DNA from: Collinsella ihumii
GTDB lineage: Bacteria > Actinomycetota > Coriobacteriia > Coriobacteriales > Coriobacteriaceae
Reading direction: 5' to 3'
Assembly (NCBI RefSeq): GCF_900046475.1
Contig: NZ_FCOU01000007.1
Location: 62,001-126,000, forward strand
DNA length: 64,000 nucleotides
Notes under the pieces: model-generated
Database searches by the model: none
Told to the model about the DNA's origin: nothing
Seen by the model: only the letters and a program-made list of their open reading frames with translations
In this document: piece after piece, positions 1-64,000 of the stretch
Position numbering within the stretch: position 1 is the stretch's first letter
Layout of the letters: the number at the start of each line of letters is the position of its first letter
Position numbers and translations under genes: made by a program

Positions 1-2
1 CC

Positions 3-626
3 GAGCAGCGCGACCAGTCGTGGCTCGACACCTACGCCATGGTCAAGGACATGCTCGAGGACTTCCCCGAGTACCTGCCCAACACCTACCTGCAGTACTA
101 CCTGTATCCGGAGTACAAGCTGGCACATCTCGATCCCAACTACACCCGCTCCGACGAGGTCATGAACGGCCGCGAGAAGCGCGTGTTCACCGAGTGCCGC
201 CGCGTGGCCGAGGCCGGAACCGCCAAGGGCTCCTCGGTCGTGCAGAACGACGCGCACGGCGACATGATCGTCGAGGTGTCCTCCGCCATCTACCGCAACA
301 CCCGCAAGACGTTCATCGTCATGGTCCGCAACGACGGCATCATCGAGGGCATGCCCGACGATGCTATGGTCGAGGTCGCCGCGAGCGTGGGCAAGAACGG
401 TCCCGACCCGTATGCCGTGGGCAAGATCGGGACGTTCTACCGCGGCCTCATGGAGAACCAGTACGCATACGAGCGCCTCACCGTCGAGGCCTGGATGGAG
501 GGGTCCTACGAGAAGGCGCTGCAGGCGCTGACCCTCAACCGCCTGGTGGGTGACGCCAAGAAGGCCCGCAAGGTGCTCGATGCGCTCATCGAGGCCAACA
601 AGGGCTACTGGCCCGAGCTCCGCTAG
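3..626 (+). CDS. 6-phospho-alpha-glucosidase, GH4 family (C-terminal part)
   Basis: The gene enters from the left edge, so only the last 207 codons are seen. The tail resembles the C-terminal half of family 4 glycosidases such as maltose-6'-phosphate glucosidase, for example YLQYYLYPEYKLA and the closing helices after the NRLVGDAKKA stretch. Family knowledge: these NAD- and Mn-dependent enzymes split phosphorylated alpha-glucosides in the cytoplasm. The N-terminal NAD-binding part lies outside the window. A PTS EIICB gene follows after about 140 bases in the same direction, which fits uptake and phosphorylation of an alpha-glucoside followed by hydrolysis. Substrate specificity is inferred from this pairing only. 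Confidence 0.82.
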   Translation, partial: EQRDQSWLDTYAMVKDMLEDFPEYLPNTYLQYYLYPEYKLAHLDPNYTRSDEVMNGREKRVFTECRRVAEAGTAKGSSVVQNDAHGDMIVEVSSAIYRNTRKTFIVMVRNDGIIEGMPDDAMVEVAASVGKNGPDPYAVGKIGTFYRGLMENQYAYERLTVEAWMEGSYEKALQALTLNRLVGDAKKARKVLDALIEANKGYWPELR

Positions 627-764
627 CGAACCGACGTCGGGCGGCGCGTCGCGGGCGGATGGCAGGGGATCGTCCGCGGCGCGCCCGCTCGGCGCTGCGC
701 TGTAACTGTCCGCGGGGCGCGGGGCATCCCGCCCGTCGCGTCCCGATGTCAGAGGGGACTGAAC

Positions 765-2330
765 ATGAACAAAGATGAATTGCTGGCGAAGTTCCAGCGT
801 TTGGGCAAGGTCCTGATGACGCCCGTTTTGATCTTGCCTATCGCGGGCATCCTGCAGGGCTTCGGCAACGCCTTCACGAGTCCCATGCTGCTCGAGTACG
901 CGCCATGGTTGGGGACCCCGGCGATCGCCATCTTCTTCTCGATCCTGAAGGCGGCCGCGGGCGTCGTGATGAGCAACATCCCGCTTATCTTCGCCGTGTG
1001 TTTGGCCTATGGGTTCGCCAAGGGGGAGAAGGCCACGGCGGCGCTGTGCGGCATGATCGGCTACATGACGCTCAACGCCGTGATGGGCACGTTCCTGACG
1101 GCGATCGGCACCATCGACCCGGAGAACCTGGCTACCGGCCAGAGCACCATCCTGGGCACGATTACGCTCGATACCGGCGTGATCGGCGGCCTTCTGGTCG
1201 GTGCGCTCGTCGCCTACCTGCATAATCGCTTCTACAAGATCGAGCTGCCGGCCGCGCTGTCCATCTTCAACGGCGTGAAGTTCATCCCGGCGGTCACGAT
1301 CGTGGGATGCAGCGTGCTCGCGCTGGTGCTCTCGCTCGTGTTTCCGCTCGTCCAGACGGCTCTGGGGGCGCTTTCCGACTTCATCCGCGCCACCGGCGTG
1401 TTCGGGTCGTTCGTATACGGCGCCGGCGAGCGCCTGCTGCTTCCCTTCGGCCTGCATCACTTCGTGTACCTGCCGTTCTTCTTCACCTCGCTCGGCGGTA
1501 CCGAGGTCATCGACGGCGAGACCATCTCCGGCGCCGTGAACATCTACAGTGCCATCCTGGGCTCAGCTACCACCCCGTTCGATATCAACGTGAGCCGCTT
1601 CGTCATGAACGGCAAGGTCATCTTCGCCATGTTCGGCCTGCCCGGTGCCGCGCTCGCCTTCTACAAGACGGCGCTGCCCGAGAACAAGAAGAAGACCGGT
1701 GCGCTCATGATCGCGCTCGTCATCCCGTGCGTGCTGTCCGGCATCACCGAGCCGCTCGAGTACTCGTTCCTGTTCATCGCGCCGGTGCTGTATCTGGTCC
1801 ACGCCATCATGGCCGGCCTTGCGTACGCGTTCACGTTCCTGCTGAACTTCAACGTCGCCGGCTCCGCGACGTTCGGGGGCCCGCTGCTGTCGCTGATCTT
1901 CAACGGCATCCTGGGGGCGAGCAAGGGATCCGGCTGGATGTCCATCCTCATCCTCGGCCCGATCTGGTTCGCGACGTACTTCTTCGTCTTCAAGACGCTG
2001 ATCAAGCGCATGAACCTCAAGACCCCGGGACGCGAGCTTCCCGAAGAGGGCTCCGAGGACGCCAAGGCCGAGAAGGCACCCGTGAGCGAGCTCATCCCGC
2101 TCATCATCGAGGCCGTCGGCGGTGCCGATAACATCAAGAGCGCCGAGGCCTGCTTCACCCGTCTGCGCCTGCAGCTGAACGACTGCAGCAAGGTGGCCGA
2201 CGACAAGGTGTTCACCGAGGAGCTCGAGGCGCGCGGTATCGTGCATGTCGCCGGAGGCGTGCAGATCGTGTACGGTATGATGGCCGCGAACTACGCCACG
2301 CAGATGCGCGAGGCGCTCGGCATGGAGTAG
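765..2330 (+). CDS. PTS alpha-glucoside-specific EIICB component
   Basis: This 521-residue membrane permease phosphorylates its sugar during uptake. Residues 1 to about 420 are the IIC channel, with hydrophobic segments beginning at VLMTPVLILPIAG and motifs such as GERLLLPFGLHH and ITEPLEYSFLF. Residues about 440-521 are the IIB domain, with the phosphorylated cysteine in EACFTRLRL (Cys463). There is no fused IIA domain, so a IIA must come from another gene. A GAGGGGA ribosome-binding site precedes the ATG. The upstream GH4 gene points to maltose or a related alpha-glucoside (MalX/GlvC/AglA group). The exact sugar cannot be read from the sequence. Confidence 0.92.
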   Translation: MNKDELLAKFQRLGKVLMTPVLILPIAGILQGFGNAFTSPMLLEYAPWLGTPAIAIFFSILKAAAGVVMSNIPLIFAVCLAYGFAKGEKATAALCGMIGYMTLNAVMGTFLTAIGTIDPENLATGQSTILGTITLDTGVIGGLLVGALVAYLHNRFYKIELPAALSIFNGVKFIPAVTIVGCSVLALVLSLVFPLVQTALGALSDFIRATGVFGSFVYGAGERLLLPFGLHHFVYLPFFFTSLGGTEVIDGETISGAVNIYSAILGSATTPFDINVSRFVMNGKVIFAMFGLPGAALAFYKTALPENKKKTGALMIALVIPCVLSGITEPLEYSFLFIAPVLYLVHAIMAGLAYAFTFLLNFNVAGSATFGGPLLSLIFNGILGASKGSGWMSILILGPIWFATYFFVFKTLIKRMNLKTPGRELPEEGSEDAKAEKAPVSELIPLIIEAVGGADNIKSAEACFTRLRLQLNDCSKVADDKVFTEELEARGIVHVAGGVQIVYGMMAANYATQMREALGME

Positions 2331-2374
2331 CCGAGAGGCGGCAGGGGGGATCCTGCGGCCAGACACCGGAGATG

Positions 2375-2411
2375 GGGGCGACGCGGCCTACGGGCGCGCC
2401 GCCCCTTCTCT
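2375..2411 (+). terminator. Intrinsic terminator after the PTS gene
   Basis: GGGGCGACGCG (2375-2385) pairs with CGCGCCGCCCC (2395-2405), with one mismatch, and is followed by TTCTCT. It lies 45 bases after the EIICB stop. The weak T-run lowers confidence. Confidence 0.55.
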
Positions 2412-2457
2412 GTGCGACAATGGGGCGAATGTGGATACGCTGGGCGAAGGAGGCACC

Positions 2458-2619
2458 ATGCCCGACGACGAGAAGCGCCCCCAGGCGCGGCGGGAGAAGG
2501 GTCCCGAGCCGCGCGACCCGTTCATCCGGGCGGAGAACGAGGACGACGACGGCTACGATCCCTATTCGGACCGTCGACCGGAACCCGAGCCGCTGTTCGA
2601 GCGCGATCCGTGGGGTTAG
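2458..2619 (+). CDS. Small acidic hypothetical protein
   Basis: This 53-residue protein is hydrophilic and has no membrane segment. It starts with a lysine/arginine-rich stretch (KRPQARREKG) and then becomes very acidic (RAENEDDDGYDPYSDR), ending in LFERDPWG. The start is set by AAGGAGG at 2447-2453, five bases before the ATG. A near-identical copy of residues 19 to the end lies at 3103-3216, which supports this as a real coding unit. A terminator follows directly. No family is recognised. The charge pattern suggests a disordered or nucleic-acid/ribosome-associated small protein, but that is a guess. Confidence 0.7.
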   Translation: MPDDEKRPQARREKGPEPRDPFIRAENEDDDGYDPYSDRRPEPEPLFERDPWG

Positions 2620-2642
2620 CCGGAAACGGATGGCCGACAATG

Positions 2643-2668
2643 GAAAAGCCGGGGCGAACCCCGGCTTT
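2643..2668. terminator. Bidirectional terminator
   Basis: AAAAGCCGGGG and CCCCGGCTTTT form a perfect 11-bp stem with a CGAA loop. A- and T-runs on both sides let it end the plus-strand small gene and the minus-strand gene that converges on it. Confidence 0.85.
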
Positions 2669-2696
2669 TCCCATGCGGCGTATCGAAGGCGCGACG

Positions 2697-3122
2697 CTAG
2701 CGGTCGAGCTCCTTGCGGACCATCGTGTCGAGGATGGCGGCGATCAAGCCAAACAGGATGACCAGCGCGTCGAGCACGGGGATCGTCTGCCCGAGGCCGC
2801 TGACCACGCACGTGACGATGCCGACGAGGACCGTCAGGACGGCGAGCAGGCGATGGCTTCCAAGGGCGCTCGGGCGGTTCGCGCCGTGGATGCCCATGAA
2901 GGCGGTGATGAAGCTCAGGGCCGCGCACAGCAGGTACAGGATGCCGTCGATGCTCACCACGAGCACGCCGAGCACGCCGGCGTCCGCTTCGGCGTAGTTC
3001 GCGCCGGTAAAGCAGGTGATGCCCAGGGTGAGCGCCGCGAGGGCGACGACGACCTGCAGCAGGCTTGCGATCTTGAGGTATTTGCGGTTGGGTGAGAGGC
3101 GCGATCCCGAGGACCCGTTCAT
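2697..3122 (-). CDS. Four-helix membrane protein, 5' end possibly replaced
   Basis: This 141-residue protein has four hydrophobic helices. Its body starts at NRKYLKIASLLQVVVALAAL and resembles the proteins at 3679, 36944 and 37633, which all begin with a short M-S-x-x-x-K-x-(L/V)-K-(I/V) sequence. Here the only ATG lies inside the reverse strand of a duplicated piece of the neighbouring small acidic gene (3103-3216). No ribosome-binding site is visible before it. The first 11 residues (MNGSSGSRLSP) therefore look like junction sequence, not family sequence. The gene may be 5'-truncated by a rearrangement near 3090, or may use a new start. Function is unknown. Confidence 0.6.
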   Translation of the reverse strand: MNGSSGSRLSPNRKYLKIASLLQVVVALAALTLGITCFTGANYAEADAGVLGVLVVSIDGILYLLCAALSFITAFMGIHGANRPSALGSHRLLAVLTVLVGIVTCVVSGLGQTIPVLDALVILFGLIAAILDTMVRKELDR

Positions 3123-3216
3123 CCGTGCGGAGAACGAGGACGATGACGGCTACGATCCCTACTCGGATCGTACGCCGGACCCGAAGCCGCTGTTCGAGCG
3201 GGATCCGTGGGACTAG
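3103..3216 (+). pseudogene. 5'-truncated duplicate of the small acidic gene
   Basis: The reading frame DPFIRAENEDDDGYDPYSDR to LFERDPWD repeats codons 19-53 of the gene at 2458 with a few substitutions, and ends in TAG. The first 18 codons are missing. Homology stops where the minus-strand membrane gene begins. No start codon with a ribosome-binding site is seen upstream. The two copies are in the same direction and flank the minus-strand gene, which suggests that duplication or recombination created the present order. Confidence 0.6.
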
Positions 3217-3228
3217 AGATGTTGGATG

Positions 3229-3269
3229 CCGCCCCGCGTTGCTCGTCGCACGCGGGGCGGTACTTTTTT
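3229..3269 (+). terminator. Intrinsic terminator
   Basis: CCGCCCCGCG (3229-3238) pairs with CGCGGGGCGG (3251-3260), followed by TACTTTTTT. It ends the truncated acidic gene copy. Confidence 0.8.
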
Positions 3270-3301
3270 GGGGTGCGGGGCGCTGTATCCGCCTGCGTGC
3301 G

Positions 3302-3604
3302 AAATCGCATCCTGATAAAAGGTTTTACCAAGGTAGGAAGGCACCTCGTTCTGAATTTGGTATCAACTCGCGGGCAAGAAGGGCCGCTTTAGGGCGGATT
3401 GGAGGCGCCTCCTGGGGCCTCCGGAAACGGCTGCATAAAGAAACCGCAGGTCACAGCCTTGTCAGATATGGCCGTTTTCCATTCGTATTTCTCGGATTGA
3501 TACCAAATTCATTTTCAAGAAATAATAACCTCCTTTTCCCTGCGGATTTGCGGTGCGGTTTTCCCACCGTGCGCATACGGGACCCCGGAATCTGCCCGTC
3601 GCGC
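3302..3604. repeat. 310-bp dispersed repeat, copy 1 (GAATTTGGTATCAA family)
   Basis: This gap between 3217 and 3678 holds no gene but aligns along its whole length with the reverse complement of 52614-52917, and in shorter form with 25633-25850. The core is bounded by GAATTTGGTATCAA (3353-3366) and its exact reverse complement TTGATACCAAATTC (3497-3510), giving a 158-bp inverted-repeat unit. Conserved stretches outside the core include TAAAAGGTTT before it and TGCGGTGCG plus GCGCATACGGGACC after it. No open frame is conserved among the copies. A mobile non-coding element or structured RNA is possible. Confidence 0.75.
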
Positions 3605-3678
3605 GGTGTAGGGCTTAGCCCCGTTTGCGTCTGCGCCCTGATACAATCTGGGGCGATGCGACAACGGAAAGGGGAACC

Positions 3679-4083
3679 ATGTCATCTCTGTGCAAGACCG
3701 TCAAGATCATCTCGCTTATCATGCTGGCGATGGGCGTCGTCGGCATTGTCTACGGCGTGTACCAGTGGATGACCGCACCTGTCATCGAGGGCTTCGAGCA
3801 GGGCCAGGTCTACGTGCGCGCGAGCGCGGTGCTCGTGGTAGTCTGCAGCATTCTGTTCCTCGTGGGAGGTGTGAGCGGTGCGCTCGGCGCCAACAATCCC
3901 GGTAAGCTGAAGCCCTACACCGTGCTGTGCGCAATTCTGGCCATCGCGAACGGCATCGCCGCCGCCCTGTTCCTCATCGCGGGGGCGTTCATGCCGGTCT
4001 TCTTCGTGTTCGCGATCCTCGCGCTGGTAGGAGCCGTGTTCGCTGTTCGCGCTCGAAAGGACGCGTCGAACCGACTGCTCTAG
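3679..4083 (+). CDS. Small four-helix membrane protein
   Basis: This 134-residue protein begins MSSLCKTVKIISLIML and has four predicted helices. The first spans residues 8-30 and the last ends shortly before the basic tail VRARKDASNRLL. GGAAAGGGG lies just before the ATG. It belongs to the same family as the genes at 2697, 36944 and 37633. A TACAAT box at about 3642-3647 could be its -10 promoter element. No catalytic motif is seen and function is unknown. Several copies in one window suggest a lineage-specific expanded family. Confidence 0.78.
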   Translation: MSSLCKTVKIISLIMLAMGVVGIVYGVYQWMTAPVIEGFEQGQVYVRASAVLVVVCSILFLVGGVSGALGANNPGKLKPYTVLCAILAIANGIAAALFLIAGAFMPVFFVFAILALVGAVFAVRARKDASNRLL

Positions 4084-4153
4084 CCGTGCTGCATCGATGA
4101 AGGTTGCCCGTCTCGCGCGGGCGTGCTTCCGTTCTGCTAGAATCGTACTACTT

Positions 4154-4229
4154 GCCTCCGTAGCTCAGGGGATAGAGCACCGCTCTCCTAAAGCGGGTGT
4201 CGCCCGTTCGAATCGGGCCGGGGGCACCA
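4154..4229 (+). tRNA. tRNA-Arg (anticodon CCT)
   Basis: The 76-base cloverleaf has acceptor arms GCCTCCG and CGGGGGC, D-loop AGCTCAGGGGATAGAGC, anticodon stem CCGCT/AGCGG around CTCCTAA, T-arm GTTCGAATC, and an encoded CCA end. The anticodon CCT reads AGG. It sits at the left edge of the low-GC island, a usual position for integrated DNA. Confidence 0.97.
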
Positions 4230-4240
4230 GAATTATCGCA

Positions 4241-4279
4241 GGTCAGAAGTCATATTGGCTTCTGACCTGTTTGTTTTTT
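4241..4279 (+). terminator. Terminator after tRNA-Arg
   Basis: GGTCAGAAG (4241-4249) and CTTCTGACC (4259-4267) form a perfect 9-bp stem followed by TGTTTGTTTTTT. Confidence 0.85.
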
Positions 4280-4515
4280 CTGCCGGCTGGGTAAGAAGAG
4301 CGAAGGGTTATTCGATCGGTTTATCAAGACGGGGTCTTTGTATCGGTCGCCGACATGGGCGGAGCGCTTGTTTGCGATTATGCGTAAGGTCAAAAGACGC
4401 AAACCGTTAAGCAGTTGTATCTGCGCCTCCATCATTCCAAGTACAATGGTGCAGAGGGTTTATTATTTATTTACGAGAGTTTTTGTTTTCTCGCGGGCGT
4501 GTTGTTGGAAACATC
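4280..4515. other. AT-rich gap at the island edge
   Basis: No gene is supported here. Composition drops sharply compared with the preceding region. I looked for a second copy of the tRNA-Arg 3' end further right as an attachment site and did not find one by eye. Confidence 0.4.
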
Positions 4516-5904
4516 ATGGGACTGGTGGTCAATATGAGGTACTCGCCTTTTGGTTCTGACGATTTGTGTTCATGGGCAAGTGCGGCGAAGCGCGGGGGTT
4601 CAATTCCGGAAAGTCCGGTTCCAGGTGAGCCGAGGGTTTATAACGTTGATGCTTGGCTTGACGCTGATGATCAGGCTCCGGTGAAGGTGACGGGTGTTTG
4701 GATGTCGGAATTGCCAGAGGCCCTCAGAAAGTCGCTTCTCAAAGAACTCGGACTGCCTGTTAAGAAAGGCATTGTCTATAAAGAAGCAGACGGGAACCCC
4801 TTGAGAGTCATAGATGTCAAGATAGCGGATGTTTGGGATGGTTGGTGCAACGTCGCTGTTCGACTTGAAGATGGGACGGTGCCTCCCGTAAGGATACATT
4901 CGATGTACTTCGCTGAGATGAATTCCGGAGCAGTGAGTACCGAAGCGCATTTGCCCGTTCAGGAAAAGCCAAGAATGAAGAGAAGCGGGAGGACGAAAAG
5001 GGGAAAAGAGATCAAGGGCATGCCTCTAGATTATTTTGTCTTTGACCTTGAATCGACCGATAGAAGCTATAAGTCCTCCGAGATATGCGAGATTGCCGCT
5101 TTAAAGGTTGTTGACGGGGAGATTGTCGATACGTTCGTAACCCCAGTTTATATCGATGGCGATATTTCCGAGTCGGCTGCCCGCAAGAACCATATTTCAA
5201 AGGATATGCTTCAGGATGCGCCTCACATGAGATCCGCGCTGAAAGCATTCATTGATTTCATTGGCAACGATGCAGTGCTTGTCGGGCATAACATCAAGAC
5301 GTTTGACCTCCCCTTTATAAAGCGGGTTTCTGAACTTTGTGGCATGGAGTTTAGTTACAGGGAAGCCATCGATACGCTTGCTCTCGCAAAGAGAGCCTGG
5401 CAAGATCTGCCAAGTTACAAAATGGATGATCTTCGTATGCGGCTTGACTTGGATCAAGACGGAGCTCATCGTGCCCTCAAGGACTGCAGAGATGAATACG
5501 AGCTCTATATGAGGATACGAAAGGAAGCGGAAGAGGGTAGGGTTTCTATCGAAACGCCTAAAGTGGGCTCATCACGTCCGGGCACAAAATGGTCGGGGCG
5601 ATGGGGGCGCAAGAAAGCGAGAGAGTTTACTACGGACAGAACTGAGTTCGATGAGAACCATCCCCTCTTTGGAAAGAGCGTTGTCCTCAGTGGGGACATT
5701 GAGGGCATTGAGTACAACGATTGCCTTCAGGCTGTTTGCGATCTCGGTGGTCATCCTCAAGACGGCGTGACGAAGAAAACCGATTACCTGGTTGTTGGGG
5801 AAAACCCTGGTAAGGGCAAAATCGCAAAGGCTGTTGAATATAAAAGCAAGGGGCAGGATATCGAGATAATCGATGCTGCTGCATTTATTGCGATGATCGG
5901 CTAG
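4516..5904 (+). CDS. DnaQ-type 3'-5' exonuclease with C-terminal BRCT domain
   Basis: This protein of about 462 residues has three parts. Residues 1 to about 165 match no domain I recognise. The middle is a DEDDh exonuclease: YFVFDLEST (motif I), VGHNIKTFDLPF (motif II) and HRALKDC (motif III) supply the four acidic residues and the histidine. The last 80 residues look like a BRCT domain (HPLFGKSVVLSG, LGGHPQDGVTKKTDYLVVG). The frame is open from 4483; I chose ATG 4516 because GGAA lies six bases upstream, though 4534 is also possible. The gene is much more AT-rich than the chromosome, which suggests transfer. A second protein of the same exonuclease-BRCT plan lies at 7057. Confidence 0.8.
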   Translation: MGLVVNMRYSPFGSDDLCSWASAAKRGGSIPESPVPGEPRVYNVDAWLDADDQAPVKVTGVWMSELPEALRKSLLKELGLPVKKGIVYKEADGNPLRVIDVKIADVWDGWCNVAVRLEDGTVPPVRIHSMYFAEMNSGAVSTEAHLPVQEKPRMKRSGRTKRGKEIKGMPLDYFVFDLESTDRSYKSSEICEIAALKVVDGEIVDTFVTPVYIDGDISESAARKNHISKDMLQDAPHMRSALKAFIDFIGNDAVLVGHNIKTFDLPFIKRVSELCGMEFSYREAIDTLALAKRAWQDLPSYKMDDLRMRLDLDQDGAHRALKDCRDEYELYMRIRKEAEEGRVSIETPKVGSSRPGTKWSGRWGRKKAREFTTDRTEFDENHPLFGKSVVLSGDIEGIEYNDCLQAVCDLGGHPQDGVTKKTDYLVVGENPGKGKIAKAVEYKSKGQDIEIIDAAAFIAMIG

Positions 5905-5918
5905 GGAGGTAGATGGTC

Positions 5919-6563
5919 ATGAGCGTTGCAAATGGCTGGATTATCGTTTGCCCCGCGGATAGCGAGGATGATGTGGACGCTATCGGGGACAGCACTCTAT
6001 ATATCGAATATAGTGAGCACAGGATTAAAAACGATGGTACGGAAAACCTTCCAAAGAGGCCTAGCGACGGTACGGTGAGAGGGACGTTGGCGTCAGGATG
6101 GTTTGGCAGTTCGGATATTCATTCTTTTGGGGCGCAGCCTTGGTATCCGTATCGTAATAGAATCGGTGCAGTCAGAATTCTCGATGTATGGTTACCGGAC
6201 AACGGGAAGTATCTGTTTGACGGTCTCAATAACTGTCGTGAGTTTGACTTGCTGAAGCTGGACACTGCTCAATGCGATAGCTTTGAAGGAATGTTCCGTG
6301 GGTGCTCCTCTGTTACACAGCTTTTCGATCTGGATCGTTTGAATACGGAGAGGGTTACCAACACTTCATACATGTTCCTTAACTGCCTTTCGCTCCGCGC
6401 AGTAAGCATTGCTGGTTGGGATGTTTCTGCAATCACTGAAACGGATCATATGCTGGCCGGATGCTCGACGTATGTTCTTGCAAGCAAAGGTCAAAGCTCA
6501 CTTCTTGATCGCGTAGCCCCCGGTACATCAGAAAGCGGAATCTGGCGAAGGGCTATTCAGTAA
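5919..6563 (+). CDS. BspA-like (DUF285) surface-type repeat protein, short
   Basis: This protein of about 214 residues carries tandem units typical of DUF285/BspA proteins: FEGMFRGCSSVTQL, TSYMFLNCLSLRAVS and TDHMLAGCSTYVL. It has no signal peptide, which is unusual because most relatives are secreted. GGGAGG at 5904-5909 fits ATG 5919 (nine bases) better than ATG 5913. It begins 14 bases after the exonuclease stop, so the two probably share a transcript. Role unknown. A protein-protein interaction scaffold is the usual interpretation for the family. Like its upstream neighbour it is AT-rich. Confidence 0.65.
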   Translation: MSVANGWIIVCPADSEDDVDAIGDSTLYIEYSEHRIKNDGTENLPKRPSDGTVRGTLASGWFGSSDIHSFGAQPWYPYRNRIGAVRILDVWLPDNGKYLFDGLNNCREFDLLKLDTAQCDSFEGMFRGCSSVTQLFDLDRLNTERVTNTSYMFLNCLSLRAVSIAGWDVSAITETDHMLAGCSTYVLASKGQSSLLDRVAPGTSESGIWRRAIQ

Positions 6564-7056
6564 GGGCGGCCCGCGCATCAATGCGCTCATGATTCCGTTA
6601 AGAGAGGGGGCGGGGTTGTTTGATTGTTCTATCCAAAGAAGCGTGGGCGCGACGGCAGGGGTTGCGAAATGGCAAATAGGCTGGTATGAGGTAAGGCAAA
6701 AGTGAGTACGGTCTGAATCGGGGCTGATTATCCCAGACGAAGGGGCCTGTTGTCTGACTTGACGAGCGTTGTATTCTCGAATGTCCGTAACATCTCCGGG
6801 CGAGTACAACGGTGCGCGGCAAACGGTAGGGGCGCTTCGGATGGATCATCTTCCACCGTCAGTTGTGCGACGGGTGAAGAGCGACATTGTCAACGTCCGG
6901 TCCCACGGCGTTGATTCGGCGATTGAAGCGGACCGAGCTTTATTGGCTGGCATCGTGGAGAAAAATGTGCACAAGCGTGGGAAGTTTGACAACGTTGGGT
7001 CGTTGCCAGCTTCTGCAAGCGGTGAGCGGACTTATTGAATGGAGACATAGAACACC
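6564..7056. other. Gap with a weak 89-codon open frame
   Basis: No well-supported gene is present. An open frame at 6769-7038 on the plus strand (inner ATG at 6841, reading MDHLPPSVVRRVKSD) ends 18 bases before the next gene. It has no clear ribosome-binding site and no family I recognise. It may be a decayed gene. Composition is intermediate between the AT-rich genes on its left and the GC-rich gene on its right. Confidence 0.3.
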
Positions 7057-8004
7057 ATGGCAAGCAGCAATCGGCCCGGAAAAGGAAAGAGCCTCATCGC
7101 ATTCCCCTGCGAGTACGTCGCCGTCGATCTCGAGACGACGGGTACGAGCCCGATGTGGGACAAGATAATCGAGATCGGTGCCGCGCGCGTCCGCGACGGC
7201 GAGGTCATGGAGACCTACCAGGAGCTGGTGAACCCCGGCTTCAAGATTGACCCGTATGTCGTGAAGCTTACCGGGATTACGGACGAGATGGTTGGGGATG
7301 CCCCCGCGATCGACGAGGTAATGCCCCGGTTCTCCCGGTTCCTCGGGGGCGCCGTCATGGTGGGGCACAACATCGCCTCGTTCGACGCGAACTTCCTCTA
7401 CGACGCGGGAGAGCGCATCGGGGCGCCCGTCACCAACGACTTCGTGGACACCATGCGGCTGGCGCGCAAGCTTCACAAGGACTGGGTGCATCATCGGCTG
7501 AAGGATCTTCGCGATGCGTTCGGGATCGCCGACGACGGCGCGCACCGCGCGCTCGCCGACGCGCTGGCCACCTCGCGTGCGCTCGAGCACATGCGGCGGG
7601 AGGCGGTTGAAGCCTACGGCTCCATCGATGAGTTCTGCCACGCGGCCCGCTCCCGCACCGGCTCGAGCTCGGGGCATGCCGAGGGCTACGCCGACATCGT
7701 ACCCACGGTCGAGGACTTCGACGATGCGCACCCCTTCTACGGTAAGGAAGTCGTAGTCACCGGCAGCCTGGGCGACGGGTGGACGAAGCGGGACGCCGCG
7801 CAGGCGGTCGTGAACTGCGGCGGCACATTCGCCAGGGGCCTCAAGATGGCCACCGATTTCCTCGTGGTCGCGGACTACAGCAGGTGCAGGACCATCAGGG
7901 GCGACATGTCGAGCAAGCACAGGAAGGCCCTCGAGTACAAGGCGCGAGGCGTCGACATAGAGATCATCGATACCGACACCTTCTTCGAGATGCTCGGGGA
8001 ATAG
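7057..8004 (+). CDS. DnaQ-type exonuclease with BRCT domain, GC-rich paralogue
   Basis: This 315-residue protein has the DEDDh motifs VAVDLETTG (about residues 23-31), MVGHNIASFDANF (about 104-116) and HRALADAL (about 164-171), then a C-terminal BRCT-like domain (HPFYGKEVVVTGS, NCGGTFARGLKMATDFLVV). It lacks the N-terminal domain of the protein at 4516 but ends similarly (GVDIEIIDTDTFFEML). Unlike its neighbours it has the high GC of the host, so it is either native or from a GC-rich donor. Family knowledge: such proteins act in repair or proofreading-like trimming. Its position between AT-rich genes suggests the island was built in steps. Confidence 0.85.
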   Translation: MASSNRPGKGKSLIAFPCEYVAVDLETTGTSPMWDKIIEIGAARVRDGEVMETYQELVNPGFKIDPYVVKLTGITDEMVGDAPAIDEVMPRFSRFLGGAVMVGHNIASFDANFLYDAGERIGAPVTNDFVDTMRLARKLHKDWVHHRLKDLRDAFGIADDGAHRALADALATSRALEHMRREAVEAYGSIDEFCHAARSRTGSSSGHAEGYADIVPTVEDFDDAHPFYGKEVVVTGSLGDGWTKRDAAQAVVNCGGTFARGLKMATDFLVVADYSRCRTIRGDMSSKHRKALEYKARGVDIEIIDTDTFFEMLGE

Positions 8005-8144
8005 TCTCAATTCGAAACCTTTGCGTTGGGAATGACGAAAGGTTATATGCCTATGGGTGCATAAGAGTCGGATATCGTGGATGCTGTCGGCGTTCGAAGA
8101 ATAAACACGGATGGGCTGATCGGTAGATAGGTGAAAGGTGCAGA

Positions 8145-9812
8145 ATGGGTGCGGATGGCGGAATCTACCTTAGAAAGATTCGTATCAAAGGGTTCAAGCG
8201 CTTTCGGGATGTGCTGACCGTCGACTTCAACGCGGGTGGCAATGTTTTGGTTGGGGATAACGGTGCCGGGAAGAGCACCATCTTGGAGGCAATCAACCTT
8301 GCTCTCTCGGGCAGGTTCAGAAATGAGCCGATCGGACGGGCCATTAGCCCCTACCTGTTCAATACCGAGGACGTCGCCCAGTTCATAAAAGCGAGCGGAA
8401 CATCTGAATGCGATCTTCCGGTCATCAGCATCGAGGTTTTCCTTGGCAATGCTGACTCAGGCGGGCTTGTCAATTTCGTTGGCGCGGTCAACTCTGACCG
8501 TTCCCGTCAAGCGGGATTTACCTTCCGCATTGGGCCCTCTCGCGAATATGCTGACGATCTGATAGGGCGGGTGCGCGCCGAATCGTTCGACAGCCTCCCG
8601 ATTGAGTATTACACAGCAACTTGGGAAACCTTTTCCCGTGCGTTGGTTTCGCCGGTGAAGCTGCCCATCAGATCGGCTTTCATCAATCCCGGCGGAGAAT
8701 GGGGTTCTGTCGCTGTGGATGAGAGGGCTGTCAAGAGCATCATTGATTGTCTGGATCCCGAGATTTGCCGGAGCATTGCGGGCGATGTCCGGTCAAGTCG
8801 GGATAATCTAGCGAGCGCCGATGGTCTCGCACGAGCAAACGGGAGCATCGGCGGGATAGAAATCCTTGGCGGAAGAACGGCGAAGCTCTCCGCAAAACAG
8901 TGCTCGAGGGAGTCGTGGATTAGGGACCTGACGGTCCAGGCCGGCGATGTCCCATTTGCACATATGGGGTCCGGCTCTCAAGGCGTCCTTCAAACGCGCG
9001 TAGCGCTCGAACGCCATCCTTTTTCTAAGAGGGCAACTGTCATATTGTACGAGGAGCCTGAGAACCATCTCTCGCATGCCCACCTTCGGGAACTCATGGA
9101 TATTGTTCTTCAGGCGACCGGCAGCCAGACTGTCTTTTCAACCCACTCGAGTTTTGTTGCGAACAAGCTCGATCTGGGCAATCTCCTTCTTGTCCCTGCC
9201 GAAGGAGGGGGCGGTTGCATGAGGTTCTCCGACTTGAGCAAATCGACCAGGGAATATTTCGAGAAACTCGCCGGCTTCGATACCCTGAGAGTCGTTTTGG
9301 CCGATCGCTCCATTCTGGTCGAGGGACCCTCCGATGAGCTCATAGTCCAGAAACTGTACATGGATTATCACAATGGCAAGATGCCTTTAGATGACGGGAT
9401 CGACGTCATCAGCGTAAAGGGATTGAGTTTCAAGCGGTTTCTTGACCTTGCCAAGCTCGCTGGAAAAAGGGTTGCGGTTGTTACCGACAACGACGGGCAT
9501 CCTGAAAAGGTTGCTGAAAAGTATAAAGACTACAGCCAGGGCGACGGCATCAAGATCTGCACGCCTTCGACGACGAGAACCGGGGACGAAGGCGATGGCG
9601 TAAAAAGTTGGAACACGCTGGAACCTGAGTTGTCTCGCGAGAACGGATGGGAGCGGTTGGCGAGCATTTTAGGATATGCCTGCTCAAGTGAAGCCGAGCT
9701 TGTCAAACATATGGAGGCTGAGAAAACCGAGTGTGCGCTGGGGCTGTTCAAGTCGGATTCTTCTATAACCTGCCCTGAGTACATCCGGGAAGCGATGGGC
9801 TGGGTTGCATGA
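8145..9812 (+). CDS. OLD-family ATP-dependent endonuclease (GajA-like)
   Basis: This 555-residue protein has an ABC-type ATPase followed by a TOPRIM nuclease. Visible parts are Walker A GDNGAGKS (residues 37-44), Walker B with signature-like ILYEEPENHLSH (about 301-312), FSTHSS (about 330), then TOPRIM motifs ILVEGPSDELI (about 390) and VTDNDGH (about 447). Residue order matches OLD nucleases and GajA of Gabija anti-phage defence. The next gene, a UvrD-like helicase, overlaps it by four bases (ATGA), as gajA-gajB pairs usually do. GC is lower than the host. Assignment to Gabija is an inference from this pairing; a stand-alone OLD repair protein is the alternative. Confidence 0.85.
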   Translation: MGADGGIYLRKIRIKGFKRFRDVLTVDFNAGGNVLVGDNGAGKSTILEAINLALSGRFRNEPIGRAISPYLFNTEDVAQFIKASGTSECDLPVISIEVFLGNADSGGLVNFVGAVNSDRSRQAGFTFRIGPSREYADDLIGRVRAESFDSLPIEYYTATWETFSRALVSPVKLPIRSAFINPGGEWGSVAVDERAVKSIIDCLDPEICRSIAGDVRSSRDNLASADGLARANGSIGGIEILGGRTAKLSAKQCSRESWIRDLTVQAGDVPFAHMGSGSQGVLQTRVALERHPFSKRATVILYEEPENHLSHAHLRELMDIVLQATGSQTVFSTHSSFVANKLDLGNLLLVPAEGGGGCMRFSDLSKSTREYFEKLAGFDTLRVVLADRSILVEGPSDELIVQKLYMDYHNGKMPLDDGIDVISVKGLSFKRFLDLAKLAGKRVAVVTDNDGHPEKVAEKYKDYSQGDGIKICTPSTTRTGDEGDGVKSWNTLEPELSRENGWERLASILGYACSSEAELVKHMEAEKTECALGLFKSDSSITCPEYIREAMGWVA

Positions 9813-10852
9813 TGGAGGGCCTTCCAGACAAGGTCGCGATAATAGCTGGTGCCGGCACGGGAAAGAGCGCTCTACTCAGAACGCTTGCGCTCGCTGAATC
9901 GAAGAGGCGGGTGCTCTATCTGACCTTCACGGAGAGCAACGCCTATGAATTTGCAGAGGGTGTTTGCGGGGAAGTCGGGGCAATTCCAAATAACGTGACT
10001 GTCATGACGTGGTACTCGTTCCTGCTCGTTCATGGTGTGCGCCCCTTTCCGTTGAAGACGATTCCGGAAAGGATAGATTCTTGCGTTCTGCCGGGAGGCA
10101 AAGTCAGACAGAGACGGGGCGTCCACAAAGGCGATCACGATTACTATTGCCCACGGCGCGGTGAGGCGTATGCTGCGCGGCTCTCTGAATTAATGCTTGC
10201 TTGCGATGGGCAATGGGGCGGTGAGGTTTTCGGGAGAATCAAGGATGCGTATCCCGTCATCCTCGTGGATGAAGCGCAGGACTTCGCGGGAGCAGACTAC
10301 GATGTTATCGCGAAGCTTGTACAATCGGCAGAAAAGGCGCTTGTCGTCGGAGATCCGCGGCAGGCGACCTACAGGACGAATCGGGAATCCCTGCACAGGA
10401 ACTTCAGCAACATCTTCGAATTCATTGAAGCGAAAAAGCTGTGCAAGGTTGATCGAGATAGCCTGTCCGTCTCTTATAGATGCCCCGAAGAGATTATCGC
10501 TCTTGCAAACTCTCTTTATGTTGGGCGCTACCCCGAGGTGACCTCTGCCCGGCCCCGAACTGACTCCCATCGAGTCTTTAAGCTAAAGAAGAGCAAGGTA
10601 CTCGAATATGCAGCAACGAAAGAGTGCATGGCGTTAACGTGGAATGGCGGTACGGTCGTTCCGGATGGGCTGCCGCGGATCAACATGGGCGAGGCGAAGG
10701 GAATGAATATTCCGAACGTCATCATCTATCCAACCGGCGACATGAAGCAGTGGCTCCAAGGCGATAGAGTTGATTGGGCGCAGGAAACCCTTGCAAAGTT
10801 TTATGTGGCGATTACGCGCGCCTCGGAGACCGTTGCCTTTGTGATTGACTAG
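9809..10852 (+). CDS. Compact UvrD-like helicase (GajB-like)
   Basis: This 347-residue protein holds an ordered set of superfamily 1 helicase motifs: GAGTGKS (residues 14-20), ILVDEAQD (about 151-158), VVGDPRQATYR (about 179), SYRCPEEII (about 222), GEAKGMNIPNVIIYP (about 293) and FYVAITRAS (about 331). That is far shorter than full UvrD and shorter than the GajB proteins I know (near 490 residues), so the inserted 1B and 2B subdomains must be largely absent. The gene overlaps the OLD gene by four bases and is therefore translationally coupled. All helicase motifs appear intact, so it is not obviously a pseudogene. Probably the helicase half of a two-gene defence system. Confidence 0.82.
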   Translation: MMEGLPDKVAIIAGAGTGKSALLRTLALAESKRRVLYLTFTESNAYEFAEGVCGEVGAIPNNVTVMTWYSFLLVHGVRPFPLKTIPERIDSCVLPGGKVRQRRGVHKGDHDYYCPRRGEAYAARLSELMLACDGQWGGEVFGRIKDAYPVILVDEAQDFAGADYDVIAKLVQSAEKALVVGDPRQATYRTNRESLHRNFSNIFEFIEAKKLCKVDRDSLSVSYRCPEEIIALANSLYVGRYPEVTSARPRTDSHRVFKLKKSKVLEYAATKECMALTWNGGTVVPDGLPRINMGEAKGMNIPNVIIYPTGDMKQWLQGDRVDWAQETLAKFYVAITRASETVAFVID

Positions 10853-11398
10853 GCGTCACAGTAGACCTCAGTGAAGAACCGATTCTTGAAATTAAGCGAG
10901 AAGGCGGTTATCTGCTGGGGAATAGTTGTCAGCATCTAGACCGTCTTCAGACTTCTGAGAAAACGCCTTTATTTGGGTTGGAAATCTACCTCACATAGTT
11001 TTGAGCTGCACGCATCTGCACCAGACGGTAGCCGGCATTCAAGTCAGCGACAAGGCGAACAAGAAGCTTGATGGAAGCAAGAAATCGTAACGCCCAAGTC
11101 AGATTACCCAAAAAAACTGGTAAAAGGTCAGCATTCGCCTGAAATCCTCACGGCTTCATAGCCTGGTGGCCCCTGCGCTGCGCAGCGTCAAGCTGTCTGA
11201 GCATTACTCTTTTGTCGGATGGGGACACTTCCGAGGATGCAAATCCACCGACCGCCTTCATCCATATACTTCCGAGAGAAGGTCCTTGCTAGGACTTTCG
11301 GCCGGCTCTGTCACGTTCCGCGGGCGCACAATTTGGGCCCCGGGAGCGGTTAACGGAACTGCTCCCAGGGCCCGATGGCTTGATCTATTCGACCGCAG
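10853..11398. other. Gap at the island's right side with a hairpin
   Basis: No gene is supported. Near 11335-11374 GGGCCCCGGGAGC pairs with GCTCCCAGGGCCC around an ACGG-containing loop. It lies 25 bases beyond the stop of the minus-strand SLH gene and may end its transcript, although no strong T-run follows. The rest of the gap shows no conserved feature I recognise. It may be decayed sequence from the island. Confidence 0.4.
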
Positions 11399-13765
11399 CT
11401 ACTTTCCGAGCACGCCGGCATCGATGGCGCTCACGGTCATGGCGGCCATCTCCGCCCTGACGAGGCCGCGGGTGGCCTGCAGCTCGCGCGAGCCGTCCGC
11501 CATCTCCACGCCGTTCATGATCCCGGCCTCGACGGCCCATGCGACCGCGGGGCGCGCCCAGTCGGACACGGCGCTTCCGTCGGCGAACCGGTCGAGGGCG
11601 GACGCGTCGGCCGCGTCCAGGTCCGCTCCCGCCGCGTTGGCGATGACGGCGCAGAACTCCTCACGCGTGAGGGTCCGGCCGATCCCGAACAGGTCGCTTC
11701 CGGCGTAACCGCCCATGACGTCTTCGGCAACCGCCCAGTTGACCGCGTCGGTGTACCAGTCGTTCAGGACGTCCCTGTGCGGGGCGGGCGGCGCGGCTAG
11801 GTCCCCCTCGCCCAGGTAGTTGAACATGACCGCCGCTGCCTGCTCGCGGGTGAGCCAGTCGAGCGGACCGAACAGGCCGCTCCCCGAGTAGCCGTTCATG
11901 ACGCCGAGCTGCGCGGCCCTCGTGACGGCATCGTGGTACCAGGCCCCCTCGGGGACGTCCGGGAAGGACGACGAGGGCTCGTTGGGGTCGGAAGGATTGT
12001 CAGGCTCATCGGGATCAGTGGGGTCGGAGGGGTCAGAGGGGTCCGTCGGGCCGCTCGGGTCCCCGCCCCGCTCCACGATCTCGAACTCGACCCTGATGCT
12101 GCCGGAGTAGGCGCCCTTGCCGGTGATGGTGACCGACGCGGTGCCCGGCGCGTCGTTGTCCTCGTAGGAGAGCTCGTAGTCGGTCCCCTCGGCGAGGACC
12201 TTCCCGTCGAGCTCGACGGTGGGCCTGGGCGTCGCGGGCGAACCGGTCCAGGTCTGGTCGGGGATCTCGGAGACCGTGGCACCTGCGATGGAGACGGTGT
12301 CGACGGGTTCGACGGCTATCCCGAAGCAGCGGCGATAAGTTCCCATGTAATATCCGTCGCTACCAGGATCTTTCTCCATATCCGTGAACTTATCGCTAAA
12401 CGTGAAGGCTCCCGCTTCATCTACTCTATATGTCCTAATTTCCTTGACGGATCCGATATAGTCATCGGTTATATAGACCGATGCAGTTCGGTTCGCGTAT
12501 TGTTTACCGAGATCGATCTTATAGTCGATACTCCCAGAACTCGCATCTCCGAAGACCGCGGCATTCAGGGTGAACCCACCCATAAGCCCGTCTACCTTGT
12601 TGCCTATGAAAGCTGGTGATGATTCGCTGAAGTAATCGACAGCCAGATTGAAGTCAGAATCGGCTAGGGAGATTTCAGCGCCCTCTGTTGTCCGAATGAT
12701 TGAGTCGTAGCCGCAGAAATCGACAGTCGCACCGCTCTGGAATCGTTCGACGGGCTCAATATTGATTGCAATGACCCCGTCGCATCTACCTTCCAACTCG
12801 GCATTGTTCGTTAGCGTTCTGAGCTCGAATGCATTTACGGTTCCATCTTCCGTGTATTGGACAATGTCGCCGTAGGGGATGGTGAACGTGCCGTCTTGAT
12901 CGACGATGAGCTTGTGAACCGCGTTGCTCCAGTTTAAATTATCCGATTCGAGTGTGCTCCCTCCAATGTACGCGGTCGCCCTCATTCCGGCATACTTTTT
13001 ATCGACCTGGAACTTGAATCCGGTGACAGCTGGGTTTTCAAATTCGTCCTCAAGCGCTTCTCGGAATGAGAAAAGGTATGACCCAAGGTGGAGGCCCCCA
13101 TTCGTGGGCGTAGTGTAATTTCCGGGGTATTCTATGTAGTCTCCATCTTGGATGGGGACTGGTTTGATTGATGCGGTTCCGTCGTGCGTCTGATTGCTGC
13201 CCGCCACGATATCCACTTGGGCTTTGTCATCCGAGATTGAGGCAAGGCTATAGGTGTGGTTTTGTTTGAAGCCATCGTAGAGGCTTTTCAGTGTAAGTGG
13301 GGAAATGCCGTTGACCAGGCTATTGCTCGGCATATTGTTTAAATCCCACATGTCGACGACTACCGTTAGCAGCAGGGAGCCATGTACCGATTGACTGATT
13401 TCGATGGTTGAGACTTCTGAGTTGGAATCAGGACTGGGCACGGAGCGCATCAGAGTGGTCTGCATCCCATCGGAATTCTCAATGTAGATGGTGACCGATC
13501 TGCCTTCAAGATATCTGGGGATGTCAATCGAATAGCTAAAGTCCTCCTTATCGCCAGAGATCTTTAGCTTGTAAAGCACGCGGTCGTTCACTTCCGGTTT
13601 ATATTGGGAGGCGAGCTCGTCGACTGCCTCTACCGTCACCCCATTGCTTTGCGAGACGAGGGAGGTTTGCGACGCCTGCGGTTCATCTTCTACTGCCATG
13701 GCAATTGTTGGTGATGCCAAACAGGCTGTTAGGGTCGCTGCTATTACAATTGGCGTTGCTTTCAA
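11399..13765 (-). CDS. Secreted SLH-domain surface protein, mosaic
   Basis: I place the start at TTG 13765 because GAGGAG lies eight bases upstream and the next residues form a signal peptide (LKATPIVIAATLTACLASP to IAMA). The mature protein is about 760 residues. Its long N-terminal part has no domain I recognise. Then comes an Ig-like repeat (DGKVLAEGTDYELSYEDN), a Pro/Asp/Ser linker and three SLH repeats starting at SFPDVPEGAWYHDAV, which normally bind secondary cell-wall polymers. The Ig/SLH coding part (11399 to about 12290) is strongly GC-rich, while 12300-13765 is AT-rich. That sharp change suggests a transferred exposed region joined to a resident anchor. The frame upstream to 13948 is open but not needed. 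Confidence 0.85.
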   Translation of the reverse strand: MKATPIVIAATLTACLASPTIAMAVEDEPQASQTSLVSQSNGVTVEAVDELASQYKPEVNDRVLYKLKISGDKEDFSYSIDIPRYLEGRSVTIYIENSDGMQTTLMRSVPSPDSNSEVSTIEISQSVHGSLLLTVVVDMWDLNNMPSNSLVNGISPLTLKSLYDGFKQNHTYSLASISDDKAQVDIVAGSNQTHDGTASIKPVPIQDGDYIEYPGNYTTPTNGGLHLGSYLFSFREALEDEFENPAVTGFKFQVDKKYAGMRATAYIGGSTLESDNLNWSNAVHKLIVDQDGTFTIPYGDIVQYTEDGTVNAFELRTLTNNAELEGRCDGVIAINIEPVERFQSGATVDFCGYDSIIRTTEGAEISLADSDFNLAVDYFSESSPAFIGNKVDGLMGGFTLNAAVFGDASSGSIDYKIDLGKQYANRTASVYITDDYIGSVKEIRTYRVDEAGAFTFSDKFTDMEKDPGSDGYYMGTYRRCFGIAVEPVDTVSIAGATVSEIPDQTWTGSPATPRPTVELDGKVLAEGTDYELSYEDNDAPGTASVTITGKGAYSGSIRVEFEIVERGGDPSGPTDPSDPSDPTDPDEPDNPSDPNEPSSSFPDVPEGAWYHDAVTRAAQLGVMNGYSGSGLFGPLDWLTREQAAAVMFNYLGEGDLAAPPAPHRDVLNDWYTDAVNWAVAEDVMGGYAGSDLFGIGRTLTREEFCAVIANAAGADLDAADASALDRFADGSAVSDWARPAVAWAVEAGIMNGVEMADGSRELQATRGLVRAEMAAMTVSAIDAGVLGK

Positions 13766-13974
13766 ACAGATCACTCCTCGTCGCCGTGGGTATTCATAAT
13801 TCCGGACGATACGATTCGAAAAGACATCTTGCGCCTTTATCGATTCTGCTCGCCCGCGTTGCTCCGTTTTCCTCTCATAGCAGTATATTTGACGCCCCAT
13901 GTCATCTGGATGTTCCTTGATGGCTTTTCGGCGGTTGGCTTTCCGCACGCTTTTTTGAGCTAGCGAAGAGTCAT

Positions 13975-14011
13975 ATAAAAATGCCCCGGCGGCATGATTT
14001 TCCGCCGGGGC
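13975..14011 (-). terminator. Terminator of the CAP/SLH gene
   Basis: GCCCCGGCGG (13983-13992) and CCGCCGGGGC (14002-14011) form a 10-bp stem. On the minus strand it is followed by ATTTTTAT. It lies 29 bases after the stop of the gene at 14040. Confidence 0.85.
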
Positions 14012-14039
14012 ACCTTATGCCTCCCGCAACTTCCCCCGG

Positions 14040-17000
14040 TTATCCGAGGTGCAGCACGTCGCGATGCAGGACGCTGAACATTTTGGCCGCGGCGCAGCGC
14101 CAGGCATCTCCGTTCGGGTTGACGTAGGCGACGCCGTTGTCAACCTCTCCGCTGATGATGCCCTGGTCGACCGCCCAAGCGACCGAGGTCCGAGCCCAGT
14201 TGGCGACCTCGCTGGCTCCGTTGATGGTGTCGAGTGCCTGACCGTTGGAGGCCACGGTGATCCCGCCGATCTCCTTGGCATAGTTCGCGAGCATGGCGCA
14301 CAGCTCTTCGCGCGTGACGGGCTTCTCGGGATCGAAGGTGTTGTTGCCGTATCCGTTGATGACCGCGTGCGCGCGTGCCCAACGGATGGCGCATCCGTAG
14401 TACTGGCTGTAGTCCACGTCGCTGAAGGACTCGGAGTTTGCGTTCGGCGAGCCGGCCATGTTCCACAGGACGCACGCTACCTGGCCGCGCGTGATGGAAA
14501 CATACGGGCCGAAGGTTCCGTCGTCGTAGCCGTGCATCAGCCCGTGCTCGAGAACGTAGCCGAGCACTTCCTCGGTGGCGTACCAGTCCGTCGGGTCGAC
14601 ATCGGGGAAGCCGCCCGTGACGGGCGTGCTGGGGGTATCGGGATCTTCCGGCTGCTCAGGTTCGTCTGCGCCGTTTTTGGAAACGGTGAGCGTGCCGTTC
14701 ACAACGGTCACGTCGTAATCGGGATTGACTCCGAGCTTCACTTCGATGGGATAGGTTCCCTCTGTGCCGCTCCAGACGCACGACAGACTGTAGTCGATTT
14801 TCTTTCCCGCAACCTCTCCGGTGACTTTGGCGGTCAGCGGTGGGCGCTGCTCGCCCGGCTTCATGGTCTTGTTATCCACCGTGATGGTCGCCTTTGCCTT
14901 GGCGACGGTGATGGCGATCTGCTTGGTCACCTTCGCATGAGTGTCGCTTTCCTGCGCCGTGATGGTGATGGTGGCGTTGCCCGCCCCCTTGATGCTCACG
15001 GTGCCGTTGCTCGAGACGGTGACGACGTCCGTGTTGCTTGAACTATAGCTCAGCTTCTGCCCGCTGGATATCGAGGCGCCGAGCGAGAAGTCGGCGTTGC
15101 CAAACGTCTTGGCAAACGAATTGCTGCCGGCAATGGATGCCGTCTTCTTGGCCGTGACGGTGAGCGTGCCGTTGACGGCGATCACGTCATAGTTGGGGTT
15201 GGAGCCGAGGTTCACCTTGATGGTGTAGGTCCCCGTAGCGGCGGTGTTGGCGTCGCAAGACAGGGTGTATTTTACCGGATAGCTCGAAAGCTGGCCGGCG
15301 ACCGTGGCGGTGAGCTCGGGCATCTTGTCGCCCACGCCCATGGTTTTGTCTTGTGCGGTGACTGTCGCCTTGGCCTTGTTGATGGTGATCGAAATGATCT
15401 TGCTTGAGCTGGCGACGGAATCGGTCGCCTGCGTCTTCGCCGTAATCGTTGCAGTTCCCGCCCCATGCACGGTGACATAGCCCATGCTCGAAACGGTGAC
15501 AACAGACGGGTTGCTGGACGTGTATGTAAGGGGCGAGCCGTTGGTTGCCTTGGCGTCAAGCCTGAAGTCGCCGTCGCCGAAGGTTTTGGTATAGGAGTCT
15601 GATCCGTTGATAGCAGGACCGGTGCCGGCGGTGACGGTGAGCGTGCCGTTTATAGCGGTCACATCATAGTTGGGATTGCGGCCAAGCTTTACGACGATGG
15701 GGTACGTGCCGACTTTGCTGTTCGGGTTGCAGGACAGCGAGTAGTTGATTCGGTCGGAGCTGACCTCGCCGGTGACACTGGCCGTGAGCGTCGGCTTTTT
15801 TTCGCCGGAACGCATGGTCAGGTCGTTCGCTCTGACCGTCGCCTTGGCCTTTTTGACCGTGACGGTGATGGTCTTCGTGGCTTCGGGATACCGATCGTTG
15901 GCCTGCGCTGTCACGGTGATGGTTGCCGTGCCGGCGCCGCAGACGCTGGCCTCATCACCGTATAGGCCGATGACGGACGTATCGCTTGTATAGTAGCGCA
16001 GGGTCTGGCCGCTGGAGATCGACTGGTTGAGGCTGAAGTCCGCGTCACCGAACGTCTTGCTAAAGAAGTCGGGTCCGGTAATGGTTGCGGGGGTCGCCGA
16101 GCCTCCGCCCTCCAGACTGAAGAAGTTCACCTGGTACTCAATGGGGGAAGAAGTGGCTCCCGTGATGCGCACGGTGAAGCTGTCGCCCGAATTGTAAGAA
16201 ATACCGTTGGGTCTGAAGATGATGGCGCCGACCATTCCGTACCAACCGTTGTCGACGTGGAAGTAGCCATCTTTTGACGTGCTGCTAAAGTTCCACACCT
16301 TGCCGTCGCGCTGGCGGGTGAGGGTGACGGTCGTGCTGCTTTCCGATACCTCACTGCCTACGTTTAGGCTCCACGGATCGTCGCTTTGGAAGAGCTCGAC
16401 CGGCATGTTCTGCGCGGGCCAAGCGACGTTCGTGCAGCTTGAGGAGCCAGTTCTGTCGAAGGCGTACATGGCGGTGTAGCTGCCCACATAGCCAAAGCCC
16501 ACCTGACCCATGGGTGGATTGAGCACCCAGCGACGGTGGCCAACACGGTCGATGTTACTCGCGTCTTCATCGCGCAGGTAGCCGTTGACGATTGAGCTAG
16601 CGGGATTGGCGTAGCCTGATCCGAGATTTGAGCTGCTCGCTCCCGTATGCCCGAGGTCATAGAGGTCATTGGGTAGGCCAGCTGGCTGGGATGGATCGTG
16701 CGACAGCTTGTTGTTCAGCCTGCTAACGAGCGATGCTGCCTGCGCCCACTCGTTGTAGTCGCTGTTCAGCGTGACGTTGCTCGGGACGCCCGCGATGTAG
16801 CGCACAAAGTTGAGGACCTTGAGCGCGTCGTTGAGCGTTTCGTTCGAAAGGCTTCCGGCAGCATATGGCGGGGTTTTGACATTTGGCTGCGCGGAATAGC
16901 TGACGGATTTGCTCGTGAGCTCGTCGAGGTCGATGTTATTTCGCTCGGCATAGTCCAAGATGTCCTCCTGGCTTACCGGGGCCACGTTGCATCCGTCGGC

Positions 17001-17126
17001 AAAGGCGGCATGAGGGCTCAGAGCAAGCACGAGCGCGAGGCTTGCCATGAGTGCCATCACCACCCGCCACCATCGCCGCGACGCGTGCTGGGACAGCCCG
17101 GAGGGCCGCCAAACATTCGTATACAT
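14040..17126 (-). CDS. Large secreted CAP-domain, Ig-like, SLH surface protein
   Basis: This 1028-residue protein starts at ATG 17126 with GGGAGG just upstream. Residues 1-45 are a signal peptide (VVMALMASLALVLALSPHAAFA). Residues about 95-235 form a CAP/SCP-like domain (LNFVRYIAGVP, GHTGASSSNLG, VGHRRWVLNP). Four long repeats follow, alternating an Ig-like motif (FAKTFGNADFSL, ITITAQ) with an NPNYDV-type module. After a Pro/Glu-rich spacer, three SLH repeats (GFPDVDPTDWYATEEV and two more) give cell-wall attachment. CAP domains in bacteria have unknown ligands. The gene lies beside another SLH gene in the same direction, with its own terminator between them. Confidence 0.9.
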   Translation of the reverse strand: MYTNVWRPSGLSQHASRRWWRVVMALMASLALVLALSPHAAFADGCNVAPVSQEDILDYAERNNIDLDELTSKSVSYSAQPNVKTPPYAAGSLSNETLNDALKVLNFVRYIAGVPSNVTLNSDYNEWAQAASLVSRLNNKLSHDPSQPAGLPNDLYDLGHTGASSSNLGSGYANPASSIVNGYLRDEDASNIDRVGHRRWVLNPPMGQVGFGYVGSYTAMYAFDRTGSSSCTNVAWPAQNMPVELFQSDDPWSLNVGSEVSESSTTVTLTRQRDGKVWNFSSTSKDGYFHVDNGWYGMVGAIIFRPNGISYNSGDSFTVRITGATSSPIEYQVNFFSLEGGGSATPATITGPDFFSKTFGDADFSLNQSISSGQTLRYYTSDTSVIGLYGDEASVCGAGTATITVTAQANDRYPEATKTITVTVKKAKATVRANDLTMRSGEKKPTLTASVTGEVSSDRINYSLSCNPNSKVGTYPIVVKLGRNPNYDVTAINGTLTVTAGTGPAINGSDSYTKTFGDGDFRLDAKATNGSPLTYTSSNPSVVTVSSMGYVTVHGAGTATITAKTQATDSVASSSKIISITINKAKATVTAQDKTMGVGDKMPELTATVAGQLSSYPVKYTLSCDANTAATGTYTIKVNLGSNPNYDVIAVNGTLTVTAKKTASIAGSNSFAKTFGNADFSLGASISSGQKLSYSSSNTDVVTVSSNGTVSIKGAGNATITITAQESDTHAKVTKQIAITVAKAKATITVDNKTMKPGEQRPPLTAKVTGEVAGKKIDYSLSCVWSGTEGTYPIEVKLGVNPDYDVTVVNGTLTVSKNGADEPEQPEDPDTPSTPVTGGFPDVDPTDWYATEEVLGYVLEHGLMHGYDDGTFGPYVSITRGQVACVLWNMAGSPNANSESFSDVDYSQYYGCAIRWARAHAVINGYGNNTFDPEKPVTREELCAMLANYAKEIGGITVASNGQALDTINGASEVANWARTSVAWAVDQGIISGEVDNGVAYVNPNGDAWRCAAAKMFSVLHRDVLHLG

Positions 17127-17301
17127 AAGTACCTCCCGACCCTTTGCGAGGGGACAACCCCTCTCTACTTGAGACCTTATATGCTGGTGGCGGATGTTTT
17201 TGGGTGCGACAAAAGTCTATCGGCGAGGGGCCATTTTGATTGGCGAGCGGCGGCGCGTGGCAGGCAAAAGTGCACGCAGAAGGTACGTCCCCAACGTGCA
17301 C

Positions 17302-17625
17302 CTACAGCCGCAGTGCCATGCCGCTGCGCTTGGCCACGAACCACCTTCCCCGTTCCCACCAGATCACTTTGGGCGTACGGCGGATGCAGACGGTCCACTT
17401 GACGCAGAGGTTGCCGAATTCTGCTCTGCCAAAGCTCCGAACGCTGTAGACGCTTTCGATGTTCCACCATCTGCCGTCGGGCCAATGCAGGCGCACGGGG
17501 TGCGCATCATGATCACCGGGCCCTGGTGACCCTGCTGCCATGTCCACGCGGATGTAGATGCGCTCCCGTTCTGCGGGAATGCCGCACCTTCCGGCAAGCG
17601 ATGCACGATGCGGGAATCCAGCCAC
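17302..17625 (-). CDS. Small tryptophan-rich conserved-looking protein
   Basis: This 107-residue protein starts at GTG 17625, with GAGGAGG five bases upstream, which is the best evidence that it is real. The core (HPVRLHWPDGRWWNIESV and RRTPKVIWWERGRWFV) is rich in aromatic and basic residues and reads like a small globular domain. There is no signal peptide or membrane segment. I do not recognise the family with certainty; it vaguely resembles small actinobacterial proteins with a closing W-x-x-x-x-W-F-V strand. It stands alone between the CAP/SLH gene and a long inverted-repeat element. Confidence 0.6.
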   Translation of the reverse strand: MAGFPHRASLAGRCGIPAERERIYIRVDMAAGSPGPGDHDAHPVRLHWPDGRWWNIESVYSVRSFGRAEFGNLCVKWTVCIRRTPKVIWWERGRWFVAKRSGMALRL

Positions 17626-17699
17626 GGTAACCTCCTCAATCGATCATGTGTTCGAATCGAGTGGCATCATAAGCAGTCGCGTGGACATGGCTTTGCACT

Positions 17700-17900
17700 C
17701 AGTGGAGGCTCGCGGGCCGGAAATTGCTGAAAAGTCAGCCTTGTATGCGAATCGTTTCCGGGTCCCGGCAAAACTGCACCTCCCGGTTGCTCGCTACCTG
17801 CTCAAACGTCGTCCCGCGAGGTGGGTGTTCCCGGGGGTCGCGATTCAACCCGTCTACAAGGCCGATTTTTCAGCAATTTCCGGCCCGCGAGCCTCCACTG
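17700..17900. repeat. Inverted-repeat element with 46-bp arms
   Basis: Bases 17700-17745 (starting CAGTGGAGGCTCGCGGG) are the reverse complement of 17855-17900 with two mismatches. The 109-base centre is unrelated. The gap 17626-17995 holds no gene. A transcript would fold into one very long hairpin. I see no transposase and no other full copy in this window. Confidence 0.85.
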
Positions 17901-17995
17901 GATCCAGATTCAAGGTCGAGACGTGCCCATGCGGTCCGCCTCCGCCAGCCCGTCGCGCGGAAGCCCATGAAGCGCGCTTTACGTAATCCAGAAGA

Positions 17996-19054
17996 TCAGC
18001 TGGTAAACGAAGTGACAGCGTCCCATCGGCTGCTTTCGACGGCGGTTCCGTCGTGCAGGATGAAATACGCGGCGACGTCGTCGCGCTCGTCGGCGATCTG
18101 GCGCCCGCGATTGCTGCCAGCAACGAAGAGCGTGGTCGAAAGCGTGTCGGCCAAGGTGGAGGATGGGCAGGCGACCGTGACGCTGTCGACGTCGGTGGAG
18201 ACGGGCATGCCCGTATTCGGGTCCAGGATGTGCCAGTAGGTCACGCCGTCCTGCTCGAAGGTGCGCTCGTATAGCCCGCTGGTCACCAGGGAGGTCGGTT
18301 CGGCAAGCGAGGCGGTGCCGACGACGGTGCTGCCGCCGGGATCGTTGGGGTCGCGCACGCCGACGAGCCAGGGCTCTCCGTCGGGCTTGGTGCCGAACAG
18401 CGCGATGTTGCCGCCCAAGGAGATCATGGCGGCGGTAGCCGAGGTCTCGGCTTCCAGCAGCTCGACGAGCCGGTCGGCAACATAGCCCTTGGCGATGCCC
18501 CCCAGATCGAGCTGCGCCTGCGGGTCGTCGAGCTGCACGGTGCAGGCGTCCTCGTCCACGTGGACGCCGCGCCAGCCCACATGGGGGAGGGCGGCGGAGA
18601 TCGCCTCGTCGGAAGGGCGCACGCCCTCGTCGAAGTCCCACAGGGTCGATACAGCGCCGATGGTGATGTCGAACAGCCCGTCGAACTCCGCGCAGTAAGC
18701 CAGGGCCTGGGAGACCAGGTCCGCAGTCGCGGGGTCCACCTCCACGGCGGCGCCTTTGGCGGCGTTGATGCGCGCGATGTCCGAATCGCTGCTGTAGAGG
18801 TTGAACAGCTTGTCGTAGCGGGCGCACGCCTGCGTCAGCTTTGAAAGCGCCGCATCGTCGCCGTAAACAGAGAACGTGCAGTACGTATCGAATGCGAACG
18901 TGCCGCCGCTCGCGGGCTCCTCTCCAGGGCCTACCGCGACCGACCCGCCGCTTTCGGAGCATCCGGGCAGCAGGCGGGTCAGGCTTCCGGCGAGCGCGAT
19001 GCCCGCGCCTGCGAGCAGCGCGCGGCGAGAGGGGAATGACGACGGACTACTCAC
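17996..19054 (-). CDS. apbE: FAD:protein FMN transferase (ApbE family)
   Basis: I place the start at GTG 19054, which overlaps the stop of the upstream transporter gene by eight bases. The protein is then 352 residues with a short basic start (SRRALLAGAG), a hydrophobic segment and a lipobox-like LLPGC, so it is probably a lipoprotein outside the membrane. Family features are GGTFAFDTYCTFSVYG, the DLGGIAKGYVADR stretch, SLGGNIALFG and WHILDPNTGMPV. ApbE attaches FMN to threonines of target flavoproteins. The pairing with a Gx-type transporter is seen in other bacteria in loci for flavin-based extracellular electron transfer, but no target protein is visible here. Confidence 0.9.
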   Translation of the reverse strand: MSSPSSFPSRRALLAGAGIALAGSLTRLLPGCSESGGSVAVGPGEEPASGGTFAFDTYCTFSVYGDDAALSKLTQACARYDKLFNLYSSDSDIARINAAKGAAVEVDPATADLVSQALAYCAEFDGLFDITIGAVSTLWDFDEGVRPSDEAISAALPHVGWRGVHVDEDACTVQLDDPQAQLDLGGIAKGYVADRLVELLEAETSATAAMISLGGNIALFGTKPDGEPWLVGVRDPNDPGGSTVVGTASLAEPTSLVTSGLYERTFEQDGVTYWHILDPNTGMPVSTDVDSVTVACPSSTLADTLSTTLFVAGSNRGRQIADERDDVAAYFILHDGTAVESSRWDAVTSFTS

Positions 19055-19586
19055 GGAAGCCCGCCTTCGGGAGGGCGGCGAGCACGCCGCGCAGGATGAG
19101 CCCGATCGCCAGTCCGCACGCAACGCCCGCGATGGCGAGCACAGGGGCGTTCACGAGCGCGACCTGGGGAGACAGAAGCGCCGCCACGACCAGCAGCTGG
19201 CCCGCGTTGTGCGCCACGCCGCCCAAAACCGACACGCCCACCTCGGAAAACAGATCGAGGCGCACAGCGGCGGCCATGATGGCCCATGAGAGCAGGCCTC
19301 CGCCCAAGCTGAACGCGAGCATCTGCGGTGTCGAGAAGAGCAGCATGGAGCAAAACACCTTGGCGAGCATGATGAACAGGGCGGGGCGGGCGCCCATGCG
19401 CTCGAGTGCGAACAGGACCACGGCGTTGCCCAGCCCCAGCTTGATGCCGGGAACGCTCACCGGCAGGGGCACCAGGACCTCCAGGTAGCCCGCGCACAGG
19501 GCAAGGGCGGTGAGCAGGCCGTACCATGCCGCCCTGCGCCCCGGGCTCGATAGGGTGTTTCGTTTTGTCGCATTCCGTCGTATCAT
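19047..19586 (-). CDS. Gx transporter family membrane protein
   Basis: This protein of 179 residues has about five or six membrane helices (LLTALALCAGYLEVLVPLP, GIKLGLGNAVVLFAL, VLAIAGVACGLAIGLIL). It belongs to the family once called heptaprenyl diphosphate synthase component I, now often Gx transporter. I choose ATG 19586 instead of the longer frame to 19655 because a TATAAT box ends seven bases before it, as expected for a leaderless mRNA. The following apbE gene overlaps its stop. It is divergent from the lacI gene. Substrate unknown; a role in flavin or quinone-linked electron export is inferred from apbE. Confidence 0.8.
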   Translation of the reverse strand: MIRRNATKRNTLSSPGRRAAWYGLLTALALCAGYLEVLVPLPVSVPGIKLGLGNAVVLFALERMGARPALFIMLAKVFCSMLLFSTPQMLAFSLGGGLLSWAIMAAAVRLDLFSEVGVSVLGGVAHNAGQLLVVAALLSPQVALVNAPVLAIAGVACGLAIGLILRGVLAALPKAGFRE

Positions 19587-19593
19587 GCTGGCT

Positions 19594-19599
19594 ATTATA
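19594..19599 (-). promoter_or_regulatory. -10 box, probable leaderless promoter
   Basis: TATAAT on the minus strand ends seven bases before ATG 19586. Transcription would start at or beside the A of the ATG. No ribosome-binding site precedes this ATG, which is consistent with leaderless translation, common in actinobacteria. Confidence 0.6.
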
Positions 19600-19669
19600 G
19601 AGAACGCGCCGTGGTATACGCACCATTGCATAAACGCACCAAGGTCATGAGGCAAAAGGAGAAGAGGCT

Positions 19670-20686
19670 GTGGCCAAGAAGGTGACGCTCAAGCAGATCG
19701 CGCACGAGGTGGGCCTGTCGCCCGCCTCCGTCTCGCTTGTCCTCAACAACCGACCGTGTCGCATCTCCGAGGAGAATCGCCGCCGCATCAAAGAGGTGGC
19801 GGCGCGCGAGCACTATATTCCCAACCAGATCGCGCGGAGCCTGGTCACGCGCCAATCAAAGACCCTCGGCCTCATCGTCCCCAACATCGAAAGCCGGTTC
19901 TTCTCCTCGCTCGCCAAGAATCTGGAGCAGCGGTGCCGTGCCGAAGGGTACGCATTGTTCATCACCAATTCGGACGGGATTCCCGAGAACGACGTCGAGT
20001 TGCTCAACCTGCTGGTCACGCGCGGTGTCGATGGCCTGTTTCTCGTAGTCTCCGATGAGGTGTCCGACAATGCGACGCTGCTTGAGGAGCTGAACAACCT
20101 GCCGGTTCCGTGCGTGATGGTCGACCGCGTGGTGAACGAGTTCACCTGCGACAAGGTCATGTTCGACCACGAGCTGGGCGGCTACATGGCGACGCGCTAC
20201 CTGCTGCAGATGGGGCATCGTCGGATTGCCTGCGTGGTGAACGCCTCCAAGACCCTGACCGGTCGCAAGCGTCTGCTGGGCTATCTGCGCGCGCTGCGCG
20301 AGTCGGGCCTCGAGACGGACCTGTCGCTCGTGGTGGAGAGCGAGTACTACATCTCCAGCGCATACGAAGCGTGCACCGAGGTGCTCGACAGCGATGCGAC
20401 CGCCGTGTTCGCGAGCTCGGACAACATCGCGCTCGGCCTGCTGAAGCGCATGCATGAGAAGGGGAAGCGCATCCCGCGCGACTACTCGATGGTGAGCTAC
20501 GACAACAGCGCCGCCGATGCGCTGTTCGAGCCCGCGCTGACCTCGATCGAGCAGAACGTCGGCAAGCTGTCGATGCATGCGGTGGGCCTGATGATGCGCC
20601 GTCTGGCGAACCCCGCCGTCGATCCGGTCGAGCGCGTGCTCAAGCCCCAGCTGGTCATCAAGGAAAGCGTGGCCTCTGCGAAGTAG
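19670..20686 (+). CDS. LacI-family transcriptional regulator
   Basis: This 338-residue protein starts at GTG 19670 after AAGGAGAAG. Residues 4-50 form the helix-turn-helix and hinge (VTLKQIAHEVGLSPASVSLVLNN). The rest is a periplasmic-binding-like sensor (TLGLIVPNIESRFFSSLAK, DGLFLVVSDE, YLLQMGHRRIACV, AVFASSDNIALGLLK). LacI proteins repress or activate sugar genes and are released by a small-molecule effector. Two AAAACG-centred sites lie downstream in front of xfp, so xfp is a likely target. The effector is not known. The spacing of the motifs and total length are normal for the family. Confidence 0.93.
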   Translation: MAKKVTLKQIAHEVGLSPASVSLVLNNRPCRISEENRRRIKEVAAREHYIPNQIARSLVTRQSKTLGLIVPNIESRFFSSLAKNLEQRCRAEGYALFITNSDGIPENDVELLNLLVTRGVDGLFLVVSDEVSDNATLLEELNNLPVPCVMVDRVVNEFTCDKVMFDHELGGYMATRYLLQMGHRRIACVVNASKTLTGRKRLLGYLRALRESGLETDLSLVVESEYYISSAYEACTEVLDSDATAVFASSDNIALGLLKRMHEKGKRIPRDYSMVSYDNSAADALFEPALTSIEQNVGKLSMHAVGLMMRRLANPAVDPVERVLKPQLVIKESVASAK

Positions 20687-20986
20687 GGTATCTGCCCCCA
20701 CCCTTCGTCTCGGCTGCGCGAACGGTATGTTTTGGCCGGTGAGCGGCATGAGATATGAAGGAATGGAGAAGGGCTGCGACGTATGCGGCGCGCCTTTTGC
20801 TCGTGCTGCGCATATTGTTCGAACACTTCATGGAATGGGTCGGTCCACTGCCATGGCGCAAAGCACCGTTTTTGCAGGTACGGGCGATAATAGGCGATAG
20901 GTCCGAGAGGGGCTGTTCGAAGACAGTCCGTTTTGGCTGTCCCAAGGCGATGCTTACCGCACCTTGATATAAACTTTTCCGAAAGA
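20687..20986. other. Gap before the xfp promoter region
   Basis: No gene is supported. Short dyads exist, such as GACAG and CTGTC around TCCGTTTTGG near 20930-20950, but there is no T-run. I see no riboswitch I recognise. Confidence 0.3.
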
Positions 20987-21030
20987 TAAAACGATTTGTC
21001 ATAATGGTAAAACGTTTTAGCAACTATACT
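20987..21030 (+). promoter_or_regulatory. LacI-type operators and -10 box upstream of xfp
   Basis: TAAAACGTTTTA at 21008-21019 is a perfect 12-bp palindrome of the kind bound by LacI/CcpA-family proteins. A second imperfect site, TAAAACGATTTG, lies at 20987-20998. Their centres are 21 bp apart, two DNA turns, so they face the same side. TATACT at 21025-21030 could be the -10 box, which places the palindrome in the core promoter and suggests repression. A leader of about 185 bases separates this from the xfp start. Confidence 0.7.
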
Positions 21031-21218
21031 GGCCTTGGATGTGCTGGACGGGTGCAACCCGGTAGATTCCAGAGGCTCCATCCAACTTCTGGGATTTGCA
21101 CACTGCGCGGAACCCCTGCCTGCGCTGAGCGCTTACTGCGGCTCGCATCCGTCCGCATCCGAGGTTTGATACCTAATCGGCGGGCATCCCGCCCGGCGTG
21201 ATAAAAAAAGGAGGAGCA

Positions 21219-23726
21219 ATGTCCCAACCCGTGATCGGAACTCCGTGGAAGAAGCTCAACGCCCCGGTGAGCGCTGAGACCCTCGAGGGTGTTGAGAAGT
21301 ATTGGCGCTGCGCCAACTACCTCTCGGTCGGTCAGATCTACCTCCGTTCCAACCCCCTTATGAAGAAGGACTGGGTGGACGAGAAGACCGGTGAGACCCG
21401 TGATTTCGGTCGTCCCGACGTCAAGCACCGTCTCGTCGGCCACTGGGGCACCACTCCGGGCGTGAACTTCCTGTTCGGCCACGTGAACCGCCTGATCGCC
21501 GATCACCAGCAGAACGCCATCTTCCTGATGGGCCCTGGTCACGGCGGCCCTGCGGGCACCGCTCAGTCCCTGCTCGACGGCACCTATCGCGAGATTCGTC
21601 CCGACATCACCGATGACGAGGCCGGCCTGCAGAAGTTCTTCCGCCAGTTCTCCTACCCCGGCGGCATCCCCAGCCACTTCGCCCCCGAGACCCCCGGTTC
21701 CATCCACGAGGGCGGCGAGCTCGGCTACACCCTGTCCCACGCCTACGGCGCCGTGATGGACAATCCGAGCCTGCTGGCCGTGGCCGTCGTGGGCGACGGC
21801 GAGGCCGAGACCGCGGCGCTCGCCACCTCCTGGCAGTCCAACAAGCTCGTGAACCCCAAGACCGACGGCATCGTGCTGCCGATCCTGCACCTCAACGGCT
21901 ACAAGATCGCCAACCCCACCATCCTCGCCCGCATCTCCGATGAGGAGCTCACCAAGTTCTTCGAGGGCATGGGCTACAAGCCGCACTTCTTCATGGCCGG
22001 CTTCGACAACGAGCCGCACATGTCGATTCACGCTCGCTTCGCCACCCTCCTCGAGGAGGTCTTCAACGAGATCTGCGACATCAAGACCAAGGCCGAGACC
22101 GGCGTCGAGACCCGCCCGGTCTACCCGATGATCATCTTCCGCACGCCCAAGGGCTGGACGTGCCCCAAGCACATCGACGGCAAGAAGACCGAGGACTCCT
22201 GGCGTGCCCACCAGGTGCCGCTGGCGAGCGCCAAGGACACCCACGAGCACTTCCGCGTCCTGCGCGCCTGGCTGCGCTCCTACATGCCCGAGGAGCTCTT
22301 CACGCCGGAGGGCCAGGTTCGCCCCGAGGTGACGGCCTTCATGCCCAAGGGCGACCTGCGCATCGGTGCCAATCCCAACGCCAACGGCGGCAAGGTCCGT
22401 CAGCCGCTCACCCTGCCCGACATCCATGCCCATGAGGTGCCGGTCGCCGAGAAGGGCCACGGCTGGGGCTCCACCGAGGCCGCGCGCGTCTTCGGCGCCT
22501 ACACCGCCGACGTGCTCGCCGCTAACGACGACTTCCGCATCTTCGGCCCCGACGAGACCGCTTCGAACCGCCTGCAGGACGCCTACAAGGTGACCAAGAA
22601 GCAGTGGGAGGCCGGCTATCACGCCGACGCCGACAACGACGACCTGCTGGCCACCTCCGGCAAGGTGATCGAGCAGCTCTCCGAGCACCAGTGCGAGGGC
22701 TTCCTCGAGGCCTACCTGCTCACCGGCCGTCACGGCGTGTGGAGCACCTACGAGAGCTTCGTGCACGTGGTCGACTCCATGGTCAACCAGCACTGCAAGT
22801 GGCTCGAGGCCACCGTCCGCGAGATCCCGTGGCGCGAGCCCATCGCCGGCCTGAACATCCTGCTGTCCAGCCACGTGTGGCGTCAGGACCACAACGGCTT
22901 CTCCCACCAGGACCCCGGCTTCATCGACCTGCTGCTCAACAAGGCCAACGACACCCACGTCGTGAACGCCTACTATCCGTGCGACGCCAACATGGCCCTT
23001 GCCGTCGCCGAGCGTTGCTACCAGTCCACCAACTGCGTGAACGCCATCTTCTGCGGCAAGCAGCCCGCGCCGACCTTCGTGACGGTCGACGAGGCCAAGG
23101 CCGAGCTCGAAGAGGGCCTTGCCGTGTGGGATTGGGCCTGCACCGCCGATAGCCTCGAGGACGCCGACCTCGTGATCGCCTCGTGCGGCGACGTCCCCAC
23201 CATGGAGGCCCTGGCCGCTACCGACCTGCTGCGCAAGCTCGGCGTCAAGGTGTGGTTCGTGAACGTCGTCGACCTGCTCAAGATCCAGAGCGTCGCCGAC
23301 AACGACCAGGCCATCTCCGACGAGCGCTTCGTCGAGTTCTTCGGTGACGAGAACAAGCCCGTGCTCTTCTGCTTCCACGCTTACGAGGGCACCATCCACC
23401 GCATCCTGTGGGATCGTCCGGGCGTCAAGAGCTTCCGCGTGCACGGCTACGAGGAGAAGGGCTCCACGACCACCCCGTACGACATGCTGCGCCTCAACAA
23501 CATGGATCGCTGGGAGCTTGCGTCCGACGCGCTGCGCCTGGTCGACGCCGACAAGTACGCCGATCAGATCCAGACGTGGGAGGACTTCCGCGAGGAGGCG
23601 TTCCGCTTCGCCGTGGACGAGGGCTACGATCACCCCGACTTCACCAACTGGGTCTGGCCTGACGCCGCCGCCGCGACCGACGGTGAGCTTTCCGCGACCC
23701 AGATGACCGCCGGCGACAACGAGTAG
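21219..23726 (+). CDS. xfp: Xylulose-5-phosphate/fructose-6-phosphate phosphoketolase
   Basis: This 835-residue thiamine-diphosphate enzyme cleaves xylulose 5-phosphate or fructose 6-phosphate to acetyl phosphate and a shorter sugar phosphate. Family marks are [52 protein letters not shown] with the ThDP/Mg region, [18 protein letters not shown] and a length typical of the family. AAAGGAGGAG precedes ATG 21219; the frame is open seven codons further up. Codon use is strongly biased, suggesting high expression. It is preceded by LacI-type operators and followed by a strong terminator, so it is a single-gene unit. Central to acetate-forming sugar breakdown. Confidence 0.97.
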
Positions 23727-23761
23727 CGCCCGGAACATCCGGTTCAGCCAACCGTAGCGAG

Positions 23762-23792
23762 GGGGCACGGCCACGAGGCCGTGCCCCTTTTT
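23762..23792 (+). terminator. Strong terminator after xfp
   Basis: GGGGCACGGCC and GGCCGTGCCCC form an 11-bp stem with an ACGA loop, followed by TTTTT. Confidence 0.95.
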
Positions 23793-23916
23793 CTGTCGCT
23801 CCTTCGGGCGCCGCTTCGGCAAGAACTATCAGGACTTGGTTAACAATTGCGTGTTTGCTGCCGCAAGCACTCTAGTATGCTAAAGTATCTGGCCAGCAAG
23901 AAGAGAGGAGCGGCGC

Positions 23917-25611
23917 ATGACGGCAACGCCATGGGGATTCAGGGACATTCTGCCCGAGGAGGCGCAGGCGCGCGAGGATATCGCGCTGACGGTAAAGAAC
24001 TGCCTCAAGGCGCATCGCTACCTTCCGGTCGAGACGCCGCTTTTGGAGGACAAAAGCGCGCTGGAGCAGGGCGGGCACCTGGCGGATACGCCCTTCAAGC
24101 TTTTCGACGACGACGGTCGCTTCCTGGTCGTCCGTCCCGACAACACGCTTTCCATCGTGAGGCTCGTGTCCTCGCGCATGAGCGCCGGCGATCTGCCGCT
24201 GCGCCTGCGCTACGAGGCCCCGGTCGTGCGCGCCGCCTCGCGCAACAGCGGTACCTCGCGCCAGTTCACGCAGCTCGGCTACGAGCTGATCGGCGCCGGC
24301 GGCGCGGCGGGGGATGCCGAGATCGTCTCGATCGCGGTCGAGGTCGTGCGCGAGCTCGGCCTACCCGGCTGGCGGCTCGTCTGCGGCAGCGTCCTGCCCA
24401 TCAAGGCCCTGCTTTCCTGCTGCGCCGACGCGGACCTCGCCCGTCGCGTGCTCGAATTCGTGCACGCCAACAACCTCGTTGACCTCGATGCGTGCGTGCG
24501 CGCAAGCGGCGAGGACGAGGCCTTCAAGCGCGCCGTGTGCGCCCTGCCGCGCCTGAGCGGCGGCATCGAGGTGCTCGACGAGGTCGACGCGCTGCTGGAG
24601 GACGCCGGGGTGGGCGATTCCGCCACCGACGAGCTGCGTGCGCTCTATGGGGCGGTCTCCGCGATGGGGGAGGACGTCCGCGCGCGCCTGACGTTCGATT
24701 TCTCCATCTTGAACTCGTTTGACTACTACACGGGCCTGCTGTTCAAGGTCTACGCCGCCGGCATGCCGGACTCCGTCGGCTCGGGCGGTCGCTACGATAC
24801 CGTGCTCGACGGCGCGATCGACGGCGTGCAGCGCGTCCCCGCCGCCGGCTTTGCGTTCTCGCTCGAGCGGCTCGAGGCCGTCCGTCCCGACGAGAAGGCC
24901 GTGTGCGCGGGCGGGGACGGGGCGATCCCGCGCGATGTGGCGGCGCCCTTGCGCATCGCCGTCCCAAAGGGCTCGCTCAACGCCGATACGCTGCGCGTGC
25001 TCGAGGCTGCGGGGCTTGACGTGTCCGCCCTGCGCGATCCCGGCCGACACCTGATCTTCAGGGCGAGCGATACGCGCGAAGACGACGACTCCATCGGCGA
25101 GGTGGAATACATCATCGTACGACCGACCGACGCCCCGGCGTTCGTTGCCTGCGGGGGAGCCGACTGCGGTATCTGCGGGCGCGACTCCTTGATCGAGGCC
25201 GACCTCAACCTGCTTCAGCTTATCGACCTGCAATTCGGCGCATGCCGGTTCATCGAGGCCGAGCCCGCATGGCGGGCGGGGGAGGCGGAGCGCGCCTATG
25301 CGCGCCGCGGCAGCCTGCGCGTTGCGACGAAGTACCCGCGCATCGCGAGCGCCTGGTACGAGGAGCGCGGCGTGAACGCGGACATCATCTCGCTTCACGG
25401 CAACATCGAGCTCGGACCCATCGTGGGCCTGTCCGACCGCATCGTGGACATCACGGCGACCGGCACGACGCTGCGCGAAAACGACCTCGTCATCACCGGC
25501 GAGATCATGGAGTGCACGGCGCGGTTCTTCGTGAACCCCGGCCGCGCGAGGCTGGACGGGCGCGTGAGGAGGCTCGCGGAGCGCCTGGCCGCCGTCGTGG
25601 CGCAGGGTTGA
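23917..25611 (+). CDS. hisZG: HisZ-HisG fusion: ATP phosphoribosyltransferase
   Basis: This 564-residue protein joins two subunits that are normally separate. Residues 1 to about 340 are HisZ, a histidyl-tRNA-synthetase-like regulatory subunit (GFRDILPEEAQARED, RPDNTLSIVRLV, ILNSFDYYTGLLF, GGRYDTVLDG). Residues about 345-564 are short-form HisG (LRIAVPKGSLNADTL, GADCGICGRDSL, PRPP loop IVDITATGTTLREN at about 509-522). It catalyses the first step of histidine synthesis, ATP plus PRPP. AGAGAGGAG precedes the ATG. There is no stop or frameshift at the junction. It heads the his operon, but a repeat element separates it from hisD. Confidence 0.93.
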   Translation: MTATPWGFRDILPEEAQAREDIALTVKNCLKAHRYLPVETPLLEDKSALEQGGHLADTPFKLFDDDGRFLVVRPDNTLSIVRLVSSRMSAGDLPLRLRYEAPVVRAASRNSGTSRQFTQLGYELIGAGGAAGDAEIVSIAVEVVRELGLPGWRLVCGSVLPIKALLSCCADADLARRVLEFVHANNLVDLDACVRASGEDEAFKRAVCALPRLSGGIEVLDEVDALLEDAGVGDSATDELRALYGAVSAMGEDVRARLTFDFSILNSFDYYTGLLFKVYAAGMPDSVGSGGRYDTVLDGAIDGVQRVPAAGFAFSLERLEAVRPDEKAVCAGGDGAIPRDVAAPLRIAVPKGSLNADTLRVLEAAGLDVSALRDPGRHLIFRASDTREDDDSIGEVEYIIVRPTDAPAFVACGGADCGICGRDSLIEADLNLLQLIDLQFGACRFIEAEPAWRAGEAERAYARRGSLRVATKYPRIASAWYEERGVNADIISLHGNIELGPIVGLSDRIVDITATGTTLRENDLVITGEIMECTARFFVNPGRARLDGRVRRLAERLAAVVAQG

Positions 25612-25632
25612 GGCCCCTGAGCGGAGCTTGCC

Positions 25633-25850
25633 GAATTTGGTATCAACAATCGGGGTATGCCCGGGCAAAACGGGCGCTTCGCAGCGTTCTGCGATGAGGT
25701 GGCTGAGCAAAACCGCTGGTAGATAGCTTGTCACATGTGTCCGTTTCGCGCTCGACCTGCGTGATGTGCGCCGCGTTGATACCAAATTGGTTTTCTATAA
25801 ATAACAACCCCCTCATATCTGGGGAAATGCGGTGTCGTTTCGCCGCGGAG
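25633..25850. repeat. 310-bp dispersed repeat, copy 2 (inside the his operon)
   Basis: GAATTTGGTATCAA (25633-25646) and TTGATACCAAATT (25776-25788) bound a 156-bp core that aligns in patches with the copies at 3353 and 52708 (AAACCGC, TTGTCA, CCGTTT). The right flank also matches copy 1 (AATAACAACC, TGCGGTG). The 406-base gap between hisZG and hisD contains nothing else I recognise. The left flank of the longer copies is missing. Confidence 0.75.
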
Positions 25851-26017
25851 CGGATACCTCCCTTTCCGAAGGCGCCGTATTTCCCTCGTGTTTCCAGAGG
25901 TGGTGTGAAAAACTTTATCGTGCTAAAGTAGCAATGCCCGGCAGGGATCCATGTCTGCTGCCGTGCGCCCCTATCCGCCAAGACGGACTGCCCGATCTCG
26001 TGAGGAGACGATTTGAT

Positions 26018-27421
26018 ATGAAGACCATCACGCTGGCCGCAGGCGAGCTCCTCGACGCCTCGATGCTGACGCGCGAGGGCGTGCTGCCGGCCGACATCAC
26101 GCAGGCGGCCCAGCGCATCATCGATGCGGTGCGCTCCGAGGGAGACGCCGCCGTTCGGCGCTATTGCAGCGAGTTCGATGGCGTGGACCTCGCCTCGTTC
26201 CGCCTGCCGCAAGAGCAGATCGACGCCGCGCTCGAGGGACTCGACCCCGCCTTTCTGGCGGCCCTCGAGAAGGCCGCCGCTCAGATTCGCGATTTCCACG
26301 AGCGCGAGGCGCAGCAGTCCTGGTTCACGACACGTCCCGACGGCACCATGCTGGGTGTGAAGGTGACGCCGCTGGCAGCTGCCGGCATCTACGTGCCCGG
26401 CGGCCGCGCCCAGTACCCTTCGACTGTGCTCATGAACGCGATTCCCGCCAAAGTCGCCGGCGTCGAGCGGGTGATCATGGTCACGCCGCCGCAGCGCGAT
26501 GCCGTTGAGGCAGGGACCTGCCCTATCTCTCCCTACACGCTGGCCGCGGCCAAAGTCGGCGGGGTCGATGAGATCTACACGGTCGGCGGCGCGCAGGCCG
26601 TCGCCGCGCTCGCCTACGGCACCGAGTCCATCCCGCGGGTGGGGAAGATCACCGGCCCCGGCAACGCGTATGTGGCGGCAGCCAAGCGCCTGGTGTCCGG
26701 AGACGTCGGCATCGACATGGTCGCCGGCCCCTCCGAGGTCTGCGTGCTGGCGGATGCGACCGCCCATCCCGCCGTGGTCGCCGCCGACCTGATGGCGCAG
26801 GCCGAGCACGACCCGCTGGCGGCCTGCTACCTCGTGACCTGCGATACCGCCTTTGCTGCCGAGGTCGAGCGGGCGATCGGGGTCCTGGTTGCCCAGAGCC
26901 CGCGCGCGGACATCACGCGCGCCTCGCTCGACAACGAGGGCACGATCATCATCGCCGCCGATATGGATGCGGCCGTCGAGGCGGTGAACACCATCGCGCC
27001 CGAGCATCTCGAGCTCCACTGCGCCGACGCGCTGGGGCTGCTGGGGGCCATCCGCAACGCGGGCGCCATCTTCGTGGGTGCGTGGAGCACCGAGCCGCTC
27101 GGCGATTACGTGGCGGGACCCAACCACACGCTGCCCACGGGCGGCACCGCGGCGTTCTCCAACCCGCTTTCGGTGGACGACTTCGTCAAGAAGTCCTCGA
27201 TCATCTGCTACACGCCCGCGGGCCTGCTCAAGGATGCGCCGGCAACCCAGCGCCTTGCGCACGCCGAGGGGCTCTGGGCCCATGCGCTCTCCACGGCGCT
27301 GCGCCGCCGCGTGCTGGAGCGCGGCGAGGGCGCGGTGGCGACGGACGCCCTGGCGGCCGTCGACCTGACCGCCGTTGCCTGGCCCGACGATCCCGCCGAA
27401 ACGGTGGCCGCGGGCGCGTAG
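26018..27421 (+). CDS. hisD: Histidinol dehydrogenase
   Basis: This 467-residue enzyme oxidises L-histidinol to histidine in two NAD-dependent steps with zinc. Clear motifs are [57 protein letters not shown], the metal-binding AEHDPLA and [10 protein letters not shown]. The frame is open from 25832, but the first part has no family match; TGAGGAG at 26001-26007 before ATG 26018 sets the start. The open frame upstream runs into repeat flank. It is followed by hisC after 79 bases. Confidence 0.97.
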
Positions 27422-27500
27422 GCGCCCTCTCGAAGCAACCGCTTCGCATCCGACTGAATCTACCGGGCAGGCTGCCCGGCATGTACGAAAGAGGAGTCCC

Positions 27501-28592
27501 ATGGCAGAGCTCTCCGAGCGCATGCGCGCGCTGGTCCAGCCCCATCTTGCCGGCATCGAGCCCTACGATCCGAACTTCACGCCCACGCGCATCAACCTGT
27601 CGGCCAACGAGAACACCTATCCGCTGCCCGACGGCGTGCGCGCCGCAATCGATGGCGCCCTGGCGGCAACGCCGCTCAACCGTTACCCGGATCCCATGTC
27701 CGGGGCGCTGCGCGACGAGCTCGCCGCGTGGCACGGCGTTGCCCGCGAGAACGTCTGCGTGGGCAACGGCGGCGACGAGCTGCTCTACAACTTCCTGCTC
27801 GCCTTCGGGGGCCAGGGGCGCACGCTGCTGGTCTGCCCGCCGTGCTTTTCCGAGTACGAGTTCTTCGCCTCGCTCACCCAGACATCGGTGAGGACCGTAC
27901 GGCGCGACCGCAAGACGCTGCGCGTCGACGAGAAGGCGACGCTGGCGGCGGCGCAGACGGCCGACCTGGTCATCGTCACCTCGCCCAACAACCCGACCGG
28001 CGACGCGCTGCCCGTGAGCTTCGTGGCGCAGCTGTGCCGCGCGTGCCCCGGCATGGTGATGCTGGACGAGGCCTACATCGAGTTCGCCGATGCGGGCTAT
28101 GACGCGTGCGGGCTGCTTGCGTCGTGCCCCAACCTGGTGATCCTCCACACGCTTTCCAAGGCGTTCGGCGAGGCAGGCATCCGCTGCGGGTACGTGATCG
28201 CGGCCGCCGATGCGATCGAGGTGTTCGCAGCGGTGCGCCAGATCTATTCGGTCAACGTGCTCACGCAGGCGGCGGCGCTCGCCGCCGCGCAGATGCGCAA
28301 CGCGTTCGTGCCGGTCGTGGAAAAGATCCGCTCCGAGCGCGAGCGCATGCTCGCCGCGTTGGAGTCCGACGAGCGCGTTCAGGCCTGGCCGAGCCAGGGG
28401 AACTTCCTGCTCGTGCGCATCGACGAGGCGAGCGCGATTCGCCGCCGCCTGCGCGATGAGCACTCCATCCTCGTGCGCGACTTCAGCGCCGTGCCCGGGC
28501 TGGAGGGGTGCCTGCGCATCACCGTGGGCACGCCCGAGGAAAACGACGAGGTGCTTGCGGCGCTGGGGGCGCTGCTCGACGAGGAGGCATGA
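27501..28592 (+). CDS. hisC: Histidinol-phosphate aminotransferase
   Basis: This 363-residue PLP enzyme converts imidazole-acetol phosphate to histidinol phosphate. It shows [48 protein letters not shown] and the PLP lysine region [22 protein letters not shown] precedes ATG 27501. It overlaps the beginning of the hisB reading region (ATGA at 28589), giving tight coupling. Confidence 0.96.
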
Positions 28593-28597
28593 GGGAT

Positions 28598-29185
28598 ATG
28601 ACGCGAACGGCGCGAGTGACCCGCACGACGGGCGAAACCGACATCACGATCGAGCTGGATCTGGACGGATCGGGCACCTGTGACATCTCGACGGGCGTTC
28701 CGTTTTTCGACCACATGCTGAACGCCTTCGGGCGCCACGGCCTGTTCGATCTGACGGTCCACGCGACCGGCGACATCGAGGTCGATGCGCATCACACCGT
28801 GGAGGACACGGGCATCGTGCTCGGGCAGGCGTTCGCCTGCGCGCTGGGCGACAAGGCGGGCATCACGCGCTTCGCCGACTGCGCCATCCCCATGGACGAG
28901 ACGCTCGTCATGGCCGCGGTGGATATCTCGGGGCGCGGCCAGGCGTATTGCGACCTGCCGCTGCCGACCGAGCGCGTCGGCTCGTTCGACACCGAGCTCG
29001 CCGTCGAGTTCTTCTACGCGTTCGCCCGCGATGCGCGCCTGACCCTGCATGTGCGCGAGCTCGCCGGCGCGAACAGCCACCATATCATCGAGGCTGCGTT
29101 CAAAGCGGTCGGGCGCGCCATGCGGCATGCCTGCGAACGCGATCCGCGCGTGACGGGCGTGCCGTCCACCAAGGGCTCCCTCTGA
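28598..29185 (+). CDS. hisB: Imidazoleglycerol-phosphate dehydratase
   Basis: This 195-residue Mn-dependent enzyme dehydrates imidazole glycerol phosphate. It has the two metal-binding histidine motifs FFDHMLNAFGRHG with DAHHTVED, and the repeat NSHHIIEAAFKA. It is the monofunctional form without the phosphatase half of the enterobacterial HisB, so histidinol phosphatase must be elsewhere. ATG 28598 fits the family start; ATG 28589, overlapping the hisC stop, is also in frame. Confidence 0.95.
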   Translation: MTRTARVTRTTGETDITIELDLDGSGTCDISTGVPFFDHMLNAFGRHGLFDLTVHATGDIEVDAHHTVEDTGIVLGQAFACALGDKAGITRFADCAIPMDETLVMAAVDISGRGQAYCDLPLPTERVGSFDTELAVEFFYAFARDARLTLHVRELAGANSHHIIEAAFKAVGRAMRHACERDPRVTGVPSTKGSL

Positions 29186-29239
29186 TGGCGCGTTTGGGGA
29201 CGGGGCCATTTCTGTTCATGCATGGAGAAAGGTGCGGCT

Positions 29240-29977
29240 ATGGCCGATAAGCCGAGCATCGTCATCGTCGACTACCACAAAGGCAACCTGTCCAGCGTGG
29301 CCCGCGGGCTTGCGCGCGCGGGCGCCGAGGCCGTCGTATCCGACGACCCCGAGCGCATTCGCGCGGCCGACGGCATCGTGCTGCCGGGGGTGGGGTCCTT
29401 TTACGACGCGATCGCCTTCATGCATGAATCGGGCCAGGACCAGGCGGTCATCGATGCGCTGACAGAAGGGGAGGGAACTCCGTTTCTGGGTATCTGCCTG
29501 GGGCTCCAGCTGCTTTTTGAGCGCGGCGACGAAGGCGTGCCGGCAGACGCGACGGCTGGCTCCGCGCCCGCCGACGCCCCCGGGGCCGTATTCGAGGCCG
29601 AGGGGAAGCGCTGGGTCCGCGGCCTCGGCCTGCTCAAGGGGTCGTGCACCATCCTGCCGGCGGACCGCCTGAAGATACCGCACGTGGGATGGGACCAGGT
29701 GCACCTTACGCCGGCGGGTCTCTCGTGTCCGCTGCTCAAGGGGTTCGACGAGGGCGCGAACCTCTACTTCACGCATTCCTACGCACTCGACGAGGACGTG
29801 GACGCACGCGTTGTCGCCGCCCGCACGTTCTACGCGCGCGCGTTCGGCTCGGTCGTGTGGAACGGCAACATCTACGGATGCCAGTTCCACCCCGAGAAGT
29901 CCTCGGCTCACGGGCATCAGATTCTCGAGAATTTCGTGCGCATCGTGGAGGCGCACATGAAGGAGGCGCGCGCATGA
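29240..29977 (+). CDS. hisH: Imidazole glycerol phosphate synthase glutaminase subunit
   Basis: This 245-residue class I glutamine amidotransferase supplies ammonia to HisF. The nucleophile lies in FLGICLGLQLLFE and the catalytic His-Glu in GCQFHPEKS. The family start IVIVDYHKGNLSSVARGL follows ATG 29240, preceded by GGAGAAAGG. It is slightly long: residues about 100-125 carry a Pro/Ala-rich insertion (ADATAGSAPADAPGAVFEAE). It overlaps hisA by four bases. Confidence 0.95.
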   Translation: MADKPSIVIVDYHKGNLSSVARGLARAGAEAVVSDDPERIRAADGIVLPGVGSFYDAIAFMHESGQDQAVIDALTEGEGTPFLGICLGLQLLFERGDEGVPADATAGSAPADAPGAVFEAEGKRWVRGLGLLKGSCTILPADRLKIPHVGWDQVHLTPAGLSCPLLKGFDEGANLYFTHSYALDEDVDARVVAARTFYARAFGSVVWNGNIYGCQFHPEKSSAHGHQILENFVRIVEAHMKEARA

Positions 29978-30720
29978 TCGTCTTTCCCGCTATCGACCTC
30001 GTTGCCGGCAAGGTCGTGCGCCTGGAGCGCGGCGACCGCGCGCATATGAAGGTGTATTCCGACGATCCGGTCGCCCAGGCGCACGAGTTTTTGGAGCAGG
30101 GGGCCACGTGGGTGCACGTGGTCGACCTCTCGGCAGCGCTCGAGGAGGACGATGACGCCCGCGCGGCCAATTCCGCTGCCATCGAGGCGATCTGTCGAAT
30201 CGACGGCCTGTCTGTCGACGTGGGCGGCGGCGTGCGGTCGCTTGCCCGCATCGACGAGCTGGCGGCTTATGGGGCCCGGCGCATCGCGCTCGGCACGGTG
30301 CTCGTGACCGAACCCGGGTTTGCCGAGATCGCGGCGCGCGGGTTCGGCGACCTACTCGCAGCGGATGTTGCCGCCCGCGACGGCCAGGTCAAGATAAACG
30401 GCTGGCGCGAGGGCATCTCCCGCAGCGTCGAGGACGTGGTGGGGGAGCTGTCGGGCCTCGGCTTCAAGCACCTGGTGTTCACGGATATCGCGCGCGACGG
30501 CATGCAGACCGGCATCGACGTGGAGGCCTACCGCCGCGTCGCCGGATGCGCGGGCTTTCCCGTGGTGGCGTCGGGCGGCATCTCCACGCTGGACGACATT
30601 CGCGCGTGCGCAGCCGCGGATGCGAGCATCATCGAGGGCTGCATCATCGGACGCGCCCTGTACGAAAAGAACTTCACGTTGGCCGAGGCGCTCGCCGCGG
30701 CGAAGGAGGCGACATGCTGA
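29974..30720 (+). CDS. hisA: Phosphoribosylformimino-AICAR ribotide isomerase
   Basis: This 248-residue (beta/alpha)8 barrel isomerises ProFAR to PRFAR. It starts [17 protein letters not shown] with the first catalytic aspartate, has [10 protein letters not shown], the second aspartate in [12 protein letters not shown], and VVASGGIS for phosphate binding. It overlaps hisH (ATGA) and hisF by a few bases, which fits coupled translation. Confidence 0.95.
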
Positions 30721-31496
30721 CCAAGCGGATCATCCCATGCCTGGACGTGAAGGACGGGCGTGTGGTCAAGGGCGTGAACTTCGTGTCGCTGCGCGATGCG
30801 GGAGACCCCATCGAGCTCGCGGCCGCCTATGATCGCGAGGGCGCCGACGAGGTGGTGTTCCTCGACATCACGGCGACGAGCGACGATCGCGCGACGACGA
30901 TCGACATGGCGGCGCACGCCGCCTGCGAGCTGTCGATTCCCTATACGGTGGGCGGCGGGTTCCGCGATCTTGCCGGCATGCGCCAGATGGTCGCTGCAGG
31001 AGCGGACAAGGTGTCGATCAACTCGGCCGCCGTGCGCCGGCCCGAGCTCATCACCGAGGCCGCCGCGGCGTTCGGCAGCCAGGCGGTCATCGTCGCCATC
31101 GACGCCAAGCGCGTCGGCGTGCCCGGGGCGCCGGGCGCCGACAAGTGGGAAGTCTATCTTGCCGGCGGGCGCACGCCGACGGGCATCGATGCGGTCGCCT
31201 GGGCGCAGGAGGCTGCGCGACGCGGCGCGGGCGAGATCCTGCTGACGAGCATGGACCGCGACGGAACCAAGGAGGGTTTCGATCTGGCGCTGACCCGCGC
31301 GGTTGCCCGCGCGGTCCCCATCCCCGTCATCGCGAGCGGCGGCGTGGGCACGCTCGAGCACTTTGCCGAGGGGGTTATCGAGGGCGAGGCCGACGCCGTG
31401 CTGGCGGCGAGCGTGTTCCACTTCGGCACCTACAGCATTCGGCAGGTCAAGGAGTACATGGCATCGCAGGGCATCCCCGTCCGCCTCGATTTTTAG
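30714..31496 (+). CDS. hisF: Imidazole glycerol phosphate synthase cyclase subunit
   Basis: This 260-residue barrel closes the imidazole ring with ammonia from HisH. Marks are [16 protein letters not shown] (catalytic Asp11), [34 protein letters not shown] (Asp near 130) and [22 protein letters not shown] precedes the ATG inside the hisA end, with a seven-base overlap. Confidence 0.97.
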
Positions 31497-31541
31497 TGAT
31501 CGGTCGGTGCTTTTTCGCAGGTCTCGTCAGAAAGGGCGGCA

Positions 31542-31868
31542 ATGGATATCAGCGAGCTGAAGTTCGATGCGCAGGGGCTCATCCCGTGCGTGGTGCAGCA
31601 GTACGATACGGGCGAGGTGCTCATGGTGGCGTGGATGAACGCCGAGTCGGTGGAGCTGACGCTTCAGACGGGCACGACGTGGTTTTGGAGCCGCAGCCGT
31701 CAAGAGCTGTGGAACAAGGGAGCGACGAGCGGCAACATGCAGCAGCTGCATGAGCTCAAAGTCGACTGCGATGCGGACACCCTGCTCGCGCTGGTCGATT
31801 CGCCGGGCCCCGCGTGCCACACCGGCAACCGAAGCTGTTTTTTCCGCACCTTGGACGACGCACGTTAG
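31542..31868 (+). CDS. hisI: Phosphoribosyl-AMP cyclohydrolase
   Basis: This 108-residue zinc enzyme opens the purine ring of PR-AMP. Family motifs are [18 protein letters not shown] and the cysteine ligands in VDCDADTLL and [11 protein letters not shown]. It is the stand-alone form, with the HisE activity encoded by the next gene. GAAAGGGCGG precedes ATG 31542. Confidence 0.96.
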
Positions 31869-31880
31869 AAAGGCTGGACT

Positions 31881-32198
31881 ATGGGAGTTCGTACCGAGCA
31901 TGTACAGGACGGCAACATCGGCGAGACGCTGACGGGCCTCGCTGCGGTTATCCACGAGCGCCGTGGCGCGACGCCGGATACGTCCTATACGGCCAAGCTG
32001 CTGCAGGGCGAGGCCGACAGCTTGCTCAAGAAGCTTGCCGAGGAGGCGAGCGAGGTCATCATGGCGTGCAAGGATAACGATCACGACCACATCCGCTACG
32101 AGGCGGGAGATCTCATCTACCATCTGCTCGTCACGCTCGAGCGCTACGGCGTCACGCTCGACGAGCTCGCCGGGGAGCTCGACGCGCGCCACCGCTGA
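31881..32198 (+). CDS. hisE: Phosphoribosyl-ATP pyrophosphatase
   Basis: This 105-residue MazG-like enzyme removes pyrophosphate from PR-ATP. It shows SYTAKLLQGEADSLLKKLAEEASEV, the metal-binding glutamates, and YEAGDLIYHLLVTLE. It is the last gene of the his operon, 12 bases after hisI. No strong terminator is visible before 32358. Confidence 0.95.
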   Translation: MGVRTEHVQDGNIGETLTGLAAVIHERRGATPDTSYTAKLLQGEADSLLKKLAEEASEVIMACKDNDHDHIRYEAGDLIYHLLVTLERYGVTLDELAGELDARHR

Positions 32199-32357
32199 GG
32201 CCAAAGGGCGCTCCGGCGCGTGTAGACATTTTTGCACGACACGATCGACCTGCGGAATCGTTGCCAAAAATCAACAGGGTGCATGACAGACGCAGGCGTG
32301 TCGAGCGGGAATAATTCGTCTTGAAGGCGGACTGTCTACAAGGTGAGGAGGCCGACG

Positions 32358-32816
32358 ATGTTGCCCAAAGGATTCGAGTGGGTGGTCATAATCGTCTTAG
32401 CGCTGATCAACTACGTGCTGCCCATCGTGTTGATCGCCGTGCTCGTCGTGTTCTTGGTGCGCAGGTTCAGCAAGCGCGACGCGGCGCGGGCGAACGTGGT
32501 TCCGGAAGCGCCGGCAGCCCCTGCCGCACCTGTCGTACCAGTCTCCAACCAGGCGCAGGCCGATGCGGCGCCGGCCTCCAGCGACGAGGAGCGCATCCGC
32601 ATCGACCGCTTGCTCGCCGAGCACAATCTCACCGATCGGGAGCGCGACATCCTGATCGGCGTCTACCGTGGCAAGACCCAGGCACAGCTCGCCGACGAGA
32701 TGTACCTATCGAGATCGACGGTCGGTACGTATTGCACGCGCGCGTACGAGAAGCTCGGCGTCGCCACGAAAGAGGACGCGCTCGAGCTGTTGAGGAGGAC
32801 GGCATCGGAAGAGTAG
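32358..32816 (+). CDS. Membrane-anchored LuxR-type helix-turn-helix protein
   Basis: This 152-residue protein has one N-terminal membrane helix (VVIIVLALINYVLPIVLIAVLVVFLV), an Ala/Pro-rich linker (residues about 50-80) and a C-terminal LuxR/GerE DNA-binding domain: LTDRERDILIGVYRGKTQAQLADEMYLS as scan and recognition helices, then TVGTYCTRAYEKLGV. GTGAGGAGG precedes ATG 32358. Membrane-tethered LuxR domains are common in Coriobacteriia, usually after multi-helix sensors; here only one helix is present. Ligand and target genes are unknown. Confidence 0.82.
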   Translation: MLPKGFEWVVIIVLALINYVLPIVLIAVLVVFLVRRFSKRDAARANVVPEAPAAPAAPVVPVSNQAQADAAPASSDEERIRIDRLLAEHNLTDRERDILIGVYRGKTQAQLADEMYLSRSTVGTYCTRAYEKLGVATKEDALELLRRTASEE

Positions 32817-32876
32817 GGCGGATGCTCGTGCTACAATCGCCGCAACGACCCACGCGATCTGAGAGGTGGTTGCCGT

Positions 32877-33239
32877 ATGCCGGTGCTGTTCGTGGAATAT
32901 CCTAAGTGCTCGACCTGCAAGAAAGCCAAGAAGTGGCTGGATGACCACGCGATCGAGTACGTCGATCGCCATATCGTCGAGGACAATCCGACAGCAGACG
33001 AGCTCGCCGGCTGGCGCGAGCGCTCCGGCTTGCCCGTCCGCCGTTTCTTCAACACGAGCGGCATGCGCTACCGCGAGCTCGGCGTCAAGGCCAAGTTGGA
33101 TGCGGGGATGAGCGACGAGGACGCCTTCGCCCTGCTTGCGACCGACGGCATGCTGGTCAAGCGTCCCATCGTGGTCACGGACGATGCCGTGCTCGTCGGC
33201 TTTCGCGAGGCGGAGTGGGAGCAGACGCTGCTGCCATAG
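32877..33239 (+). CDS. ArsC/Spx-family thioredoxin-fold protein
   Basis: This 120-residue protein has the C-x-x-C start of the ArsC/Spx fold (FVEYPKCSTCKKAKKWLDD), RHIVEDNPTADEL, and the cis-proline region MLVKRPIVVTDD with conserved arginine. Length and motifs fit the YffB/Spx/ArsC group. Arsenate reduction, redox regulation and unknown reductase roles are all possible. There are no arsenic genes beside it. GAGAGGTGG precedes the ATG and a strong terminator follows. Confidence 0.88.
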   Translation: MPVLFVEYPKCSTCKKAKKWLDDHAIEYVDRHIVEDNPTADELAGWRERSGLPVRRFFNTSGMRYRELGVKAKLDAGMSDEDAFALLATDGMLVKRPIVVTDDAVLVGFREAEWEQTLLP

Positions 33240-33262
33240 GTGCTTCTGACGACACGTTGCGT

Positions 33263-33304
33263 CCGCGGGCGGTCTTTTGGGAAGACCGCCCGCGGGCGTT
33301 TTTG
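33263..33304 (+). terminator. Strong terminator after the ArsC-like gene
   Basis: CCGCGGGCGGTCTT (33263-33276) and AAGACCGCCCGCGG (33282-33295) form a 14-bp stem followed by GCGTTTTTG. Confidence 0.93.
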
Positions 33305-33379
33305 CCTACAGGCGTCGGGTCGCGCTTAGGGAACCGCTGATTTGCATGCCCAGGCGCTCCGCGCCGTTCCGGCCGCTCC

Positions 33380-33616
33380 CTCTCCTGAGAAAAAGTGGCT
33401 AGATATTTCTATTATGCTGTTGCGGTGTCGCACGATCGGGCTCAAAACCCGCCGTCGGCACCGCTCCTCCCCCTGCATGGCCCCTATTCGAGGTGTTTGA
33501 GGCCATGGCATCCGCATCATAGGCGGCCGATACGGACATTACGGTCAGAGCGGACGCCTTCATCCGGGCCGGCCTACAGCAAAATAGAAATTTCTAGCCA
33601 CTTTCGTCCAGGAGAG
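33380..33616. repeat. Inverted-repeat element with 41-bp arms
   Basis: Bases 33380-33420 (CTCTCCTGAGAAAAAGTGG onward) match the reverse complement of 33576-33616 with about six mismatches. The identical inner part is AGTGGCTAGA. The centre is 155 bases with no gene. On its left, GGGAACCGCTGAT at about 33329 resembles the end of the family at 37307. The gap between 33240 and 33674 holds nothing else but a GC-rich dyad at 33621-33658. Confidence 0.78.
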
Positions 33617-33674
33617 GGCGTGGCACCCGGGGCCTTCGGTGCAATGGGCCCCGGTGCCGTCGATCAGCGTTTCA

Positions 33675-34070
33675 CTAGAGCAAGCCCAGGCTCATGAGCT
33701 GGTAAATGTAGAGGACCATGAGCGCTGTGTTGGCGACGACGCAGATGAAGCCGAGGATCTTTCCGACGAGCGCAAGTTTGGGATAGGACGCCTCGCGGCG
33801 GGTTGCCGCGCGTCCCAGCAGGATGGCGGCGACGCCAACGATGACGCTGAGCAGCCAGCTTACGAAAAGCGCCAAAACCACGCCGATCACGCCGGCTGCA
33901 GCGGACGCGATTGACAGCGCGGGGCTCGTGGTGGTCGTGGGCGCGTTCGCGGCGTTGTCCGAGAAGTCGCCGCCCATGAGGGAGCCCTCTCCGGTGCTGC
34001 TCATAGGGCGCTGGGGCTTGGTGCCGTTTGTGTCGGCGGAACGGTTAGACGTTGGGGTCGAATGGGGCAT
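33675..34070 (-). CDS. DUF4190-like two-helix membrane protein
   Basis: This 131-residue protein starts at ATG 34070 with GGGAGGG directly upstream. Residues 1-50 are polar and Thr/Ser/Asn-rich. Two membrane helices follow: SIASAAAGVIGVVLALFVSWLLSVIVGVAAILLG is a long hydrophobic block and GKILGFICVVANTALMVLYIYQL the last. The order Ala/Ser-rich loop, GRAATRREASYPKLALVGKILG and a final helix is typical of DUF4190-like proteins. The long open frame upstream to 34769 lies antisense to larB and is not part of the gene. Function unknown. Confidence 0.78.
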   Translation of the reverse strand: MPHSTPTSNRSADTNGTKPQRPMSSTGEGSLMGGDFSDNAANAPTTTTSPALSIASAAAGVIGVVLALFVSWLLSVIVGVAAILLGRAATRREASYPKLALVGKILGFICVVANTALMVLYIYQLMSLGLL

Positions 34071-34189
34071 GGGCCCTCCCTTCGCTTGAAGTGCTGCCGT
34101 GCCGAGATGCGTTCGGTGTGCTGAAGGGCAAGGATAGCAGTTTGTCCTTAAGGACATGCGTACCCCCTGTGAATTCGGTTGCTCATACT

Positions 34190-34220
34190 GTGACTTGGAG
34201 CACGCTCCATGTGGTAGCGT
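34190..34220 (+). promoter_or_regulatory. MerR-type promoter and operator upstream of larB
   Basis: GTGACT (34190-34195) and TAGCGT (34215-34220) are separated by 19 bases, the long spacer used by MerR-regulated promoters. Within it CTTGGAGCACGCTCCATG (34194-34211) is a dyad very like operators of the NmlR/AdhR-type MerR group. A hairpin, CCGTCGCTCG with CGAGCGACGG at 34233-34257, lies in the leader. No merR gene is present in this window. Confidence 0.55.
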
Positions 34221-34286
34221 CTTGAGGGACATCCGTCGCTCGCGTGCCGAGCGACGGGGATCATTCGCAATGAAAGGTGGACCGGT

Positions 34287-35054
34287 ATGGACGCAGCCGA
34301 ATTGACGGCGCTCGCCCGCGCGGTCGCTGCGGGCGACATGACGCCCGAGCAGCTGGTGGAGCGCGCGCGGCTCGACACGGTGACGGATCTGGGATACGCG
34401 CAGATCGATACCGAGCGCGGCGTGCGGACCGGGGTATCCGAGGTCATCTACGGAGCGGGGAAGACGGCCGAGCAGATTGCGGGAATCGTCGACGCGATGC
34501 GCGCGGCGGGCCAGCAACGCGTGCTGATCACGCGCCTTGATGAGGAGAAGGCCGCGAGGCTCTCTGAACTCAGCTGCCCATATACCTATCATCGCGATGC
34601 GCGAGCGGGCGTGGTGGGAGATCTGCCCGAGCCGGACGGCAACGGCACGATCCTGGTCGTAACCGCGGGGACGTCCGATGTCGGCGTCGCGCAGGAGGCC
34701 GCGCTGACGGCGCGCTTTTTGGGAAACGAGGTCGAGTGCGTAAACGATGCCGGCGTGGCCGGCATCCATCGCCTGCTATCGCATGGCGAGCAGATCGCCC
34801 GGGCTCAGGTGATTATCGCCATCGCCGGCATGGAGGGCGCGCTCCCCAGCGTCGTGGGCGGTCTTGCCGCGTGTCCGGTTATCGCCGTTCCCACGAGCGT
34901 GGGCTACGGCGCGAACCTCGGCGGCCTCACCACGCTGCTCGCCATGGTCAACAGCTGCGCGAGCGGAGTGTCCGTCGTGAACATCGACAACGGCTTCGGC
35001 GCTGCGTACCAGGCGTCGCTCATCAACCATCTACCCGGTCCGGCAAACGATTGA
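34287..35054 (+). CDS. larB: Nickel pincer cofactor biosynthesis protein LarB
   Basis: This 255-residue protein is the pyridinium-3,5-biscarboxylic acid mononucleotide synthase, which carboxylates nicotinic acid adenine dinucleotide. It is related to PurE, with the C-terminal PurE-like core (ILVVTAGTSDVGVAQEAALTA, VAGIHRLLSH, IIAIAGMEGALPSVVGGL, AVPTSVGYGA). The N-terminal half (LDTVTDLGYAQIDTERGVRTGVSEVIYG) is typical of LarB. GAAAGGTGG precedes the ATG. larC follows after 36 bases. larE and larA, needed for cofactor completion and use, are not in this window. Confidence 0.94.
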   Translation: MDAAELTALARAVAAGDMTPEQLVERARLDTVTDLGYAQIDTERGVRTGVSEVIYGAGKTAEQIAGIVDAMRAAGQQRVLITRLDEEKAARLSELSCPYTYHRDARAGVVGDLPEPDGNGTILVVTAGTSDVGVAQEAALTARFLGNEVECVNDAGVAGIHRLLSHGEQIARAQVIIAIAGMEGALPSVVGGLAACPVIAVPTSVGYGANLGGLTTLLAMVNSCASGVSVVNIDNGFGAAYQASLINHLPGPAND

Positions 35055-35090
35055 TCTATGCGGGCGCACGCCTGCTTGCGAGGGGGAACC

Positions 35091-36497
<1,407 letters not shown>

Positions 36498-36588
36498 TCG
36501 ATTCCGTTTTGAACAGGGCTGGCCCGCTATCTGTGTCAAGAAGGGCTCTCGCTCCGTCGCTGCTCGCGATCGCGCGGGAGCCTTTCGC

Positions 36589-36826
36589 TATGTTTTCGGC
36601 TGCGTGGTCAATTTGCCCATCGAACCGGGATTTTCGGCGGTCCGAGGCGGCGTATCACCTGGCAGATGGCGGGATTTGCGGGCCTTGTCGGCCTAGGGGA
36701 CGCATCTGGCCGCACACGGCACCCAAGTTCGCAATATTTCACGTTATCGTACAAGCGCATTGCCGTGCCGCTCGCGTCCTCGAGCCCCGGTTCGATGGCC
36801 AAATTGACCACGATGGCGAAATCATA
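36589..36826. repeat. Inverted-repeat element with 41-bp arms
   Basis: Bases 36589-36629 and the reverse complement of 36786-36826 match at most positions, including CGTGGTCAATTTG and CCATCGAACCGGG. The 156-base centre has no gene. It fills most of the 446-base gap between larC and the next membrane gene. Confidence 0.8.
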
Positions 36827-36943
36827 CCGTTCCGGCGTCGAAAACCATTGCTGCGGGGCGGGTCGAGGCCTTCTGCGCGCCACGTGCCGACGGTACAATG
36901 CATCCTGGGTGCGCACGGGGCGGCCCGCGCAAGGGAGGTAGCG

Positions 36944-37318
36944 ATGTCAATCAAGCAGAAGGCGCTCAAGGTTCTCAGTTTTCTGGCGATTGTCGGCGCC
37001 GTAGACCTGAGCATCACGGTGCGCGTGCTGTTCACGTCGGCGGAGATCACCTTCGAGCCGCTTCATCTGCTGTCCATCGTGCTCTCGGTCGCGTTCTCGC
37101 TCGCCATGGGCATCATGGGCGTTATCGTGTCCAATAAGCCTGCGAAGGTGTCCAAGCTGTTCATCATCACGCTGCTTGCCCTTTGGGCGAACTTCTGCGA
37201 CGTGTTCCTGTTCGTGCTCAACGGCGACCTGGTCCCTTCTCCGATCATCAACTTCGTCATCGTGATCGCGTTCGCCTACATGGCTCATCAGGTCAAGCGT
37301 GAGTCAGGGAACCACTGA
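36944..37318 (+). CDS. Small four-helix membrane protein
   Basis: This 124-residue protein begins MSIKQKALKVLSFLAIVGA and has four helices, ending in a polar tail HQVKRESGNH. AAGGGAGG precedes ATG 36944, and a TACAAT box lies at about 36895. It matches the gene at 37633 closely and those at 2697 and 3679 more distantly (short polar start, helix, second helix with GIMGV/NKP, loop, two helices). Its last codons and stop lie in the left arm of a repeat element (37307-37351), so the present C-terminus may derive from that element. Function unknown. Confidence 0.78.
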   Translation: MSIKQKALKVLSFLAIVGAVDLSITVRVLFTSAEITFEPLHLLSIVLSVAFSLAMGIMGVIVSNKPAKVSKLFIITLLALWANFCDVFLFVLNGDLVPSPIINFVIVIAFAYMAHQVKRESGNH

Positions 37319-37466
37319 CCAATTCATTCCGCGCCGGTCGGCCCCGTGCCGGGCGCCTGCGCGCTCAGGCTGCGTCGGCGCAGGTACACTGCGCCTCCCT
37401 CGCCTTCGCCCGCATCCGCCTCGCCACGGGACCGACCGCCGCGAAAGCAATTGATCAGTGCTTCCC
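37307..37466. repeat. GGGAACC-family inverted-repeat element with partial tandem copy
   Basis: The left arm (37307-37351: GGGAACCACTGACCAATT and on) pairs imperfectly with the right arm (37421-37466, ending AATTGATCAGTGCTTCCC). Immediately after it a second left arm begins at 37468 (GGGAACCGCTGGCCAATT) and runs on to about 37570 with homology to the first centre, but without its right arm. Fragments of the same right arm occur at 48608-48667 and 45445-45477. The gap 37319-37632 holds nothing else. Confidence 0.75.
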
Positions 37467-37632
37467 TGGGAACCGCTGGCCAATTCATTCCGCATCGGTC
37501 GGCCCCGTGCCGTGCACGCTGCCATCCAGGTTGCGCCGACCGTTTCCGATTCCGCCCGCATTGCGCGTTCGCGCTGGGTATAAACCCTCTCGACAGTGCA
37601 ACGCGGTGTGCGACGTGCGGGAAGGAGCGCGT

Positions 37633-38010
37633 ATGTCATCGAATCAAAAGATGCTCAAGATCATGAGCTTCATCGCGGTGATTGCTGCCATCGCGATGGC
37701 AGCTTGGACGGGGATGTCGCTTATGTTCGCCAACACGTCACCCGGCCTGCTGCTTGCCATCTGCTCGCTCGTGGCGGCGCTGTTCGATCTGCTGCTCGGC
37801 GGGATGGGCATCGGGGTGGCGAACAAGCCCGTCCGAGGGCTGGGCGTCTACTACATCGGATTCACCTGGCTCGCGGTCGTGCTGAACGTGGTGGCGGTGG
37901 TCATCTACGTGTTCATCGGCGGCTTCGTCGTGCCGTCGATCGTGAACGCGGTGATCATGATCGCGTATCTTTACTACTCGCGCGCCGTGCGCTTCGAGGC
38001 GCTGCGGTAG
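37633..38010 (+). CDS. Small four-helix membrane protein
   Basis: This 125-residue protein begins MSSNQKMLKIMSFIAVIAAI and has four helices. GGAAGGAG precedes ATG 37633 and a TATAAA box lies near 37579. It is the closest relative of the gene at 36944 (shared GGMGIGVANKP against MGIMGVIVSNKP). The two sit either side of a tandem repeat element, which suggests gene duplication with the repeats as possible recombination points. Function unknown. Confidence 0.78.
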   Translation: MSSNQKMLKIMSFIAVIAAIAMAAWTGMSLMFANTSPGLLLAICSLVAALFDLLLGGMGIGVANKPVRGLGVYYIGFTWLAVVLNVVAVVIYVFIGGFVVPSIVNAVIMIAYLYYSRAVRFEALR

Positions 38011-38043
38011 CCTGTTGACGCATCGTTTCCAGAAAGGATATCC

Positions 38044-38598
38044 ATGAAGTTTCTTATCGCTTCCGACATCCACGGCTCGGCATATTGGGCCGAGCGCCTC
38101 ATGAAGGCGATCGAGGCAGAGGCGCCCGACCGCATCATCTTGCTGGGGGATCTGCTCTACCACGGCCCGCGCAACGACCTGCCGCGCGATTACGCCCCCA
38201 AGCGCGTGATCCCCCTGCTGAACGACCTTGCCGCGACGGGCAAGGTCATCGCCGTACGCGGCAACTGCGAGGCGGAGGTCGACCAGATGGTCCTCGAGTT
38301 CCCCTGCATGGCCGACAGCACGATCGTGTTCGACACGGACGGTCGTCAGCTGTTCTGCACGCATGGCCACGTGTTCGGCGCGGGCTTCCACAACAGCGTC
38401 GACAACCTCCCGCCGCTGCCTGACGGCTCGGCTATCCTGTACGGCCACACGCATGTGAAGGTGAACGAGGAGGTGCCGGGCCACCCGGGCATCTGGGCGT
38501 TCAACCCCGGCAGCGTCTCCATCCCCAAGGACGGGACCCACAGCTACGGCATCTATGAGGACGGCGCGTTCCGCCACGTCGTGCTCGAGGAGGAGTAG
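38044..38598 (+). CDS. yfcE: Phosphodiesterase, YfcE-type metallophosphoesterase
   Basis: This 184-residue calcineurin-like enzyme has the metal motifs FLIASDIHGS, ILLGDLLYHGPRN, AVRGNCEAEVD, CTHGHVFG and YGHTHVKVNEE. Length and motifs fit YfcE/MJ0936-type phosphodiesterases that act on simple phosphodiesters; the natural substrate is unclear. GAAAGGATATCC precedes ATG 38044. mazG begins three bases after its stop. Confidence 0.92.
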   Translation: MKFLIASDIHGSAYWAERLMKAIEAEAPDRIILLGDLLYHGPRNDLPRDYAPKRVIPLLNDLAATGKVIAVRGNCEAEVDQMVLEFPCMADSTIVFDTDGRQLFCTHGHVFGAGFHNSVDNLPPLPDGSAILYGHTHVKVNEEVPGHPGIWAFNPGSVSIPKDGTHSYGIYEDGAFRHVVLEEE

Positions 38599-38601
38599 GA
38601 C

Positions 38602-39513
38602 ATGCTCGATCGATTCGGTGGCGGCAGGATGCGCAAGCCGGAGGATGCGGCACCTGCCTCGGCTCCGGTTCAGCCCGAGGCGGCGCCGCGCGACCCGTCG
38701 ACGCTGTGCGACGCGCGCGACGCGTTCCAGGCGCTGGTGGAGACCATCTGGCGCCTTCGCCAGCCCGACGGCTGCCCATGGGACCGCAAGCAGACCCATG
38801 CGAGCATCGCCAAGAACATGATCGAGGAGGCCTACGAGGCCGTCGACTGCATCGAGAGCGAAGACGTGGCCCATCTGCGCGAAGAGCTCGGCGACGTGCT
38901 CATGCAGGTCGTGCTCCATGCGCAGATCGCGGCCGATGCCGGCGAGTTCACCATGGCCGACGTGGCGCGCGACATCGACGCCAAGCTCATCCGCCGCCAT
39001 CCCCATGTGTTCGGAGATCACGAGACGGCGAGCAGCGCCGACGAGGTGCTCGATATCTGGGACTCCGTGAAGCTCAAGGAAAAAGAGGCGCGCGACGCCG
39101 ACGCCGAGGCGGCAGACGAGCGCCCGGCGGGGCTGCTCGACGGCGTTCCCTCCTCGCTGCCTGCTCTCATGCAGGCGCAGAAGGTGTCGCGCAAGGCGGC
39201 CGCCGTGGGCTTCGACTGGGACACCACCGCCGAGGTGTGGGAGAAGGTGGTCGAGGAGGGCAAGGAGTTCGACCGCGAGAAGCCCGGCACCCCTGAGCGC
39301 GAGATGGAGTTCGGCGACATCCTGTTCGCCCTCGTGAACGTGGCGCGCAAAGAGGGCATCGACGCCGAGAGCGCGCTGCGCGCCAGCACGGCCAAGTTCC
39401 GCCGCCGCTGGGAGGCCATGGAGCATGTCGCCTACGAGCGGGGCGTGCAGCTCGAAGGGCTCTCGACCGCAGAGCTCAACGATCTGTGGGACGACGTCAA
39501 GCATGCGATGTAG
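38602..39513 (+). CDS. mazG: Nucleoside triphosphate pyrophosphohydrolase MazG
   Basis: This 303-residue protein has two MazG domains in line. The first holds the active metal-binding motif EEAYEAVDCI with EELGDVLMQVVLHAQIA. The second holds WEKVVEEGKEF and EFGDILFALVNVARK. Two MazG units are usual for bacterial MazG, which hydrolyses noncanonical or excess NTPs. Residues 1-40 form a Pro/Ala-rich start. AGGAGGAG overlaps the preceding gene. MazG and YfcE probably form one transcript. Confidence 0.93.
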   Translation: MLDRFGGGRMRKPEDAAPASAPVQPEAAPRDPSTLCDARDAFQALVETIWRLRQPDGCPWDRKQTHASIAKNMIEEAYEAVDCIESEDVAHLREELGDVLMQVVLHAQIAADAGEFTMADVARDIDAKLIRRHPHVFGDHETASSADEVLDIWDSVKLKEKEARDADAEAADERPAGLLDGVPSSLPALMQAQKVSRKAAAVGFDWDTTAEVWEKVVEEGKEFDREKPGTPEREMEFGDILFALVNVARKEGIDAESALRASTAKFRRRWEAMEHVAYERGVQLEGLSTAELNDLWDDVKHAM

Positions 39514-40929
<1,416 letters not shown>

Positions 40930-40976
40930 GAAGACGCTTGAGGGCGGCATAGCCGCGTGCGCGTCGCGCGATGAAC

Positions 40977-41012
40977 GGGGCGGCGCCGGGCAGGGGAGCC
41001 CGGCGCCGCCCC
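40977..41012 (+). terminator. GC-rich terminator after eno
   Basis: GGGGCGGCGCCGGGC (40977-40991) pairs with GCCCGGCGCCGCCCC (40998-41012), followed by TTGCGTTCTGTTT. Confidence 0.8.
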
Positions 41013-41149
41013 TTGCGTTCTGTTTGCGCCGTCCTTTCCGGGTGGATTCTGCGAGCGGTTGAAAGCCCAATCCCTGCACAACTGAAACGGGGGCGCGTGG
41101 TATAACTAGAGCACTCGCGCACACGCACTTCAACCACACAAGGCGCTCT

Positions 41150-42037
41150 ATGAACGATTACCGCAACAATCCTGTGTCTCTTGCGTCGACCCGTCAGCGG
41201 GCCGTGTCGCCCGATCGAGCCGTCTTTGCGGGTCCCTCCCCGCGCGGCAGGGTGGCGCTTGCCGGCTCGTCATCTGGCCCGCGCATGTCGCAGGGGGCCG
41301 AAGAAGGAGCCCGTCGCGTCTACACGCATCGCATGCAGCAGGCCGACCGGCCGCGCTCCGGATCATCGGGACGAGGTGTCCCGGGTGGCCAGGGGGCGGA
41401 TAGGCGCCGTTCGCAGGCTGTAGGCGAGCGCGGGGAGAGCGGATCTTCCAAGCGGTCCACGAACTTCATGAAGTACGCTGCGGACAGCAGGGTGGTTCAG
41501 GCCGTCCACACGGTGACGTCCGGCTCGCTCAGGCCCATCTTCATCGCCGTGGTCGCCGTGGCCGTGGCGGTCGGCCTGTACTTCCCCATTCGCGATTACT
41601 ACACGGCATGGCGCACGGGCGAGATATTGAGCCAGCAGGTCGCGCTGCGCGACTCGTACAACGAGGGGCTGCAGGAAAACGTCGACCGCTATCTGTCCCA
41701 AGAAGGTATCGAGGAGGCTGCCCGCTCCGAGCTGGGCATGGTGCTGCCCGGCGAGACGCGCATCGAGCTGACCGGCACCGACGGCAGCACGGATCAGGAC
41801 GGCGACTCGTCCGATGCCGATGCCGATGCCGCGACCGGCGACGGCGCTGATCAGGATTCCTCGGACGGAGAGTCGACAGGCGATGCGTCCCAGGATGTGC
41901 CCTCCACGTCCGCCGAGGCGGAGAAGGCGGAGGCCGCTGTTGCCGAGCAGGCGCCGTGGTACATCGAGATGCTCGATACGATATTCTTCTATGAGGGCGT
42001 CGAGGGGCAGACGGTCACCTCGGCAGGCGGAGAATAG
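41150..42037 (+). CDS. DivIC/FtsB-type cell-division protein with long tails
   Basis: This 295-residue protein has a long basic N-terminal region (residues 1-120, rich in Arg, Gly and Ser), one membrane helix (IFIAVVAVAVAVGLYFPI), a short coiled-coil-like stretch and the family-like motif YLSQEGIEEAARSELGMVLPGE. Residues about 210-270 are Asp/Ser/Glu-rich and probably disordered. Position after eno is classical for FtsB/DivIC. Such proteins link FtsL and FtsQ in the divisome. Lengths of 100-150 are usual, so both tails are unusual but seen in actinobacteria. No strong ribosome-binding site is visible before ATG 41150. Confidence 0.8.
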   Translation: MNDYRNNPVSLASTRQRAVSPDRAVFAGPSPRGRVALAGSSSGPRMSQGAEEGARRVYTHRMQQADRPRSGSSGRGVPGGQGADRRRSQAVGERGESGSSKRSTNFMKYAADSRVVQAVHTVTSGSLRPIFIAVVAVAVAVGLYFPIRDYYTAWRTGEILSQQVALRDSYNEGLQENVDRYLSQEGIEEAARSELGMVLPGETRIELTGTDGSTDQDGDSSDADADAATGDGADQDSSDGESTGDASQDVPSTSAEAEKAEAAVAEQAPWYIEMLDTIFFYEGVEGQTVTSAGGE

Positions 42038-42046
42038 GGGGCTTCC

Positions 42047-43012
42047 ATGCGCGTTGCGGCAGTTGATCTCGGTACCGTTTCCTCTCGATTGCTGCTGGCG
42101 CATGTTGAGGACGGCCGTATCGTCGAATCGACGAAGCTTACGCAGATCACGGATTTGGGGCAGGGGGTCGACGCGACCGGGTGCCTGAGCGATGCTGCCA
42201 TGCAGCGCGTGATCGATGCGTGCTCCGGGTTCGTGCGCGAGATCGGCGCGTTTGCGCCCGATGCCGTCTGCACGACGCTGACGAGCGCCGCGCGCGATGC
42301 GCAAAACGGCGACGTCCTCATCAAGGGCCTTCGCGGTCTGGGCCTGCATCCTCAGGTGATTCCCGGGGAGATCGAGGCGCGCCTGACGTTTTACGGCGTG
42401 GCGCATGATTTTCCCGAGCGCCGAATCGCGGTTGCCGACTCCGGCGGCGGTTCCACCGAGCTCGCCGTGGGAAGCTATGTGCCGGGACGTCCGCTTGAAC
42501 TCGAGCGGGTGCAATCGCTCAATATCGGATGCCGTCGCATCACCGATCGGTTCTTGGCGGGCAATCCTCCTGCGTCCTCCCAGCTCGAAGAAGCGAGCGC
42601 ATGGGCGGCCCAGCAGTTCTCCTCGTATTGGGACGAGGTCGGCGAGCGCCCCGACTGCCTTGTTGCCGTCGGCGGAACGGTGACGACGCTCGTGGCGATG
42701 GCGCATGAGCTCGCGGTGTACGATTCGGCGTTCGTGCATCTCCATGAGCTGACGACGGCGGACGTCGATGCATGCATCGACCTGATGCGCGTGCGTACGG
42801 TTGAAGAGATTGCCCAGCTGCCGGGCATCCAACCCAAGCGCGCCCCGGTGATGCTGGGCGGCGCTCTCATCATCCGCGAGGTGCTGCGAGCGGGAGGCTA
42901 TCGATCGTTGACGGTTAGCGAGAACAGCCTGCTGGTGGGTATGGCGACGACGGTGGCAGAGGTTTTGTCGGGCGAAGTTCCAGCAATCGGCTGGACGCCT
43001 GAGCTGTCGTGA
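42047..43012 (+). CDS. Ppx/GppA-type exopolyphosphatase or guanosine pentaphosphatase
   Basis: This 321-residue protein has the actin-like ATPase fold of the family: VAAVDLGTVSSRLLLA at the N-terminus, VIPGEIEARLTFYGV, IAVADSGGGSTELAVG and VAVGGTVTTLVAM. It is short compared with full Ppx (about 500), consistent with the two-domain actinobacterial form. It acts on polyphosphate or pppGpp; which cannot be told. It follows the DivIC-like gene after nine bases and probably shares its transcript. Confidence 0.92.
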   Translation: MRVAAVDLGTVSSRLLLAHVEDGRIVESTKLTQITDLGQGVDATGCLSDAAMQRVIDACSGFVREIGAFAPDAVCTTLTSAARDAQNGDVLIKGLRGLGLHPQVIPGEIEARLTFYGVAHDFPERRIAVADSGGGSTELAVGSYVPGRPLELERVQSLNIGCRRITDRFLAGNPPASSQLEEASAWAAQQFSSYWDEVGERPDCLVAVGGTVTTLVAMAHELAVYDSAFVHLHELTTADVDACIDLMRVRTVEEIAQLPGIQPKRAPVMLGGALIIREVLRAGGYRSLTVSENSLLVGMATTVAEVLSGEVPAIGWTPELS

Positions 43013-43029
43013 TACACTCTTCCCTTACG

Positions 43030-43114
43030 GGGGGCGTGGCGGAATTGGCATACGCAGGAGACTTAAAATCTTCGGCCGAAAGGATCGTGGGTTCGAGTCC
43101 CACCGCCCCTACCA
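43030..43114 (+). tRNA. tRNA-Leu (anticodon TAA)
   Basis: The 85-base tRNA has acceptor arms GGGGGCG/CGCCCCT, an anticodon stem GGAGA/TCTTC around CTTAAAA, a variable arm (GGCCGAAAGGATC), T-arm GGTTCGAGTCC and encoded CCA. The anticodon TAA reads TTA. Confidence 0.96.
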
Positions 43115-43123
43115 GCATGAACA

Positions 43124-43147
43124 GGGCCCCGTCGATGGGGCCCTTTT
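43124..43147 (+). terminator. Terminator after tRNA-Leu(TAA)
   Basis: GGGCCCC (43124-43130) and GGGGCCC (43137-43143), with a GTCGAT loop and TTTT. Confidence 0.85.
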
Positions 43148-43152
43148 GGTTT

Positions 43153-43290
43153 CGTGCCCGGTGCGGGGACTCGAACCGGGAGGTCGCGAGACTGAGGAAA
43201 CGCGCGAGCGTTTCCCAGCGAGCGCGCGAGGGCGGCGCAGCCGCCCGGAGCCGCGGACGCCGCAGGCGGACGCGAGTCCCACCGCCCCTA
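43153..43290. repeat. tRNA-Leu(TAA) tail element with antisense and sense T-arm copies
   Basis: After the tRNA terminator, GGGACTCGAACC at 43166-43177 is an exact 12-base antisense of the tRNA's own T-arm. A run of short GC-rich dyads follows (GCGCGCGAGGGCGGCGCAGC and on). It ends at 43273-43290 with CGAGTCCCACCGCCCCTA, an exact 18-base copy of the tRNA's 3' half. The 278-base gap to the next gene has no open frame of interest. Confidence 0.8.
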
Positions 43291-43326
43291 TCGGCACAAA
43301 TAGGTTTTCTGCATGAAAACAAAAAA

Positions 43327-43358
43327 GGCTGCGGCGAGAACATGGGGCCGCCGCAGCC
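43327..43358 (-). terminator. Terminator of the minus-strand TPR-like gene
   Basis: GGCTGCGGCG and CGCCGCAGCC form a 10-bp stem. On the minus strand a TTTTTTG run follows. Confidence 0.9.
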
Positions 43359-43392
43359 TCGATAGGGCTTATGAACCACGTATGGTGATAGG

Positions 43393-44037
43393 TTACTTCG
43401 CTTCGGTATCTCCGCCCATGGCCTCGCGCATGGCACGCGTGGAGCGGTTGAGGTACTCGTTGCGCTTCGCCATGTCGCCGCGGTTCTGGTATTGCAGCGC
43501 GAGCAGGTACTCCAGGCGGCCGCGCGCCGGGCCGGACATCTTGTCCAGGGCGCGTTCCATCTGGTCGATGTAGTTGCTCTTCTTGAGAATGGCGATGTCG
43601 TACATCATGCGGCAATCCTCTTTGGCGCTGCTGTACTTGGCGTCTTCGAGCTGATCGATCTCGTCGAGCATGGCCTTTGCCTTCTTGGCCTTGTTGAGGC
43701 TGATGTAGATGTTGAACGCCTTGACGACGAGGTCGGCGCGCTGCTCGGAGCTGGTCTTGCGCGACAGCAGATCGTCGAGGACGGTGTTCGCCGCCTTGTA
43801 GTCACCCTTCATCATGTACGCGTTGAGCTTGAAGTAGGTGCGGTTGTAGTCCGGATAGACCAGGCGGGTCATCGGCGAATCGATGCGCTTGAAGAACTCG
43901 TCGAACTTGCCCTGCTCGATCAGCCCCTCGAGCTTGGCGAACAGGGTGCGCTTGTTGATGGAGATGAACAGCGTGATGACGGCCAAAACGACGAACATCA
44001 CGATGGTGACAATCGTAAAGATCTGCAACGGGTCCAT
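43393..44037 (-). CDS. Membrane-anchored protein with helical repeats
   Basis: This 214-residue protein starts at ATG 44037 with GGAGGA upstream. One N-terminal helix (FTIVTIVMFVVLAVITLFIS) is followed by charged helical repeats that resemble TPR-type pairs (FDEFFKRIDSP, YFKLNAYMMKGDYKAANTVL, AFNIYISLNKAKKAKAML, MYDIAILKKSNYIDQMERAL). The open frame upstream to 45036 is not coding. Probably an inner-membrane scaffold facing the cytoplasm. No enzymatic motif is seen and function is unknown. Confidence 0.8.
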   Translation of the reverse strand: MDPLQIFTIVTIVMFVVLAVITLFISINKRTLFAKLEGLIEQGKFDEFFKRIDSPMTRLVYPDYNRTYFKLNAYMMKGDYKAANTVLDDLLSRKTSSEQRADLVVKAFNIYISLNKAKKAKAMLDEIDQLEDAKYSSAKEDCRMMYDIAILKKSNYIDQMERALDKMSGPARGRLEYLLALQYQNRGDMAKRNEYLNRSTRAMREAMGGDTEAK

Positions 44038-44202
44038 AGGGTCCTCCAGAGATTGCGCGCCGGCCGTGCGGGCCCGTCGCGGTGAAGTGCAGAGGGTATT
44101 ATCCCGCAAACCGATGCACGGTGTACAGTGGGAGAAGTTCTCCAGGTGCCGCCCGTCTTGTTGCGTACCATGGGCTTTGAACGTGAGCGATAGGGAGGGC
44201 GC

Positions 44203-44487
44203 ATGAAGAAAATCGTCGTAGCGTGCGGTACGGGAATCGTGACATCGGCCATCGTCGCGGGATATATCGGTGACCTGCTGGACGCCCATGGGTACGCAGG
44301 CCACTACGAAATCGTGCGCTGTTCCATGGCAGAGGCCCCCGATCAGTGCGAAAACGCGGACGTTTTGGTTGCAACGACCATTGCCCCCAAGGGTATAACC
44401 TGTGACTATATCAGTGGCGTTCCCGTGCTGACCGGCAAGGGCCGCGCCGACACCGAGAAACAGATTCTGGACCTCATGGGCGCGTAG
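44203..44487 (+). CDS. PTS galactitol-type EIIB component, orphan
   Basis: This 94-residue protein is a stand-alone EIIB of the GatB family: VVACGTGIVTSAIVAGYI contains the phosphorylated cysteine in a P-loop-like start (Cys9), then VATTIAPKGIT and VPVLTGKGRADTEKQILDLM. Neither EIIA nor EIIC lies nearby, so it either joins a distant permease or has a regulatory role. GGAGGG precedes the ATG. The neighbours are a VOC protein and tRNAs. Confidence 0.88.
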   Translation: MKKIVVACGTGIVTSAIVAGYIGDLLDAHGYAGHYEIVRCSMAEAPDQCENADVLVATTIAPKGITCDYISGVPVLTGKGRADTEKQILDLMGA

Positions 44488-44523
44488 CGCCTTTGGCGTG
44501 CGGAGCGAGGAGAGGAGCAAACC

Positions 44524-44901
44524 ATGGCAGAGGTAAACGAGAACCCGGTAGAGCTGTTTGACATGTACGTCGCCCACGTGGGCATCAACGCGACGGACCC
44601 CGATGACGCGAAGGCCATCTCCAGCGAGTTCGGCAGGCTCATGGGCTTCACGGAGTACGACACCCCCGTGTCCCTGTTCGCCGATACGCTGGTCGAGGTC
44701 ATGAAGCAGAACGGTCGCGGCACCAAGGGACACATCGGTTTCCATGTGAACGATATGCCGGCGGCCGAGAAGTGGTTTTCCGATCGCGGGTTCGAGCTGA
44801 ATGAGGATTCGCGTGCGCTCAACCCGGACGGCTCGACGCGCCTGGTGTACTTCAAGCAGGAAATCGGCGGTTTTGCCATTCATCTGACGTCCGATAAGTA
44901 G
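44524..44901 (+). CDS. VOC-family (glyoxalase-like) protein
   Basis: This 125-residue protein has the paired beta-alpha-beta-beta-beta plan of the VOC fold: YVAHVGINATDPDDAKAISSE and HIGFHVNDMPAAEKWFSDRGFEL, with EIGGFAIHL at the end. Metal ligands of the family (His22 and His75 by position, and a late His) are plausible. Similar VOC domains follow KDPG aldolases in some gut bacteria, so a sugar-acid role is possible but not shown. GAGGAGAGG precedes the ATG. Confidence 0.82.
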   Translation: MAEVNENPVELFDMYVAHVGINATDPDDAKAISSEFGRLMGFTEYDTPVSLFADTLVEVMKQNGRGTKGHIGFHVNDMPAAEKWFSDRGFELNEDSRALNPDGSTRLVYFKQEIGGFAIHLTSDK

Positions 44902-44939
44902 GGCCGTTCGCGCGGGACAAGAGATTTCGAAAAAATCTC

Positions 44940-44967
44940 TTGCACTCGTCGTGAGTTTTGCTAAGAT
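44940..44967 (+). promoter_or_regulatory. Promoter of tRNA-Leu(CAG)
   Basis: TTGCAC (44940-44945) and TAAGAT (44962-44967) are 16 bases apart, ending 10 bases before the tRNA. Confidence 0.65.
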
Positions 44968-44977
44968 AAAACGGCAC

Positions 44978-45064
44978 GCGGGCGTGGCGGAATTGGCAGA
45001 CGCGTATGGTTCAGGTCCATATGGGGGCAACCCCATGAAGGTTCAAGTCCTTTCGCCCGCACCA
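44978..45064 (+). tRNA. tRNA-Leu (anticodon CAG)
   Basis: The 87-base tRNA has acceptor arms GCGGGCG/CGCCCGC, anticodon stem TATGG/CCATA around TTCAGGT, a long variable arm, T-arm GGTTCAAGTCC and encoded CCA. The anticodon CAG reads CTG. Confidence 0.97.
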
Positions 45065-45073
45065 TTGAATGTT

Positions 45074-45102
45074 AAGGGTTCCAGAAATGGAACCCTTTTT
45101 TC
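45074..45102 (+). terminator. Terminator after tRNA-Leu(CAG)
   Basis: AAGGGTTCC and GGAACCCTT pair over a six-base loop, followed by TTTTT. An identical second copy of this terminator lies at 45259-45287 in the duplicated segment. Confidence 0.9.
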
Positions 45103-45103
45103 G

Positions 45104-45295
45104 TTCGGGCACCTTGCAGGGACTTGAACCTGGGAAGGCGCGGAGCGGAGCCAACGGCGCGAGCCGTTGGCCGCGGAGCGCGCAAGGCGCCGAAGGCGCC
45201 GCAGCGATTGCGTCGCGCACGCGACGCGCAAGTCCTTTCGCCCGCACCATTGAATGTTAAGGGTTCCAGAAATGGAACCCTTTTTTCGTTCGGGC
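45104..45295. repeat. tRNA-Leu(CAG) tail element and 67-bp direct repeat
   Basis: GGACTTGAACCT at 45120-45131 is an exact antisense of this tRNA's T-arm (AGGTTCAAGTCC), including the A that differs from the other tRNA-Leu. GC-rich dyads follow. The segment 45229-45295 repeats 45044-45110 exactly, comprising the tRNA 3' end with CCA plus its terminator. Confidence 0.85.
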
Positions 45296-45301
45296 CCCTG
45301 C

Positions 45302-45428
45302 GATGGGTTGTTTGGGGACGGGTTCGTTTCAACCCATGGATTCGGGCAAGGCGCAGGACCTCAGGGTGAACGGTCGTGTCGTTTCGGCCGCAATGGGTTG
45401 AAACGAACCCGTCCCCAAACAACCCATC
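45302..45428. repeat. Inverted-repeat element with perfect 36-bp arms
   Basis: Bases 45302-45337 (GATGGGTTGTTTGGGGACG onward) are the exact reverse complement of 45393-45428. The 55-base centre shows no feature. Directly after it lies a fragment of the GGGAACC family (GCGAAAGCAATGGATCGG at about 45452). Confidence 0.92.
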
Positions 45429-45527
45429 GGACAGGCCTCTCTCGGCACGCGAAAGCAATGGATCGGTGGTTCCCCAGCTTCTCGATTGGGGTACAAGGCG
45501 GGTAGTGCGAGTCTGTGGGGGAGAGGT

Positions 45528-46688
45528 ATGCCTACACTGTTCGACTATCTGGAAACGGAGCAAGCGACCTTCGACGAAAAGCCGTTCGGACCGCTCGATT
45601 CTGCAGTGCTTTCCCAGCTGAGCATGGTCGATTTCGGTGACGTCGTGGCTCCTCCACCGACTCCCTCGAGCGGTGTCCTTCGCCGTTTGACGTCCGTGCT
45701 GCTGCCCGCCGCATCGCCGGTGCGGCTCGGCGATGCGGCCCATGTGGCGGATCGCGATGATAAGGTCACGGGCCTTGTCCCCGAAGACATCAGGCGCTGT
45801 CTTGTTGTCGGGGGTACCAGCCGCCGCTTCGGCGGTCTTGAGCTGCGCTATTACCGCAGCGTGTTCGATGAGTCCTCCCATACGCAGTTTGCCGCGTGCA
45901 CGTTCGTGTGGCGCGATGCGTTTGCGTACGTCGGCTTTCGGGGGACCGATGTCTCGTTTACCGGGTGGCGCGAGAACCTCGACATGGCGTATCGGCCCCA
46001 GGTCGCCGCGCAGAACCTCGCGAGGGCGTACCTGGAGGAGGTGGCGCCCTACCTTCCGCGTCGCCTGCATATCGGCGGCCACTCAAAAGGAGGCAATCTT
46101 GCGCTGTATGCGGCGCTGACCTGCTCGGATGCAACGAGGGGTCGCATCGAGCACGTGTGGAGCCACGATGCGCCGGGGTTCAAGCGCGGCCTGTTTTCGG
46201 AGGAGGATTTCGCACCGCTCGACGGGCGCATCCATCGGACGGTTCCGCAGGATTCCATTGTCGGGATGCTGCTGGACTGCCCCGTGGAGCCGCATGTGGT
46301 ATCCAGCACCGCGGTCGGTATCGACCAGCACAACGTCTTCTCTTGGGAAATCGCCGGAGACGACTTCGCCTACCGCGACTCGCTGAGTGATGTTTCCCGC
46401 GCCGTGCGCGACATCTCTGCGGAATGGCTTGCACATGTCGGCGAGGCGCGCATGGAGCGCATCGCCGACGCGGTCTGGGCGGCTGTCGAGGCAAGCGGCG
46501 CCAAAGACATGCGCGACGTGCTGGCGGGAGGCGCGCAGTGGTTCCGCCAGCTGGTCGAGGCGTCGCGCCGTCTCGATCAGGAATCGAGCGGCATCATCCG
46601 CGAGGCGCTCGGAGACCTTCTCAACGTCGCCATGAGGTACGTGGGGCGCGACGCGCTCTCTTCGATTGCGTGGATGATGTGGGAGTAG
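45528..46688 (+). CDS. DUF2974 (Mbeg1-like) alpha/beta hydrolase
   Basis: This 386-residue protein starts at ATG 45528 after GGGAGAGG. It has the catalytic serine in IGGHSKGGNLALYAAL, preceded by FAYVGFRGTDVSFTGWRENLDMAY and followed by HDAPGFKRG. These are typical of the Mbeg1-like (DUF2974) lipase-like family, usually cytoplasmic with unknown substrates. The C-terminal third is helical. There is no signal peptide. It stands between an inverted-repeat element and a GT51 gene. Confidence 0.9.
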   Translation: MPTLFDYLETEQATFDEKPFGPLDSAVLSQLSMVDFGDVVAPPPTPSSGVLRRLTSVLLPAASPVRLGDAAHVADRDDKVTGLVPEDIRRCLVVGGTSRRFGGLELRYYRSVFDESSHTQFAACTFVWRDAFAYVGFRGTDVSFTGWRENLDMAYRPQVAAQNLARAYLEEVAPYLPRRLHIGGHSKGGNLALYAALTCSDATRGRIEHVWSHDAPGFKRGLFSEEDFAPLDGRIHRTVPQDSIVGMLLDCPVEPHVVSSTAVGIDQHNVFSWEIAGDDFAYRDSLSDVSRAVRDISAEWLAHVGEARMERIADAVWAAVEASGAKDMRDVLAGGAQWFRQLVEASRRLDQESSGIIREALGDLLNVAMRYVGRDALSSIAWMMWE

Positions 46689-46816
46689 CTGCGCTTCACG
46701 CACGGCCATGAGCGGCGCACGCGCGGCGCAACATTGCAAAACTGTTAGCGAACTTCAAGAGCATCTTCATGGGCCGCGGGCTCTTTTTGGGGACAATACC
46801 GGCAAGGAGGTGCTCT

Positions 46817-47515
46817 ATGAAGATGCTGGCGCGTATCGTGAAGCGGCTGCTTGTCGTCGTGGTGATCGCGGCGGTCGCCTTGTGCGCGTTCGTGACGTGG
46901 CGCGGATACGGGATGTATCGCGATGCCCTGGCGGAGCGGAGCATCGAGCAGGCGGTCGAGCGGCTGCGCGCCCAAGATGGGTACACCGGCATCGATGAGC
47001 TGCCCCAGCGCTACCTCGACGCCGTGGTCGCCGTCGAGGATCACCGGTTTTACGACCACGGCGGCATCGATGTGATCGCTATCGGGCGTGCCGTCGTCAA
47101 CGATATCCGCACCATGAGTCTCGCAGAGGGCGGGAGCACCATCACGCAGCAGGTCGCTAAGAATCTGTTCTTCACGCAGGAGAAGCGCTTCGAGCGCAAG
47201 GTGGCGGAGGTGTTCATGGCGTTCGACCTCGAGGCGATGTTCGACAAGCGCGAGATCCTGGAGCTCTACGTGAACTCCTCCTATTTTGGCGACGGGTACA
47301 CCGGAATCGGGCAGGCATCATGGGGCTATCTGGGGCATGCGCCCGCAGAGATGACCGATGAGGAGTGCGCCCTTATGGCGGGGCTGCCGAACGCTCCGAG
47401 CTGGTTTGCGGCTGATCCCGAGGCCGCGCAGGCCCGTCAGCGCATCGTGGTGCAGCAGATGGAGAAATACGGGTACGACCCCGGTACCGCCGCGGCGCTG
47501 CTGAGCGCGGGGTGA
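46817..47515 (+). CDS. Monofunctional peptidoglycan glycosyltransferase (GT51)
   Basis: This 232-residue protein has an N-terminal membrane helix (RLLVVVVIAAVALCAFVTW) and a complete GT51 domain: AVVAVEDHRFYDHGGID (catalytic Glu), GGSTITQQVAKNLFF, ELYVNSSYFGDGYTGIGQAS. It polymerises lipid II into glycan strands outside the membrane. There is no transpeptidase domain, so it is MtgA-like. AAGGAGG precedes ATG 46817. The C-terminus is short but no motif is missing. Confidence 0.93.
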   Translation: MKMLARIVKRLLVVVVIAAVALCAFVTWRGYGMYRDALAERSIEQAVERLRAQDGYTGIDELPQRYLDAVVAVEDHRFYDHGGIDVIAIGRAVVNDIRTMSLAEGGSTITQQVAKNLFFTQEKRFERKVAEVFMAFDLEAMFDKREILELYVNSSYFGDGYTGIGQASWGYLGHAPAEMTDEECALMAGLPNAPSWFAADPEAAQARQRIVVQQMEKYGYDPGTAAALLSAG

Positions 47516-47675
47516 CAGGTCGGGTTACCTGCAGCGGCTCGTTTGTTCTCTTGTTCGGTCGGCGCGACCCGGAATGGGGGGCGTCGCGTTGAAGGCTCGC
47601 CCGCGCTCTCGTACCGCCCTCGTGGGTACAACAGCGTTGATAGGGCGCGGCGCATCATGTAGGGAGGCGAGCGGT

Positions 47676-48653
47676 ATGCGGGTCTGGCATATCGAGGATG
47701 GGCGCTTGGTCGAAGGAAGCGCATCCGATGGCACGGGGAGCCGTGGGCGCATAGAGGCGCTCGACGAGCGAGAGCTCGATATGGAGGGTGCCGGCCATGT
47801 CCTGCGCGAGGCGGTCGCGCAGATGCCTCACGCCTATGTGCCGTTTATCGAGTTTGCTCCCGGCATGGCGGCAGGCGTGATCGCGCTGCCGGCAGGCGCC
47901 TCGAACGGTGCGCCTCCGGTGAACGTGGGCGTCGTTCTCGAGCCGACCCGCCTGCGCCTGATCGGGCAGATGGAGGCCTGCAGCGAGGCCCTGACGTTTC
48001 TCGTGCGGGAACGCGTGCCGATGGCGGGGGCCGCGGGCGCGCTGTGCGGCGTCATGCGCTACGCCGTGCGCGATCATCCCGTGCTCCTGTCCGCGGTTCG
48101 CCGGGATTTCGAGGTGCTGGAAGAACGGCTGCTCGAGGGGCATCGCCGTGTCGATCGCGGCAAGATGATGGCGGATGCACGCCGCCTCATGGGGTTCGAC
48201 GCACTGTACCAGGGAATGTCCGATATCGCGTCCGAGCTGTCCGAGGGCTCAGACGAGCTGGTCGCGCAAGGCGATCGGCTGCGGTTTCATTCGCTCGCGC
48301 GAATGCTCGATCGTCTGTCCACGCGGCTTGAGTCGCTTCAGGATTACAGCCTGCAGCTCAACGGCCTCTATCAGGAGGAGATCGACATACGCCAGAACAG
48401 CGTGATGCAATGGCTGACCGTTATCGCCACGATCTTCATGCCGCTGACGTTCATCACGGGCTGGTACGGCATGAACTTTCCGACGATGGCCATGCTGCAG
48501 GAGCCGTGGGGCTATCCACTGGTGGTCGCCGTGTGCCTGGTGATCGCCGTGGCGGAGATCGTGTGCTTCCATCGGCGCGGGTGGCTCCACTTCGGCGGGC
48601 GCCGTCGCCCGCATCCGTCTCGCCATGGCTCCGCCCGTCGCAAAACCAAGTGA
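47676..48653 (+). CDS. CorA-type magnesium/cobalt transporter
   Basis: This 325-residue protein has a cytoplasmic N-terminal domain and two C-terminal helices, with the hallmark GMN in ITGWYGMNFPTM. AGGGAGG precedes ATG 47676; the frame is open further upstream but not needed. The N-terminal 200 residues are divergent from canonical CorA. The last 20 or so residues (GGRRRPHPSRHGSARRKTK) and the stop lie within a fragment of the GGGAACC repeat family, so the end may have been replaced by the element. Confidence 0.9.
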   Translation: MRVWHIEDGRLVEGSASDGTGSRGRIEALDERELDMEGAGHVLREAVAQMPHAYVPFIEFAPGMAAGVIALPAGASNGAPPVNVGVVLEPTRLRLIGQMEACSEALTFLVRERVPMAGAAGALCGVMRYAVRDHPVLLSAVRRDFEVLEERLLEGHRRVDRGKMMADARRLMGFDALYQGMSDIASELSEGSDELVAQGDRLRFHSLARMLDRLSTRLESLQDYSLQLNGLYQEEIDIRQNSVMQWLTVIATIFMPLTFITGWYGMNFPTMAMLQEPWGYPLVVAVCLVIAVAEIVCFHRRGWLHFGGRRRPHPSRHGSARRKTK

Positions 48654-48667
48654 TCAACGGTTCCCGG
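48595..48667. repeat. Right-half fragment of the GGGAACC repeat family
   Basis: CGCCCGCATCCGTCTCGCC and the following bases to GGTTCCC match the right arm at 37411-37466 at about three of four positions. The CorA stop codon lies in the TGATCA of the arm. The left arm is absent. Confidence 0.65.
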
Positions 48668-48827
48668 AAACGCGCGCATGGCGCTCCCGGACGGGCGATG
48701 GGCCGCTCGCCGCCCCGTCGGCTTGTGATGAGGGCTTGCTGTGCTGGTGGAGGGTATTTGGCGACCTCGTGCGTGCCGTATAATGTCCTGTCGCAATGCC
48801 ATAACTGATGGGGAAGGGATGCCAACA

Positions 48828-50252
48828 GTGAGCACTGCTGTTCAGGGCCGTCGTGGGCCCCGATTCTACCTTGCCATGGCGGCCTCGAAAGCTGCCGCCT
48901 CCGGCCTCAAGCTCCTGCATCGCAATGCGGGCCAGTTGCCGGGCGTGATCGCCGAGAAGCTCGATCCGGCGTTCATCACGCATATCGATAAGCCCGAGCG
49001 CATCGTGTTCGTGTCGGGCACGAACGGCAAAACCACCACGAACAACCTGCTCAACGATCTGTTGAGGGATAACGGCGTCGACCTGGTCGACAACCGCGCC
49101 GGCGGAAACATCTTGACCGGCGTCGAGAGCACGCTGGTCAAAAACGCGGGGCTTTCGGGCCGCCAGCGCGTGCAGACCGCCGTCATGGAGCTCGACGAGC
49201 TGTCGTTCCGTCGCGTGCTGCCGCATGTGACGCCGCAGTTTTTGCTCGTCACGAACTTGTACCGCGACTCGTTCTCGCGCAACGCCAACCCCGATTTCAT
49301 CTTCTCGGTGATGAGCGAGCACATTCCGGCGAGCACACGCCTCATCCTGAACGCGGACGACCTGATCAGCTGCCGCCTGGCGCCGCAGAACCGCAACCGC
49401 GTCTACTTCTCGATGGGCCCGCTGGCCGAGGACACGCCGGAGCCGCAGGGCATCGCCTGCGACCTCACAGCGTGCCCGGAGTGCGGCGGCAAGCTGGAGT
49501 ACGACTACTGCCACCTGCGCCACCTCGGTCATGCCCGCTGCGCATCCTGCGGATTCACCAATCCCGACCCGACGTACGAGGTCGTTGCGGTCGATCGCGC
49601 GGCGCACACGTTCACCGTGTGCGAGCACGCGGCGCCTGGTGAGCCGACCTACACCTACAGGTTCGGCGTGTATTCGCTCACCAACCTGTACAACCTGTTC
49701 GCGGCGACGGTCGTGGCGCGCGAGATGGGCATCTCGCCCGACGCCATCGCGGCCTCGCTCGAGCGCGGCATCAACGTGACCGCCGCGCGCTATGCGGAGC
49801 GGGAGGTCGGCGGCAAGCGCCTGGTCGCCCTGGCGTCCAAGGGCGAGAACAGTACGGCGACCTCGGTGGCGCTCGACACCATTCGGCGCGAGCCCGGCGA
49901 CAAGATCGTCGTGCTCATGCTCGCCGACGCGCATAAAGCCGAAAGCCCCGTCACGACCGAGTACATCGGTTGGTACTACCAGGCCGATTTCGAGTATCTC
50001 ACCGATCCGACGTTCAAGCAGATCGTCGTGCAGGGCGTGACCAACGAGGACCTGCTGCTCCGTCTGCGCCTTGCGGGCATCGACGAGGAGCGCCTCGTCA
50101 TGGTCAAGACGCCGGAAGAGGCGGCGGACGCTATCGACCTGACGCTTTCCGATACGGTGTTCTGGGCGTACGACATCTTCAACGGCGACGATGTCGAGCG
50201 GAGCCGCGAGCGGCTCATCAAGCGAATCGAGGAGGGCTCCGATGTCCGATAG
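48828..50252 (+). CDS. murT: Lipid II isoglutaminyl synthase subunit MurT
   Basis: This 474-residue Mur-ligase-like protein has the ATP loop FVSGTNGKTTTNNLL, a four-cysteine zinc insertion (CPECGGKLEYDYC and CASCGFTNP), and the C-terminal DUF1727 domain (SKGENSTATSVALDTIRREPG, DAHKAESPVTTEYIGWYY). MurT with GatD amidates glutamate in lipid II. I choose GTG 48828, nine bases after the GGGAAGGG site; ATG 48819 is too close to it but also in frame. It overlaps the next gene by 11 bases. Confidence 0.93.
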   Translation: MSTAVQGRRGPRFYLAMAASKAAASGLKLLHRNAGQLPGVIAEKLDPAFITHIDKPERIVFVSGTNGKTTTNNLLNDLLRDNGVDLVDNRAGGNILTGVESTLVKNAGLSGRQRVQTAVMELDELSFRRVLPHVTPQFLLVTNLYRDSFSRNANPDFIFSVMSEHIPASTRLILNADDLISCRLAPQNRNRVYFSMGPLAEDTPEPQGIACDLTACPECGGKLEYDYCHLRHLGHARCASCGFTNPDPTYEVVAVDRAAHTFTVCEHAAPGEPTYTYRFGVYSLTNLYNLFAATVVAREMGISPDAIAASLERGINVTAARYAEREVGGKRLVALASKGENSTATSVALDTIRREPGDKIVVLMLADAHKAESPVTTEYIGWYYQADFEYLTDPTFKQIVVQGVTNEDLLLRLRLAGIDEERLVMVKTPEEAADAIDLTLSDTVFWAYDIFNGDDVERSRERLIKRIEEGSDVR

Positions 50253-51012
50253 CATGCAGAAGAACCGCGGCGGCGCTCCGGTGATCGAGGTGCTGTTCCC
50301 CGAGTACGGCAATCAGGCGGGTGATAACGGCAACGTCATGTATCTGCGCGCCTGCCTGCCGAACGCCACGTTCATCGAGACGTCGCACGGCGCCGAGCCC
50401 TACTTCGCCACCGCTCGCCCCGACCTGATCATCATGTGCGGCATGACCGAGCGCCAGCAAAAGACGGTGATCGAGCGCCTGCGCCCCTATCGCGACCGTC
50501 TGGCCGAGCTGGTCGACGACGGCGTGCACATGCTGTTCACGGGCAACGCGCCCGAGGTGCTCTCCCGCGTGATCCGCGATGTCGACGGCGATTCGATCGA
50601 GGGCCTCGGGCTGCTCGACGTGGAGGTCGTGCGCAACATGGCCTCGCGCTACCTGTGCGTTCAGGTGGGCGAGTTCGTGCCGGAGCCGGGTGCCGCCCCT
50701 CTGGAGGTCGTTGGCTTCAAGATCCAGTTCACGCAGATGAAGGGCGACAACAGCTCGACGTTCTTCATCAAAGACAGCGCGGGCTGGGGCTTGGACGAGA
50801 AGAGCGTGCTCGAGGGCTTCCGCGTGAACAATCTCATCGCGACCTGGATCATCGGCCCGTTGCTGCCGCTCAATCCGCCGTTTACCGCCTGGCTGCTTTC
50901 GCAGGTGTGCGGCACGGACGACGTGACGCTTGCCTTTGAGGAGGAGGCGCGCGCGGCCTACGAAAAGCGCCTGAAGGAGCTCAAGGCCCCTGGTATGCAT
51001 CTCGCGTATTAG
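50242..51012 (+). CDS. GatD-like amidotransferase subunit without the catalytic residues
   Basis: This 256-residue protein starts at ATG 50242 inside the end of murT. The start VLFPEYGNQAGDNGNVMYLR, the central SIEGLGLLDVEVV and the late ATWIIGPLLPLNPP align with GatD. However the segment that should hold the nucleophile (CGG-x-QLLG in GatD) reads LFTGNAPEVLS, and the histidine expected before GPIL is Ile (WIIGPLL). Both catalytic residues are therefore replaced. It may be a structural partner of MurT, with ammonia taken from elsewhere, or have lost function. Coupling to murT argues it is retained. Confidence 0.8.
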   Translation: MSDSMQKNRGGAPVIEVLFPEYGNQAGDNGNVMYLRACLPNATFIETSHGAEPYFATARPDLIIMCGMTERQQKTVIERLRPYRDRLAELVDDGVHMLFTGNAPEVLSRVIRDVDGDSIEGLGLLDVEVVRNMASRYLCVQVGEFVPEPGAAPLEVVGFKIQFTQMKGDNSSTFFIKDSAGWGLDEKSVLEGFRVNNLIATWIIGPLLPLNPPFTAWLLSQVCGTDDVTLAFEEEARAAYEKRLKELKAPGMHLAY

Positions 51013-51017
51013 GAAGG

Positions 51018-51057
51018 AGGGGCGCCGCCGGGCAACGCTGTCCGCGCAGGCGCCCCT
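51018..51057. terminator. Hairpin after the murT-gatD pair
   Basis: AGGGGCGCC (51018-51026) pairs with GGCGCCCCT (51049-51057) across a 22-base loop. There is no T-run. It lies between converging genes and may end either. Confidence 0.4.
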
Positions 51058-51093
51058 GTGCTGGGCGCCTGGCATAAAGGCAATTGCTGGGCG

Positions 51094-52248
51094 CTAATAG
51101 CTCGAATAGCTCCAGGCGACGTCGGTCTGGTTGATGATGCGGACGATGTCCCACTTGCGCGCGCTGCGCTCGGGGCTGTTGGGGTCGTACACCTCGACCA
51201 TGGCTCGCTCGTCGATGCTTTTCAGCACGATGTAGTGGCCGACGTCGGTGAAGTCGCCCGGATCGACCACGCAGATGACGGGATGCCCGTTTTGCAGGGA
51301 GCTCTCGATATTGGCGCGCGTGGGGTTGATCATCTCGCCGTAGAACCCGAACGCCGCCGCCCCTTCGGTCATAAACGACCATTCGGTCGCTCCGGTGGGC
51401 GCGTAGTTGTTGTAGTCGGCCCACTGCGCCATAGTGCCGGGGTCCATGTCGGTGCTGCCCGTGAAATAGACATAGATCATGGTGAGCGCGGTCGGACCGC
51501 AGGCGTTTTTGGCTACGGTGCCCCCGCCGTAGGGGAGGGTGGCCCACTGCGCATCAGTCTGGTAGAGATGGGGCATCTCGCCTTGGCGCCATGCGGAGAC
51601 CGGCGTCGAGACGGGGAACTCGGTCGGGGTGAGTTCGGGCAAATCGAACATCAGCGATTCCGTTTCCGGGGCGATGCCTGCCTGCGGCTTGGAAATGAAG
51701 CTGCTGACGAGGAACAGGACGAGGCCGATGACGGCGCCGCGCAGCAGGATCGAGTGCACGCGGATGGGGGCGGCCTCGACGCGACCGTAACCGGAACGCC
51801 CGCGCCTGCCGGCGCTGCCGATGCCGGCAGGTCTGCCGCCGCGCTGCGATGCGGAAAGCGGCTGGCCGATGACCGAGGAGGTGCGGGCCGCTCTGCCTCG
51901 TGTGCTCGGAGCCCGTCCAAGGCCGTATGAGGCGCCCCGCGAATGAATCGAGTTCGACGTGGGGGCGGCCGATCCCGACCTGAACGTGTTGTGCAGATGC
52001 TGGTCTCCGCGGCCGCCTCGCGAGGACGGGCGACGGGTGCGCGCCCGCGTCGCCGGCGGGTGCATGCGGTCGGAGATCGCGGCGATGACGGAGGAGGCGA
52101 GCGTCACGATGAACGGCTCTTTGCGAGCCGGGGCGCCTGAGCGCCGTGAGGGTGCGCGCTTTTCCGGCTGGGGTGAGCGGGGCTGCGGCGCCTGTCGGGA
52201 GGATGCGAGCCGGACGGAACCGCGACGTTGCGAACGATAGTCGTCCAT
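51094..52248 (-). CDS. C39-like cysteine peptidase domain protein, membrane anchored
   Basis: This 384-residue protein starts at ATG 52248 with AAGGAGGG upstream. Residues 1-160 are basic, Ser/Arg/Gly-rich and disordered-looking. One helix follows (GAVIGLVLFLVSSFI), then an outer domain of the peptidase C39_2 type: YQTDAQWATLPYGGGTVAKNACGPTALTMIYVYFTG with the candidate cysteine, HPVICVVDPGDFTDVGHYIVLKSID with the histidine and VEVYDPNSPE with the aspartate. Orientation suggests the domain is outside. Substrate unknown. It is divergent from the permease at 53188. Confidence 0.85.
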   Translation of the reverse strand: MDDYRSQRRGSVRLASSRQAPQPRSPQPEKRAPSRRSGAPARKEPFIVTLASSVIAAISDRMHPPATRARTRRPSSRGGRGDQHLHNTFRSGSAAPTSNSIHSRGASYGLGRAPSTRGRAARTSSVIGQPLSASQRGGRPAGIGSAGRRGRSGYGRVEAAPIRVHSILLRGAVIGLVLFLVSSFISKPQAGIAPETESLMFDLPELTPTEFPVSTPVSAWRQGEMPHLYQTDAQWATLPYGGGTVAKNACGPTALTMIYVYFTGSTDMDPGTMAQWADYNNYAPTGATEWSFMTEGAAAFGFYGEMINPTRANIESSLQNGHPVICVVDPGDFTDVGHYIVLKSIDERAMVEVYDPNSPERSARKWDIVRIINQTDVAWSYSSY

Positions 52249-52478
52249 GCTATCCCTCCTTGCGTCCTGTATATGAGTAAAGGTGCAGCTTTTCCTATAG
52301 TACCGCGCGGTCCTGTTGAGAGATATCGCGCATCCGCTGTATCGACCGCTGGCTCAGGCGAATGGCGCACGCCGTCCGCCCTTATTGAGTCGGATGCAAG
52401 CCGCGCGACGCTGCCAAGAGCCCGCCTTGGGCGCAATCGCAGCGGCCGGTGTCCGCCCAACTACCGCGTCTACCAGGC

Positions 52479-52521
52479 TACCCGCCAAAGGGGCCCAGTA
52501 ACTGTACCCCTTTGGCGGGTA
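52479..52521. repeat. Perfect 15-bp hairpin
   Basis: TACCCGCCAAAGGGG (52479-52493) pairs exactly with CCCCTTTGGCGGGTA (52507-52521). No T-run follows on either side, so a terminator role is doubtful. It lies in the 939-base gap 52249-53187, whose first part shows nothing else. Confidence 0.6.
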
Positions 52522-52613
52522 ATCCCGTGGTTTCCCGATGGCTCGGAGCATATCGAGACATGCACCAGCGTTTCCAGGGAGCGCCCAGCGTGTGAGGAGC
52601 GTCGGGCGCGACA

Positions 52614-52917
52614 CCACGTGACGGGCAGATTTCGGTCCCGTATGCGCGCGGTGGGCAAATCGCACCGTAAAAGTGCAGGATTGAGGGGGTCAATGTTTCA
52701 TGAACATGAATTTGGTATCAAGTCGGGAAGTACGAATGGTAAACGGTCATATCTGACAAGCTTGCGACCTGCGGTTTCCTTGGTCAGCTGATTCCGGCGA
52801 CCCCGGGAGGGGCCTCCGATCCGCCCCCAAGCGGCCCTTCTTGCCTAAGATTTGATACCAAATTCAGAACAAGGCACCCGCGCACCTTGGTGAAACCTTT
52901 TACCAAGGTGCGATTTT
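52614..52917. repeat. 310-bp dispersed repeat, copy 3 (reverse orientation)
   Basis: The reverse complement aligns with 3302-3604 over its whole length at roughly three of four bases. The core is bounded by GAATTTGGTATCAA (52708-52721) and TTGATACCAAATTC (52852-52865), again 158 bp. Shared flank motifs are ACCAAGGT, TGCGGT and GCGCATACGGGACC. It fills most of the gap before the APC permease. Confidence 0.8.
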
Positions 52918-53187
52918 GCACACGGGTGGATGCAGCGGCTTCCTTACGCGCCCGGAAGCCCTGGACCACGTAAAGCACCTGCTGCGCGGCGCCGCCTTCG
53001 ACCGCTCGTCGGCGATACGCATCCGCTCGTTTTCGCGTCGCTCCCTCAATCGGATTGAACGCGGGACCGCCTCGATTCGCCCGTAAGGTGTGAGGCATGG
53101 AAGGCGCCGCCTCGCGCGCAGGGCTGGTGTCTTGAGGGAAGCATCGGAGTTGCCGATGCGTGTTCTATACAAGAAAGGAGGGACGAT

Positions 53188-54636
53188 ATGGCGGATACGA
53201 AAGCTGTCGCGGCTGCCGACCAGGGCGGTATGAAGAAAACCCTTTCGCTGTGGAACTTCTTTACCATCGGATTCGGCGCCATCATCGGCACCGGCTGGGT
53301 GCTGCAGGTGGGCGACTGGATGGTCGTCGGCGGCGGTCCCGTTCCCGCGATGATCGCGTTCCTTCTGGGTGCCATATTCCTGGTTCCCATCGGAGCGGTG
53401 TTTGGCGAGCTTACGGCTGCCATCCCCATCTCGGGCGGCATCGTCGAGTACGTGGACCGCAGTTTCGGGCGCATACCGTCCTACATCACCGGTTGGTTCT
53501 TGGCGCTTGGCAACGGCATCCTGTGCCCGTGGGAGGCCATCGCCATCTCTACGCTGGTGTCCGACATGTTCGGCAGCCTGCCCGGCCTCGAGTGGCTGCG
53601 CGCGGTCAAGCTCTACACCATCCTGGGCGCCGACGTGTACCTCATCCCGACCGTCATCGCGCTCGGTTTCGCCGCGTACGTGATCTACCTCAACTTCCGC
53701 GGCGCCCAGTCTGCGGCCAAGCTGCAGGCGTTTCTCACCAAGGCGCTGCTGTGCGGCATGTTGCTCGCCATGGGCATCTCGATCTTCACCGGTTCGCCCG
53801 ATAACGCCATGCCCGTGTTCTCGCAGGTCACGAATGCCGGCGGCAGCGAGTCCGCGACCTCTGCCGGCAACCTGTTCGCCGGCATCGTCTCCGTGCTCGT
53901 GCTGACCCCGTTCTTCTACGCGGGCTTCGACACGATCCCCCAGCAGGCCGAGGAGGCCGCCGAGGGTCTCAACTGGAACAAGTTCGGCAAGATCATCTCC
54001 CTTGCCCTGCTTGCCGCCGGCGGCTTCTACATCGTGTGCATCTACTCCTTCGGAACGATCCTCCCGTGGCATGAGTTCGTCGAGAGCCCCGTGCCCGCGC
54101 TGGCGTGCCTGAAGAACATCAACATGATCCTGTACGTCATCATGCTGTGCATCGCGACGCTCGGCCCCATGGGTCCCATGAACTCCTTCTACGGCGCCAC
54201 GAGCCGCATCATGCTCGCCATGGGTCGCAAGGGTCAGCTGCCCGACAAGTTCGCCGAGGTCGATCCGCAGTCCGGCGCTCCCCGTCTTGCCTGCGTCGTG
54301 CTTGCGATCATCACCGTGGTCGGTCCGTTCCTGGGCAAGAACATGCTCATCCCGCTGACCAACGTGAGCGCCCTCGCCTTCATCTTCTCGTGCACCATGG
54401 TCGCCTTCGCATGCCTGCGCATGCGCTACACCGAGCCCGACCTGCCGCGCCCCTACAAGGTGCCTGGCGGCAAGTTCGGCATCGTGCTCGCCTGCCTGGC
54501 CGGCTGCATCATCATCGGCCTGCTCGTGCTGCCCTTCAGCCCCGCGTCGCTCAACCTCGTCGAGTGGTCGATCGTGCTGGGCTGGCTCGTGGTCGGCATC
54601 GTCCTCATGGTCGTCACCAGGGCCAAGAAGGCATAG
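53188..54636 (+). CDS. APC-family amino acid permease
   Basis: This 482-residue protein has about 12 helices and the APC start FFTIGFGAIIGTGWVLQVGDW. Other conserved parts are GELTAAIPISGG, FFYAGFDTIPQQAEEA and FLTNVSALAFIFS-like TNVSALAFIFSCTMVAF. AAAGGAGGG precedes ATG 53188. It probably imports an amino acid or amine by proton exchange. An amidohydrolase gene follows, which suggests uptake and then hydrolysis of an amide or dipeptide-like compound. The exact substrate is unknown. Confidence 0.9.
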   Translation: MADTKAVAAADQGGMKKTLSLWNFFTIGFGAIIGTGWVLQVGDWMVVGGGPVPAMIAFLLGAIFLVPIGAVFGELTAAIPISGGIVEYVDRSFGRIPSYITGWFLALGNGILCPWEAIAISTLVSDMFGSLPGLEWLRAVKLYTILGADVYLIPTVIALGFAAYVIYLNFRGAQSAAKLQAFLTKALLCGMLLAMGISIFTGSPDNAMPVFSQVTNAGGSESATSAGNLFAGIVSVLVLTPFFYAGFDTIPQQAEEAAEGLNWNKFGKIISLALLAAGGFYIVCIYSFGTILPWHEFVESPVPALACLKNINMILYVIMLCIATLGPMGPMNSFYGATSRIMLAMGRKGQLPDKFAEVDPQSGAPRLACVVLAIITVVGPFLGKNMLIPLTNVSALAFIFSCTMVAFACLRMRYTEPDLPRPYKVPGGKFGIVLACLAGCIIIGLLVLPFSPASLNLVEWSIVLGWLVVGIVLMVVTRAKKA

Positions 54637-54719
54637 GGAGCGAGACGGCTCCGGCATCATGCGCGGCCGCCCGACCTCCCATCGCATTCGTCCGTAACTT
54701 CCTATACAAGGAGGAACCA

Positions 54720-55994
54720 ATGAGCAAGAACTACGCAATCGTACACGGCAAGCTCGTCGACGGCCTGGGCGGCGCCCCGGTCGAGGATTCGCTCGTGCTC
54801 GTCGAGGACGGCAAGATCACCTATGCCGGCTCCTACCAGGACGCGCCCGAGGGCTTTGAGGTCATCGACGCCGCCGGCAAGACCGTCATGCCCGGCCTGA
54901 TCGACACCCACCTGCACTTCTCCGGCAACCTGACCGACGACGATACCGATTGGGTCATGCAGCCGCTTCTGGAGAAGCAGGCCGTGGCCGTCAAGCAGGC
55001 ATATGACTGCCTGACCCACGGTCTGACCACCGTCTGCGAGATCGGCCGCTTTGGCATCCACGTGCGCGACTGCATCAACAACGGCGTCTTCAAGGGCCCG
55101 CGCGTCTATGCGACCGGCCTGGGCTTCTGCCGCACCGCCGGCCATGGCGACTCGCATCACTGCAGCCAGCTCGAGAACAAAGAGTCCCACCCCTGGGGCG
55201 ACCAGGTCGACGGCCCCTGGGATCTGCGCAAGGCGGTGCGCCGTCGTCTGCGCGAGAATCCCGATGCCATCAAGATCTGGGCGACCGGCGGCGGCATCTG
55301 GCGCTGGGATTCCGGCCGCGACCAGCATTACTGCGCCGAGGAGATCAAGGCCGTGGTCGATGAGGCCAAGATGGTGGGGATCCCCGTGTGGAGCCACTGC
55401 TACAATTCTCACTCCGCCGCCTACGATTCAGTCCGCTTCGGTTGCGAGCAGCTGATCCACGGCTTCGACATCGACGAGCGCACCATGGACCTCATGGCCG
55501 AGCAGGGCACGTTCTTCACGCCCACCATCGGCTTTCTGCCCACCTGGTACTCCACCTATCCGCCGGTCTACGTGCCCGCGATTCACGACAAGTACGAGGG
55601 CACGCTCGTCGAGAAGGAGCTCCAGCGCAACTATGACTGCCTGCGCGAGGCCAAGAAGCGCGGCGTCATCTTCACCATCGGTTCGGACTCCTTCAGCTTC
55701 GTGACGCCTTACGGCTACGTCACCATCGACGAGATGTACGACTTCGTCGACAAGGTCGGCATCTCCCCGCTCGAGACCATCACCTGCGCCACCATCAACG
55801 GCGCCAAGATGGCCCATTGCGACGATGAGACCGGTTCGCTCGAGGTGGGCAAGTGCGCCGACCTGCTGATCGTGAACGGCGATCCGGCCAAGAACATCCA
55901 TGACCTCACGCCCGAGAACATGGACGTCATCATGAAGGACGGCTGGATCGTCGATTCCGGCACCTTCGGCGAGCGCAACAAGTATTCCGCCTAG
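54720..55994 (+). CDS. Metal-dependent amidohydrolase (imidazolonepropionase/prolidase-like)
   Basis: This 424-residue enzyme has the amidohydrolase TIM barrel with two metals: GLIDTHLHFSGN near residue 60, KIWATGGGIW, IPVWSHCYNSHSA, the His in HGFDID and GSDSFSF with the catalytic aspartate. The small beta domain closes both ends (IVHGKLVDGLGG and KCADLLIVNGDP). COG1228-type enzymes cleave dipeptides, imidazolonepropionate or related amides. Cytoplasmic. AAGGAGGA precedes ATG 54720. It lies 83 bases after the permease and shares its direction. Confidence 0.88.
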   Translation: MSKNYAIVHGKLVDGLGGAPVEDSLVLVEDGKITYAGSYQDAPEGFEVIDAAGKTVMPGLIDTHLHFSGNLTDDDTDWVMQPLLEKQAVAVKQAYDCLTHGLTTVCEIGRFGIHVRDCINNGVFKGPRVYATGLGFCRTAGHGDSHHCSQLENKESHPWGDQVDGPWDLRKAVRRRLRENPDAIKIWATGGGIWRWDSGRDQHYCAEEIKAVVDEAKMVGIPVWSHCYNSHSAAYDSVRFGCEQLIHGFDIDERTMDLMAEQGTFFTPTIGFLPTWYSTYPPVYVPAIHDKYEGTLVEKELQRNYDCLREAKKRGVIFTIGSDSFSFVTPYGYVTIDEMYDFVDKVGISPLETITCATINGAKMAHCDDETGSLEVGKCADLLIVNGDPAKNIHDLTPENMDVIMKDGWIVDSGTFGERNKYSA

Positions 55995-56019
55995 ACGATA
56001 CAACCTCTCCTTTCAGTGA

Positions 56020-56057
56020 CCCGGCCTGCGCGTCCGTGCGGGGGACGCGCGGCCGGG
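56020..56057 (+). terminator. Terminator-like hairpin after the amidohydrolase
   Basis: CCCGGCCTGCGCGTCC pairs with GGACGCGCGGCCGGG, with one bulge. There is no clear T-run, so this could also be a processing site. Confidence 0.4.
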
Positions 56058-56153
56058 CCCGCGCTTTGCGCAGGTAGCGGGGTATGCAGCTGCTCAGCCT
56101 ATTAGTGAACCCCTGGTAGGGGAGGGCGCCACAAGGTAGTATGGACGACGTTT

Positions 56154-56171
56154 GGGGCGATGCCCCTTTTT
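56154..56171 (+). terminator. Small hairpin with T-run before the kinase gene
   Basis: GGGGC and GCCCC form a five-base stem with a GAT loop, followed by TTTTT. It lies 26 bases before the kinase start and could be an attenuator. Confidence 0.4.
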
Positions 56172-56196
56172 CGCGTTGAGAGCAGAGGGGGCGATT

Positions 56197-57588
56197 ATGG
56201 TCAGGGTTCCACATCCTATTCGATGGTCTCGCCGGTTGAATCCCACGAAGGTGATGCGGTCGAGCCAGGTGATCATGACCGTCCTGCTGGGCCTTTGCGT
56301 GCCGCTGCTGCTGATCCTGCTCGTGTGGGACCTGATGGACAATCCGCATCCCGTTCCCGCCGTGGTGTCCATCGCCGGTCTCGTGCTTCTGTGCTTCTTC
56401 TTCTCGTACGTGTTCGTGGTCCCCGATGACCTGACGTCGAGCGCGACCGACCGCACCTTGAGCATCGCCTCCAAGATCTTCACGTACACGCGCCACGGCA
56501 TGACGCCGGCCGCGGCGCTCGGCGCCTGCCGGATCATCCTGCCCGAGACGCTGGCCTCGGCGATCTGCATCACCGACGGCAAGCAGGTGATCGCCTGCTG
56601 GGGCGAGGGGTCCGACCGCTGCCCTCCGGGCACGCCGGTGTCGCTCGCCACCACCAAGCAGGTGATCGAGTCGGGCGCCATGAGCGTGTTCTCGCGCGAC
56701 GTTTCGGCCTCCGAGGAGCGCCGCTACTTTCCGCGCCTGCGCGCCGGCGTGGCGGCGCCGCTGGCCGTGCGCGGACGGTGCGTGGGCACGTTCGAGCTGT
56801 ACTACCCGCGCTTCAGCAACATCGACATGCGCCAGACGGCGCTTGCGACCGGTTTTGCCGACCTCATCTCCACCCAACTGGCGAGCTTCGAGCTCGAGCG
56901 CCAGGATGAGGTGACGGCCCGCGTGGAGCTGCGCGCGCTGCAGTCCCAGGTCGACCCGCATTTTCTGTTCAACACCATCGGCACGATCGTGTCGCTCGTG
57001 CGCACCGAGCCCGAGAAGGCCCGCTCGCTGCTCATCGACTTCTCGAACTACTATCGCCGGACGCTGTCGGATTCGGACACGCTCACCACGCTTGAGCACG
57101 AGGTCGAGCAGGGCATTCGCTACATCAACCTCATGCAGGCCCGCTACGGGGCGGAGCGGCTGCATGTGCGCGTGGATATCGACCGGCAGACGCTCGGGTG
57201 CCGCGTGCCGCCGTTCATCTTGCAGCCGCTGCTCGAGAACTGCATCAAGCACGCCATGCGCGAGGCGGCACCGCTGTCGATTGTGGTGTCGTCGCGCGCG
57301 ACGGCCCGCGGGCTTAAGGTCATGGTCGCCGACGACGGCATCGGCATGGGCGAAGAGATCCTCGCGCATCTGTTCGAGCCGCGCGAGGTGGCGGTCGACG
57401 AGCCCCGGACGCTGACGGCCGACGGATCGGTCAAGCGCGGATGCGGCCTCGCGCTGTCGAACGTGCTCATGCGCATCCGGTTCTTCTTCGGCGACGACTC
57501 GGGTATCCGAGTGGAGTCGCAGCAGGACGTGGGCACCAAGGTGACGGTCGAGCTTGTGGGCGAGCCGCGCGAGCCGAGCCATGCATAA
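56197..57588 (+). CDS. LytS/YpdA-type sensor histidine kinase
   Basis: This 463-residue protein starts at ATG 56197 after GAGGGGG. Two membrane helices (VIMTVLLGLCVPLLLILLVW and AVVSIAGLVLLCFFFSYVFVV) are followed by a GAF-like domain (residues about 90-240), then a His-kinase of the LytS family: ALQSQVDPHFLFNTIGTIVSL with the phosphorylated His, and an ATPase domain (PLLENCIKHAMREA, VADDGIGMG). It is followed by a LytTR regulator, its evident partner. A similar kinase starts at 62713. The signal is unknown. The upstream permease-amidohydrolase pair may be a target. Confidence 0.92.
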   Translation: MVRVPHPIRWSRRLNPTKVMRSSQVIMTVLLGLCVPLLLILLVWDLMDNPHPVPAVVSIAGLVLLCFFFSYVFVVPDDLTSSATDRTLSIASKIFTYTRHGMTPAAALGACRIILPETLASAICITDGKQVIACWGEGSDRCPPGTPVSLATTKQVIESGAMSVFSRDVSASEERRYFPRLRAGVAAPLAVRGRCVGTFELYYPRFSNIDMRQTALATGFADLISTQLASFELERQDEVTARVELRALQSQVDPHFLFNTIGTIVSLVRTEPEKARSLLIDFSNYYRRTLSDSDTLTTLEHEVEQGIRYINLMQARYGAERLHVRVDIDRQTLGCRVPPFILQPLLENCIKHAMREAAPLSIVVSSRATARGLKVMVADDGIGMGEEILAHLFEPREVAVDEPRTLTADGSVKRGCGLALSNVLMRIRFFFGDDSGIRVESQQDVGTKVTVELVGEPREPSHA

Positions 57589-57601
57589 GAGGGGAGAGGC
57601 A

Positions 57602-58339
57602 ATGGAGCGTTGTGGATGGAGCGCGCTAGTGGTGGACGACGAGCCGCCGATTCGCGCCGAGCTGCGCTATCTATTGGAGCGCGATAGCCGCATCGGCGCG
57701 ATCGACGAGGCGGCAAACGGCAGCGAGGCGGTGGAGAAGCTGCTTGCCGGCCGTCCCGACGTGCTGTTCTTGGACATCCAGATGCCCGGGACGAGTGGCA
57801 TCAAGCTCGCCGAGACGCTGAGGAACCTCAAGACGCCGCCGGCAGTGGTGTTCGTGACGGCATTTTCCGAGTACGCCGCCGAGGCCTTCGAGCTCGACGC
57901 GGTCGACTACGTGCTCAAACCCGTCGAGGAGGCGCGCCTGGCGCGCGCTCTCGACAAGGTTGCGGCGCTGCTGGGCGCCCGCTGCGCGCCCGTTCCCGCC
58001 GAGCGGGTCCACCGGCTCGCTGTCGAGCGCGGAGGGCACCATGCGTTCATTCCGGTGAGCGACATCTGCTACATCGAGGCCAAGGCGGACTACTCGAGCG
58101 TGATCTGTCCGACGGGGACCTATCTTGCCAACGAATCCATCTCCTCGCTCGAGCGTCGTCTGGCCGATGACGGCTTTTTGCGCGTGCACCGCAGCTATCT
58201 GGTGAACGTGGACGAGGTGCACGACATCGAGGTGACGCGCAGCGGCCTGATGGAGTTGCGCTGCAGCCGCATCGATGCCGTGGTTCCCGTGTCGAGGCGC
58301 CGTGCGGCGGAGGCCAAATCCCGTCTCGGCCTCACCTAA
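57602..58339 (+). CDS. LytTR-type response regulator
   Basis: This 245-residue protein has a receiver domain (SALVVDDEPPIRAEL, VLFLDIQMPGTSGIKLAET with the phosphorylated Asp, FVTAFSEYAAEAF, VDYVLKPVEEARL) and a C-terminal LytTR DNA-binding domain (ICYIEAKADYSSV, FLRVHRSYLVNVDEV). GGGGAGAGG precedes ATG 57602. It lies 13 bases after the kinase gene. LytTR proteins usually bind paired sites with a conserved spacing; I did not identify them here. Confidence 0.94.
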   Translation: MERCGWSALVVDDEPPIRAELRYLLERDSRIGAIDEAANGSEAVEKLLAGRPDVLFLDIQMPGTSGIKLAETLRNLKTPPAVVFVTAFSEYAAEAFELDAVDYVLKPVEEARLARALDKVAALLGARCAPVPAERVHRLAVERGGHHAFIPVSDICYIEAKADYSSVICPTGTYLANESISSLERRLADDGFLRVHRSYLVNVDEVHDIEVTRSGLMELRCSRIDAVVPVSRRRAAEAKSRLGLT

Positions 58340-58450
58340 GGCGTTGTGCTCCCGGTGAAATGAAGGCGGTCCCATTCCGTCAAAGTGTCCCGACATCGCC
58401 AAAGTGGGAATAATGGGCAAGAGCTTTTACGCGTTTGGAAGGAAGTCGCT

Positions 58451-59395
58451 ATGCCCGCGCTGATCACCCACCATCTGTTTGGCGAAGAAAGCATCGATCG
58501 TTTGCCCGTAGGCGTCATCACGGCCGAAGAGGAGCGCATCGCGTTTTTGATCGGCAACCAGGGCCCCGATCCGTTCTTCTTCCATGCGAGGTCGACGAGG
58601 GCGTCCGCGTGCATGCAGCTCGGCAGCCGTATGCATGCTGCGCGCATATCGCGGCAGTTTGCCGCTCTGCGCGACGGTGTCGGCCATCTGCCCGATCGCG
58701 ACGCCAGCCTGGGCAGGGCGTTCGTGCTCGGCCTGCTGTCCCACTACGTGCTCGACCGCAACGCGCATCCCTTCGTGTACGACCAGCAGTGGGGCATCCA
58801 GCGCATGGACGAAGACCTCGCCCGTTCGGGCGGAAAGGTCCATGCGGTGATCGAGGCGGACCTGGACGTCTTGATGGTGCAGATCAAGCGCAACGGGGCA
58901 ACCTGCGCCGATTATCCGCCGGTCGACGAGCTGGTGACGACTGAGCGCGTCAACAAGGTCGCCGGCGCCTTGATGAGCTTTGTCGCCAAGAGCGTGTACG
59001 GGCTCGAGGTCGGCGCTGCCGACTACGGCGGAGCGGTGGCCGACATGCAGCTGGTCTATCGTCTGGTTGAGCCCGCGGGCTCGCTCGCATCGGGCATCAT
59101 CGGCAGGCTCGAGGGACTCATGACCGATTACTCGCTGCTCGCCTCGCTTGCCCATCGCGTGACGGACGAGCCGCCCGCGGGCGCGGGGAACCTCGCTCAC
59201 CGGGCCTGGAGCAACCCCTTCACCCATGCCGGCTCGAACGAGAGTTTCCCCGAGGTCTTCGATCGCGCGCTCGACGACTACCGCCTCGCGGTGGAGCGGT
59301 TCCTCCAGACGGGCAACATGGAGGCGGTGACCGGCCACATGAACTATTCGGGCCGCATCCTCGATGCCGACGAGGAGTACGACGGCGAGGAGTGA
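58451..59395 (+). CDS. Zinc-dependent phospholipase C-like protein
   Basis: This 314-residue protein belongs to the zinc-dependent phospholipase C fold family: ALITHHLFGEESI, IGNQGPDPFFFHA, LGLLSHYVLDRNAHPFVY with the histidine/aspartate metal ligands, and HAVIEADLDVLMV. There is no signal peptide, so it may be cytoplasmic and act on another substrate. GGAAGGAAG precedes ATG 58451. It is a common single gene in gut anaerobes. Activity on lipids is not shown. Confidence 0.85.
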   Translation: MPALITHHLFGEESIDRLPVGVITAEEERIAFLIGNQGPDPFFFHARSTRASACMQLGSRMHAARISRQFAALRDGVGHLPDRDASLGRAFVLGLLSHYVLDRNAHPFVYDQQWGIQRMDEDLARSGGKVHAVIEADLDVLMVQIKRNGATCADYPPVDELVTTERVNKVAGALMSFVAKSVYGLEVGAADYGGAVADMQLVYRLVEPAGSLASGIIGRLEGLMTDYSLLASLAHRVTDEPPAGAGNLAHRAWSNPFTHAGSNESFPEVFDRALDDYRLAVERFLQTGNMEAVTGHMNYSGRILDADEEYDGEE

Positions 59396-59533
59396 CTCCC
59401 CGCCCCCTGCTGCTGCAGGGGTGCTCCATGGAAGGCGCCGATCGGCCGCTCCCCGAAGGGCTTAACATAATCCTGACGCAGTTCGGGCGCTTCGTGCCGT
59501 ACCATAGGTCAGATGCCTATTGGAGGGGACGAA

Positions 59534-60784
59534 ATGAAATACACAAAGCTCGAGCGCAACTGGGTCATGTACGACGTGGGCAATTCCGCCCTCGTGCTGC
59601 TCAACACCTCGGTCGTGCCCATTTATTTCGACGCCATCAACACCGGAGCCTCGTCGGCGGAGCTCGTGACCGCGTGGGCGAACGCCCAGACCATCGCGTC
59701 GCTCGTGGTCGCGCTGCTCATGCCCATCCTGGGCTCGCTTGCGGACTTTACCGGCAACAAGATCAAATTCTTCCTGGGATTTTTCCTCACCGGCCTGGTG
59801 CTGTGCCTGGCGCAGGCCATCCCCATGGGCGCCATGCCGTTTCTGATCATCTACGTGCTGTGTACCATCGGCCTCAACTCGTCCATGACGTTCTACGACG
59901 CCATGCTGCCCGATGTCACGACCGACGAGCGCATGGACAGCGTGTCGAGCTCGGGGTACGCATGGGGCTACATCGGCTCCTGCGTCCCGTTCATCGTGTG
60001 CATCGCCCTCATCATGCTGGGGCCGAGCGTGCTGGGCCTCGATATGATGGTGGCCACGCGCCTGTCGTTCGTCATCACCGGCGCTTGGTGGCTCATCTTC
60101 ACCCTGCCGCTGCTGCGCACCTACAGGCAGCGGTTCGGCAAAGAGCTCGCTTCCGGCGAGACGCCCGCCTCCGAGATCGCCAAGACGTTCCGCGGTCTGG
60201 CGGCCACGCTCAAGCGCATTGCCTCCGACCGTGCGCTGCTCATCTACATGGTCGCGTTCTTCTTCTACATCGACGGCGTGCACACGGTCATCTCCATGTC
60301 CACCACGTACGGGACCTCGCTGGGCATCGATTCCACCCAGCTGATCTTGGCACTGCTCGTCACCCAGTTCGTGGCGTTTCCCTCCGCCATCGCCTACGGC
60401 AAGCTCGCCGGCACGTTCGGCACGCTGCGCATGATCATGATCGCGGTGTTCGCCTACGTGTGCATCGTGCTGTTCGCCGCGTTCTTCCTCAGGACGGCGA
60501 CGGAGTTTTGGATCCTCGCCATCGCCGTCGGCATGTTCCAGGGCGGCATCCAGGCGCTTTCGCGCAGCTTCTTCGGCAAGCTCATCCCCAAGGAGCGCGC
60601 CAACGAGTACTACGGCTTTTTTGACATTTTCGGGCGGTACGCCTCTGTCATGGGAACTCTGCTAGTATCGGTCGTGACATCGCTCACGGGGAATCCTTCT
60701 TTAGGAGTGCTTTCCATCGGGATCCTCTTGGTTGTGGGCTTTGTCCTGCTAGTAAAGCTCTCCAGTATGCGAGGCGTCTCGTAG
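59534..60784 (+). CDS. MFS transporter, UMF1/Atg22-like
   Basis: This 416-residue protein has 12 likely helices and family features: ERNWVMYDVGNSALVLLNTSVVPIYF, ILGSLADFTGNKIKFF, SSGYAWGYIGSCVPF, FFFYIDGVHTVISMS and GGIQALSRSFFGKLIPKERANEYYGFFDIFGR. UMF1-type permeases have uncertain substrates. GGAGGGG precedes ATG 59534. A 12-bp hairpin follows the gene. Confidence 0.9.
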   Translation: MKYTKLERNWVMYDVGNSALVLLNTSVVPIYFDAINTGASSAELVTAWANAQTIASLVVALLMPILGSLADFTGNKIKFFLGFFLTGLVLCLAQAIPMGAMPFLIIYVLCTIGLNSSMTFYDAMLPDVTTDERMDSVSSSGYAWGYIGSCVPFIVCIALIMLGPSVLGLDMMVATRLSFVITGAWWLIFTLPLLRTYRQRFGKELASGETPASEIAKTFRGLAATLKRIASDRALLIYMVAFFFYIDGVHTVISMSTTYGTSLGIDSTQLILALLVTQFVAFPSAIAYGKLAGTFGTLRMIMIAVFAYVCIVLFAAFFLRTATEFWILAIAVGMFQGGIQALSRSFFGKLIPKERANEYYGFFDIFGRYASVMGTLLVSVVTSLTGNPSLGVLSIGILLVVGFVLLVKLSSMRGVS

Positions 60785-60817
60785 ACGGTACCGCGCCGCC
60801 CCATACCCGCACCTTCG

Positions 60818-60859
60818 TCGGAGGGCTTTGCTGCAAACCAGTAAAGCCCTCCGATTCTG
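60818..60859 (+). terminator. Hairpin between the MFS and QueT-like genes
   Basis: TCGGAGGGCTTT (60818-60829) pairs exactly with AAAGCCCTCCGA (60843-60854), followed by TTCTGT. Probable terminator of the MFS gene. The position in front of a QueT-like gene could also suit a riboswitch expression platform, but I see no preQ1 aptamer. Confidence 0.6.
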
Positions 60860-60877
60860 TAGAAGGTGACCTTGAAC

Positions 60878-61456
60878 ATGAAAACGAACTACATCGCCCG
60901 CGCCGGCGTCATCGCGGCCGTCTATGCGGCCTGCACGCTGGTGACCATGCTCTTTTTGGGCAACCTGGCCTGGGGCCCCATCCAGTTCCGCATCTCCGAG
61001 GCGCTCTGCGCGCTCGCGCTGCTGACGCCCGCCGCCGTGCCCGGCCTCACGCTGGGCTGCGCCATCGCCAACATCGCCAACATCGCGCTGTCGGGCACCG
61101 GTGCGCTCGGCCTGCTCGATGTGGTGTTCGGCTCGCTGGCGACGTGCGTCGGCGCGCTGTTCACGTGGAAGATGCGCAGGCATCCGGCGATCGCCCTTGC
61201 CGGCCCCGTGCTCGCCAACGCGCTGATCGTCCCCGCGTACCTGCCCATACTCCTGACGGGCGTCGGTTTCTACACCATCCCCTTCACGTCCATCTCGCTC
61301 GACGGCGCATGGCCGCTCATGTATCTGTTCGGACTCGTGACGACCGGCGCTGGTGAAGCGGTTATCATGTATGTTCTGGGGTACCCGATCTACCGTTCGC
61401 TGGCCAAAACGCACATGATGCAGCGTGAGGTGTCCGAGGTGGGTACAAGCAGATAA
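60878..61456 (+). CDS. queT: QueT-family (queuosine precursor) ECF substrate-binding permease
   Basis: This 192-residue membrane protein has about six helices: IARAGVIAAVYAACTLVTML, WGPIQFRISEALCALALLTP, GLTLGCAIANIANIALSG and MYLFGLVTTGAGEAVIMYVLGY. The run QFRISEALCALALLTP is typical of QueT, the ECF S-component for preQ0/preQ1 or related bases. AAGGTGA precedes ATG 60878. No ECF energising module is beside it. Substrate identity comes from family only. Confidence 0.85.
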   Translation: MKTNYIARAGVIAAVYAACTLVTMLFLGNLAWGPIQFRISEALCALALLTPAAVPGLTLGCAIANIANIALSGTGALGLLDVVFGSLATCVGALFTWKMRRHPAIALAGPVLANALIVPAYLPILLTGVGFYTIPFTSISLDGAWPLMYLFGLVTTGAGEAVIMYVLGYPIYRSLAKTHMMQREVSEVGTSR

Positions 61457-61528
61457 GGGCGGAAAGAGGATTTGTCTGCCTCCTCTTTCTGCGTGGCAAA
61501 ACCGCGTGGCGTGGGGAAAGGGGAGCAG

Positions 61529-62737
61529 ATGAATCCTACGATCGTTATCCCCTCCTATTGGGCCGAGGGCTCAGCGGATGTCCATGCTCCGGGAGCTTAT
61601 GATCACAGCACGGATCTCAGGAGCGCCGCGCCCGAGCTCAACACCTGTCTCGCCTCGCTCGAGCAGGTGCGTGGACTGTGCCGCGTCATCATCTTGGTGG
61701 TGTGCCCGCCGGCGACCACCGACGCCGCGCGCACGCGTGTGGAACAGATCGCCCGCGCGCACCCCAAGATCGTCTGCACGATCCTCACCAACCGTGAGGC
61801 CTCGCGCATCCAGGAGCGCGTCAACCAGATCGCTCCCAAGGCGCCGGGCGAGCCGGTGTCGCTGCGCGGTTACGGCGCCATCCGCAACATGGGCCTCGCC
61901 GCGGCGAGCATTCTCGGCCATGACAGCGTGATCTTCCTCGACGACGACGAGCTCGTTCTCGATCCCGACTTCATGCAGAAGGCGCTGTACGGGCTGGGCC
62001 AGCAGACGCGCCAGGGGCTGCCCATTCTGGCCAAGAGCGGCTACTTCTTCAATCGCGAGGGGTCCCCTCTCGCCGACACCTCGAAGGCCGACCTCGCGCA
62101 TCGCTGGTGGACCAAGCGGATTGAGTTCAACCGCTGGATGCGCAAGGCGCTGGCCGGCACGCGCATCTCGCGTTCCAACTACGTATGCGGCGGCTGCTTC
62201 GCGCTGCACGCGCGCGCCTACACGCGCGTGGCGTTCGACCCGTGGATCACACGCGGCGAGGACCTCGACTACCTGTTCAACATGCGCATGCAGGGGCTCG
62301 ACGTGTGGTTCGACAACCAATGGGCGGTCAAGCACCTGCCGCCGGCGAGCGAGCATCGCGCCCCGCGCTTCATGCAGAACGTCTACCGTTGGTACTACGA
62401 GCGCGCCAAGCTCTCGTATGCCGCCCGCCAGCACGACCTGGTGCCCGTGACCCCCGCCTCGCTCATGCCGTACCCCGGCCCGTGGTTTTCCAGCGAGCTG
62501 GACGAGCGCGTGCGCAAGACCGCGTTCGCCCGCGCACTGCTCACGCGCGAGCGCGAGGGCTATCTGCATATCTGGCGCTATGGTCGAGGGCAGGCGGAGC
62601 GCTACGCCAACGAGAACAAATCGAAATATATCCGGTTCCAAAGCTTCTGGCCCAGCATCATGGATGGCCTGTGGAATGACGAGGGACTGTCCAAGATGTT
62701 GGAGGATTGCACATGCCGAATACCATCAAACGCCTGA
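61529..62737 (+). CDS. Family 2 glycosyltransferase
   Basis: This 402-residue protein has a GT-A fold nucleotide-binding start (PTIVIPSYWAEG), VIILVVCPP, and the metal-binding motif FLDDDELVLDPDF; a second part has GGCFALHARAYTRV and the catalytic-like TRGEDLDYLF. No membrane helix is seen. GGGAAAGGGG precedes ATG 61529. The next gene, a LytS-type kinase, begins inside its last codons, with a 25-base overlap. Acceptor and sugar are unknown. Confidence 0.88.
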   Translation: MNPTIVIPSYWAEGSADVHAPGAYDHSTDLRSAAPELNTCLASLEQVRGLCRVIILVVCPPATTDAARTRVEQIARAHPKIVCTILTNREASRIQERVNQIAPKAPGEPVSLRGYGAIRNMGLAAASILGHDSVIFLDDDELVLDPDFMQKALYGLGQQTRQGLPILAKSGYFFNREGSPLADTSKADLAHRWWTKRIEFNRWMRKALAGTRISRSNYVCGGCFALHARAYTRVAFDPWITRGEDLDYLFNMRMQGLDVWFDNQWAVKHLPPASEHRAPRFMQNVYRWYYERAKLSYAARQHDLVPVTPASLMPYPGPWFSSELDERVRKTAFARALLTREREGYLHIWRYGRGQAERYANENKSKYIRFQSFWPSIMDGLWNDEGLSKMLEDCTCRIPSNA

Positions 62738-64000
62738 ACGAGCGGATGATATCGCGCCCGGGCGTGCTGCCCGGGTTTCGCGTCTTCTCGACCATATGCA
62801 TCTTGGGGCTCGCGGCGCTGTGCGTCTACACGCTCGTGGAGGGGCTCGATTCCGCCTCGGCGGTCGTGGCGAGCGTCATCTTGTGCCTGACGCTGATCGC
62901 CTTCATCTACCTGTGTCTGAATCCCGATTCGCTGCGTTCGCAGTACACCGAGCAGGCGCTGTCCACCGCCTCCGAGATGCTCGAGATCACCAAGTCGGGC
63001 CTGAACGCGCAGAGCGCAGAGGAGATCTGCCGGCGCCTGCTGCCCGAGACGCGCGCCATGGCCATCGCCGTGACCGACGACGAGTGCGTGCTGGCCTGCG
63101 TCGGCGACCTCGCGACCGACTTTCCGCCGGGATCGCCCATCCACACGCCCGCCACGCGCTACGTGCTCGAGCACGGCGTGGCCCAGTCGTTCACCCATAT
63201 GGTCGACGTGAAAAGCGAACGCTCCGAGCACCGCGCCATCCCCGCGGGCATCATCGTGCCGCTCAAGGTGCGCGGCAAGGCCGTCGGCACGCTCAAGTTC
63301 TATTTCCGCCGCAGCCATGATGTGAACCGCACCCAGTATGCGTTGGCCTCGGGCTTTGCCGAGCTTCTGTCCACGCAGCTGGCCATCCACGAGCTCGAGC
63401 TGCAAGACGAGCTCACGGCGCGCGCGGAGCTGCGGGCCCTGCAGGCGCAGATCAATCCGCACTTCCTGTTCAACACGCTGAACACCATCGCCGCGCTCAC
63501 GCGCACGGAGCCGTTGCGCGCACGTGGGCTGCTGCGCGAGTTCTCGTCGTTCTACCGCGCGACGCTCGAGAACTCCGGATCGGTCATTCCCCTTGCGCGC
63601 GAGGTCGAGCAGACGAGCCGCTACCTGCTGTTCGAGAAGGCGCGGTTCGGCGAGGACCGCATCCAGGAGACGGTCGACATCTCCGGCGAGGCGGGCAGCA
63701 CGCCGGTGCCGGCGTTCATCATCCAACCGCTGGTGGAAAACGCCGTCCGCCACGGCATGCGCGACGAGGGGACGCTGCACATCTCGGTGCGCGCCTCGAT
63801 TCCCGAGGAGGACATCGTGTGCATCGAGGTGTCCGACGACGGCGTGGGCATGGACGAGCAGACCGCGTCGCGCCTGTTCGGGGGCGATGAACGCCCCGAT
63901 ATGCGCGACGCGCCGCAGGGCGGCGGCGCCGGGGTGGCCATGCGCAACATCTTTGAGCGTATTGAGCACTTTTACGGACCGCGTTCGAGTGCTAAGGTCG
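62713..64000 (+). CDS. LytS/YpdA-type sensor histidine kinase (C-terminus cut off)
   Basis: Starting at ATG 62713, with GGAGGA upstream and overlapping the glycosyltransferase end by 25 bases, an open frame runs to the right edge (429 codons). Two membrane helices (TICILGLAALCVYTLVEG, VVASVILCLTLIAFIYLCL) are followed by a GAF-like domain, then ALQAQINPHFLFNTLNTIAAL with the phosphorylated His, and the ATPase parts PLVENAVRHGMRDEG and VSDDGVGMDEQ. It closely matches the kinase at 56197 in plan. A LytTR regulator is expected just outside the window. Linked by overlap to a glycosyltransferase, an unusual companion. Confidence 0.9.
   Translation, partial: MPNTIKRLNERMISRPGVLPGFRVFSTICILGLAALCVYTLVEGLDSASAVVASVILCLTLIAFIYLCLNPDSLRSQYTEQALSTASEMLEITKSGLNAQSAEEICRRLLPETRAMAIAVTDDECVLACVGDLATDFPPGSPIHTPATRYVLEHGVAQSFTHMVDVKSERSEHRAIPAGIIVPLKVRGKAVGTLKFYFRRSHDVNRTQYALASGFAELLSTQLAIHELELQDELTARAELRALQAQINPHFLFNTLNTIAALTRTEPLRARGLLREFSSFYRATLENSGSVIPLAREVEQTSRYLLFEKARFGEDRIQETVDISGEAGSTPVPAFIIQPLVENAVRHGMRDEGTLHISVRASIPEEDIVCIEVSDDGVGMDEQTASRLFGGDERPDMRDAPQGGGAGVAMRNIFERIEHFYGPRSSAKV

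Follow-up and report, generated by a model that had tools for sequence, protein, structure and literature searches.

Two tRNA-Leu genes in a Collinsella-like genome are followed by tails that share a single plan, lying in a window of 64,000 nucleotides (the whole stretch of DNA that was analysed). One example of this plan, Escherichia coli rtT, has long been known; the plan extends to many tRNAs of this genome and to other groups of bacteria. The unit, ~185 bases in size and without genes, runs from nucleotide (nt) 59 of the tRNA to CCA, through a terminator and an antisense copy of the T-arm, to a core of ~95 nt; a further copy of the tRNA 3' end follows. As the best, if still tentative, explanation, we propose that the tails are miniature, gene-less insertions (~185 bp) in genes that end in a T-arm, with insertion between T-loop nt 58 and 59. 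The two loci are laid out as follows.

43030–43114, + strand: tRNA-Leu(UAA) gene, host of unit 1 (ARAGORN; RF00005, 54.2 bits; T-arm at 43087–43103).
43115–43159, + strand: tRNA-proximal terminator-like hairpin with T-run, plus spacer, of unit 1 (by eye: GGGCCCCGTCGATGGGGCCC, then TTTT).
43166–43177, + strand: antisense T-arm of unit 1, GGGACTCGAACC, exact reverse complement of 43090–43101 in tRNA-Leu(UAA); in the folds it holds the 5' strands of helices P1 (43166–43172) and P2 (43175–43177).
43178–43273, + strand: core of unit 1 (MFE fold, letters checked, covariation across 73 distinct aligned units), with P2 3' strand 43182–43184, P3 43185–43224, P4 43226–43251 and P5 43253–43273.
43273–43290, + strand: 18-base sense copy of the tRNA-Leu(UAA) 3' end, exact repeat of 43094–43111; P1 3' strand 43274–43280.
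44978–45064, + strand: tRNA-Leu(CAG) gene, host of unit 2 (ARAGORN; RF00005, 51.7 bits; T-arm at 45037–45053).
45044–45110, + strand: proximal copy of the 67-base direct repeat (the longest exact direct repeat), from the T-loop to behind the terminator.
45120–45131, + strand: antisense T-arm of unit 2, GGACTTGAACCT, exact reverse complement of 45039–45050 in tRNA-Leu(CAG); it lies inside the P1 5' strand (45116–45126) and the P2 5' strand (45129–45131), letters checked.
45132–45228, + strand: core of unit 2 (MFE fold, letters checked), with P2 3' strand 45136–45138, P3 45139–45180, P4 45181–45206 and P5 45209–45228.
45229–45295, + strand: distal copy of the 67-base direct repeat, consisting of the sense copy of the tRNA-Leu(CAG) 3' end and a second terminator; P1 3' strand 45229–45237.

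The original prediction, that each tRNA-Leu gene is followed by an exact 12-base antisense copy of its T-arm and then by a sense copy, holds to the letter, and the two tails are a real observation that is not restricted to one locus. The 12-mer GGGACTTGAACC occurs, with at most one mismatch, four times in the window (once in each tRNA-Leu gene and once in each antisense copy) versus 0.19 times expected. Four occurrences were reached in 0 of 100 shuffles; together with bimodal scores across the 52 tRNAs of the genome, this rules out a chance origin. Of the three tRNA genes that ARAGORN detects in the window, the third, tRNA-Arg at 4154–4229, is without such a tail.

The core folds as a five-way junction (MFE fold). 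Across the 73 distinct aligned units, 24 of the 28 pairs of the fold have changes on both sides, and pairing is present in 91.9% of cells, as against 36–48% when the alignment is slid. The helix that closes the junction, P1, is paired in 89.3% of cells and has changes on both sides in four of its five pairs. G.T and A.C stem mismatches number 4 vs 10 in the genus set, leaning against the + strand, and 4 vs 2 elsewhere; because this count is uninformative on strand, fold energies were compared with those of shuffles instead. Beyond what composition explains, the fold energy of the + strand is lower than that of the − strand in 64 of 68 genus units and in 29 of 39 units from other groups. These data are best explained if the fold of the tRNA strand, as RNA or as single-stranded DNA, is under selection, which forms part of the same tentative reading.

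The original prediction also took it that no described element was known to have this plan, which is wrong: it is the plan of E. coli rtT/RttR (RF00391). There, 178-base units stand behind a tRNA (tyrT–tyrV), with an antisense tail, dyads and a sense copy of the 3' end. The antisense tail reads GGGGAAGGAT, and in one copy it is followed by GAACCTTCG, which is complementary to the 5' side of the T-stem. The rtT units are in tandem and variable in number, with six in one E. coli strain. Unlike the window units, rtT occurs only at tRNA-Tyr in the locus read, and it differs from them in that a terminator-like hairpin precedes the unit in the window. With E. coli rtT, our units share the position behind a tRNA, the end that copies the tRNA 3' end and, as in the RtT alignment, the closing helix formed by the antisense and sense tails. 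By covariance model, membership in RtT is not supported: RF00391 has no match in window positions 42700–45700 at E ≤ 1, and the positive control, E. coli locus L045, gives four RtT matches of 132.9–137.5 bits. Our own model R1 (which matches unit 2 at 45113–45245 with 100.5 bits, that sequence being itself part of the model) has no match at the E. coli rtT locus, so common descent of the units and rtT is not shown.

According to the excerpted text of PMC4986893, E. coli rtT is an RNA released from the tRNA transcript with an effect on the stringent response, and RtT-family RNAs, detected as transcripts by Northern blot, adjoin tRNA-Asn and tRNA-Lys in Actinobacillus pleuropneumoniae. The Actinobacillus RNAs are placed upstream of the tRNA genes in that excerpt, whereas the window units are downstream; the excerpt does not take up a fit of the arms to individual tRNAs, mobility or other phyla. 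REP and BIME elements are likewise folded repeats with many copies, and some BIME elements are reported to resemble rtT (PMC2965389). Unlike them, our units lie in one orientation behind genes with a T-arm or remnants of such genes (the exceptions being locus L199 and one contig edge), and their arms match the host gene. The available portion of PMC8040213 shows no such units, and the open-licence literature searched yielded no paper on arms matched to each tRNA.

No known Rfam family covers the units in the window region or at six loci of the genus. At E ≤ 1, positions 42700–45700 give only the two tRNAs and, below gathering score, two miRNA-family matches; at the six genus loci, no family other than tmRNA reaches gathering score; and at eight loci from elsewhere, the matches at that level are tRNAs and signal recognition particle RNA. 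Two matches touch a tail, far below gathering score: sX4 in L104 and a miRNA family in L121.

Units follow 12 of the 52 tRNA genes of the genome, about a quarter, with the antisense arm starting 51–61 nt and the sense copy 159–177 nt behind the tRNA. Screening the tRNA loci of the genome and its relatives for nearby antisense copies, a check put forward with the original prediction, returned arms that follow their own tRNA more closely than shuffled pairings do. Model R1 matches 22 of 23 congeners, with 2–19 matches each, and finds no unit in the remaining one; the set of tRNAs that carry units varies between species. Neither refuting condition put forward with that prediction turned out against it. 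A same-strand tRNA lies upstream at 30 of the 30 loci first returned by R1. Ten more model-matched loci include eight that adjoin a tRNA, tmRNA or tRNA remnant, one at a contig edge (L219) and one, L199, without a tRNA within the stretch examined; loci L196, L214 and L226 coincide with L065, L047 and L062 and had already been counted. At L224, the upstream gene is tRNA-Lys and the sense copy is degenerate; L193 is preceded by an apparently truncated tRNA-Lys; and L223, as read by eye, lies behind a displaced tRNA-Gly end beside putative phage-like DNA. In all, units were found at 20 isoacceptors (27 tRNA variants) and at tmRNA. Both units behind tmRNA, L204 and L215, have a 19-nt antisense copy of the tmRNA's own T-arm, and only L215 is closed by a copy of the tmRNA tail; the full T-arm antisense is also found at tRNA-Leu(CAA).

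The same plan is found behind tRNA genes in several other bacterial groups, including other phyla, where 27 of 35 units copy at least 9 of the 10 bases of their own tRNA that lie behind the search pattern, compared with 44 of 1014 comparisons with other tRNAs by the same criterion. It is possible, if rather doubtful, that these are bacteria-wide, gene-less mobile units that enter tRNA and tmRNA genes between T-loop nt 58 and 59, with a shared core and arms re-templated for each host gene, of which rtT, at present annotated as a tyrT operon RNA in E. coli, would be the one named member. Should the plan recur, with arms fitted to each host, at tmRNA and at dozens of tRNA types across several phyla, it would constitute an overlooked family of structured elements in tRNA 3' flanks. 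Such a family would serve as a ready-made system in which to test how repeats take up sequence from their targets, and its units could pass for genomic-island scars in tRNA-based searches for islands. Read-through past the tRNA terminator might then refold the tRNA, a possibility that can be tested.

Where the copied tRNA sequence begins is well defined. In the genus set of 70 units (72 rows minus two double-counted Lys rows), full agreement of the 3'-end copy with its own tRNA begins at nt 59. The isoacceptor-averaged identity rises from 0.07 at nt 55 through 0.50 at nt 56 and 0.77 at nt 57 and 58 to 1.00 at nt 59. When integrative elements and islands occupy the 3' end of a tRNA gene, they restore that end and leave a direct repeat of it on the distal side. 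As in such tRNA-integrating mobile elements, the direct repeat of the tRNA 3' end begins inside the gene, here at nt 59. It is very improbable that the tails are decayed attachment scars of a prophage or integrative element, left as attL and attR by the internal deletion of an island, although the repeat from the T-loop on and the distal position of the other 3' end fit, and probable true islands exist at the same kind of gene (46-nt tRNA-Gln 3' fragments ~4–6 kb away in genomes G055 and G022). The units differ from integrative elements in being gene-less and only ~185 bp, with a folded core and an antisense T-arm; their similar size, the conservation of that core and their presence at so many isoacceptors and at tmRNA all argue against scars, as does the finding that 0 of 46 viral pattern matches are units. 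Window unit 1 and the E. coli unit likewise have no match in 50,697 phage records. Carriage as phage cargo is therefore unsupported, and with no units in phage records and viral contigs, no vehicle is known.

The claim that the antisense arm follows the neighboring tRNA is borne out over the 27 variants. At five variable positions, the arm matches its own tRNA at a rate of 0.978 versus 0.786 when shuffled, a value reached in 0 of 2000 shuffles; its sequence varies among units, so that it is not one fixed 12-mer. Near-identical cores recur at different tRNAs, whereas the antisense arm and the 3'-end copy keep to the tRNA of their own locus. At a core identity of at least 0.88, 48 pairs can be formed from units that belong to different tRNA types; they are drawn from few core families and are not independent. 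Of the 96 comparisons that these pairs give, 95 show a better fit of the 3'-end copy to its own tRNA (one tie), and 85 show the same for the antisense 12-mer (seven ties, four worse). At locus L284, the antisense arm misfits its own tRNA-Leu. Much of the tracking by the arm is also explained by P1, the closing helix that it forms with the sense copy, and either of the two alternatives originally offered, local copying or selection for pairing, may fit the matching of the arms. Antisense of the 5' side of the T-stem, which is missing from the sense copy, matches its own tRNA at 0.659 versus 0.533 when shuffled (reached in 0 of 2000 shuffles), and P1 does not explain this.

Tracking of the 5' T-stem side would be expected if the tail had a function in the host as RNA, the main rival explanation, which we nonetheless consider unlikely. 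The tail would be regulatory, like rtT, and tRNA that is read through would be disabled or sent to decay: the antisense T-arm would capture its own T-arm, the 3'-end copy would replace the 3' strand of the acceptor, and terminated transcripts would yield good tRNA. When the equilibrium fold is computed for tRNA and tail together, the predicted partner of the antisense arm is the tRNA in 65 of 70 units and the copy in two, with mean longest helices of 14.2 (arm–tRNA) and 7.8 (arm–copy). The full T-arm antisense at tmRNA and tRNA-Leu(CAA) is consistent with such a switch, as are the description of E. coli rtT as an RNA and the Northern-positive Actinobacillus RNAs (PMC4986893, in part). However, any long, perfect antisense would give this computed refolding trivially, folding during transcription is left out of the calculation, and a terminator-like hairpin stands between the tRNA and the unit. 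The unit is also missing at 40 of the 52 tRNA loci, the tRNAs that carry it vary by species, the model finds none in one congener, and rtT was missing from 771 of 5426 E. coli genomes in a near search.

If the tails are instead insertions, the family would occupy genes that end in a T-arm, that is, tRNA and tmRNA genes. A unit would enter the T-loop between nt 58 and 59 and bring replacement nt 59–76 and a terminator, so that the host tRNA would be kept intact; the antisense T-arm and five-way-junction core would come in behind the replacement end, and the displaced older 3' end would be moved to the distal side. Units would be gained and lost as whole steps, with arrays possible, and the core would travel between tRNA types while the arms remain, or turn, local. 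The ~185-bp unit is filled by the tail copy, terminator, antisense arm and folded core and does not encode a recombinase gene; the agent would be an unknown recombinase or homologous recombination. We infer that the units arose by insertion, and not by rearrangement of old arrays, that they are mainly selfish, and that one of these two agents moves them. The proposal draws on the layout, the covarying fold, the tracking of the host tRNA, the sharing of cores, whole-unit differences between species and two distal terminators.

Both distal terminators are in genome G000. The units of tRNA-Thr(UGU) and tRNA-Gln(UUG) each have two terminators, one beside the tRNA and, distally, one of the CAGGTCAGA type. 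In relatives without a unit, a terminator of the CAGGTCAGA/CAGGCCAGA type lies directly behind the tRNA (Thr, L369 and L379; Gln, L391 and L399), and at the majority of Thr and Gln loci that lack a unit the terminators belong to further types. At these few loci, the older 3' end and terminator may have been pushed distally; in part because so few loci carry evidence of this kind, we place insertion, taken as a whole, slightly short of even confidence. The proximal terminators of the Thr units are alike across species, so a change of tRNA type would also require exchange of the tail.

Whole-unit differences and tandem units also fit passive remains, that is, old tandem duplications of tRNA 3' ends whose direct and inverted copies are kept similar by gene conversion (quasi-palindrome correction), immobile and functionless, which we judge improbable. 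Tandem units occur at L021, L026 and L028, as they do in the E. coli strain with six, differences are one unit in size, and in 36 of 70 units the proximal and distal terminator regions share at least 90% identity. Such remains leave unexplained the covariation in core helices P2–P5, the preference of the fold for the + strand, and the homologous cores at different tRNAs and tmRNA, with the same plan in other phyla. Insertion, for its part, faces the objections that no excision product was observed, that homologous recombination between the flanking direct repeats can produce clean losses, and that gene conversion between pre-existing units could account for shared cores: at tRNA-Ala(UGC), a transferred core is found in G016, and another type of unit, whole or truncated, in G000, G008, G013 and G047. 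A marker tree based on one flanking gene covered only 5 of 10 genomes and was set aside, so no proper phylogeny tells gains from losses.

Units differ between species as wholes. At tRNA-Leu(UAA), close species with a common right flank differ, by eye, in the presence or absence of a whole unit (L288 vs L289 and L295; likewise L303 vs L301 and L305). A unit follows tRNA-Arg(CCU) in three species; it is missing from six others (G000, G008, G056, G055, G045 and G044), which have different terminators there.

Two tRNA-Leu genes of the window are each followed by an element of about 185 bp, here called a “unit”, which consists of an antisense T-arm, a folded core, and a distal copy of the tRNA 3′ end. 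The window features discussed are:

4230–4290: CAGGTCAGA-type terminator
43030–43114, + strand: tRNA-Leu(UAA), followed by unit 1
44978–45064, + strand: tRNA-Leu(CAG), followed by unit 2
45301–45429: long inverted repeat (GATGGGTTGTTTGGGGACGGGTTCG ...) directly 3′ of unit 2

Behind each gene comes first a terminator-like hairpin, then an antisense T-arm without mismatch, then GC-rich dyads; the tail ends in a sense repeat of the gene's own 3′ end. This repeat is 18 bases long at Leu(UAA), whereas at Leu(CAG) it takes in the terminator and reaches 67 bases. The coordinates and letters that the original prediction gave for the two tails are exact on re-check, and a chance origin of these matches is excluded. 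The assignment of the inverted repeat to MIR5998/MIR5565 is probably spurious, with scores far under the gathering threshold; similar repeats occur behind tRNAs in two other stretches (L014 and L036).

The 2.84-Mb genome containing the window has 52 tRNA genes in a search with the tRNA family RF00005, and each was read with its downstream DNA. A unit is present at 12 of the 52 loci: Leu UAA, Leu CAG, Ala UGC, Ala GGC (one of two genes), Ala CGC, Thr UGU, Lys CUU (the last of its cluster), Val UAC, Ser GCU, Gly CCC, Glu UUC, and Gln UUG. Neither arm is at the expected place at the remaining 40 loci, save for matches owed to a cluster neighbor. The distance from the tRNA is tightly kept, with the antisense arm 51–61 nt and the sense copy 159–177 nt downstream; the Lys, Val, and Ser loci each have a second, partly degenerate unit. 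R1, a covariance model trained on the 12 units, matches 22 of 23 same-genus genomes (at least 2–19 matches each) and 1 of 15 genomes from other genera, the best 85 first-look candidates per genome being scored. A same-strand tRNA lies upstream in all 30 R1-matched loci of the first set, with another unit intervening at one (L047), and the antisense-arm/sense-end pattern also occurs in named Collinsella and Enorma records. The set of unit-bearing tRNAs varies among species; for example, ten congeners have a unit at Phe GAA, where this genome has none. Parsing of the genus set gave 124 tRNA loci, of which 72 have a unit by our thresholds, or 70 once two double counts are dropped; the stretches from relatives were picked by R1 match, and 70/124 is therefore not a frequency estimate.

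The antisense copy had been predicted to follow its own tRNA, and this holds across the genus set. We took a single unit for each of 27 tRNA variants, which come from 20 isoacceptors and are partly non-independent, and compared the matches with those under shuffled tRNA labels. At five variable T-loop/stem positions, the match to the own tRNA is 0.978 versus 0.786 shuffled, a value reached by 0 of 2,000 shuffles and slightly biased by the loose own antisense 10-mer match used in unit finding; the full ten-position match is found in 63 of 70 units. Four positions of the 5′ T-stem side, which were unused in unit finding, match at 0.659 versus 0.533 (0/2,000); taken singly they are weaker, with 72, 6, 19, and 217 of 2,000 shuffles. 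The outer side matches at 0.487 versus 0.331 (0/2,000), again for the 27 variants. Because the 5′ T-stem side is absent from the sense copy, pairing in P1, the helix between antisense arm and sense copy, cannot account for its tracking. Exceptions occur: Thr UGU and Ser GCU have one deviating base each, giving a G·U pair with the copy, and the tRNA-Leu(UAA) unit of one genome (G045, L284) has an antisense arm of a different type.

We tentatively read the units as a family of miniature insertions that are mainly selfish: a unit would enter a T-arm gene and rebuild that gene's end, and its structure would be maintained for its own spread. The leading alternative is an RNA switch serving the host: in read-through RNA, the antisense arm would take its own tRNA's T-arm. 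Computed equilibrium folds of this RNA predict such pairing in 65 of 70 units; however, that result follows from perfect complementarity, and the folds ignore tRNA folding before the tail is made.

Computed folds of this genome's units consist, with variation among units, of P1, a short hairpin (P2) that uses the remainder of the antisense arm as its 5′ strand, and three larger hairpins (P3–P5). Across 73 distinct aligned units, in an alignment fitted to R1 that includes the model's 12 founding sequences, 24 of 28 pairs have changes on both sides, and 91.9% of cells are paired versus 75.8% when shuffled (0/500 reach this) and 36–48% with slid partners. The tRNA strand outfolds its complement beyond composition in 64/68 genus units and 29/39 units elsewhere, while counts of G·T versus A·C mismatches (4 versus 10 in the genus set, 4 versus 2 elsewhere) support neither strand. 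The folded strand is probably the tRNA strand, as RNA or single-stranded DNA. Oscillospiraceae units (L116, L121, and L181) have three long hairpins and lack P2, and Spirochaete units (L104 and L174) have a nested branch; the closing helix is common to these several architectures.

Cores are shared between tRNA types. For 34 of 70 cores, the nearest core in another genome is at a different tRNA type, and 48 unit pairs at different tRNA types, most of them from few core families, have 88–97% core identity. Of 96 comparisons within these pairs, 95 have the 3′-end copy closer to its own tRNA, the other being a tie; for the antisense arm the count is 85, with seven ties and four opposite outcomes. 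In one genome (G016), the Ala UGC and Arg CCU cores are 95% alike, and their 18-base tails fit the other tRNA at only 8/18 positions. Judging from these sequences, cores appear to move between tRNA types and arms do not. Conversion within a pre-existing unit could fit a core with a new tRNA's arms and would call for no novel chemistry, but every tRNA type would first have to possess a unit.

Close species differ by one unit at tRNA-Leu(UAA), with the right flank unchanged by eye, for which recombinational loss between flanking repeats is enough. The terminator layout at Thr UGU and Gln UUG is more telling. There, the unit's own terminator adjoins the tRNA, and the terminator of the distal copy is of the CAGGTCAGA type, which lies directly behind the tRNA in some unit-less relatives (Thr L369 and L379; Gln L391 and L399). 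Exact tail copies, a count that altered copies escape, occur at 8 of the 30 Thr loci and 8 of the 30 Gln loci compared, drawn from a set of 42 genomes. Most other unit-less Thr/Gln loci have terminators of still other types, so the case for a displaced terminator comes from few loci. At Arg CCU, a unit is present in three genomes (G013, G016, and G021), whereas six others lack it and have different terminators; G047 reads as retaining a remnant stub. At Ala UGC, one lineage has an exchanged core; its relatives carry a different unit type, either complete or truncated, and no unit is present in G021. Gene conversion fits this exchange as well as new insertion does. Full agreement of the sense copy with its own tRNA begins at nt 59, which we read as the putative insertion point. 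The CAGGTCAGA-type terminator (window 4230–4290; L011, L014, and L041) occurs at Arg CCU and Gly UCC and on the distal side at Thr and Gln, a pattern that would fit terminators spreading in their own right from one tRNA gene to another.

Two R1 matches lie behind tmRNA genes (RF00023): L204 (643–781, − strand; G021) and L215 (712–853; G016). In both, the antisense arm is a 19-nt reverse complement of the gene's own T-arm, including both stem halves; only at L215 does the unit also finish with a tmRNA tail copy. Of the other unparsed R1 matches, one follows an apparently truncated tRNA-Lys, one is at a contig edge, and one is in a stretch without any tRNA. Another, in L223 (about 400–820), follows a displaced tRNA-Gly 3′ end that adjoins phage-like DNA; this arrangement resembles the attachment site of a prophage, the unit having remained on its distal side. 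Two tRNA-Gln genes (G055:C2:372403-376572 and G022:C33:295-6601) have a 46-nt 3′ fragment about 4–6 kb off; these are probably integrated elements of the usual kind at this same tRNA.

Beyond the genus, we scanned genome_contigs for an exact pattern from one common T-arm (antisense arm, 90–120 bases, sense end), which gave at least 116 matching stretches. At least 32 have a same-strand tRNA within 250 nt upstream and no tRNA overlapping the pattern, in at least 66 the tRNA gene itself overlaps it, and at least 19 lack a tRNA so placed; by eye, some of the latter are tandem units. One stretch is doubly classed. The 32 stretches contain 35 units, which start 20–70 nt behind the tRNA in 34 cases and 243 nt in one. 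At least nine of the next ten own-tRNA bases are copied in 27/35 units, versus 44/1,014 comparisons with other tRNAs. Among the matches listed, the sources of these units are Actinomycetota (mostly Coriobacteriia), Bacillota, Spirochaetota, a Campbellbacteria bin, an unclassified bin, and one archaeal-labeled bin, many being metagenome bins. The last, labeled Thermoplasmatota, has a unit behind tRNA-Leu (L177, 7674–7796) and could be contamination. An Akkermansia bin has two tandem units filling a 508-base stretch without a tRNA (L099). Within Actinomycetota, 11 of 296 genomes match, and the 15 matches comprise eight units confined to this genus and family, five tRNA overlaps, and two left unassigned. 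None of 46 pattern matches in viral contigs is a unit, and 50,697 phage records searched with window unit 1 or the E. coli rtT unit gave no match.

The same plan is found in the E. coli K-12 tyrT/tyrV tails, where GGGGAAGGAT, which is antisense to the tail, precedes dyads and ATCCTTCCCCCACCACCA; in one copy of this repeat RNA, rtT (Rfam RtT, RF00391), the antisense stretch is followed by GAACCTTCG, complementary to the 5′ T-stem side. The Rfam model contains the antisense/sense closing helix. By sequence layout, the window units and rtT follow the same plan; RtT does not match the window units, nor R1 rtT, and we therefore make no claim of common descent. Near-identity matches to rtT occur in 4,655 of 5,426 E. 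coli genomes, at 1–9 places each, and one strain has six rtT units in tandem.
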